Source: an uncultured Alphaproteobacteria bacterium (GTDB lineage Bacteria > Pseudomonadota > Alphaproteobacteria > HIMB59). Taken from it: a DNA stretch of 35,982 nucleotides. The notes below the pieces were generated by a model. The model saw nothing but the letters and a program-made list of their open reading frames with translations, was not told the origin of the DNA and did not search any database. The stretch spans positions 1 to 35,982 of the forward strand of contig CABXVZ010000011.1 in assembly GCA_902515765.1 (NCBI GenBank), given 5' to 3'. Both the position numbers and the translations under genes were made by a program. Below, piece after piece: positions 1 through 35,982 of the stretch (positions are counted from its first letter, which is position 1; every line of letters starts with the position of its first letter).

Positions 1-77
1 ATATTTCAACTTTTTATTAGATAATATCTCTAAAAAAGCACCTTGAAAAAAAAATTAAAATAGATTAACAACTTACC

Positions 78-2201
78 ATGTCTCAAATACAATACCTACA
101 AATAGTATTATTTGCTGCGGTCGCAGCAATTGCTTTCGGTTTATTAATTACAAATAAAATTTTAAATTTATCAAAAGGTACCAAGAAAATGATTGAAATT
201 TCTGGTGCTATTCAAGAAGGAGCTAAGGCTTACTTGAACAGACAATACACAACTATTGCTATTGTTGGAATTGTAATATTTTTTGCATTTTTTCTTATAC
301 CTTTTAAACACGTATACGATGTACCAGTTGGTTTTTTAATTGGTGCAGTATTATCTGGTCTGGCTGGTTATATTGGTATGAATGTTTCTGTTCGTGCGAA
401 TGTTATAACAGCTCAAGCCGCAAGTTCTTCTCTAAAACAAGGTCTCTACGTTGCTTTTAATGCAGGAGCTGTCACAGGTCTTTTAGTTGTTGGACTCGCA
501 CTAGCAGGTATTGCCGGTTATTTTTTTGCTTTATACTTTGGTTTTGGAAGAACCGGACGAGAGTTAATTGAACCTTTAGTTGCTTTAGGTTTTGGTTCTT
601 CTCTTATTTCTATCTTTGCGAGATTAGGTGGTGGAATATTTACTAAAGGCGCAGATGTAGGCGCAGATTTAGTCGGTAAGGTTGAGAAAAATATTCCTGA
701 GGATGACCCTAGAAATCCTGCGGTTATTGCAGATAATGTTGGTGACAACGTAGGTGATTGTGCAGGAATGGCAGCAGATTTATTTGAGACATATGTCGTT
801 TCAATTGTAGCTACTATGGTTTTAGCAATTATATTTCAAGGAACTGTTACAGACCTAACCATATATCCTTTACTTATTGCTGGTTCCAGCATTTTTGCAT
901 CAATAATAGGATCTCAGTTTGTTTCAATATCAACACCTAAATCATCAATAATGGGAGCTTTATATAAAGGTTTCTTTATGACACTGTTTATATCAGTAGT
1001 TTTATTTGCTTTTATTACTCATTACTCAATAGGCTTTGATCAATTTTTCCAAATAGGCTCTAAGTGGTATAATGGAATGGATTTATTCTTGTGTGCTGTT
1101 TATGGTCTGCTTATTACTTTAGCTCTCGTCTTTATAACTGAGTATTACACAAGTACGGATTATAGACCTGTAAGAAGTGTGGCGGAGGCTTCTCAGACAG
1201 GCCATGCTACTAACATTATTCAAGGTCTTGCTATGGGAATGGAGTCTACTGCTGTACCAGTACTTATAATAGTATCTGGTATCGGACTTACATACGCTAC
1301 TGCTGGACTTTTTGGAATAGCAATTGCTGTTACTTCTATGTTAGCTCTTGCTGGAATGGTTGTTGCATTGGATGCATACGGGCCTGTTACAGATAATGCA
1401 GGAGGTATTGCTGAAATGTCAGGTATGAAACAGAGTGTTCGAACAAGAACAGATGCTCTTGATGCTGTTGGAAATACAACTAAGGCTGTAACTAAAGGTT
1501 ATGCTATTGGCTCAGCTGGTCTTGGTGCATTAGTTTTATTTGCGGCTTACACAGAAGATCTCAATTTCTTTTATCAAGAAACTGGTAATAAAGTTTTTGA
1601 TGTCTCTTTTGATCTATCAGAACCATACGTAATTATCGGACTTTTAATAGGAGGTCTACTTCCATATTTATTTAGTGCGTTAAGTATGACAGCAGTCGGT
1701 AGGGCAGCTGGGTCAGTAGTCTTAGAGGTTAGACAACAATTTAAAGAAAAAAAAGGTATTATGTCTGGAAAAGAAAAACCAGATTATGGTAAGTGTGTCG
1801 ATATCTTAACCAAATCTGCAATCAAGGAAATGATTATCCCTTCTTTGCTTCCAGTTTTATCTCCTGTAATTGTTTTTTTTGGAGTCTACGTATTAACAGG
1901 AAGTGTTAATACAGGATTTCAAGCACTTGGAGCTATGTTGATTGGTGTAATCATTACAGGATTTTTCGTTGCAATATCTATGACTGCGGGTGGTGGAGCA
2001 TGGGACAACGCTAAGAAATATATTGAAGATGGTAATTTAGGTGGTAAAGGAAGTGAAACTCATAAAGCTTCTGTCACAGGTGATACCGTTGGAGACCCTT
2101 ATAAAGACACTGCCGGTCCAGCAGTTAACCCTATGATAAAAATAACAAATATTGTTTCAATATTACTGTTATCCATCGTAGTGCATTTAAATATAATCTA
2201 A
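78..2201 (+). CDS. hppA: K+-independent proton-translocating membrane pyrophosphatase
   Basis: Integral membrane pump of 707 residues that hydrolyses pyrophosphate and exports protons across the inner membrane, recovering energy from the PPi of biosynthesis. About 16 hydrophobic segments are visible. The pyrophosphate/Mg site is present at about residues 190-235 ([11 protein letters not shown], then [19 protein letters not shown]), with the second acidic site near the C-terminus ([10 protein letters not shown] and [18 protein letters not shown]). The subtype-deciding motif reads GNTTKA with Lys469; K+-dependent and Na+-pumping members carry Ala there, so this should be the K+-independent H+ pump. 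No clear Shine-Dalgarno sequence precedes the ATG; a TTGAAA at 43-48 is a possible -35 without a convincing -10. The gene meets the next one tail to tail with a 4-base overlap and no visible terminator. Confidence 0.97.
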
Positions 2202-2530
2202 TTTATATTAACTTCTTCAACAGACCTTAAAACATTATTTTCAAAATTGAGTTTTAAGGTTTTGTTGTAGATATCTTTTTTAAAAGTTGCATTTCCTTTT
2301 TTTTTCTCAATTCTGTAAATCCATAAATTTCCAGAATTTTCTTTAACCAGTGGTGCACCAATTATTTTAGTTATTTCTTCTTTGCTATAATCCTTTACTA
2401 AATAATTATCCTTAATTAGATTTATACTATTTTCGGAAATTCCAGAAAAATAAAGGTCTTTGGAGCATGAAAAAATAAATAAAGATGATATTATAAAAAT
2501 GACCGTACTTATTTTTTTTAAAATATTCAC
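2198..2530 (-). CDS. bamE: BamE/OmlA-family outer-membrane assembly lipoprotein
   Basis: Small lipoprotein of 110 residues, probably the BamE/SmpA/OmlA accessory subunit of the beta-barrel assembly machine. It has a hydrophobic signal segment (residues 7-21) ending in a lipobox-like IFSC with the acylated Cys at 22. The mature part carries the family pattern: a short helix with [12 protein letters not shown], then strands containing [12 protein letters not shown] and a final hydrophobic strand around [10 protein letters not shown]. Its position next to plsX and ihfA is the usual alphaproteobacterial place for omlA. It diverges from plsX with a 57-base AT-rich spacer and converges on hppA. The length is slightly short for the family. 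Sequence identity to characterised BamE looks low, so the call rests on motif plus neighbourhood. Confidence 0.75.
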
Positions 2531-2587
2531 AATAAAAACAAATAAGGTATAAGAATGTTTAAAGCAATATTAAAAAATTAATAAATA

Positions 2588-3592
2588 ATGAGACAATTTC
2601 TGATTAATTTGGATTTACATGGAGGCGATTTTGCACCTAAGTCAGTTTTAGAAGGAGCTAACATTGCCTATAAAAATAATAATGCTATTCGATTTCAACT
2701 TCATTCAACAAAAGAGGTTTATGAAAAATACAAAAAAAAATTCTCTCAACTATTTGAAGTATCTGATTGGATTGAGTCAGAAAACTTTATTTTACCAGAG
2801 ATGAAGCCAAGTGATGCTTTAAAAAAATATAATCGAAAGAGTTCAATGTCTAATGCTATCAATCAGTTAAAAGAAGACAAATCTCAAATAGTTATATCTG
2901 CAGGCAACACTGGTGCCATGATGGCTTATTCTACTGTCTATTTAAGGACGATTGAGAATATTTCTAGACCAGCTATAGCCTCTTTATTTCCCTCAACCCA
3001 TCATCCAGTTTGTTTTTTGGATTTGGGTGCCAATGCAGAATGCACTTCGGAAAATTTAATAGAATTTGCTGTTATGGGAAGTACCTACTATCAAGTCTTA
3101 TTCCCAAAAACTGATTGTAAAGTTGCATTACTAAACATTGGTTCAGAGGAATTAAAGGGAAATAATTTAATTCAAGAGACTCATGAATTAATGAAAAATG
3201 ATACCCGAATAAAATACCAAGGTTTTGTAGAGGCTAATGAAATTACTAATACTAAAAACCACATAATAGTTACTGATGGTTTTTCAGGAAACATTGCTTT
3301 AAAAACAGCTGAGGGAGTATCTAAGTTTATTACAGACTCATTAAAAAGAAGTCTAACATCATCTTTTTATTCAAAATTTTTATCATTAATGTTGAAAAAT
3401 AAATTTATAGATTTTAGAAATTCAATTGATCCTAGGAATTACAATGGAGGAATATTTATAGGTATAAACGGAGTAGTTATTAAAAGTCATGGAAATGCAG
3501 ATTCTCATGCATTCGCAAATGCAATAGAATTTGGAATAAAATGTATACAATCTGATTTGCTAACTAAGATAAAAGAGAATGTCTCAAGTTAA
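2588..3592 (+). CDS. plsX: Phosphate acyltransferase PlsX
   Basis: Converts acyl-ACP and phosphate to acyl-phosphate for phospholipid synthesis (with PlsY); a peripheral inner-membrane protein. It has 334 residues, close to the usual 330-350. Family signatures: the N-terminal LDLHGGDFAPKSVLEGA (usual DAMGGDxxP), SAGNTGAMMAYS near residue 105, RPAIASLFPS, DLGANAE, and VTDGFSGNIALKTAEG near residue 225. The usual Met of the DAMGGD motif is replaced by LH, a modest divergence. The 3' end overlaps ihfA by 14 bases. In many alphaproteobacteria fabH lies between plsX and ihfA; here it does not. Confidence 0.95.
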   Translation: MRQFLINLDLHGGDFAPKSVLEGANIAYKNNNAIRFQLHSTKEVYEKYKKKFSQLFEVSDWIESENFILPEMKPSDALKKYNRKSSMSNAINQLKEDKSQIVISAGNTGAMMAYSTVYLRTIENISRPAIASLFPSTHHPVCFLDLGANAECTSENLIEFAVMGSTYYQVLFPKTDCKVALLNIGSEELKGNNLIQETHELMKNDTRIKYQGFVEANEITNTKNHIIVTDGFSGNIALKTAEGVSKFITDSLKRSLTSSFYSKFLSLMLKNKFIDFRNSIDPRNYNGGIFIGINGVVIKSHGNADSHAFANAIEFGIKCIQSDLLTKIKENVSS

Positions 3593-3854
3593 AATCACAA
3601 GAGAAATGTTAGCTAAACAACTTTCTAAAGAGTTTGGCTTGGCCTATTCAACAGCATATAAAAAAATTGATAATCTTTTAAATATATGGAGTCATAAGTT
3701 ATTAAATTCAGACTTATCTATCAGTTCATTAGGTAGTTTTAAAATTAATCATAAAAAAAGCAGGTTAGGAAGAAACCCCAAAACAAAAGAAGAATATGAG
3801 ATTCAATCAAGAAAGGTAGTAACTTTTAAAAAATCTAAAAAATTAGATCTATGA
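3579..3854 (+). CDS. ihfA: Integration host factor alpha subunit (HU/IHF family)
   Basis: DNA-bending protein of 91 residues, the normal size of an HU/IHF subunit. It shows the helical N-terminus (ITREMLAKQLSKEFGLAYSTAYKKI), the Gly-Ser-Phe turn (SSLGSFKI) and the RLGRNPKT beta-arm signature near residues 66-73 that inserts in the minor groove. Assignment to the alpha subunit rather than HU or IHF-beta comes from the neighbours: plsX upstream (14-base overlap) and a MerR regulator downstream (ATGA overlap at 3851-3854), the standard alphaproteobacterial arrangement. Sequence alone would support HU/IHF without choosing the subunit. Confidence 0.88.
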   Translation: MSQVKITREMLAKQLSKEFGLAYSTAYKKIDNLLNIWSHKLLNSDLSISSLGSFKINHKKSRLGRNPKTKEEYEIQSRKVVTFKKSKKLDL

Positions 3855-4159
3855 ATAAGAATTTTTATAATATTGATGAAGTATCTCAAATAGTTGGGGA
3901 ACAAAAGCATACTATAAGATTTTGGGAAAGTAGAATTAGTAAGTTAAAGATAATTAGAACCCATTCTGGACATAGGCTTTATGATTATGAAAACCTACTT
4001 TTACTAAAAAAAATAAAGGAATTACTTGAAGTACAAAAATTAACATTAGATGGAGTCAATGATTACCTCTCTAAATCAAGGATTAAAAATAATTCTTTAA
4101 ATGAAAATATTGTTTCAAATTTAAAAGACTTACTAAATACCCTAAAGAGATCAAAATAG
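3851..4159 (+). CDS. MerR-family transcriptional regulator
   Basis: A 102-residue winged-helix regulator. The HTH is at residues 6-25 (YNIDEVSQIVGEQKHTIRFW) and the wing contains HSGHRLYDYENLLLLKKI, both typical of MerR proteins; the IRFWE in place of IRYYE is characteristic of the MerR that accompanies ihfA in alphaproteobacteria. The C-terminal part is a short coiled helix and lacks the Cys-rich metal loop, so metal sensing is unlikely. The gene is translationally coupled to ihfA. Its target and ligand cannot be read from the sequence. Confidence 0.88.
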   Translation: MNKNFYNIDEVSQIVGEQKHTIRFWESRISKLKIIRTHSGHRLYDYENLLLLKKIKELLEVQKLTLDGVNDYLSKSRIKNNSLNENIVSNLKDLLNTLKRSK

Positions 4160-4288
4160 CTACTTCGTTTGAGTTTTTATATTCAATTCTTAAAATTTGT
4201 TGTCAATTAATTTGAAATAAAGACTAAAATTCAACAAATTCATGTTATTGCCAGGTATAATGGAATATGTTTTTTTTAAGTATAATCC

Positions 4289-4316
4289 TTGATTTTTTAA
4301 CCATTTTACTTATATT
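4289..4316 (+). promoter_or_regulatory. Candidate sigma-70 promoter of the rplM-rpsI operon
   Basis: TTGATT (4289-4294) and TATATT (4311-4316) separated by 16 bases. The predicted start of transcription would be around 4322-4324, almost at the GTG of rplM at 4326, which would make a leaderless or nearly leaderless mRNA. Upstream TATAAT boxes at 4256-4261 and 4281-4286 lack good -35 partners. Prediction by eye only. Confidence 0.35.
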
Positions 4317-4325
4317 CCCCATATC

Positions 4326-4793
4326 GTGAAAACAACTACTTTAAAAAAATCTGATTTTAAGAAAGAATGGCATATCTTGGATGCAACTGATATTTCTGTT
4401 GGAAGACTCGCTTCAAGAGTTAGTATAATTCTTAAGGGAAAGAACAAGCCTCAATTTTCTCCTAATTTACCTGTTGGAGATGGAGTCATTATCTTAAATA
4501 CTGATAAAGTAAAATTTTCTGGAAACAAAAATACTGATAAAAAATATTATAAACACACTGGTCATCCCGGGGGTATAAAAGAAATTACTCCTGAAAAGCT
4601 AAAAGAAAAAAATAAATCTGAAGATATTATAAAAAAAGCTATCAAAGGCATGTTGCCTAATTCACCCTTGTTTAGAGACTTAATGAAAAATAGCTTAAAA
4701 CTTTATAAAGATAATAATCATCCACATGAATCTCAAAAACCAAATTCAATTGACTTTAAGTCATTAAATAGAAAGAATTCAGTAAATGTCTGA
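4326..4793 (+). CDS. rplM: 50S ribosomal protein L13
   Basis: Large-subunit ribosomal protein of 155 residues. Recognised by [17 protein letters not shown] near the N-terminus, [31 protein letters not shown] and the [11 protein letters not shown] motif. The only suitable start is GTG at 4326. It forms the conserved L13-S9 operon with rpsI, whose ATG lies inside the last codons (8-base overlap). The C-terminal tail after NNHPHE is a little longer than in E. coli, as in other alphaproteobacteria. Confidence 0.97.
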
Positions 4794-5175
4794 CCAAGTT
4801 TACAGCACAGGTCGAAGAAAAGAATCTATCGCAAAAGTTTGGGTATCTAATGGAACAGGAAATATTACTATCAATAAAAAAAACTTTGAGGATTATTTTC
4901 CAGATAAAGCTCTAAGAATGATTATCAACCAACCTCTAGAAGCTGCTAAAAAGGCTGACTCAGTTGATTTAAAAATTACAGTTTTAGGTGGCGGTCTTTC
5001 TGGCCAGGCGGGCGCTATTAAACATGGTTTAAGTAGAGCTCTAACTCTAATAGACCCAAATACAAAAGATACTCTTAAGAAAAATGGCTTTTTAACTAGA
5101 GACTCTAGAACAGTAGAACGAAAAAAATATGGTAGAGCAAAAGCTAGACGTAGTTTCCAATTCTCTAAGAGATAA
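4786..5175 (+). CDS. rpsI: 30S ribosomal protein S9
   Basis: Small-subunit ribosomal protein of 129 residues. It has the N-terminal [14 protein letters not shown] motif, the central [19 protein letters not shown] segment, and the invariant basic C-terminal tail ending [11 protein letters not shown] that reaches the P-site tRNA. Full length for the family. It overlaps rplM by 8 bases, and its 3' end overlaps the possible start of the next small gene. Confidence 0.97.
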
Positions 5176-5350
5176 ATTTTATTTACCATTCCTCTTACTT
5201 TTACTTCTATTTGTAACCATGTCTTGTGAAAGATCATTTGAAAATTTCGATAAAAACCTCCTTGAGAAAAAAAAAGAATTAGAGGAATTCAATGAAAAGA
5301 GTAATATAAGAAAAGAAGAAATACTAAAATCTCAAAATGAAAACAATTAA
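5129..5350 (+). CDS. Small putative lipoprotein or membrane protein
   Basis: Not a family I recognise. The frame encodes 73 residues if it starts at the ATG inside rpsI (47-base overlap). A strongly hydrophobic run ([16 protein letters not shown]) ends at Cys33, resembling a lipoprotein signal with a non-canonical lipobox, followed by a highly charged, probably coiled tail rich in Lys, Glu and Asn. The alternative ATG at 5219 would give only about 43 residues beginning MSCERS and no signal. The 3' end overlaps hom by 14 bases, which fits the coupling style of this region and supports it being real. Start and function are uncertain. Confidence 0.45.
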
Positions 5351-6626
5351 AATAGCTATATTTGGTCTGGGTGTAGTCGGATCTCATGTTGTAAAACTTT
5401 TAGAAAAAAATTCATATACCCTTGATAATACAAAATTTAAAATTGTTTCTATAAGTGCTAAAAATAAAAATAAAAAGAGAAATTTTAATGTTAAGAAGTA
5501 TCCTTGGTTTAAAGATTTCTTTGACTTATCACAAAGTAATAAACCAGATCTAATTATCGAAACCATTGGAGGATCTGGAAAATTCATTAATGATTTATAT
5601 AAATATTGTTTAAAAAATAAAATTTCACTAATTACAGCAAATAAAGCTCAATTAGCTGAGAATGGTCACAGTTTTTTTGGTGATTTTGATGAGATGAATT
5701 TGTATTTAGGTTTTGAAGCTGCCGTTTTAGGTGCAGTCCCCGTTGTTCGAGCTATAGAGCAAAGCATTCTCCCCTCAAAAATCAATTCTATTTATGGAAT
5801 ATTCAATGGAACTACTAACTACATTATTTCCCAAATGTATGAGAATAAAATTAGTTTTCAAGAATCCTTAAACCAAGCTATAAAAAATGGATTTGCAGAG
5901 CAAGACTCTAGTGCTGATTTATCAGGTAGAGACGCTAATCATAAATTAGTTCTTTTATCTAATCTTTCATTTGGTAATAAATTTGAATTTTCTAATTTAG
6001 ACTATGATGGAATAGAAAATATTAAACTCATTGATTTAGAGCAAGGTTTAAAACTTGGCTATAAACTTAAGCTTGTTTCAATTAGTGAGCGACATAATAA
6101 AAAGTTTTACTCATCAGTAGCGCCATGTTTTATTCCAGAAAATAGTTTAGTCGCAAAAACTGATTTTGAAGAGAATGTTATTTCTTTAGAAGGAGACGAT
6201 TTTCTAAAATCTAGTTTGGTAGGCAAGGGCGCGGGTGGCTATCCCACAGCTACTTCAATCATCTCTGATTTAAAGAGGTATTTAACCCACACTGATGAAA
6301 AAGGTATTTTTAAAATTAAATATCAAAATATGCCCAAAGCATCTTTTATTAATCACTCACTTCGAACAAGACCTTACTATTTGAGAATGTCAGTATTGAA
6401 TAAAGTTGGTGTGCTAAAATCTATTGCTCAAATTTTTGCTCAAAAATCAATTTCTATAAAATCATTAATTCAACTTAATACCTCTAATGAAAAGATCGTT
6501 CCAATAATTATCATATCCGATCCAGTTGGCATTGATAAAATTTCAAAAGTAGTCAAAAATTTAAAAAATTCAAATTTTTTAAAGAAGGAGATCTCCGTTA
6601 TTAGAATAGAGGAAAATATTGGATAG
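5337..6626 (+). CDS. hom: Homoserine dehydrogenase
   Basis: Reduces aspartate semialdehyde to homoserine with NAD(P)H, the branch to threonine and methionine. It has 429 residues: Rossmann domain with GLGVVGSHVVKLL near residue 10, ITANKAQLAENG near 100, the catalytic-domain signatures IFNGTTNYIISQM and FAEQDSSADLSGRDANHKL at about residues 155-203, then GKGAGGYPTATSIISDL. A C-terminal ACT domain (about residues 345-420, YYLRMSVLNKVGVLKSIAQI) predicts feedback control, normally by threonine. hom-glpX-recJ is a conserved alphaproteobacterial string; the stop overlaps the TTG start of glpX by 8 bases. Confidence 0.96.
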   Translation: MKTIKIAIFGLGVVGSHVVKLLEKNSYTLDNTKFKIVSISAKNKNKKRNFNVKKYPWFKDFFDLSQSNKPDLIIETIGGSGKFINDLYKYCLKNKISLITANKAQLAENGHSFFGDFDEMNLYLGFEAAVLGAVPVVRAIEQSILPSKINSIYGIFNGTTNYIISQMYENKISFQESLNQAIKNGFAEQDSSADLSGRDANHKLVLLSNLSFGNKFEFSNLDYDGIENIKLIDLEQGLKLGYKLKLVSISERHNKKFYSSVAPCFIPENSLVAKTDFEENVISLEGDDFLKSSLVGKGAGGYPTATSIISDLKRYLTHTDEKGIFKIKYQNMPKASFINHSLRTRPYYLRMSVLNKVGVLKSIAQIFAQKSISIKSLIQLNTSNEKIVPIIIISDPVGIDKISKVVKNLKNSNFLKKEISVIRIEENIG

Positions 6627-7572
6627 AAATCTTGCTATTGAATTAGTTAGAGTTTCTGAATTTGCTGCTCTAGCAGCTTCAAAACATATAGGAAGAGGAA
6701 ATGAGAAGGCTGCTGATCAAGCAGCTGTAGACGCAATGAGAAAGTGCCTTAACTCCCTTACAATTTCAGGAACAGTTGTTATTGGAGAGGGTGAGCGAGA
6801 TGAGGCTCCAATGCTTTATATTGGTGAAAAAGTTGGTTCTGGAGGCCCCAAGGTTGATATAGCGCTTGATCCACTCGAAGGAACAACCATCACTGCAAAA
6901 GGTGGAGAAAATGCAATGGCAGTTATCGCTTTAGCCCAAGAGGGTGGATTCCTCAACGCTCCTGATGTTTATATGAAAAAAATTTCTACCAACACAAATA
7001 ATGAAAAAGTAGTCTCTTTAGATCAAGATCTAAAATCAAACATAATTGATTTAGCAAAATTTAAAAAAATTAATATAAAGGATTTGGTTATATGTATACT
7101 TGATCGTGACCGGCATAAAGATGAGATTGAAATTATCAGATCAACTGGTGCTAGAATTAAAATGATTGATGACGGTGATGTAAGTGCTGTTATCTCATCA
7201 GTTTTAACTTCTAGTAATATTGATATGTATTACGGTATTGGAGGAGCACCTGAGGGTGTACTTGCTGCAGCTGCTTTGCAGTGTATAGGTGGTAATTTAG
7301 AGGGTCAGTTATTGTTTAATAACGAAGATGAAATTAAAAGAGCTAAAAAAACGGGTGTCAATGATTTCAATAAAATCTATCAACTTAATGATTTAGCAAT
7401 GGGTGATATTATGTTTTCTGCAACTGGAGTTACTGACGGGACTATGCTTAAGGGAATTAAAATTACCAAAAATTATGCAGAGACTCATTCAATTGTAATG
7501 CGATCTAAAACTGGAACCATTAGACATATAAATGGCGAACATAACTTTGATATAAAACAACTTGATCACTAA
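6619..7572 (+). CDS. glpX: Class II fructose-1,6-bisphosphatase
   Basis: Gluconeogenic enzyme removing the 1-phosphate from fructose 1,6-bisphosphate with a divalent metal. It has 317 residues, the typical GlpX length. The start is a TTG at 6619, chosen because translation then begins MDRNLAIELVRVSEF, exactly the conserved family N-terminus, and no ATG is nearby. Metal and substrate residues are seen at Asp33, Glu57 (VIGEGERDEAPML) and the DPLEGTT motif (84-90), with GIGGAPEGVLAAAALQ further on. It overlaps hom by 8 bases and recJ by 11, suggesting translational coupling. Confidence 0.96.
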   Translation: MDRNLAIELVRVSEFAALAASKHIGRGNEKAADQAAVDAMRKCLNSLTISGTVVIGEGERDEAPMLYIGEKVGSGGPKVDIALDPLEGTTITAKGGENAMAVIALAQEGGFLNAPDVYMKKISTNTNNEKVVSLDQDLKSNIIDLAKFKKINIKDLVICILDRDRHKDEIEIIRSTGARIKMIDDGDVSAVISSVLTSSNIDMYYGIGGAPEGVLAAAALQCIGGNLEGQLLFNNEDEIKRAKKTGVNDFNKIYQLNDLAMGDIMFSATGVTDGTMLKGIKITKNYAETHSIVMRSKTGTIRHINGEHNFDIKQLDH

Positions 7573-9250
7573 ACAAAGTTTTAATGGTTTTTACTGGCAC
7601 CCATATAATGGGAATTTAAATGATGATCTTACTTTTGAGGTAGCTCAAAAAAATAATATTTCTATAAATCTATCTAAACTTCTCTTGAATAGAAATATAA
7701 AAAAAGTATCTAATTTTTTAAATTCTAAACTCAAAGAAAATATTTCAATTTCACAAATAATGAAATTGAATAATATAAGCAAAACAAATTCTTTTTTTGA
7801 GAAAGTAAAAAAAGAAAAAAAAATCTCTATTTTTTCTGATTATGATGTAGATGGTGCATGTGCTGCAGCTATCTGTAAAAAGTTATTGTCTCAGTTTGAA
7901 ATTGAAGTTTATACATATATCCCAAACAGACTCAACGAGGGATACGGTCTCAATATGCATGCCCTAGATAAATTGTTAGATTTTAGTTCTAATATTTTAG
8001 TATTAGATTGTGGTAGTAATAATATTTTAGAACAGGAATATATTAACAAAAAAGGCGCCAAAGTTATTATAGTTGATCATCATGAATGTGATAATTTTTT
8101 TGAAAATGCCATAGTAGTGAATCCTAAAACACCGGACGACCAATCAAAACTTGATGATTTATGCGCTACAGCACTTACTTTTTTATTATTTGTATATCTT
8201 AAAAATGAGAGAATTTTTGAAAGTTTTGATGTTTTGCAATACTTAGATCTAGTTGCTTTGGCTACTATTTGCGATCTAGTTCCATTAGGTGATATTAATA
8301 GAACTCTAGTTAAGCAAGGTCTAAAGATAATCAACTCTGAGAATTCAAACAAAGGTATTCAAACTCTTATTAATCAGGCTAAAATTAAACAATCTATTTC
8401 TGAATACCATTTGGGTTATATTTTAGGACCAAGAATAAATGCAGGTGGTAGAATGGGTGAGTCTCTTTTGGGATTTAATTTATTATCTTCTGATAACATA
8501 CACCAGGCCTTGCAATACTCACAAATAATCGAAGGACATAATCAAAATCGACAAAAAATTCAAACTAAAATTGTTAGTTCAATTGATTTAAATGACTCAA
8601 AAAATCAAAATTTAAATTTTTTTTATGATGAAAAATGGCATATCGGTATTGTTGGTATCATAGCTGGACGTCTTATGCGTTTAAACAACAAACCCTCTTT
8701 TGTTATGACTAACTCAAATGAATTTGTTGTTGGTTCAGGTAGATCTCAGGGAGAAAAAAATATTGGACAATTAATGATGAGAGCCGCAGAAAAAGGAATT
8801 ATTATTAAAGGTGGAGGTCATGAAAAAGCATGTGGTTTTACTCTCAAAGAGGAAAAGATACAGGAGTTTAAAGCTTTTTTAAAAGAAGAAACCCAAGATA
8901 TTGAAATAAATAATCAAAAATATTTTGAGTCTCAGCTTGACCTCAATGTCATTAATGAAAAGCTAATTAATGATCTTAATTTATTGAGCCCTTTCGGTCA
9001 GCAGAACCCTGAACCTATTTTTAAATGTGAAAATATCAAAATAGAAATTATTAAAGTGTTTAAGGAAAAGCATACTAAACTTAAATTTTCAGATAATCTT
9101 GGATCTAGCTGTGAAGGGATGTTTTTTGACATTCCTATTGACCAATTAAAAAGTTACCTATCTCAAAGTTCCAATTTTGACTGTTATTTTAAAGTAAAAA
9201 AAGACACTTATTCAAATAAAACAGTCATTCACTTAGAAGATATTCATTGA
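7562..9250 (+). CDS. recJ: Single-stranded-DNA-specific exonuclease RecJ
   Basis: 5'-3' exonuclease on single-stranded DNA used in recombination and mismatch repair. It has 562 residues. The DHH-family motifs appear in order: SDYDVDGACAA (about residue 92), VLDCGS, VDHHECD (about 171), a GPRINAGGRMGE segment, then the DHHA1 part with GIVGIIAGRLM, GSGRSQG and GGGHEKACGFTL. The C-terminal OB domain follows (LLSPFGQQNPEPIF). The start is TTG at 7562, 11 bases inside glpX. Complete, ending before the tRNA gene. Confidence 0.96.
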   Translation: MITKQSFNGFYWHPYNGNLNDDLTFEVAQKNNISINLSKLLLNRNIKKVSNFLNSKLKENISISQIMKLNNISKTNSFFEKVKKEKKISIFSDYDVDGACAAAICKKLLSQFEIEVYTYIPNRLNEGYGLNMHALDKLLDFSSNILVLDCGSNNILEQEYINKKGAKVIIVDHHECDNFFENAIVVNPKTPDDQSKLDDLCATALTFLLFVYLKNERIFESFDVLQYLDLVALATICDLVPLGDINRTLVKQGLKIINSENSNKGIQTLINQAKIKQSISEYHLGYILGPRINAGGRMGESLLGFNLLSSDNIHQALQYSQIIEGHNQNRQKIQTKIVSSIDLNDSKNQNLNFFYDEKWHIGIVGIIAGRLMRLNNKPSFVMTNSNEFVVGSGRSQGEKNIGQLMMRAAEKGIIIKGGGHEKACGFTLKEEKIQEFKAFLKEETQDIEINNQKYFESQLDLNVINEKLINDLNLLSPFGQQNPEPIFKCENIKIEIIKVFKEKHTKLKFSDNLGSSCEGMFFDIPIDQLKSYLSQSSNFDCYFKVKKDTYSNKTVIHLEDIH

Positions 9251-9299
9251 TTGATTTTTTAGTAAATCTAGATATTTTGTTTGTTTTAAAGAAGACGAT

Positions 9300-9374
9300 G
9301 TCTCCTTCGTCTAGCGGTTAGGACATCACCCTTTCACGGTGAAGACACGGGTTCGATTCCCGTAGGAGATGCCA
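9300..9374 (+). tRNA. tRNA-Glu (anticodon UUC)
   Basis: A 75-base cloverleaf with the CCA end encoded (9372-9374). Acceptor strands 9300-9306 and 9364-9370 pair, with G1 opposite U72 as a wobble instead of the usual G-C. The anticodon arm is TCACC/GGTGA around the loop CTTTCAC, giving anticodon TTC. The T arm is CGGG-TTCGATT-CCCG, and the D arm contains the GGTTAGGA element. It lies alone between recJ and the aminotransferase. Confidence 0.96.
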
Positions 9375-9450
9375 AAAAACGTTATTGTGATTGAATTAAT
9401 TTATAAACTTGATTTTAAAAAATTTGTTATAGAAAGGATGAATATTAATA

Positions 9451-10611
9451 ATGCCAGGTAAAATTTCACTTTTTGTTCCAGGGCCTACAAATATGCCTGA
9501 TAGGGTTAGACAAGCTATGGACATATCAAACGAGGACCATCGAGCTCCAGGAATGGATAAATTTTGGCATCCGTTAATAAGAGACCTTAGAAAAGTGTTC
9601 GAAACCACATCTGGTCAACCTTTTATTTTTCCAGGAACAGGTAGTAGTGGCTGGGAAGCCGCTTTAACAAATTTATTGAATAAAGGAGATAAGGTATTAT
9701 CCGCGAGATTTGGACAATTTTCTCATTTATGGATTGAAATGTGTAAAAAACTTCACATTGATGTTGAAGTAGTAGACGTGGAATGGGGTGGAGGCACTCC
9801 TCACGATGAGTTTGAAAAAATTCTATCTGAAGATAAAAATCACGCAATTAAAGCTGTATTAGTTACACAAAATGAAACATCAACTGGAGTAACAAATGAT
9901 GTTAAAACTACAAGAGATTTGCTTAATAAACTAAACCATCCTGCTCTTCTTTTTGTTGATGGTGTTAGCTCCATTGGTTCTATCAAGTTTGAAATGGACT
10001 CTTGGGGGGTTGATGTTGCAGTATCTGGATCACAAAAAGGTTTCATGCTCCCTGCTGGCTTAGCTATCAGTTGCGTAAGTCAAAAAGGTTTAGAAATTGC
10101 CAAATCATCAAATTTGCCTAGAGCCTATTTCGACTATCATGACATGATGAATATTAATGAAACTGGATATTGGCCCTACACAAATCCTATGCCTCTTCTA
10201 AGAGGCCTAAGAGAAGCACTTGATATGATGATGGAAGAGGGATTAGATAATATATACTCTAGACATCATTTTCTAGCGCAAGCCGTTCAAAAAGCAACAC
10301 AAGCTTGGGGTTTAAATATTTGCGCTAAAGATCCATCTCTTTACTCTAATACTGTTACTGCAATTATGGTTCCAGAAGGCATTGACTCAACAGACATAGT
10401 TAAAACAGCCTACAATAAGTATAATACTTCATTTGGTGGTGGTCTGAATAAAGTTGCTGGTAAACTATTTAGAATTGGCCACTTAGGTGATCTCAATAGC
10501 ACTATGATATTAGGAGCAATATCTACTGCAGAATTAGCTATGTATGACGTTGGAATTAAATTTGAATTAGGTAGTGGTGTTGCAGCAGCCATTAAACACT
10601 TAAAGGCATAA
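9451..10611 (+). CDS. Class V aminotransferase, serine/alanine-glyoxylate type
   Basis: PLP enzyme of 386 residues in the alanine-glyoxylate / serine-glyoxylate aminotransferase group. Features: LFVPGPTNMPDRVRQAM at the N-terminus, FPGTGSSGWEAALTNLL near residue 60, the PLP-contacting FVDGVSSIGS (about 168), and the Schiff-base Lys196 in SGSQKGFMLPAGLA. SDHRA-like NEDHRAPG at 28-34 is typical of the group. A GAAAGGA ribosome site at 9432-9438 sits 12 bases before the ATG. The next gene, a ketopantoate-reductase-family enzyme, starts 2 bases after its stop, so the two probably act together. Serine plus glyoxylate giving hydroxypyruvate plus glycine is the likeliest reaction; purine catabolism (PucG) and other amino donors remain possible. 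Confidence 0.88.
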   Translation: MPGKISLFVPGPTNMPDRVRQAMDISNEDHRAPGMDKFWHPLIRDLRKVFETTSGQPFIFPGTGSSGWEAALTNLLNKGDKVLSARFGQFSHLWIEMCKKLHIDVEVVDVEWGGGTPHDEFEKILSEDKNHAIKAVLVTQNETSTGVTNDVKTTRDLLNKLNHPALLFVDGVSSIGSIKFEMDSWGVDVAVSGSQKGFMLPAGLAISCVSQKGLEIAKSSNLPRAYFDYHDMMNINETGYWPYTNPMPLLRGLREALDMMMEEGLDNIYSRHHFLAQAVQKATQAWGLNICAKDPSLYSNTVTAIMVPEGIDSTDIVKTAYNKYNTSFGGGLNKVAGKLFRIGHLGDLNSTMILGAISTAELAMYDVGIKFELGSGVAAAIKHLKA

Positions 10612-10613
10612 TT

Positions 10614-11594
10614 GTGAAAATTTGTATTTACGGCGCCGGTGCCATTGGGGGATATCTGGGAGCTAAGCTTACAGAAATTGGAGCTGATGTTACTTTAATC
10701 GCTAGAGGGCCTCATTACGAAGCTATTCGCCAGGATGGACTTCGCCTCAGAAAAGATGGAAAAGAATTAGTCGTCTACCCTAAATGTGTCAACACAGCTG
10801 AAAAAGCTGGAAAGCAAGATTATATATTTGTAACTCTTAAAGCGCATTCTGTCCCCGGTTGTCTCGATGCCTTTGAAGTCTTAATGAAAGATGATACTTC
10901 TTTTGTTTGGGGAGTTAATGGTATTCCTTGGTGGTATTTTTACAATCATCAAAACGCTGATTACAAGGATAAAAGAGTTTCTTCTGTAGATCCTGATGGA
11001 AGTCAATGGAGTCGTATTGGTCCTGAAAAAATTATTGGATGTATAGTCAATCCTGCATCTGAAGTAATTAAACCAGGTGTAATTCAGCATTTAGAGGGAG
11101 ATAAATTCCAATTGGGAGAGATAAATGGTGAAGAAACTGACCGAATTAAAAACCTTTCTAGCACTCTTGAAAAAGCAGGTTTCCAAGCTCCTATTAGACA
11201 AAACATAAAAGGAGATATTTGGTTAAAACTTTTCGGTAATTTGTCCTTAAACCCAATCAGTTCTCTTACTACTTCTACTTTAGTTAAAATATGCAGTGAT
11301 AATGAAGTAAGAAATGTAGTTAAAAATATGATGAATGAAGCTCATGCAATTTCTAAAAGCTTAGGTATTGAAAAACCTTTTGATGTAGAAAGAAGAATAG
11401 ATGCTGCAAAGGCAGTAGGAGAACATAAAACTTCAATGCTTCAGGATCTTGAAAGAGATAGGCCGATGGAAATAGATGCTCTTATTTCCTCAGTGCAGGA
11501 ATTAGGAAGAATTACTAATATTTCTACACCTACGATTGATACCGTGTTAGCCCTCGTGAAACTTAGAGCCAAAGAAGCAAAACTTTATAAATAG
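10614..11594 (+). CDS. Ketopantoate reductase (ApbA/PanE) family oxidoreductase
   Basis: NAD(P)H-dependent 2-oxoacid reductase of 326 residues starting at GTG 10614. Rossmann motif GAGAIGGYLGAKL at 7-19; catalytic-type residues Asn102 (VNGIPWW), Lys205 (KLFGNLSLNP) and Glu286 (RPMEIDAL) line up with the Asn, Lys and Glu of PanE. The NGIPWWYF signature marks a paralogous subgroup often found away from pantothenate genes, so I do not assign panE. Coupling to the aminotransferase suggests it reduces an oxoacid produced there, for instance hydroxypyruvate, but this is inference. It ends 4 bases from the convergent sucD. Confidence 0.85.
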   Translation: MKICIYGAGAIGGYLGAKLTEIGADVTLIARGPHYEAIRQDGLRLRKDGKELVVYPKCVNTAEKAGKQDYIFVTLKAHSVPGCLDAFEVLMKDDTSFVWGVNGIPWWYFYNHQNADYKDKRVSSVDPDGSQWSRIGPEKIIGCIVNPASEVIKPGVIQHLEGDKFQLGEINGEETDRIKNLSSTLEKAGFQAPIRQNIKGDIWLKLFGNLSLNPISSLTTSTLVKICSDNEVRNVVKNMMNEAHAISKSLGIEKPFDVERRIDAAKAVGEHKTSMLQDLERDRPMEIDALISSVQELGRITNISTPTIDTVLALVKLRAKEAKLYK

Positions 11595-11598
11595 TATT

Positions 11599-12471
11599 TT
11601 AATCTAAAGCTTTTTTTATTGTCTCACCAAGCTTAGCTGGTGATTTTGATATATGAACACCCGCTTCTTCGAGAGCATCAAATTTTGATTGAGCAGTTCC
11701 CTTACCTCCAGAAATAATAGCTCCAGCATGGCCCATTCTTTTTCCAGCAGGGGCACTTGCACCAGCGATAAAAGAGGTAACAGGTTTCTTTGTTTGTGCG
11801 TTTTTTATAAATTCAGCTGCTTCCTCTTCAGCAGTTCCTCCAATTTCACCAATCATAATAATACCCTCTGTTTCAGGATCTTTTAAAAAAAGATCTAAGC
11901 AATCGATAAAATTTGTTCCATTAATTGGGTCACCACCAATACCTATGCAAGTAGATTGACCTAAACCTACAGCACTTGTTTGAGCAACTGCCTCATAAGT
12001 CAAGGTACCTGATCTACTTACTACACCAATTTTTCCTTTTTTATGAATATGGCCTGGCATAATTCCAATCTTACATTCATCAGGTGTTATAATTCCTGGA
12101 CAGTTAGGTCCTATTAATCTTGATTGAGAATTTTCTAATTTCTTTTTTACTTTCATCATATCAAGAACAGGAACTCCTTCTGTAATGCACACAATCAACT
12201 CCATATTTGCATCAATCGCTTCGATAATAGCCCCAGCAGCAAATGGCGGAGGGACGTAAATTACAGTGGCTTGAGCTTCTGTATTTTCTTTAGCTTCTTT
12301 AACCGTATTGAATACAGGAAGTCCTAGGTGTTCTTGACCACCTTTTTTGGGAGTTACTCCCCCTACCATTTGGGTGCCATATTTAATTGCTTGTTCAGAG
12401 TGAAAGGTACCCTGTGATCCAGTAAATCCCTGACAAATTACTTTAGTTTCTTTATTTATTAATACTGACAT
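11599..12471 (-). CDS. sucD: Succinate-CoA ligase alpha subunit
   Basis: TCA-cycle enzyme subunit of 290 residues that binds CoA and carries the phosphohistidine. CoA-binding fold at the N-terminus ([16 protein letters not shown]), [10 protein letters not shown] near residue 121, and the active-site His248 in [17 protein letters not shown]. Full length. It follows sucC by 10 bases; its AAAGGAG ribosome site overlaps the sucC stop codon. sucAB and mdh, frequent partners in alphaproteobacteria, are not in the window. Confidence 0.97.
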
Positions 12472-12481
12472 AATTGCTCCT

Positions 12482-13669
12482 TTAGCTCAAAGCTCCTACA
12501 GCTTTTTGAGCTGCGTCTTCTAAATTATCTGCAGAAATAATTGCAAGACCTGATTTGTTAAGTATATCTTTACCTAACTCAACATTTGTACCCTCTAGTC
12601 TTACAACAAGAGGTACTTTAATTGAAAGTTCTTTAGCAGCAGCAACCACACCTTCAGCAATAATATCACATTTCATAATTCCCCCAAAAATATTTACTAA
12701 TATTACTTTTACATTTTGATCTTGGAGAATAATAGAGAATGCTTTCGCTACTCTTTCTTTTGTAGCGCCACCACCAACATCTAGAAAGTTAGCAGGACTT
12801 CCACCATGTAGTTGGATTATATCCATAGTTCCCATTGCTAACCCAGCTCCATTAACCATACATCCTATACTACCATCTAATTTTATATAATTGAGTTCGT
12901 GTTTTGAGGCTTCAACTTCTGCTTCATCTTCTTCTGTTTCATCCCTCATTTCAAAAATATCTTTTTGTTTATAAAGAGCGTTATCATCGATAGAAACTTT
13001 AGCATCAAGGGCTAAAAAATTACCATCACCGTTTAAAACAAAAGGGTTAACTTCAACCAAAGAGGCATCGGACATTAAAAATGTTTTATAAATTTTTTGT
13101 ATTTGATCAGAAAAATCATCTGACTGATCATCAGATATTCCTAGACCATTAATTAGAGTTGAGAGGCTGTTCCGATCTATTTCAGGATCACCTGATATAT
13201 TTACTGTAATAATTTTCTCTGGTTCTTTTTCGGCTACTTCTTCAATTTCCATGCCTCCTTCAGTAGATACTATGATTGAAATTGAAGATGAAGAGCGATC
13301 AACTAGCATACTGAGATAATATTCTTTTTTAATATCACAACCTTCTTCAATATATAGTCTGTTTACTATTTTACCCTTAGATCCAGTTTGCTTAGTTACA
13401 AGGGTTTTTCCAAGCATTTTTTTAGCATTTTCTTTTGCCTCCTCTGGAGAAAAGCAAACTCTAACCCCACCTTTATCATCACCACTATCTAAAAATTTTC
13501 CAGCACCTCTTCCACCAGCGTGGATCTGAGACTTCACAACCATTACTTTAGTGTTGATAGATTCAACTGCAGAGTTGATATCGTCTATATTAAGAATCGG
13601 TATTCCATTTAATACTCTTACATCATTTTTTTTTAGCAAAGTTTTAGCTTGGTATTCATGTAGGTTCAT
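12482..13669 (-). CDS. sucC: Succinate-CoA ligase beta subunit
   Basis: ATP-grasp subunit (395 residues) that forms the nucleotide site of succinyl-CoA synthetase. N-terminal [32 protein letters not shown] (the alphaproteobacterial form with a short insertion), [10 protein letters not shown] for metal binding, [18 protein letters not shown], and [11 protein letters not shown] near the C-terminus. Malate-CoA ligase was considered because of the nearby glyoxylate aminotransferase, but FGGIMKCD and GCMVNGAG match SucC. Its AAGGAG site lies in the last codons of the upstream qor gene. Confidence 0.96.
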
Positions 13670-13671
13670 GA

Positions 13672-14640
13672 TTATTCTCCTTTTATATCCAAAATAATTT
13701 TTCCAATATGATTAGAGGACTCCAATAAATTGTGAGCCAAATTCACATCTTCCATTTTGAAAGTTTGATAAATTGTTGGTTTGTATTTACCTTCTTCTAT
13801 TAAAGGCCAAATATTTTTTAAAACTTGTTTAACAATTTTGCCTTTTTCTTCGGGTGTTCTTGACCTAAGAGTAGATCCAGAAATTTTTAATTGCTTAGTC
13901 ATTACATACAATAAGTTAATCTCAGACTTAATGCTTTCAAGAGCTGCTATAAAAGTAAGACGTCCTTTGAAATTTAATATCTTTAAATTCTTTTTTAAGT
14001 AAGAGCCACCAATCATATCTAAAATAATATCAAGTTTAATTTTCTTATCTCCAAAATACTTTTCAAAGTCAGTAGTTTTATAATTAATTGCATCAGTAGC
14101 TCCTAAAGCAATACATTTTTGACATTTCTCATCAGTTCCTGCAGTAACATATATGCTCTTTGTATAATTTTTTAAAATTGAAATTGCAGTTGTTCCTATA
14201 CCACTGCTACCACCGTGGATTAGTACAGTTTCATTTTCTTTGAATTGGGAAATATTAAATATATTTTCATAAACAGTTAGTATCGTTTCTGGTAAAGCGC
14301 CAGCATCAAGAAGATCTATATTAGATGGAACAGGCATTACCTGTTTTTCATCAACATTGACGAATTCTGCATATCCTCCACCTCCCAATATTGCACAAAC
14401 TTGATCTCCGATTTTAAATTTTTGAACTAAATTACCAACTTTTTCTACAGTACCTGCACACTCAAGACCTATTATTTCACTTTCACCTTTTGGAGGAGGG
14501 TAATGCCCTTTTTTTTGCAAAATATCTGCTCTATTAATACCAGCAGAAAATACTTTGATTTGTATTTGATAATCTGTTGGATTTGATATTGAAACTTCAT
14601 CTACAAAAAGTTCTTCATTTGAATAATTTATAAATTTCAA
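13672..14640 (-). CDS. Quinone oxidoreductase, PIG3-like zinc-independent MDR family
   Basis: NADPH-dependent medium-chain reductase of 322 residues. N-terminal GroES-like domain (AGINRADILQKKGHYPPPKGESEIIGLECAG), then a Rossmann domain with LIHGGSSGIGTTAISILK near residue 142, as in Qor/TP53I3. The zinc-ligand Cys/His set of alcohol dehydrogenases is absent. The start is TTG at 14640, supported by AAGGAC six bases upstream and by the family-like MKFINY beginning. First gene of a qor-sucC-sucD operon, 2 bases before sucC. Its promoter -10 lies inside one of the shared operators. Confidence 0.88.
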   Translation of the reverse strand: MKFINYSNEELFVDEVSISNPTDYQIQIKVFSAGINRADILQKKGHYPPPKGESEIIGLECAGTVEKVGNLVQKFKIGDQVCAILGGGGYAEFVNVDEKQVMPVPSNIDLLDAGALPETILTVYENIFNISQFKENETVLIHGGSSGIGTTAISILKNYTKSIYVTAGTDEKCQKCIALGATDAINYKTTDFEKYFGDKKIKLDIILDMIGGSYLKKNLKILNFKGRLTFIAALESIKSEINLLYVMTKQLKISGSTLRSRTPEEKGKIVKQVLKNIWPLIEEGKYKPTIYQTFKMEDVNLAHNLLESSNHIGKIILDIKGE

Positions 14641-14657
14641 TTATTAGTCCTTTTGTC

Positions 14658-14674
14658 TGGTATACATTATACAA
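14658..14674. promoter_or_regulatory. GntR-type operator copy 1 (qor side)
   Basis: TGGTATACATTATACAA, matching TGGTAT-N5-ATACCA with one arm degenerate. It lies 18 bases before the qor start codon and contains, on the minus strand, a perfect TATAAT (14671 to 14666), so a bound repressor would block qor-sucCD transcription. The same 13-base core is repeated at 14711-14726 (inverted) and 18712-18728. Confidence 0.65.
14666..14671 (-). promoter_or_regulatory. Candidate -10 box of the qor-sucC-sucD promoter
   Basis: Read on the minus strand this is a consensus TATAAT, 26 bases before the TTG of qor. No well-spaced -35 is evident (TTGATA at 14700-14695 leaves a 23-base spacer). Overlap with the operator suggests either repression or activator-dependent transcription. 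Confidence 0.4.
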
Positions 14675-14710
14675 ATATTAAAAACAATTCCTCTTATCAA
14701 GTCGATTAAA

Positions 14711-14726
14711 AGATAATGTATACCAA
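14711..14726. promoter_or_regulatory. GntR-type operator copy 2 (tct side)
   Basis: On the minus strand TTGGTATACATTATCT, i.e. an inverted copy of the operator at 14658-14674, with the second arm degraded. It lies 114 bases before the tctC start, in the divergent qor/tctC spacer. The two sites face each other 36 bases apart, which would allow one regulator to control both directions. Confidence 0.6.
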
Positions 14727-14742
14727 GGTTATTTTCTCATAT

Positions 14743-14759
14743 GTTTCATTTTATGAAAC
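14743..14759. repeat. Palindrome upstream of tctC, possible second operator
   Basis: GTTTCATTTTATGAAAC: two perfect 7-base arms around TTT. It differs from the TGGTAT operator and resembles the GAAAC/GTTTC palindromes bound by IclR-family regulators. No such regulator is encoded in this window. It could also be a small mRNA hairpin if transcription starts upstream. Confidence 0.4.
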
Positions 14760-14840
14760 TTTTAAATTTTTTTTTATACAATTTTTTCTAAATAGTTTAT
14801 GTTAATCATTCATAATTTTTAAACCTAGGAGGAATAAAAT

Positions 14841-15818
14841 ATGACAATTATAAAAAAACTAGCGTTAGTTGTTGTCTCACTATCACTTGTAGCAGTGAGT
14901 TCAGTATCTTCCGCTAAACCATTCAGCCCCAAGAAACCTGTTGAGCTAATCATTCCAGCTGGACAAGGTGGTGGTGCTGATGAGATCGCAAGACTTGTTC
15001 AAGGTGTTATTGAAAAAAATGACTATGCCTCCAAGCCTGTGATTCCAATTAATAAAAAAGGTGGATCAGGTGGAGAAGCTATGACTTATGTTAAGAAAAA
15101 AGCTGGTGATGAGCACACACTTATGATCACACTTAACAATGTCTTAACTACACCTACTAACCAACCTGAATTAGGAATTGATTTCTTTAATGACTTTACG
15201 CCATTAGCAAGACTTATCACTGATACATTCCTTGTATGGATTGCTACAGAAGGTAAGAACACTGCTGGCATAGATACATTTGATGATTTCATTTCTTTAG
15301 CTAAAGGAAATGGCTTAGTGATGGGTGGTACAGGAAGTATGTCTGAAGATGAATTACTTCTTGGAATGATGAGAGGTCAATTTGGATTTGATGCTAAATA
15401 TGTTCCTTACAGCGGCGGTGGAGCCGTTGCTAAAGGTCTAGTTGGTGGTGAGTCTGACTTCACATTAAATAATCCTTCAGAGCAAATGGGATTCTATCAA
15501 TCAGGTGACTCAAAAGCTTTAGTGATGATGACTCCTGAAAGAAACCCAGCATTCCCTGAGGTTCCTTCTTCATATGAACTAGGTTATCCTGATCTTGAAT
15601 ACTATATGATGAGAGCATTTATGGCTCCAGCTGGTATTGATGCAGAAGTAGAGAAGTACTACACTGGTCTTCTTCACACTGTTTATCATGATAATGAGTT
15701 CCAAACTTTCAATATTGATGACGGAAAGTTAATGAGCTGGTTAGAAGGATACGGTCTTAAGGATTTCTTAGCGATCGAATATGACAAGCACGCAGTAATT
15801 ATTGAGAACTTTCAGTAA
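14841..15818 (+). CDS. tctC: Tripartite tricarboxylate transporter substrate-binding protein
   Basis: Periplasmic binding protein (325 residues) of a TTT-family transporter, capturing a di- or tricarboxylate or related acid for TctAB. Signal peptide with a basic start and hydrophobic core, cleavage likely after SSA at 25. The mature start PKKPVELIIPAGQGGGADEIAR is the family signature (KPVxxIVPxxxGGxxD), followed by KKGGSGGEA and YVPYSGGGAVAKGLVGGESDF. A perfect AGGAGG at 14827-14832, 8 bases before the ATG, is the strongest ribosome site in the window and fits the high expression of binding proteins. First gene of tctC-tctB-tctA-gntR. The ligand cannot be read from the sequence. Confidence 0.92.
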   Translation: MTIIKKLALVVVSLSLVAVSSVSSAKPFSPKKPVELIIPAGQGGGADEIARLVQGVIEKNDYASKPVIPINKKGGSGGEAMTYVKKKAGDEHTLMITLNNVLTTPTNQPELGIDFFNDFTPLARLITDTFLVWIATEGKNTAGIDTFDDFISLAKGNGLVMGGTGSMSEDELLLGMMRGQFGFDAKYVPYSGGGAVAKGLVGGESDFTLNNPSEQMGFYQSGDSKALVMMTPERNPAFPEVPSSYELGYPDLEYYMMRAFMAPAGIDAEVEKYYTGLLHTVYHDNEFQTFNIDDGKLMSWLEGYGLKDFLAIEYDKHAVIIENFQ

Positions 15819-15844
15819 TTAGATAATTAATTAAGAGCGAGTAA

Positions 15845-16459
15845 ATGAGCATAGTAAATAAATTTACAGTTAGAAGAGCAGAAATTACTGTAGCTGTAGT
15901 TTTAGCACTGTGCTCTATCGCTCTTATGACGAAAAGTGCACAGAACAGGATTACTTGGAGTGCCGAAGAGAATATGGGGGCAGGATTTCTTCCTTTTTAC
16001 TTATCTCTTGGTATGTTGATATGCACTGTTTTAACTATTGTTAAATTCATTTTAAAAAAATCACCTCAATCAAAAGACACTTCTGCTTTTATAGATCCTG
16101 AAGCTTTTAAGTTTGTTTCAGTGACTTTAATTTCTCTTATTGTTTTAGTCTTTACAATTGGTTATTTAGGTATTTATTTTTCTTTAATTTTTTTTTTAGC
16201 TTTTTACCTTAGATATTTTAGTGAAAAAAGTATTTCATTTATTACTATATTTTCTTTAACCACACCTATCTTAACTTTCTTATTCTTTGAGTGGTTGTTA
16301 AAAATTCCTTTACCTCAAGGTATCTCCGAACCCTTGTTTTATCCTGTCTATGACTTTATGTATGGTAAGATCACAATGCCTATAAAAATGATATTTATTG
16401 TTTTAACAATATTTTTACCAACTGCTTTAGTGCTCTTAATTAATAGATTTATAAAATAA
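15845..16459 (+). CDS. tctB: Tripartite tricarboxylate transporter small membrane subunit TctB
   Basis: Inner-membrane protein of 204 residues with four main hydrophobic segments plus a C-terminal one, matching the TctB (DUF1468) profile. The segment AEENMGAGFLPFYLSLGMLI near residue 40 is the conserved loop before TM2 of the family. It lies between the binding protein and the large permease; gap 26 bases upstream, 28 downstream. Slightly longer than the usual 150-180 residues because of an extra C-terminal hydrophobic helix. Confidence 0.88.
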   Translation: MSIVNKFTVRRAEITVAVVLALCSIALMTKSAQNRITWSAEENMGAGFLPFYLSLGMLICTVLTIVKFILKKSPQSKDTSAFIDPEAFKFVSVTLISLIVLVFTIGYLGIYFSLIFFLAFYLRYFSEKSISFITIFSLTTPILTFLFFEWLLKIPLPQGISEPLFYPVYDFMYGKITMPIKMIFIVLTIFLPTALVLLINRFIK

Positions 16460-16487
16460 TTATATTGAGAGAAATTAGTTAAACTAC

Positions 16488-18014
16488 ATGGAAACCTTCG
16501 GATTATTACTAGATGGAGTCTTTACATCACTTCAGTGGTTTAATCTGGCATTATTAATATTTGGCTGCTTAATAGGCTTGTTTGTCGGTGCTATGCCTGG
16601 TCTAGGATCAGTTAATGGTGTCGCTATCCTTATTCCTATAACCTTTATAGTACCTCCCACGGCTGCTATTATTTTTTTAGCTGCAGTGTACTACGGAGCG
16701 ATGTACGGAGGCGCTATTAGTTCTGTGATGTTAGGTATACCGGGTGCATCCACGGCTGTGGCTACAGTATTTGATGGAAGACCATTAGCTGTTAAAGGAG
16801 AGGCTATGACAGCATTAACAGCAGCCGCTGTTGGTTCATTTGTTGGTGGTACTGTTTCTGTTATTTTGTTTACTCTATTTGCACCACCTCTTGCTGAAGT
16901 TGCTTTAAGGTTTAATGCTCCAGAAACATTTGCATTAATGGTAATGGCTTTTGCAACCTTTGTAGGTTTAGGTGGAGACGATATTCCAAAAACTATTTTT
17001 TCAATTTTAATTGGACTAGCTTTATCAACTATTGGTTTGGATTTGATTACAGGAAAACCAAGATTAATTTTCTTTAACATACCTGGGTTTCTCCATGGAA
17101 TTAATTTCCTTGTTCTTGCTATTGGTATTTATGGAATTGGTGAAATGCTTTGGACTCTTGAGGAAACAAAAGGAAAAGTTCAAATGTCAAAACTATCTGT
17201 AAACATGAAGGAAGTAGGAAGAGCATTTGGGGCCCTTAAAAAAACTTTAATGGCAATGAATATAGGATCCTTTTTAGGTTTTTTTGTTGGTATTCTTCCA
17301 GCAGCTGGAGCAACACCAGCATCTTTAATGTCATACGGTATAACTAAGCAGCTTTCCAAAAATTCTAAAGAATTTGGTACTGGAGTTCCTGCGGGAGTTG
17401 TTGCACCAGAGTGTGCTAATAATTCGGCCAGTACTGGAAGTATGCTGCCAATGTTAACTCTTGGTATTCCTGGTTCTCCTACAACAGCTATTCTTTTAGG
17501 AGGTATGATACTTTGGGGTTTAACACCTGGCCCACTCTTGTTTACTCAGGAACCTGAATTTGTTTGGGGTTTGATCGGAAGTCTTTACATTGCAAACTTC
17601 TTTACACTTGTTTTAAATATTGCTCTTATCCCCGCATTCTTAATGGTATTAAGGATACCTTTTGCTATTTTAGCTCCGGTAATTTTTGTTTTATGTGTTA
17701 CTGGTGGTTACGCACCAACACAAAGTCTTCATGATGTATGGCTAATGTTACTTTTTGGTTTTGGCGGTTACGTTCTAAGAAAACTTGACTATCCAGTTGC
17801 TCCTGCAGTTCTATCAATAGTGTTGGGACCTTTAGCAGAAAACGCTTTAAGACAATCTTTAATTTTATCTGATGGAAGTATGGGTATCTTCTTTGACTTT
17901 GCTTCTAAGCCAATCGCAGCAATAATTATGTACATTGCAATTGTGTTATTAATTATGCCGGCCTTTGGACCCTTATACAGAAAAATTTTTAAAAAGACTC
18001 TAAGTAAAGCCTAG
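16488..18014 (+). CDS. tctA: Tripartite tricarboxylate transporter large permease TctA
   Basis: Main permease (508 residues, usual size, about 11-12 membrane segments). Family signatures are clear: GAMPGLGSVNGVAILIP near residue 32, YYGAMYGGAISSVMLGIPG near residue 68, and the second half repeat with FFVGILPAAGATPASLMSY and ECANNSASTGSMLPMLTLGIPG. TTT systems are secondary, ion-gradient-driven transporters, so uptake would depend on the proton or sodium gradient. gntR begins 8 bases after its stop. Confidence 0.95.
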   Translation: METFGLLLDGVFTSLQWFNLALLIFGCLIGLFVGAMPGLGSVNGVAILIPITFIVPPTAAIIFLAAVYYGAMYGGAISSVMLGIPGASTAVATVFDGRPLAVKGEAMTALTAAAVGSFVGGTVSVILFTLFAPPLAEVALRFNAPETFALMVMAFATFVGLGGDDIPKTIFSILIGLALSTIGLDLITGKPRLIFFNIPGFLHGINFLVLAIGIYGIGEMLWTLEETKGKVQMSKLSVNMKEVGRAFGALKKTLMAMNIGSFLGFFVGILPAAGATPASLMSYGITKQLSKNSKEFGTGVPAGVVAPECANNSASTGSMLPMLTLGIPGSPTTAILLGGMILWGLTPGPLLFTQEPEFVWGLIGSLYIANFFTLVLNIALIPAFLMVLRIPFAILAPVIFVLCVTGGYAPTQSLHDVWLMLLFGFGGYVLRKLDYPVAPAVLSIVLGPLAENALRQSLILSDGSMGIFFDFASKPIAAIIMYIAIVLLIMPAFGPLYRKIFKKTLSKA

Positions 18015-18022
18015 AAGAATAT

Positions 18023-18682
18023 ATGATTCAAAAGATTGGCTCTATAAATTTAAAAAGTAAAGTATACGACTCCCTAAAGAAATATATTCTTTCTTTAAAT
18101 ATATATTTGAGAGAAAGGGACTTCCATTTAGATGAGAGACAACTTTCAGAAAAATTAGGCGTGAGTCGAACTCCTATTCGTGAAGCTATTGCTAAATTAG
18201 AACAAGACGGCATTGTGAGAACAGTTCCAAGAAGAGGTGTTTTTGTTCATAGAAAATCTAAAAAAGAGCTTATTGATATTGTAACTGTCTGGGCAGGACT
18301 GGAGGGATATGCGGCTCATCTTATTATTAAAAATTCTAATAAAGAAGAAATAGAGACGCTTAACAAATATTGCCAATACTCTAAGCAGAATGTTTTGTCT
18401 GATTTAGATAACTACTCAAATGATAATATTAAGTTTCACGAGCGTATAATGAAGTTAACAAAGGTAAAATTAATGGGTGAGATATTAGAATCCCAACTCA
18501 TACACCTACAATATTTAAGAAAAAAATTCATCATTGAGTCTGACAGATCAGTTAAGTCAATAGATGAACATAATGATATAATCAAATCTCTTGTCGCAGG
18601 ACATGGGGTAAAAGCAGAAAAACTTCTGAAAAACCATGCTTTAACACTTGTTGAAAAAATACAAGAAAGCATTAATTCCTAA
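18023..18682 (+). CDS. GntR-family regulator with FCD domain
   Basis: Regulator of 219 residues. The winged HTH is at about 8-75, with LDERQLSEKLGVSRTPIREAIAKLEQDGIV, and the FCD sensor domain at about 80-210, with the metal/ligand pattern NIKFHERIM, DEHNDIIKSL and KNHALTL supplying Asp/His ligands. FCD regulators of this type sense carboxylates. It is encoded right after tctA and just before the TDP enzyme, and the TGGTAT-N5-ATACCA sites at 14658, 14711 and 18712 have the form of FadR/FCD operators, so it is the obvious candidate to bind them. Local repressor released by the transported acid is the simplest model; this is inference. Confidence 0.92.
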   Translation: MIQKIGSINLKSKVYDSLKKYILSLNIYLRERDFHLDERQLSEKLGVSRTPIREAIAKLEQDGIVRTVPRRGVFVHRKSKKELIDIVTVWAGLEGYAAHLIIKNSNKEEIETLNKYCQYSKQNVLSDLDNYSNDNIKFHERIMKLTKVKLMGEILESQLIHLQYLRKKFIIESDRSVKSIDEHNDIIKSLVAGHGVKAEKLLKNHALTLVEKIQESINS

Positions 18683-18693
18683 ACCAAAATTCT

Positions 18694-18722
18694 TTGAAAC
18701 TTCAATAAATCTGGTATACATT
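18694..18722 (+). promoter_or_regulatory. Candidate promoter of the TDP enzyme-frc operon
   Basis: TTGAAA (18694-18699) with TACATT (18717-18722) at 17 bases; an alternative -10 is TATACA at 18715-18720. Both alternatives fall inside the operator at 18712-18728, so regulator binding would exclude RNA polymerase. Visual prediction. Confidence 0.45.
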
Positions 18723-18728
18723 ATACCA
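18712..18728. promoter_or_regulatory. GntR-type operator copy 3, best match
   Basis: TGGTATACATTATACCA: perfect 6-base arms TGGTAT/ATACCA around ACATT. It is the most complete of the three sites and lies 18 bases before the ATG of the TDP enzyme, overlapping the predicted -10. It shares the asymmetric centre ACATT with the other two copies, which argues against chance. Confidence 0.7.
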
Positions 18729-18745
18729 CCAGAGAGAGGTTAACT

Positions 18746-20422
18746 ATGTCTACAGGAACTAATGAACAAATGATAACTGGCGGTGAGCTAGTAGCTAAGG
18801 CCCTTAAAGCAGAGGGAGTTGAAGTTATTTATACACTATGTGGTGGCCACATAATTGATATTTACAATGGATGTTTAAATGAAGGAATTAAAATTATCGA
18901 TGTTAGGCATGAAGAAGTTGCCTCTCATGCAGCCGATGGTTATGCAAGAATGACAGGAAAACCAGGTTGTGCAGTTGTTACGGCTGGTCCTGGTACTACT
19001 CATGCTCTTACTGGAGTTGCAAATGCATTTAGAGCAGAAATCCCTATGCTCTTGATTGGTGGACAAAGTTCTCTTACCCAACATAAAATGGGATCTCTCC
19101 AAGACCTTCCTCACGTAGACATGATGCAGCCCATTACTAAATTTGCATCCACTGTTATGTCTACTGAAAGATGTGCAGATATGGTTTCAATGGCGTTTAG
19201 AGAAACTAGAAATGGATCGTTCGGACCATCTTTTTTAGAGATACCTCGTGATATTTTAGACTCCTCAATACCTATCAGTAAAGCTGTTCTTCCTGAAACT
19301 GGAAAATATAGTGCTTCATCCAAAACATTAGCAGATCCTGTTGATGTTCAAAAAGCTGCAGATATTATTTCAAAAGCAGAAAGACCATGTGTTTTGTTAG
19401 GTCAGCAAGTTTGGACATGTCAATCTACTGATGATGCAGTTGAATTTGTAAGAAATTTAAATATACCCGCATACCTTAACGGGGCAGCTAGAGGTTCTTT
19501 AGCTCCTGGAGACCCACATCATTTTCATAGAACTCGAAGAAATGCATTTACAAAATCAGATTGCATTATAATTGTGGGAACTCCTTTTGATTTCCGAATG
19601 GGGTATGGCAAAAGATTAAATCCAAATGCTACTGTTATCCAAATTGATATGGATTATAGAACTGTTGGTAAAAATAGAGATATATCATTAGGCTTAGTAG
19701 GACATATAGGAACTACTCTTAAAGCTATTTCTGAAGCTGGAGTTAAACAAGATAGATCAGACTGGTTTAACGAGTTAAGAGCTGGAGAAGAAGCCGCTCT
19801 TGAGAAGTTGATGCCTACATTTACTACAGAAAAATCCCCAATTAGCCCATACAGAGTTGCTTGGGAATTAAATCAATTTTTAAATGATGACACTATTTAT
19901 ATAGGCGATGGCGGTGATGTTGTAACAATCAGCGCTCAAGCAGTTCAGCCAAGACAACCAGGAGCTTGGATGGATCCAGGTCCATTAGGAACACTGGGTG
20001 TTGGAGTTCCGTATGCTTTAGCTGCTAAGTTAGCTGCCCCTGATAAAGAAATTCTTCTATATTGTGGAGATGGAGCCTTTTCTATGACGGGAATGGACTT
20101 TGAAGCATTTGTTCGTCACAAAGCGCCAGTCCTAACTGTAATAGGTAATAATTCTGCTCAAAATCAAATTAGATTTGGTCAAATTATGAAATACGGAGAA
20201 GAAAAAGGTAATGTTGGAAATATTCTGGGCGACGTTAACTTTGATGAGTTTGCAAAAATCTTTGGTGGTTATGGAGAAGCGGTTAGAGAAGCAAAAGATA
20301 TCCAGCCTGCACTTCAAAGAGCAAGAGAAGCCGTTAAATCTGGGATACCTGCAATTGTAAATATTTGGGTGGATAAAGAAGAGTTTGCTCCTGGTACTAA
20401 AAACCAGACAATGTACAAATAA
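18746..20422 (+). CDS. Thiamine-diphosphate lyase/decarboxylase, oxalyl-CoA decarboxylase or 2-hydroxyacyl-CoA lyase-like
   Basis: TDP enzyme of the acetolactate synthase superfamily, 558 residues, three domains: PYR (about 10-175) with catalytic Glu56 in DVRHEEVASHAADGYAR; central Rossmann-like domain (about 195-330); PP (about 370-540) with the Mg/TDP motif GDGAF (441) to NN (468-469). It is followed 17 bases later by frc, the partner of oxalyl-CoA decarboxylase, so a formyl-CoA-forming decarboxylase or 2-hydroxyacyl-CoA lyase is likely. However, the signatures I know from Oxc (the NEGAN strand, the GIY after NN, the Tyr-Glu loop near 120) are replaced by IGDGGDVV, SAQNQ and LQDLPHVD. No acetolactate synthase small subunit accompanies it. 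Reaction unproven. GAGAGG before the ATG is a good ribosome site. Confidence 0.7.
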   Translation: MSTGTNEQMITGGELVAKALKAEGVEVIYTLCGGHIIDIYNGCLNEGIKIIDVRHEEVASHAADGYARMTGKPGCAVVTAGPGTTHALTGVANAFRAEIPMLLIGGQSSLTQHKMGSLQDLPHVDMMQPITKFASTVMSTERCADMVSMAFRETRNGSFGPSFLEIPRDILDSSIPISKAVLPETGKYSASSKTLADPVDVQKAADIISKAERPCVLLGQQVWTCQSTDDAVEFVRNLNIPAYLNGAARGSLAPGDPHHFHRTRRNAFTKSDCIIIVGTPFDFRMGYGKRLNPNATVIQIDMDYRTVGKNRDISLGLVGHIGTTLKAISEAGVKQDRSDWFNELRAGEEAALEKLMPTFTTEKSPISPYRVAWELNQFLNDDTIYIGDGGDVVTISAQAVQPRQPGAWMDPGPLGTLGVGVPYALAAKLAAPDKEILLYCGDGAFSMTGMDFEAFVRHKAPVLTVIGNNSAQNQIRFGQIMKYGEEKGNVGNILGDVNFDEFAKIFGGYGEAVREAKDIQPALQRAREAVKSGIPAIVNIWVDKEEFAPGTKNQTMYK

Positions 20423-20439
20423 TAAGGTAGGTTGAAATA

Positions 20440-21687
20440 ATGGAAGCTCTTAAAGGTGTAAAAGTATTGGACATGACTCATGTTCAATCAGGACCTACTT
20501 GTACTCAACTTCTTGCTTGGTTTGGTGCGGATGTTGTTAAAGTTGAAAGACCCGGAGTAGGAGATGCTACTCGTGGTCAGCTAAGAGACGTCCCTGAAGC
20601 TGATAGTCTTTACTTCACGATGCTCAATTCTAATAAAAGAAGCATTACTCTTAATCCTAAAAAACCAGAAGGTTCTAAAATTTTTACTCAACTCATCAAA
20701 GAATGTGATGTGATGGTTGAAAATTTTGCCCCCGGCGCCCTAGATAGAATGGGTTTCTCATGGGAGAAAATTCAAGAGATTAATCCTCGTATGATTTATG
20801 CCTCTGTAAAAGGTTTTGGACCAGGGCAGTATGAAGAATGTAAAGTTTATGAGAATGTGGCCCAATGTGCTGGAGGTTCTGCTTCCACAACAGGAATGCT
20901 GGGTGAGGTACCAATGGTTACAGGAGCCCAAATCGGTGATAGTGGTACAGGTCTTCATTTAGCTTTAGGAATTGTCACAGCTTTATTTCACAGAGAAAAG
21001 TCTGGAAAAGGACAAAGAGTATCTGCTGCTATGCAAGACGGAGTTTTAAATCTTTGTCGCGTAAAGCTGCGAGACCAACAACGATTAGAAAAAGGACCTC
21101 TCAAAGAATATTCCCAATTTGGTGAAGATATTCCTTTTGGAGAGGCAACCCCTAGAGCTGGAAATGACTCCGGTGGCGGCCAACCAGGTAGAATTTTAAA
21201 GTGTAAAGGATGGGAGACAGACCCCAATGCCTATACTTACTTTATAACACAGGCTGCTGTATGGGAAAAAGTCTGTGACGTTATTGGAAAGCCTGAGTGG
21301 AAAGAAGATGAAAATTATTCTACCCCAGCTCTTCGATTACCTCGTTTAAACGAAATTTTTAATACTATCGAGGCCTGGACGATGACTAAAACGAAGTTTG
21401 AAGTCATGGATTTATGTAATCCTCTTGATATACCAGTAGGACCAATTCTTTCATTAAAAGAAATAGCAGAAGACCCTGGTTTAAGGGAAACAGGAACAGT
21501 AGTTGAAGTTGACCATCCAGTGAGGGGAAAATATTTAACAGTAGGAAACCCAATTAAATTATCTGACTCACCTGCAATAGTAAAACGTTCACCTTTATTA
21601 GGAGAACATACTGATGAAATTTTAAAAGAATTTTGTAATATGACAGACGATGAAATTAAAGCTGTGAAAGAAGCTGGAGCAGTTTAA
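20440..21687 (+). CDS. frc: Formyl-CoA:oxalate CoA-transferase (class III, CaiB/BaiF family)
   Basis: Moves CoA from formyl-CoA to oxalate or a similar acid, giving formate and the acyl-CoA. It has 415 residues, as in E. coli YfdW and Oxalobacter Frc, which it resembles along the whole length as I remember them ([50 protein letters not shown]). Catalytic Asp167 is in [10 protein letters not shown]; Tyr137 and Gln16 are conserved. Gln47 matches the E. coli enzyme rather than the Trp of Oxalobacter. The active-site glycine loop reads SGGGQ (244-248) instead of GGGGQ. It lies between the TDP enzyme and a formyl-folate enzyme; AAGGTAGG is its ribosome site. Oxalate is the best-supported acceptor but a related 2-hydroxy acid cannot be excluded. 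Confidence 0.9.
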
Positions 21688-21711
21688 ACTAATTAAATAG
21701 AGGAGATAAAT

Positions 21712-22629
21712 ATGAAGATTATTTTAATGGGACAACAAGCATTTGGTAAAAGCGCTTTAGAAAAATTTCATACAGAGACAAATCATGACGTGGTAGCAGT
21801 TTATTGTGCTCCTGATAAAGAGGGCAAACCAGCTGATCCAGTAAAAGATTATGCTCAAAGCGTAGGTCTTCCTGTTTTTCAACCATCAAACTTCAAAGAC
21901 CAAGAAGTTCTTGATCAGATAAAATCTCATGATGCTGATTTGTGTGTAATGGCATACGTCACAATATTTGTTCCCGAAGGAGCTAGAGATATTCCTAAAC
22001 ATGGTTCTATTTGCTTTCATCCATCTTTACTCCCACTTCACAGAGGTCCAAGCTCAATTAACTGGCCTATTATAGGAGGTGCTACCAAAACAGGTTTGAC
22101 AATATTTTATCCCAATGATGGATTAGATGAGGGAGAAATTCTTCTCCAAAAAGAAGTTGAAATAGGTCCTGACGATACTTTAGGAGATGTATATTTTTCT
22201 AAGATTTTCCCTTTAGGGGTAGATGCTTGCATTGAAGCAGCTGATATGATGGAAGCAGGTAGTCCTCCACGTATTGTTCAAGATGAAACTAAAGCTACTT
22301 ATGAGTCATGGTGTAAAAAAGCAGATGCCAGAATAGATTGGAAAAAACCAGGAAGAGAAATTTACAATCTTATAAGAGGTTGCAACCCACAACCAGGGGC
22401 ATGGGCAGAGTTTATGGGAGATGAATTCACTTTTGTTGATACAAAATTTAATGATCAACAAAGTGCAGAACACTTTCCTGGTCAGATTATTTCAATAAAC
22501 GCCGAAAACATCGAAATTGCAGTTAAAGGAGGCTTTATTGAAGTTTCTCGATTTAAGTCTGATCAAGGTAAGCTTTACGTCAAGGATATGAATACTGCAG
22601 TGTTTACAGAAGGCGATTTATTCTCATAA
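21712..22629 (+). CDS. Stand-alone 10-formyltetrahydrofolate hydrolase/formyltransferase domain protein
   Basis: 305 residues matching the N-terminal hydrolase domain of 10-formyl-THF dehydrogenase (ALDH1L) rather than Met-tRNA formyltransferase: MKIILMGQQAFGKSAL, HDVVAVYCAPDKEGKPADP, then HPSLLPLHRGPSSINW (103-118). Catalytic His103 and Asp139 (NDGLDEG) are 36 residues apart, the spacing in the mammalian enzyme (His106, Asp142). A formyl_trans_C-like domain follows from about residue 205. The acyl-carrier and aldehyde dehydrogenase domains of full ALDH1L are absent. Third gene of the TDP enzyme-frc operon (24-base gap, GAGGAG ribosome site), so it probably handles a formyl group made by that pathway: hydrolysis of 10-formyl-THF, or transfer between formyl-CoA and folate. 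The latter is speculation. Confidence 0.85.
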   Translation: MKIILMGQQAFGKSALEKFHTETNHDVVAVYCAPDKEGKPADPVKDYAQSVGLPVFQPSNFKDQEVLDQIKSHDADLCVMAYVTIFVPEGARDIPKHGSICFHPSLLPLHRGPSSINWPIIGGATKTGLTIFYPNDGLDEGEILLQKEVEIGPDDTLGDVYFSKIFPLGVDACIEAADMMEAGSPPRIVQDETKATYESWCKKADARIDWKKPGREIYNLIRGCNPQPGAWAEFMGDEFTFVDTKFNDQQSAEHFPGQIISINAENIEIAVKGGFIEVSRFKSDQGKLYVKDMNTAVFTEGDLFS

Positions 22630-22638
22630 TAGCTCACA

Positions 22639-23133
22639 GTGGCTAAACAGTATAAAGATTCACTTAAGACATTATCCTTCATAGTTTATTTCATAATACT
22701 TTTTGTGTTATGGCTTGTATTATCGGGATATTTAAAAACATTATTATTATTTTTTGGTCTTGTAAGTGTTTTATTTGTCATATGGATGTCCTATAGAGCT
22801 AATGCCTTAGAAGAAGACTCCCTTCCTATTAAATTAATTTTAAAATTACCATTCTATTGGTTATGGCTTTTTAAAGAAATTTTTAAATCGGGCATCATTA
22901 CAACTGCTTTAATTTGGAATGGAAAATTTGCACCACAATTGTTCAGGATCAGAGCTTCTCAAAAAAGTACAACAGGTATTGCTAACTATGCTAATGCAAT
23001 AACTCTTACTCCAGGAACGGTTACAATAGAAGTAGAAAAAAAGACTCTTCTTGTTCATGCTTTAAATAAAAAATTATCTGAAGATTTACAATCAGAAGAT
23101 ATGGATAAAGTAATTACTGGCTTAGATAAATGA
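22639..23133 (+). CDS. mnhE: Mrp antiporter subunit E
   Basis: Membrane protein of 164 residues (GTG start) with two or three N-terminal hydrophobic segments and a cytoplasmic C-terminus. Conserved MnhE traits: FVLWLVLSG, then LPFYWLWLFKEIFKSGI, and NAITLTPGTVTIEV near residue 125, the hallmark of the family. It starts only 9 bases after the formyl-folate enzyme gene, so read-through is likely, and overlaps mnhF by ATGA. First subunit of the cation/proton antiporter cluster. Confidence 0.93.
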   Translation: MAKQYKDSLKTLSFIVYFIILFVLWLVLSGYLKTLLLFFGLVSVLFVIWMSYRANALEEDSLPIKLILKLPFYWLWLFKEIFKSGIITTALIWNGKFAPQLFRIRASQKSTTGIANYANAITLTPGTVTIEVEKKTLLVHALNKKLSEDLQSEDMDKVITGLDK

Positions 23134-23399
23134 TATTTTTTTTAACATTGTCGATTTTAGGGATCTCTGTATTTATGTGTTTAGTAAGGGCCATAAAAGG
23201 ACCAACCCCATTTGACAGAATACTTTCTATTTCAAGTATAGGTACAATTATAGCTATTGGCATTAGCGTACATGGCTTTGCTTTTAACAGACCTGATTTT
23301 GTTGATATTTCTCTTATGTATGTATTGCTGAACTTCTTGGGAACCATAGCAATTTTAAGGTATTACAAAATAAAAAATAAAAAAACTAATGTCATATAA
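23130..23399 (+). CDS. mnhF: Mrp antiporter subunit F
   Basis: 89 residues with three membrane helices. The motif CLVRAIKGPTPFDRILSISSIG (residues 17-38, conserved RxxxGPxxxDR) identifies MnhF/MrpF. Overlaps its neighbours by 4 and 11 bases. Part of the membrane antiporter complex. Confidence 0.93.
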   Translation: MIFFLTLSILGISVFMCLVRAIKGPTPFDRILSISSIGTIIAIGISVHGFAFNRPDFVDISLMYVLLNFLGTIAILRYYKIKNKKTNVI

Positions 23400-23703
23400 T
23401 TTTATAGAAATTTTCTCAATTATTTCATTAATTCTTGGTTGTTTTTTTATCTTATCAGGTAGTCTTGGGTTAATAAAACTTCCTGACGTATTTAGTAGAA
23501 TTCATGCTGCTGGGTTAATAGACACCCTTGGATCAGGATTTATTGTTCTAGCTTTAATTATATACTCAGGTTTTAGTTTATTAAGCCTAAAGCTAGTTCT
23601 AATACCAATATTTCTTTTATTTACGAGTCCCGTTACAAGCCATGCTATCTCTCTATTTGCTTATGAGTCAGGCCATAAACCAAAAGCTAAAATCAAAAAA
23701 TGA
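23389..23703 (+). CDS. mnhG: Mrp antiporter subunit G
   Basis: 104 residues with three membrane helices. GSLGLIKLPDVFSRIHAAGLIDTLGSG is the MnhG/MrpG signature (GxxGxxRLPDxxxRxHA), and TSPVTSHAISLFAYESG follows, also conserved. It overlaps mnhF by 11 bases and the next gene by ATGA. Confidence 0.93.
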   Translation: MSYNFIEIFSIISLILGCFFILSGSLGLIKLPDVFSRIHAAGLIDTLGSGFIVLALIIYSGFSLLSLKLVLIPIFLLFTSPVTSHAISLFAYESGHKPKAKIKK

Positions 23704-24263
23704 ACTTTTTATTAATAAACTTTTTTCTAATTTCTTTATTGTTAATAACTACTTTTTTTATTTTTAAATCTACCTCCTTGATAGGTATTGTTGCTCTAAC
23801 AGGAGCATTCACTTTACTTTGCTCAGCTATTTACGTCAATTTAGATGCTGTTGATGTTGCCTTTACAGAAGCAGCTGTGGGATCAGGGATCTCTACTATT
23901 TTAATGGTTATGGCTGCAGCAAAACTACCCGAGGGAAAAAAAAATAAATTAATAAATTTGTTTCCCAGTATTATTTTAGCAATATCAATATCACTTGTCC
24001 TAATATTAATAATATCTAACCTTCCATTATTAGGTGACCCAAATGCTCCTATTCATCTTCATGTTGTTCCTGAGTATATAAAAGAAAGTAAGGATTTTTT
24101 TCACATTCCTAATGTTGTGACTAATATTTTGGCTAGTTACAGAGGTTTTGATACTCTTGGAGAAACTATAGTCATTTTTACAGCAGGTTTAGGAGTAATT
24201 GTTCTACTAACTAGTAATACGCTCAATCGCAAAACAAAATTTAAGAATAAAGAAAAAAAATGA
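23700..24263 (+). CDS. MrpA C-terminal-type subunit (MbhD plus MbhE domains)
   Basis: 187 residues. The first half, three helices with LTGAFTLLCSAIYVNLDAVDVAFTEAAVGSGIST, is the DUF4040/MbhD domain; the second half, ending in GFDTLGETIVIFTAGLGVIVLL, is the MbhE-like domain. In most bacteria these domains are fused to the C-terminus of MrpA/MnhA; here they are a separate protein, and the MrpA N-terminal-type subunit is encoded later (26546-27994). The acidic residues in VDVAFTEAAVG belong to the lateral ion path inferred for MrpA. Confidence 0.85.
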   Translation: MNFLLINFFLISLLLITTFFIFKSTSLIGIVALTGAFTLLCSAIYVNLDAVDVAFTEAAVGSGISTILMVMAAAKLPEGKKNKLINLFPSIILAISISLVLILIISNLPLLGDPNAPIHLHVVPEYIKESKDFFHIPNVVTNILASYRGFDTLGETIVIFTAGLGVIVLLTSNTLNRKTKFKNKEKK

Positions 24264-24697
24264 GAGATAAAATTTCATCAAGCCCTGTATTAAGTGTTGT
24301 TAGCAAAGTTCTTTTTGCTCCTATTATAATTTTTGGTCTTTACGTCCAATTTCACGGAGATTATGGTCCAGGTGGTGGTTTTCAAGCTGGCGTAATTGTA
24401 GCTGCGGCTTTTATCCTTTACTCGATGATATTTGGTCTAGCTAAAGGAGAAACTTTAGTTCCAGTAATGGTTAACAGATATCTCATGTGTGTTGGTGTTC
24501 TATTATACGCAGGTGTAGGAATTCTATCTATTTTTCTTGACGGAATGTACTTGGACTATAATGTTTTGTCTACTAACCCCTCTTCGGGCCAACATATTGG
24601 AATTATTCTAGTTGAACTAGGTGTGGGCATTACTGTAGCGACAGTTATGATTGCTCTTTATCATTCATTTGCATCTTTTAAGGTATCCCATGAGTAA
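24260..24697 (+). CDS. mnhB: Mrp antiporter subunit B
   Basis: 145 residues, four membrane helices, MnhB domain. VLFAPIIIFGLYVQFHGDYGPGGGFQAGVIVAAAFIL carries the family signature HGxxxPGGGFQxG. ATGA overlap with the previous gene, 8-base overlap with mnhC. Confidence 0.94.
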   Translation: MRDKISSSPVLSVVSKVLFAPIIIFGLYVQFHGDYGPGGGFQAGVIVAAAFILYSMIFGLAKGETLVPVMVNRYLMCVGVLLYAGVGILSIFLDGMYLDYNVLSTNPSSGQHIGIILVELGVGITVATVMIALYHSFASFKVSHE

Positions 24698-25052
24698 TTT
24701 TATTTATTTTTGGAACCACTTTGCTTTCATATTACTAATGATGGGAGGGCTTTTTATAATTATTACCAGTCAAAATTATTTAAAAAAAATAGTAGGGCTA
24801 GCTATCTTCCAAACTGCTGTATTTGTATTCTTTGTATCTCTGGCAAAAGTTCTTGATGGTACTGCCCCAATATTAACAAAATCTTTAAGTGTCTACTCAA
24901 ATCCTCTACCACACGTTTTAATACTTACTGCAATTGTGGTAGGTGTGGCTACATCTGCCCTAGGTTTAGCTTTAGTTTTACAAATATATAAAAATTATGG
25001 AACAATTGAGGAAAAAGAAATAGAGAATTTGGAGCTGAAGTCAGATAAATAA
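24690..25052 (+). CDS. mnhC: Mrp antiporter subunit C (NuoK-like)
   Basis: 120 residues, three membrane helices, homologous to NuoK. The ATG at 24690 is preferred over an upstream in-frame ATG at 24651: it gives the normal MnhC length and an 8-base overlap like the neighbouring genes. Conserved: GLAIFQTAVFVFFVSLA and the DPLPQALVLTAIVIG-like segment, here NPLPHVLILTAIVVGVATSALGLALVL, which ends in the family helix. The next gene starts at the base after its stop. Confidence 0.93.
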   Translation: MSNFIYFWNHFAFILLMMGGLFIIITSQNYLKKIVGLAIFQTAVFVFFVSLAKVLDGTAPILTKSLSVYSNPLPHVLILTAIVVGVATSALGLALVLQIYKNYGTIEEKEIENLELKSDK

Positions 25053-26549
25053 ATGTTTGATTTATTCTTAGATGATGCTCCTGCCTTAGTTGTTGTTTTA
25101 CCTTTAATAGCTTCAGCCATTATTGCATTTATGCCTTCTAAGATATGGCCATGGATAATTTCGATGATTGTTCTAGTTTTCCATTTAGCTTTATCTCTCC
25201 ATCTTATTGAAGAAGTGTCTATCTCAAAAATAATTATTTATGAGTTTGGTAACTGGGAACCTCCTTGGGGAATATCTTTTAAAATTGATGGGGTTAACAG
25301 TGGTTTACAAATTTTGTTTTCTAGTTTTGTACTTATTTCAACTTTTTACTCTAGAAAAATATTTTTAAATGAAATAGAAGCTGAGGACACTGGTAAAGCT
25401 TATTCTTTATGGTTATTGGCAATTGGAAGTTTGAATGGAATTATTCTCACAAATGATATCTTCAATTTATTTGTTTTCTTAGAAATTTCTGCATTAGCCT
25501 CTATTTCTCTTATCTCTCTAGGGGCTGGACTAAATCGCAAAGCCTTACTTGCTGCCTTTAACTATCTCATCATAGGTGCAATAGGTGCAACATTCTATGT
25601 TATTGGAGCGGGCTTTGCCTATGCAATGACTGGCACATTAAATATGAATGATCTAATTATACAATTATCTCAATACTCTGATGGCCAACTTGCAATTTTT
25701 GCTGGAATGTCATTCATGCTTATTGGTTTAATGGTGAAAGCTGCAATATTTCCATTACATATCTGGCTTCCGGCCGCTTATAGCTATGCACCTTCTGCTG
25801 TATCGACTCTTCTGGCTGCTTTGGCAACTAAAACTATACTTTATTTTTTTGCAAGACTTCTATTTGAGGTATTTATTATATATGAAAATTATTTAATTAT
25901 TTTCTTAGATTTTATTTTATTTCCATTATCGGTTATAGCAATATTTATTGGAACATTAATAGCAGTTTACCAAGATGATATAAAAAAACTTTTAGCTTTT
26001 TCTTCTATAGCTCAAATAGGTTATATCACTCTAGCTTTCAGCCTTAGGGATCATAGTGGAATTACCTCAGGATTTGTTCATATATTTAATCATGCTTTAA
26101 TAAAAGGAGGCTTATTTATGTCAGTAGGCTACTTCGCTATTCTTTATAAGGATAGGGTGACTTTATCTAGTATTAAGGGCTTTGGTTATAAATATCCTAT
26201 CACTTCATTTGCTTTATTGATTTGTGGGCTATCTCTCATTGGCCTACCTCTGACAAATGGTTTTATTTCAAAACTATATCTTTTTCAGGCCCTTTATATC
26301 AATCAAATGTATATCCCAATTGCTTCAGTAGCTTTAAGTTCTGCATTAGCAGTTGTTTATTTTTGGAAAATAGTTGAACAAATGTGGTTTTCAGATATTA
26401 AACCAAAACCAGAAAAAGAGGATCCTAGTATCTATTTCCCAATTTGGATAATTACAATCTCAATTATCCTATTTGGTATATATTCATCTCCAATTATCGA
26501 ATTTTCAACTTTATCGGCTGATTACCTCACTCAAGGATTACAAAAATGA
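25053..26549 (+). CDS. mnhD: Mrp antiporter subunit D (NuoM/NuoN-like)
   Basis: 498 residues with about 14 membrane helices. The ion-pathway residues of this family are present: Glu in FLEISALASISLISLG (TM5), Lys in IGLMVKAAIFPLHIWLPAAY (TM7), Lys in LAALATKTILYFF (TM8), and Lys in FNHALIKGGLFMSVG (TM12). The QDDIKKLLAFSSIAQIGYI loop is typical of MrpD and complex I antiporter-like subunits. First of three antiporter-like subunits in the cluster. Ends with ATGA overlap into the next gene. Confidence 0.93.
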   Translation: MFDLFLDDAPALVVVLPLIASAIIAFMPSKIWPWIISMIVLVFHLALSLHLIEEVSISKIIIYEFGNWEPPWGISFKIDGVNSGLQILFSSFVLISTFYSRKIFLNEIEAEDTGKAYSLWLLAIGSLNGIILTNDIFNLFVFLEISALASISLISLGAGLNRKALLAAFNYLIIGAIGATFYVIGAGFAYAMTGTLNMNDLIIQLSQYSDGQLAIFAGMSFMLIGLMVKAAIFPLHIWLPAAYSYAPSAVSTLLAALATKTILYFFARLLFEVFIIYENYLIIFLDFILFPLSVIAIFIGTLIAVYQDDIKKLLAFSSIAQIGYITLAFSLRDHSGITSGFVHIFNHALIKGGLFMSVGYFAILYKDRVTLSSIKGFGYKYPITSFALLICGLSLIGLPLTNGFISKLYLFQALYINQMYIPIASVALSSALAVVYFWKIVEQMWFSDIKPKPEKEDPSIYFPIWIITISIILFGIYSSPIIEFSTLSADYLTQGLQK

Positions 26550-27994
26550 GTAATTCTTTCTTGTTACTTTTAGGTATAGCCACTCCTTTAATTGCAGCTC
26601 TTTTTTCTTATCTTACTAGATACAATAATAATTTAAGAGACTCTTTTGGAATAATAGGGGGGATAGTGACTTTAATAATAAGCCTTAGGGTCTTTCATGG
26701 AATTCAATCTAATGAGATATTTGAAATAACCCTTTTTAATTTGTTTGAAGGAGTTGATTTTACTTTTAGAGTAACTCCTCTCGGTTCTATCTTTAGCTTA
26801 GTCGCTTCTTCTCTATGGATAATGGCATCTATTTATACTATCGGATACATGAGAGGAGCTGGTGAGAAAAATCAAACAAGATTTGTTATCTTTTACTCGA
26901 TTGCTATTCATGCAGCATTGTCAATAGCATGGTCGGGAAACCTTTTAGTTCTATTTATATTCTATGAGATATTAACTTTCTCAACCTTTCCTCTGGTAGG
27001 ACATAAACAAAACTCTGAATCTCAGTCAGCTGGTAGACTCTATTTATCAATTTTAGTGGGAACATCTCTTATCTTTTTCCTCCCAGCTATTTTTTGGATA
27101 TGGCTTGAAACAGGAACCTTAAATTTTCAAGATGGAGGAATTTTAATTAATAAATTTCCTATAGAGTATATGTCATTTTTAATTGCTTTACTTGTTTTTG
27201 GTATTGGAAAGGCAGCTATTATGCCTATCCACAGATGGTTACCAGCAGCTATGGTGGCTCCAACTCCAGTATCTGCTTTGCTCCATGCTGTTGCAGTTGT
27301 TAAAGCAGGAGTTTTTAGTTTCCTAGTAGTAATTGTATACATTGTTGGACCTGATTATCTTCTTCAGACTAACAGTTCTGATTGGCTAGTTTGGTTGGCT
27401 TGTTTTACTATTATGGCCTCAAGTATTATAGCTATTACCAAGGATGATTTAAAAGCTAGATTGGCATATTCTACCATAAGCCAACTCTCTTATATAATTT
27501 TAGGAGCTGCTTTGGCCTCATCTTTGGCAATTAAAGGAGCCTCATTCCATATAATTACACATGCTTTAGGAAAAATTACTTTATTTTTTTGCGCAGGAGC
27601 TATTTATGTTACAGCACATATAAAAAAAGTTAGTGAACTCAAAGGCTTAGGTTTTAAATTACCTTTAATATTTGTGGCCTATACCCTTGGAGCATTATCA
27701 ATAATTGGGGTACCACCATTTATTGGTTCATGGAGTAAATTTTATTTAATTATGGGTTCTTTAGAGCGAGAATTTATATTTGTTGCAATTATCTTAGGAG
27801 TATCATCACTTTTAAATATTTACTATCTCTTGCAACCTGTCGTAATAGGTTTTACCCAAACTAGAAAAAAAGAAATTAAGCTTATTAAATCACCATTGAC
27901 TGTTTGGCCACCGGTAATTACAGGCATTGGGTGTTTGATTTTATTTTTTTATTCAGATTACTTTATTCATAATGTTAACAGGGTGATCACATAA
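26546..27994 (+). CDS. Second antiporter-like subunit, MrpA N-terminal/NuoL type
   Basis: 482 residues, about 14 membrane helices. APTPVSALLHAVAVVKAGVF is of the NuoL/MrpA type (SALLHAxTMVxAGV), unlike the MrpD gene upstream. Glu of TM5 (IFYEILTFSTFPLVG), Lys of TM7 (GIGKAAIMPIHRWLPAAM), KDDLKARLAYSTISQLSY and THALGKITLFFCAGAIY are all present. It probably takes the place of the MrpA N-terminal half. The lateral helix HL and TM15-16 extension of NuoL is absent at this length. Confidence 0.88.
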   Translation: MSNSFLLLLGIATPLIAALFSYLTRYNNNLRDSFGIIGGIVTLIISLRVFHGIQSNEIFEITLFNLFEGVDFTFRVTPLGSIFSLVASSLWIMASIYTIGYMRGAGEKNQTRFVIFYSIAIHAALSIAWSGNLLVLFIFYEILTFSTFPLVGHKQNSESQSAGRLYLSILVGTSLIFFLPAIFWIWLETGTLNFQDGGILINKFPIEYMSFLIALLVFGIGKAAIMPIHRWLPAAMVAPTPVSALLHAVAVVKAGVFSFLVVIVYIVGPDYLLQTNSSDWLVWLACFTIMASSIIAITKDDLKARLAYSTISQLSYIILGAALASSLAIKGASFHIITHALGKITLFFCAGAIYVTAHIKKVSELKGLGFKLPLIFVAYTLGALSIIGVPPFIGSWSKFYLIMGSLEREFIFVAIILGVSSLLNIYYLLQPVVIGFTQTRKKEIKLIKSPLTVWPPVITGIGCLILFFYSDYFIHNVNRVIT

Positions 27995-28228
27995 ATGAAA
28001 AAAAATGATTTAAAAAAATTCGGTAAAATTTTTACAAAATATCTCCTTATTATTTCAATATTATTAATCTTATTAGATTTTACTTTTCATAGGCATGCAT
28101 ATTTTTCAATTGAAGAAATTTATGGCTTTCCTGCTTTTTTTGGTTTCATAAGTTTTGTTTTTATTGTTTTAGTTGGAAAGTGGCTTAGGAAATTTTTGAT
28201 GAGAAAGGAGGATTATTATGATGAGTAA
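27995..28228 (+). CDS. Small two-helix membrane protein of the antiporter cluster
   Basis: 77 residues with two hydrophobic helices (about 17-27 and 46-60). It has FHRHAYFSIEEIYGFPAFFGF between them and a basic end followed by MRKEDYYDE. I recall similar short proteins with HRH, GF and EDYYD elements in proteobacterial Mrp-like clusters but no established function. No gap separates it from the previous gene and it overlaps the next by 11 bases, so it is very likely a subunit or assembly factor. Confidence 0.75.
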   Translation: MKKNDLKKFGKIFTKYLLIISILLILLDFTFHRHAYFSIEEIYGFPAFFGFISFVFIVLVGKWLRKFLMRKEDYYDE

Positions 28229-29900
28229 TATGATTCCAGGTTTAGTGATGATTTTGTTTTCAATAGTTCTGCCTGTCATTCCTAACTATTTTAGGCATCC
28301 TGCGATGTTGTTATCTGTTTTTCTTTCTTCCTTATCATTGTTCAATGGTTATGGAATATTTTTAGAATGGGACATCCTTGGCTTAAATTTAATATTGTAT
28401 CAATCAGATAGTTTAACATTTCCATTTGCTATAATTTTTCATATTGCTGCAGTTTTAGTTATAATTTTTAGCTGGCATAATAAAAATTTAATGGAGCAAA
28501 TGGCAACCCTAGCTTACGCAGGATCAGCCATAGGGGCTCTTCATGCTGGTGACTTTTTCAGTCTTTTTATTTGGTGGGAAGCAACTGCCCTAACTTCAGT
28601 ATTTATTGTTTTTGCTGGTAATACTCTAGCCTCAAGGAATGCAGCCATGAGATACCTTATTATTCAAGTGTCCTCAGGTGTTTTGTTATTAATTGGAACT
28701 TGTCTAATGCTCTATCAAACAGGAAACCATAATTTGACCACCTTAGACTTAAACTCTGATTTTGGTAAATTTATATTCATTGCATTTGGTATTAAAGCTG
28801 CGTTTCCTCTTTTAAATGGTTGGCTTCAGGACTCCTACCCTGAATCTTCTGTTACAGGAACTGTGGCTTTATCGGCATTTACGACGAAACTTGCAATTTA
28901 CGCTCTTGCTAGGACATTTCCAGGAACCGATTCATTAATATGGATAGGTGCAATCATGACAGCATTTCCTGTATTTTTTGCCGTAATAGAAAATGATTTA
29001 AGAAGAGTTTTATCATTTAGCCTTAATAATCAATTGGGCTTCATGGTTGTAGGTATTGGTATTGGCACAGAACTCTCATTAAATGGAACTGTAGCTCACG
29101 CTTTTGTGCATATTATTTACAAAGCATTATTATTTATGAGCATGGGTGCAGTTTTGTATAGAACAGGTACTACAAAGGCTTCTGAATTAGGAGGTCTTTA
29201 TAAATATATGCCTCTAACAACAATTTTTTGTATCGTAGGGGCAATGTCTATTTCAGCTTTCCCACTATTTAGCGGCTTTGTAGCTAAATCCTTAATAATG
29301 TCATCTTTGGGAGGAGCAGGAATGGTTTTGATTTATTTTGTATTATTTTTTGCTTCTGCTGGAGTATTAGAACACTCTGGTATTAAAATTCCTTACTTTG
29401 CTTTTTTTGCCCATGAAAGAAAAACAAGTGTTAAAGAGGCACCATTAAATATGCTCATCGCAATGGGCATTGCAGCATTTCTATGTATCGGAATTGGCGT
29501 TTACCCAAGATACTTGTATCAGATACTTCCCTATGCTGTTGAATATCAACCCTACACACTAGATCACATTATTAGCCAGCTACAACTTTTAGTTTTCGCA
29601 ATTCTTGCATTCTTATTTTTAATAAAATTCAAGCTCTATCCCTCTGAGATAAAATCGACTGTTTTGAACTCGGACTGGTTTTATAGAAGAATGCTACCAG
29701 GAATAGGAAGACCATTTTTCAAAATGATATCTAATGTAATAGAAAAGTTTTATTTTAATCTAGGTTTTGTATTTAATTTTTTATTAGGTAAGTCTAAAAA
29801 GTATAATAACTCTTCTTTTATCAAAGTGACAACTCCTAGCTTTGCAACATTAATTTTAATAATAGTATTATTTATAATGTTACTTATAGCTGTTATTTAG
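28218..29900 (+). CDS. Third antiporter-like subunit (MrpD/NuoN-related)
   Basis: 560 residues, about 14 helices plus a longer C-terminal part. Family residues: Glu in LFIWWEATALTSVFIVFAG, Lys in AFGIKAAFPLLNGWLQDSYPE, Lys in SAFTTKLAIYALAR, ENDLRRVLSFSLNNQLGFM, and Lys in FVHIIYKALLFMSMG. FPLFSGFVAKSLIMSS is typical of MrpD. The WWE and LNGWLQDSYPESS variants set it apart from the two upstream subunits and match a divergent subgroup. AAGGAGG at 28205-28211 serves ATG 28218 or 28221. Converges on the chorismate mutase gene with an 8-base overlap. Confidence 0.88.
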   Translation: MMSNMIPGLVMILFSIVLPVIPNYFRHPAMLLSVFLSSLSLFNGYGIFLEWDILGLNLILYQSDSLTFPFAIIFHIAAVLVIIFSWHNKNLMEQMATLAYAGSAIGALHAGDFFSLFIWWEATALTSVFIVFAGNTLASRNAAMRYLIIQVSSGVLLLIGTCLMLYQTGNHNLTTLDLNSDFGKFIFIAFGIKAAFPLLNGWLQDSYPESSVTGTVALSAFTTKLAIYALARTFPGTDSLIWIGAIMTAFPVFFAVIENDLRRVLSFSLNNQLGFMVVGIGIGTELSLNGTVAHAFVHIIYKALLFMSMGAVLYRTGTTKASELGGLYKYMPLTTIFCIVGAMSISAFPLFSGFVAKSLIMSSLGGAGMVLIYFVLFFASAGVLEHSGIKIPYFAFFAHERKTSVKEAPLNMLIAMGIAAFLCIGIGVYPRYLYQILPYAVEYQPYTLDHIISQLQLLVFAILAFLFLIKFKLYPSEIKSTVLNSDWFYRRMLPGIGRPFFKMISNVIEKFYFNLGFVFNFLLGKSKKYNNSSFIKVTTPSFATLILIIVLFIMLLIAVI

Positions 29901-30189
29901 TTTTTTTAATTTTTGAATATTCTAATTTAATGGCTTCTTGAATAAATATTTGCCAAATTCTTGTGATTATTTCATGATCTATCTTATTTTTTTTAGCTTT
30001 AGATTGAACTGACTTTAGAATATGGGTTATCCTCTCGTGGTCAATGATTTGATCTTGATTATCCTTTAATTTAGTTACTTTATGAATTTCTTTAAATCTG
30101 TCAGCAATTAACTTAATAATTTCATTGTCAATATTATCAATATTTTTTCTTACTTTTTTGAGCTCATTTATATTGTTGTTCTTTTTCAT
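29893..30189 (-). CDS. Chorismate mutase, AroQ type
   Basis: 98 residues, all-helical, matching monofunctional AroQ: KVRKNIDNIDNEIIKLIADRFKEIHKVTKLK at 12-42 (conserved Arg, Ile-Asp, Leu/Ile, Arg, Lys), then DHERITHILKSVQSKA and a last helix ITRIWQIFIQEAIKLE. It converts chorismate to prephenate for phenylalanine and tyrosine. Cytosolic, no signal. It overlaps the antiporter gene at its 3' end and diverges from the LOG gene over 33 bases. The extended Asn-Lys-rich N-terminus reflects AT bias. Confidence 0.85.
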   Translation of the reverse strand: MKKNNNINELKKVRKNIDNIDNEIIKLIADRFKEIHKVTKLKDNQDQIIDHERITHILKSVQSKAKKNKIDHEIITRIWQIFIQEAIKLEYSKIKKTK

Positions 30190-30222
30190 GCTTTAAAGAT
30201 TAATATATTAATGAAGTGAGAA

Positions 30223-30774
30223 ATGAAAACAATTAATTCAAATCAGAAAGTAGCCATATTTTGTGGATCAATGTTTGGCTCTAAAAAAGAATATAAAGAT
30301 TTAGCTATAAAGGTGACAGAATATTTATCAAAAAATGATTATGATATTGTTTATGGTGGGGGAGAAAATGGACTCATGGGCGTGGTCGCTAATACAGCTA
30401 TTAAAAACAAGGCACACGTAACAGGTATTATTCCAGAATTTCTAGATAATAGGGAAACCATCCATAAAAAAATTGATAAAATATTTATCACCAAAACTAT
30501 GGAACAACGAAAAAAAAAGTTTTTATCTATTTCTGATAGCTTTATAGCTCTTCCAGGAGGAGGGGGTACAATCGAGGAAATAGGCCTTGTATTAAGTGCC
30601 CTTCAATTAGGTGTTATCAAAAATAAAAAATTTTTAATATTTAATTATAAAAATTATTGGTCTGATATTATTAAACAGTATCAAAAAGTTGTAAATAACG
30701 GCTTTGCATATAAGAGCTTTAACAACCTATTTATTGTCTGTTCAAGCTTAAAAGAGTTAAAAAAAAACTTTTAA
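30223..30774 (+). CDS. LOG-family cytokinin riboside 5'-monophosphate phosphoribohydrolase-like protein
   Basis: 183 residues, Rossmann fold of the LOG/TIGR00730 family, nucleoside 5'-monophosphate N-glycosidase. Motifs: FCGSMFGSK, YGGGENGLMG at 44-53, the catalytic MEQRKKKF (Arg96, Lys97) and PGGGGTIEEI at 111-120, corresponding to PGGxGTxxE. In bacteria it most likely hydrolyses AMP or related nucleotides rather than plant hormones. Its stop overlaps the convergent amidotransferase by 4 bases. Confidence 0.92.
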   Translation: MKTINSNQKVAIFCGSMFGSKKEYKDLAIKVTEYLSKNDYDIVYGGGENGLMGVVANTAIKNKAHVTGIIPEFLDNRETIHKKIDKIFITKTMEQRKKKFLSISDSFIALPGGGGTIEEIGLVLSALQLGVIKNKKFLIFNYKNYWSDIIKQYQKVVNNGFAYKSFNNLFIVCSSLKELKKNF

Positions 30775-31556
30775 TTTTTCTTTATATACCTCAACCAGTT
30801 TGCTAGTTCGTTTGTTCTAATTTTAAAATCCATAAGAGAGTTACTATAACTATCCTTAGAAGGATTTTTAAAACTTGATATAAGGTTATTTAATTGATTA
30901 TTAGAAAATAATTTTTCTTTCAAAAGAATTTTTTTTCGGGCATTCAAGATTTGACCCATGTATTTGAAATTAAATTCTGGATGATATTGAGTGCCCCAGA
31001 AATTTTTATTTGAAAGTGACTGAATAGAATAATGATTATCCGATAAGGCGGATGCTTTTTTTGGAAGAGCTGTCACATGATCTATGTGAGAGGCAAATGC
31101 ATCAAAAATGACAGGTTTTCCTTTACACATAGGATGAACCTTTCCTTTGTTGTTTAATGAAATATTAAAAGAAATACCTATTTCTCTACCTTTGATATTT
31201 TTAGAAACAACACCTCCATTACATACAGTGTAGAGTTGCATACCCCAACAACTTCCAAAAATCTTTATTGGAAGTTTTGATACCTTTTTCATTAAGGATA
31301 TTTGATTTTTTATTTCATTTGTATTGTCATAGATATTTAAACTCGATCCAGTCCAAATCATTCCATCAAAAGAATGGAAAAAACTATCATCAAAAGTAGA
31401 TTTTAAATCCATAGAAGGATATATAAAGGTTGTTTTAATTTTAGAATTAATTTTTTTTAGTTGATCTCTATAAAACTCACAAATTGGCTGAATTTTATAT
31501 TTTGCAAGTTTTGACCAACCTAATTTGTCGTATCCATTAACTATTAGTAAATTCAT
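30771..31556 (-). CDS. Class I glutamine amidotransferase-like protein
   Basis: 261 residues with the triad of a class I glutaminase: nucleophile Cys103 in FGSCWGMQL, His192 and Glu194 in GTQYHPEF. No synthase domain is fused. The N-terminal IVNGYDKLGW and the MIWTGSSLNIYD loop fit the GMP-synthase-like amidotransferase group (GuaA-like, gamma-glutamyl hydrolases such as PuuD differ). The C-terminal 50 residues form a helical tail. Substrate unknown; the neighbours are single genes on alternate strands and give no clue. Confidence 0.88.
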   Translation of the reverse strand: MNLLIVNGYDKLGWSKLAKYKIQPICEFYRDQLKKINSKIKTTFIYPSMDLKSTFDDSFFHSFDGMIWTGSSLNIYDNTNEIKNQISLMKKVSKLPIKIFGSCWGMQLYTVCNGGVVSKNIKGREIGISFNISLNNKGKVHPMCKGKPVIFDAFASHIDHVTALPKKASALSDNHYSIQSLSNKNFWGTQYHPEFNFKYMGQILNARKKILLKEKLFSNNQLNNLISSFKNPSKDSYSNSLMDFKIRTNELANWLRYIKKN

Positions 31557-31584
31557 TCATATTTAATATAGTTACTTTGTAAAA

Positions 31585-32457
31585 ATGTCAGCATTTATCT
31601 ATAAGTCTTTATCTGTACTGTTTTTTGTTTTAATGAGTGTGTGCATCAAAGCCACGGGTGATCATATACCTTTATTTCAAGTAGTATTCTTTCGAAATTT
31701 TTTTGCTTTATTGCCATTAATCTTTTTTATTTATTTGTTAAAGTTGAATTTTCGCTCGATTAACAATTACAAATTACATATAGCCAGAGCTTTTATAGGA
31801 ATTACAGCTATGAGCTTATTTTTTATTTCTATTCGATATGTCCCATTAGTTGAAATGCAAACAATTAGTTATTCGTCTGTTTTCTTTATTTCAATCTTAT
31901 CAATTTTCTTTTTGGGTGAAAAAATTGGTTATCGCAGAATTATAGCAATTTTTATAGGTTTTATTGGTGTTTTGATTATCTTAAAACCTAGTACTGAACT
32001 GTTTTCTAACTATTCAGTACTGCCTCTTATAGCAAGTTTATTTTTATCTATGGCAGTAATTGTTCTTAAAAAGATACTATTGACAAACAATAATATTCTT
32101 TCAGTTTGGGTATTTACTGTCTTATGCACAATTATCAGTTTATTTTTTTATAATGAAAATTGGGTCTGGCCTAACAATTTAGATATGAGTTTTATGATTG
32201 CCTCAGGAATATTGGGTTTTATTGCTCAAATATGTCTAACCAAATCATTTCAATTAGCTGATGCCTCCTTACTAGCTCCTATAGATTTTTCATCAGTTTT
32301 ATGGTCTTTTTCATTAGGTTATATTTTTTTTGGTGAGCTAATTTCATCTGATGTTTTGACAGGTGGACTTATTATTATTACTAGTGTTGGCTATATATTC
32401 TATAGAGAAAGAGTATTACAAAAAGAGATTGTTTTAGGTGTTAATAAGCAATTCTAA
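31585..32457 (+). CDS. EamA-family drug/metabolite transporter
   Basis: 290 residues and ten membrane helices made of two EamA repeats (about 5-130 and 142-272). PLFQVVFFRNFFALLPLIFF in repeat 1 and SVLWSFSLGYIFFGELIS in repeat 2 are typical (conserved Arg-Asn/Phe and GE motifs). Such proteins export amino acids, nucleobases or other metabolites; the substrate is unknown. It diverges from the amidotransferase gene over 28 bases. Confidence 0.9.
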   Translation: MSAFIYKSLSVLFFVLMSVCIKATGDHIPLFQVVFFRNFFALLPLIFFIYLLKLNFRSINNYKLHIARAFIGITAMSLFFISIRYVPLVEMQTISYSSVFFISILSIFFLGEKIGYRRIIAIFIGFIGVLIILKPSTELFSNYSVLPLIASLFLSMAVIVLKKILLTNNNILSVWVFTVLCTIISLFFYNENWVWPNNLDMSFMIASGILGFIAQICLTKSFQLADASLLAPIDFSSVLWSFSLGYIFFGELISSDVLTGGLIIITSVGYIFYRERVLQKEIVLGVNKQF

Positions 32458-32531
32458 TTACTCTTTATCTCTCTAGTAGTGCTTACTAATAACTAGTTAG
32501 ACATTAATTAAATTTTTTGATAATTAAAATT

Positions 32532-32972
32532 ATGGAATTTTTACATACGATGGTTCGAATAACCAATATAGATGCTTCTATTGATTTTTATTGTAACAAA
32601 CTTGGTTTGGTTGAGTTTTCTAGAAAAGAATATGAGAAAGGAAAGTTTACTTTAATTTTTCTTTGTGCACCAGATGATCTCAAGTTAGCTGAGCAGAATA
32701 GAAAACCTTTGCTTGAGCTAACATATAATTGGGATAAAGAGTCTTATACCGGAGGAAGGAATTTTGGACATCTAGCTTTTAGTGTTCAAAATATATATGA
32801 AACTTGTCAAAAACTTGTAGATAACGGTGTAATAATTAATAGACCTCCTCGAGACGGTCATATGGCATTTATAAATTCTCCAGATGGAATTTCAATTGAG
32901 TTACTTCAAAAAGGTGACAGTTTAGAGCCCCAAGAACCGTGGTTAAGTATGGAAAACTCTGGAAGTTGGTAA
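32532..32972 (+). CDS. gloA: Lactoylglutathione lyase (glyoxalase I)
   Basis: Metal enzyme isomerising the methylglyoxal-glutathione adduct to S-lactoylglutathione. I prefer ATG 32532 over the in-frame TTG at 32517, because it puts the first metal ligand at His5 (MEFLHTMVR), as in E. coli GloA. The other ligands are Glu62 (LLELTYNW), His80 (FGHLAFSV) and Glu123 (SIELLQ). 146 residues with two beta-alpha-beta-beta-beta modules. The 74-base spacer upstream shows nothing distinctive. Confidence 0.93.
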
Positions 32973-33014
32973 TTTAGTATTTATATTTTAAGGAAATTTT
33001 TTATCAATTTTTAT

Positions 33015-34505
33015 TTATTTCATAGTTGGCATATTTAGAGAAGCGCTTGCTGCATCATCAGGCCACCTAGAAGTAATAGTTTTTCTTTTTGTATAAAAGT
33101 TAATTCCTTCTTCACCATGCATTCCATGACCCCCAAATATTGAGCCTTTCCAGCCCCCAAAACTGTAAAATGCCATAGGAACAGGTATTGGAACATTAAT
33201 TCCAACCATTCCTATTTGAACATTTTTCATAAAGTTTCTAGCAAATCCTCCATTGGATGTGTAGATAGAGGTTCCATTGCCAAACTCATGATTATTAATT
33301 ATTTGCAGAGCTTGATCAAAGTTTTCCATATTAACAACTGATAATACTGGACCAAAAATTTCTTCTTTATAAATAGTCATATCAGTTTTGACGTTATTAA
33401 ATATTGTAGGTCCAACAAAATTTCCATTTTCAAAACCTTGCAATGATAGATTTCTACCGTCCATTTCTAAATCAGCACCTTCAGAGATACCTTTTTCAAT
33501 ATAAGATAAAACTTTTTGTTTATGCTCCTTCGTAATGAGAGGTCCCATTTCACTCTGTGGATCGAGGGACTCGCCAACTTTGATATTTAAAGTTTTTTCT
33601 TTTAACAGTTCCATAAAAGGTTGTTGGATTTTACCTATTGGAATTGCTACCGATGTAGCCATACATCTCTCACCGGCTGAACCAAACGCAGCACCTATAA
33701 GACCGTTTACAGCGTCCTCTAAATTAGCATCTTCCATGATCAGCATATGATTTTTAGCTCCACCTAGCGCCTGAACTCTCTTATTGTTTTTTGAACATTC
33801 TGTATAAATATATTTAGCAACCGTTGTTGACCCAACAAAACTTACAGAGGAAATATCAGGAGATTGCAAAATTAAATCAACAACACCTTTATCACCATTC
33901 ACTACTGTTAAAATATTTTCAGGAAGGCCCGCCTCGGTTAGAAGCTCAGCTAATTTAAGAGAACACTGAGGAACTTTCTCAGAGGGCTTCAACATAAATG
34001 CATTTCCACAAGCAATAGAGATAGGAAACATCCACATAGGAACCATAGCAGGAAAGTTAAAAGGAGTGATACCAGCACATATACCAAGAGGCTGTTTGAT
34101 ATCGTAGGAGTCCACATTAGTTCCAACATTGACCGAATGATTTCCTTTTAATAAATGAGGGATTCCACATGCAAAATCTACTACTTCTAATCCTCTTTGA
34201 AGAGATCCCTTGGCGTCAGAGAAAACTTTACCATGCTCTTCTGATATAATTTTAGCAATTTCATCAAAGTTTTTTTCAATTAAAGATTTAAATTTAAAAA
34301 GTACATTGCTCCTTTTTGTTATCGGTGTTTCGGACCATGAAGATTGGGCCACTTTCATTTTTTCAATTATTTTTTGAAATTCTTCCTTTGAGGTAATAGG
34401 TACATGTGCATATTCTTCACCAGTTGAAGGCTTAAAAAGGGAAATATAATTGGATGGGTTTTCATCAGTCAATTTTCCATCAACAAAATTACTTATGTTT
34501 TTCAT
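33015..34505 (-). CDS. mmsA: CoA-acylating methylmalonate-semialdehyde dehydrogenase
   Basis: 496-residue ALDH that converts methylmalonate or malonate semialdehyde plus CoA and NAD+ to propionyl-CoA or acetyl-CoA, in valine, beta-alanine and inositol breakdown. Catalytic Cys281 in AGERCMA; ITPFNFPAMVPMWMFP near residue 146; FVGSTTVAKYIY for NAD+; ALGGAKNH at 247-253 lacks the general-base Glu of hydrolytic ALDHs, as expected of the CoA-acylating group. SFGGWKGSIFGG and TSRWP at the end are characteristic. It is alone on its strand and starts 82 bases from the divergent riboswitch. Confidence 0.95.
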   Translation of the reverse strand: MKNISNFVDGKLTDENPSNYISLFKPSTGEEYAHVPITSKEEFQKIIEKMKVAQSSWSETPITKRSNVLFKFKSLIEKNFDEIAKIISEEHGKVFSDAKGSLQRGLEVVDFACGIPHLLKGNHSVNVGTNVDSYDIKQPLGICAGITPFNFPAMVPMWMFPISIACGNAFMLKPSEKVPQCSLKLAELLTEAGLPENILTVVNGDKGVVDLILQSPDISSVSFVGSTTVAKYIYTECSKNNKRVQALGGAKNHMLIMEDANLEDAVNGLIGAAFGSAGERCMATSVAIPIGKIQQPFMELLKEKTLNIKVGESLDPQSEMGPLITKEHKQKVLSYIEKGISEGADLEMDGRNLSLQGFENGNFVGPTIFNNVKTDMTIYKEEIFGPVLSVVNMENFDQALQIINNHEFGNGTSIYTSNGGFARNFMKNVQIGMVGINVPIPVPMAFYSFGGWKGSIFGGHGMHGEEGINFYTKRKTITSRWPDDAASASLNMPTMK

Positions 34506-34586
34506 AGTGAATTAAAATAGCCCAATAAAATTAGTTGTAAATATTTAATCTAATTGATTTTCATAGTTTTACTGATACATTTTGAG

Positions 34587-34670
34587 ATAACAGGGGTGCT
34601 CTTTTGGAGCTGAGAAAGAATTTCCTTAACCCTAGAACCTGAACCGGATAATGCCGGCGTAGGAAGTTAT
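34587..34670 (+). ncRNA. Thiamine pyrophosphate (TPP) riboswitch
   Basis: THI element in the thiB leader. P1 pairs ATAAC (34587-34591) with GTTAT (34666-34670). The conserved core is intact: GGGGTGC (34593-34599), GGAGCTGAGA (34606-34615) for the pyrimidine helix, ACCCT, then GAACCTGAACCGGATAATG and CCGGCGTAGGAA for the pyrophosphate helix. When TPP binds, downstream thiamine uptake genes should be turned off. Confidence 0.95.
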
Positions 34671-34674
34671 ACCT

Positions 34675-34696
34675 ACCACAGCTATCTTGGTTTTTT
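34675..34696 (+). terminator. Candidate attenuator of the TPP riboswitch
   Basis: Stem ACCA/TGGT extended by AG/CT across one bulged C, loop CTAT (34682-34685), followed by a run of Ts to 34696. The upstream TAGG...CCTA (34660-34674) could form an alternative hairpin with the P1 3' strand. A transcription-termination switch is therefore plausible, though the hairpin is short. Confidence 0.5.
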
Positions 34697-34716
34697 GTTA
34701 ATGAAAGGATATTAAC
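34697..34716 (+). promoter_or_regulatory. Hairpin displaying the thiB ribosome binding site
   Basis: Perfect 6-base arms GTTAAT (34697-34702) and ATTAAC (34711-34716) enclose the loop GAAAGGAT, which contains the Shine-Dalgarno AAAGGA. The start codon follows at 34718. The site is presented in a loop just after the attenuator. Confidence 0.5.
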
Positions 34717-34717
34717 G

Positions 34718-35692
34718 ATGAACTTTAAAATATTGATTATTACACTGCTATTGCCTTTCAGTGCATTAGCAAAAGAAGAACTTAAGATATTTACTTATGG
34801 TTCTTTTAATTCAGATTGGGGTCCTGGTCCTAATATTGAAAAAGAGTTTGAGTCTATTTGCAACTGTGATCTCATATGGAATACAGCAGACTCTTCAGGA
34901 GCGCTTCTTTCAAGAGTAAAATTAACTAATAATAAAGAGGGTTATGATATTTTGTTAGGTTTGGATGATTCTTTAGTAGATGAAGCAAAGAAAAATGATT
35001 TATTTATTAAGCATTCAGTTCAAACTGACGGTTTAGACATAGACTGGAACGATGAATATTTTACCCCATTTGATTATGGATATTTTAGTTTTATCTATGA
35101 TAGTGATAAGTTAATTCAGCCACCAATGTCTTTTAAAGAATTAGCTGAAAGAAATGAAATTTCTATTATTATTATGGACCCAAGGTATTCTACTCCTGGT
35201 CTGGGTTTGGCAAAATGGATTAACCAAATTTATAAAGATGAGGCATCCAATTTTTGGAATAAAATTCAAGATCAAATAGTCATTACCTCTAAGAGTTGGT
35301 CCGATGGATACGGACTTTTTTTAGAAGGGGAGTCTGATTTAGTCCTAAGCTATACCACTTCTCCAGCTTATCATTCTTTAGTCGAAGGTAGTTCACAATA
35401 TAAGTCTTTAAAATTTGAAGAAGGCCATGCCAGTCAAATTGAGGTCATGGGTATTCTAAATAATGCATCAAATTTAGATTTAGCTAAATCCTTTTTAGAG
35501 TTTTCTTTAACTGATGGATTTCAACAGTATATTCCTCAAGGAAACTGGATGTATCCAGTCTTAAACTTAAAAGAATCTCAAAAAGAATTTTATGATGCAG
35601 CACCTTTGCCAGTTTCTCTTGACCAGGTTTTTCCTTCAAGTGAGGAAAAAGATTCTTGGATAGCAAGTTGGGAAAAATCAATTATTGAATAA
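34718..35692 (+). CDS. thiB: Thiamine ABC transporter substrate-binding protein
   Basis: Periplasmic thiamine/TPP-binding protein of 324 residues. Signal peptide 1-18 with cleavage after ALA. The mature start KIFTYGSFNSDWGPGPNIEKEFE followed by CNCDLIW and DILLGLDDSL matches ThiB, whose conserved Cys pair near this point is retained. SKSWSDGYGLFLEGESDLVLSYTTSPAYH (about 192-220) and GNWMYPV near the end are also ThiB-like. It is preceded by a TPP riboswitch, which confirms the ligand class, and overlaps thiP by 8 bases. Confidence 0.95.
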   Translation: MNFKILIITLLLPFSALAKEELKIFTYGSFNSDWGPGPNIEKEFESICNCDLIWNTADSSGALLSRVKLTNNKEGYDILLGLDDSLVDEAKKNDLFIKHSVQTDGLDIDWNDEYFTPFDYGYFSFIYDSDKLIQPPMSFKELAERNEISIIIMDPRYSTPGLGLAKWINQIYKDEASNFWNKIQDQIVITSKSWSDGYGLFLEGESDLVLSYTTSPAYHSLVEGSSQYKSLKFEEGHASQIEVMGILNNASNLDLAKSFLEFSLTDGFQQYIPQGNWMYPVLNLKESQKEFYDAAPLPVSLDQVFPSSEEKDSWIASWEKSIIE

Positions 35693-35982
35693 ATTTTATT
35701 TTGATTGGGGAGTCGGATTTTTAAGGCTCCCTTATTTAATTTACTTAGCTTTTATAATTACATTATTTATTTCTTCTCTCTTTATTTTTTCTGATATTAA
35801 AGATTTTAAAGAATTTAATCTTTTGTCTTATCTTGGAACAATAAAATTTACATTTTTTCAGGCTTTTTTAGCATGCTTTATATCTTCAATAGTGGGATTT
35901 TTCTTTAGTTTAATCTTTTATTTTTCAAATAAAGATCCTAGGGTCATCTCTTCTTTCTTGAACTTTTGTTTTATTTTACCAG
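35685..35982 (+). CDS. thiP: Thiamine ABC transporter permease ThiP, N-terminal part
   Basis: Open frame running off the window end, 99 codons seen. The likely start is TTG at 35685, 8 bases inside thiB, the same overlap style as elsewhere here; the protein begins LNKFYFDWG-like and has a first hydrophobic helix (about 12-33), then YLGTIKFTFFQAFLACFISSIVG, which fits the beginning of the permease domain (LxxTLxFTLxQAxLSxxLS) of ThiP. The ATPase ThiQ would be expected beyond the window. Confidence 0.8.
   Translation, partial: MNKFYFDWGVGFLRLPYLIYLAFIITLFISSLFIFSDIKDFKEFNLLSYLGTIKFTFFQAFLACFISSIVGFFFSLIFYFSNKDPRVISSFLNFCFILP

Follow-up and report, generated by a model that had tools for sequence, protein, structure and literature searches.

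We found that a 17-bp sequence, TGGTATACAWTATACCA, recurs around an FCD-type gntR gene in the window, the 35,982-nucleotide stretch of uncultured alphaproteobacterial DNA analyzed here, and that it is conserved between species and accompanies orthologous regulators beside oxalate genes in distant alphaproteobacteria. Our model, which we consider probable, is that this sequence is the operator of the adjacent FCD GntR protein, acting as a repressor of oxalate and formyl-CoA/one-carbon metabolism. The window is contig C11 of a 0.96-Mb genome (64% complete) whose named relatives in a tblastn search were genomes of HIMB59 type and of uncultured alphaproteobacteria. HIMB59-type genomes correspond to SAR11 subclade V, or AEGEAN-169 (PMC10308909).

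Table 1. Predicted operator sites and surrounding genes in the window
Feature	Position	Strand	Sequence or family evidence
Glyoxylate aminotransferase (BhcA/Sga type), conserved neighbor	9451-10611	+	NF045640, 566 bits, below cut-off of 650
panE2-like reductase, possible oxalyl-CoA reductase, conserved neighbor	10614-11594	+	NF005089, 450.8 bits
sucD	11599-12471	-	NF004230, 481.8 bits
sucC	12482-13669	-	NF001913, 541.6 bits; only sucC found in closed relative
qor, PIG3-family oxidoreductase, first gene behind site 1	13672-14640	-	TIGR02824, 398 bits
Operator site 1	14658-14674	+	TGGTATACATTATACAA, 1 mismatch to TGGTATACATTATACCA
Site 2, one-armed copy	14709-14725 (core 14713-14725)	-	TGGTATACATTAT followed by CTTT (ACCA in a full site)
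tctC-type solute-binding protein, tripartite tricarboxylate transporter	14841-15818	+	PF03401
tctB-type subunit	15845-16459	+	PF07331
tctA-type permease	16488-18014	+	PF01970, 479 bits
gntR, FCD-type GntR regulator, proposed repressor	18023-18682	+	PF00392 and PF07729 above cut-off
Operator site 3	18712-18728	+	Exact TGGTATACATTATACCA, 0 mismatches
TPP enzyme (TPP-B) in oxc slot, non-canonical candidate oxalyl-CoA decarboxylase	18746-20422	+	TIGR03254, 243 bits
frc, formyl-CoA:oxalate CoA-transferase	20440-21687	+	TIGR03253, 695 bits; YfdW 1pqy, 1.6e-164
fmtL, formyltransferase, 10-formyl-THF dehydrogenase hydrolase-domain-like	21712-22629	+	4qpd, 2.6e-61

The first-pass annotation had described three copies of a TGGTAT-N5-ATACCA operator in the window, two of them overlapping predicted −10 boxes. 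Sites 1 and 3 are full copies and the asymmetric center ACATT is, as described, common to the copies, while site 2 is a one-armed copy and no palindrome; it keeps the 13 left bases and its second arm is absent, so we do not count it as a full operator. With up to 3 mismatches allowed, the full sequence matched the window three times (two sites, one counted on both strands) against 0.13 matches expected, and none of 100 shuffled windows reached three matches. The gapped pattern TGGTATN5ATACCA, scanned across the window at the same tolerance, gave 24 matches versus 20, which is chance level, so the operator signal lies in the full sequence with its ACATT center. Site 1 is 17 nt 5′ of the qor start codon (TTG in the window and, by alignment, ATG in several relatives), directly upstream of the qor Shine-Dalgarno sequence, and site 3 is 17 nt 5′ of the TPP-enzyme ATG. 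A −10 overlap was borne out at site 3, where the promoter-like match TTGAAA-17-TACATT spans 18694-18722. Near the sites, sigma-70-like matches do not clearly outnumber those in shuffled sequence, and the predicted −35 and −10 elements are not clearly above chance in this AT-rich DNA; it is therefore the position of the sites that points to promoter overlap.

Both full sites persist in relatives that retain the genes. All 20 genus genomes carry the exact 17-mer of site 3, its position 10 being T or A, in the spacer between gntR and the TPP-enzyme gene (tpp). Site 1, in the qor-tctC spacer, is an exact TKGTATACAWTATACMA in 18 of the 20 and has 1 mismatch in the other 2. The flanks of these conserved sites vary between genomes. 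Because the genus genomes are closely related, a count of 20 of 20 overstates independence; the distant members (72 to 75% GntR identity) also retain sites 1 and 3. Site 2 is kept in about 9 of the 20 genomes, where the length between sites 1 and 2 is little changed, and is lost in the rest. The qor-tctC spacer of MED-G104 (L041, 6548-6619) holds an array of four GTATAC cores.

Across whole genomes, few matches occur within 1 mismatch, and the genes that they mark are linked in function. In the closed relative (G001), there are 6 such sites against 0.26 expected under a second-order Markov model, and they include those at qor-sucCD, the TPP-frc operon, fhs, and pntAB; across ten genomes, 34 of 37 matches within 1 mismatch fall on qor, tpp, fhs, pntA, or mcl. 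The formate-THF ligase gene fhs (NF010030, 908 bits; cut-off, 652) has an operator 26 to 37 nt before its start in all 17 genomes read, and the window's own genome carries this site on contig C9 with 1 mismatch. The pntA-pntB operator, compared among genomes other than G008 (L166), is lineage-restricted: it is exact in the HIMB59-like sublineage and has 1 mismatch in G007, another sublineage has a decayed copy, and others have none. In one genome, G009, the operator precedes genes for a CitE-like lyase and then a second SucCD-like pair, which from their sequence resemblance we take to be mcl-mtkAB. The regulon is thus larger than first proposed: the assignment of qor-sucCD and the TPP-frc operon to it stood, and its scope proved too small, since operators also lie at fhs, in some lineages at pntAB, and once at mcl-mtkAB. 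A genome-wide scan with up to 2 mismatches gave 67 matches versus 41 for a control pattern, and these largely noisy matches were discarded. Single-mismatch operator-like sites, unproven as operators, were also seen in G001 upstream of an ABC sugar transporter (L097, 6066) and over the start of a small membrane gene (L098, 6358, and L099, 6183; two genomes, G001 and G006).

The predicted regulator has an N-terminal GntR winged helix (PF00392, 51.0 bits; cut-off, 27) and a C-terminal FCD domain (PF07729, 52.4 bits; cut-off, 24.3). Its residues N135, H139, H183, and H205 are invariant in 11 orthologues, and this set (Asp/Asn plus three His) is what we take to be the FCD metal ligands. Frc homologues were collected from 24 of 289 sampled alphaproteobacteria, and 12 of the frc loci contain an orthologous GntR (36 to 42% identity among those aligned). 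These regulator genes adjoin frc plus either a canonical OXC (>1,000 bits) or TPP-B, and the loci often include tct genes, fmtL, and fhs. With a PWM built from the HIMB59 sites, we found the operator in the spacer before gntR in 11 of 11 readable loci (P ≤ 0.02, with a floor of 0.0099), at 62 to 67% GC and in about nine genera; the 17-mer is identical in L151, and in L142 tctC, gntR, and tpp are each preceded by a site. Among frc loci without this GntR, there was no comparable match except one with 3 mismatches in an AT-richer genome. The regulator-operator pair therefore recurs beside oxalate genes far outside the genus. In G332, a second frc homologue has a second operator-like site, TGGCATACCAAATACCA, on its upstream side (L145, 19454). 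The literature matches listed for the operator string were only to unrelated work, and a search for GntR with oxalate returned no description of such a regulator.

Two other explanations of the sites bear on these data. The motif could be a chance AT-rich or promoter sequence shared without any regulator, as might be suspected from the chance-level behavior of the loose gapped pattern and the resemblance of TATAC-like strings to −10 boxes; we give this negligible probability, and it is already contradicted by the exact conservation inside diverged spacers, the excess of sites in the closed relative, and the presence of the operator in GC-rich genomes. Alternatively, the sites might belong to a different transcription factor, with gntR merely a neighbor. 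The GntR-operator pairing is a prediction from sequence, and G001 has a second FCD gene, a relative of which, other than the window's gntR, is carried by G024 (69% complete). Against this, no operator lies near the second FCD gene, most near-complete genomes that retain the sites lack this gene, and the same 17-mer precedes gntR orthologues in nine or so other genera, so that a different factor is highly improbable. On these grounds, we rejected the second FCD regulator as the cognate factor; most near-complete genus genomes encode no FCD regulator besides the window's GntR.

Other FCD repressors act by promoter occlusion and are released by an acid effector. Promoter occlusion with release by an acid is also the mode of action that we favor here, because at qor, tpp, fhs, and pntA only about 17 to 37 nt separate the operator from the start codon downstream. 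It is improbable, in our judgment, that GntR instead acts at the sites as an activator, or as activator and repressor both; this would suit the qor-tctC spacer, where the sites are >100 nt 5′ of tctC and sites 1 and 2 are centered 51 bp apart, but the short distances at the four other genes fit blocking.

The acid to which the first-pass annotation tied this regulon is most likely oxalate. Frc scores 695.4 on TIGR03253 against an oxalate-specific cut-off of 504.2, which by family score predicts a bona fide formyl-CoA:oxalate CoA-transferase. The TPP enzyme scores 243.2 on the OXC model TIGR03254, where the cut-off is 739.4. The active-site pair of MeOXC is Y134/E135 (PMC8411744), and the motif that holds this Tyr-Glu pair, GDYEE in OXC, reads QDLPH in TPP-B. 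Similarly, the catalytic Glu493 of AcHACL, a position that we mapped from mutagenesis primers (PMC8760513), is Ile in all nine TPP-B sequences. We therefore rejected the TPP enzyme as a canonical OXC or HACL, as it fell short of both families. TPP-B and canonical OXC are mutually exclusive among 17 genomes (all 12 with TPP-B lack OXC, and five have OXC), and sister clusters hold canonical OXC in the same gntR-frc slot. This exclusivity in one slot, despite the absent OXC and HACL residues, suggests that TPP-B functionally replaces OXC. Because the TPP enzyme itself falls below the OXC model, it is Frc and the sister clusters that identify oxalate as the substrate. The TPP-B clade beside frc was seen in the window (18746-20422) and in L137, L142, L146, L148, and L150 to L153.

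The same operator and regulator could also serve a 2-hydroxy acid, with the TPP enzyme as a 2-hydroxyacyl-CoA lyase yielding formyl-CoA plus an aldehyde or ketone and Frc recycling the CoA. Among solved structures, those closest to the TPP enzyme are such lyases (7pt3, 1.5e-77), and it scores higher on the HACL model than on OXC (352 versus 243 bits). However, both scores are below cut-off, the nine-of-nine loss of Glu493 and the strict alternation with OXC in the gntR-frc slot argue otherwise, and Frc is far above its oxalate-specific cut-off; we assign a 2-hydroxy acid substrate a small but real probability and continue with oxalate as the preferred reading.

The order glyoxylate aminotransferase, panE2-like gene, sucDC-qor, tctCBA, gntR, TPP enzyme, frc, and fmtL is common to the relatives read, as far as contigs reach, and all three components of a tripartite tricarboxylate transporter (TctA, TctB, and TctC) are present. 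No operator of its own was seen at the panE2-like gene, homologues of which occur in the outgroup frc loci L150 and L152. The gene takes its name by analogy from a Methylobacterium enzyme regarded as a putative oxalyl-CoA reductase (PMC8411744), and its product is possibly such a reductase. In L152 (6939-8930), a glyoxylate carboligase gene adjoins frc, TPP-B, and panE2, an arrangement consistent with reduction of oxalyl-CoA to glyoxylate. FmtL falls below the methionyl-tRNA formyltransferase model (TIGR00460, 165.5 bits; cut-off, 201.5), and a separate fmt-like gene, distinct from fmtL, is found elsewhere in the genomes. Over almost its whole length, the protein aligns with the hydrolase domain of 10-formyl-THF dehydrogenase, and it has retained the HPSLLP and DGLD motifs. 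Proteins of this fold transfer formyl groups between a phosphopantetheine thiol and folate, and such a transfer with CoA has been proposed for HypX, its N-terminal domain moving formyl from THF to CoA (PMC6802093). Transfer from formyl-CoA to THF by FmtL is therefore plausible, and we regard FmtL as a candidate formyl-CoA:THF formyltransferase. Unlike 10-formyl-THF dehydrogenase and HypX, FmtL is a separate protein, encoded next to formyl-CoA enzymes, and may therefore catalyze the opposite transfer. MnhE/MnhG-type Na+/H+ antiporter genes (22639-23703) begin 10 bp past fmtL and may be cotranscribed with the frc operon; the more distant members of the genus showed no such neighbors. The proposed local regulon with its inclusion of qor-sucCD withstood the computational tests applied. 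Most of these genomes, the closed one among them, carry a single sucC, and sucCD is the only succinyl-CoA synthetase found in most of them; with a site before qor-sucCD, a TCA enzyme is therefore placed under the predicted regulator.

We infer binding, repression, effector, pathway fluxes, and CoA donation by SucCD along the following lines. Without effector, GntR dimers would occupy operators over the −10/start-site region and prevent transcription of qor-sucCD, TPP enzyme-frc-fmtL, and fhs, as well as of pntAB or mcl-mtkAB in some lineages. Judging from where they lie, the qor-tctC spacer sites may regulate tctCBA-gntR as well, although no full-quality operator stands directly before tctC. 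Binding of an effector, which is probably oxalate itself or an acid or CoA ester derived from it, would release GntR. Oxalate would then enter via TctABC and be converted by Frc to oxalyl-CoA, which would yield formyl-CoA through the TPP enzyme or glyoxylate through PanE2, while FmtL and Fhs would bring formyl and formate into the folate pool, PntAB would supply NADPH, and SucCD would supply succinyl-CoA as CoA donor. It is a more tentative, rather doubtful reading that all parts hold jointly, with one operator-repressor pair linking the sole TCA succinyl-CoA synthetase with the supply of oxalate, since removal of oxalyl-CoA (by PanE2) and of formyl-CoA (by FmtL) would need succinyl-CoA as CoA donor, and with the new TPP-B class carrying out oxalyl-CoA decarboxylation.

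The system is of a familiar kind, an FCD repressor with a local regulon. The FCD GntR repressors FadR, PdhR, LldR, ExuR/UxuR, and PmiR likewise combine a GntR winged helix with an FCD domain and have adjacent catabolic genes, and their operators are presumably also short AT-centered palindromes with similar TGGT/ACCA ends. In contrast to theirs, the predicted operator here is the 17-bp TGGTAT-N5-ATACCA sequence and the regulon is one of oxalate and one-carbon genes with the sole sucCD. The canonical oxc-frc oxalate cluster, with its PanE2 oxalyl-CoA reductase in Methylobacterium, is alike in its bona fide frc, its panE2-like gene, and its link to fhs, and sister clusters with a true OXC have the same gntR and operator; the HIMB59 cluster differs in having a non-canonical TPP enzyme for OXC, the TctABC transporter, and sucCD under the same operator. 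Three features are surprising: the regulon takes in the sole sucCD, it reaches distal one-carbon targets, and two of its enzymes, TPP-B and FmtL, are unassigned.

The HIMB59/AEGEAN-169 genome paper contains no match for "formyl," and our literature search found no paper mentioning both HIMB59 and oxalate. These results offer a testable regulon and substrate, oxalate, for HIMB59/AEGEAN-169, link oxalate to one-carbon metabolism in the ocean, and point to two enzyme functions that are directly testable. The regulator-operator pair holds from 33% to 67% GC, and it places the sole TCA succinyl-CoA synthetase under a putative catabolic repressor. Thus, in a common, abundant, and streamlined marine clade, one regulator probably coinduces oxalate uptake, one-carbon metabolism, and the sole succinyl-CoA synthetase.
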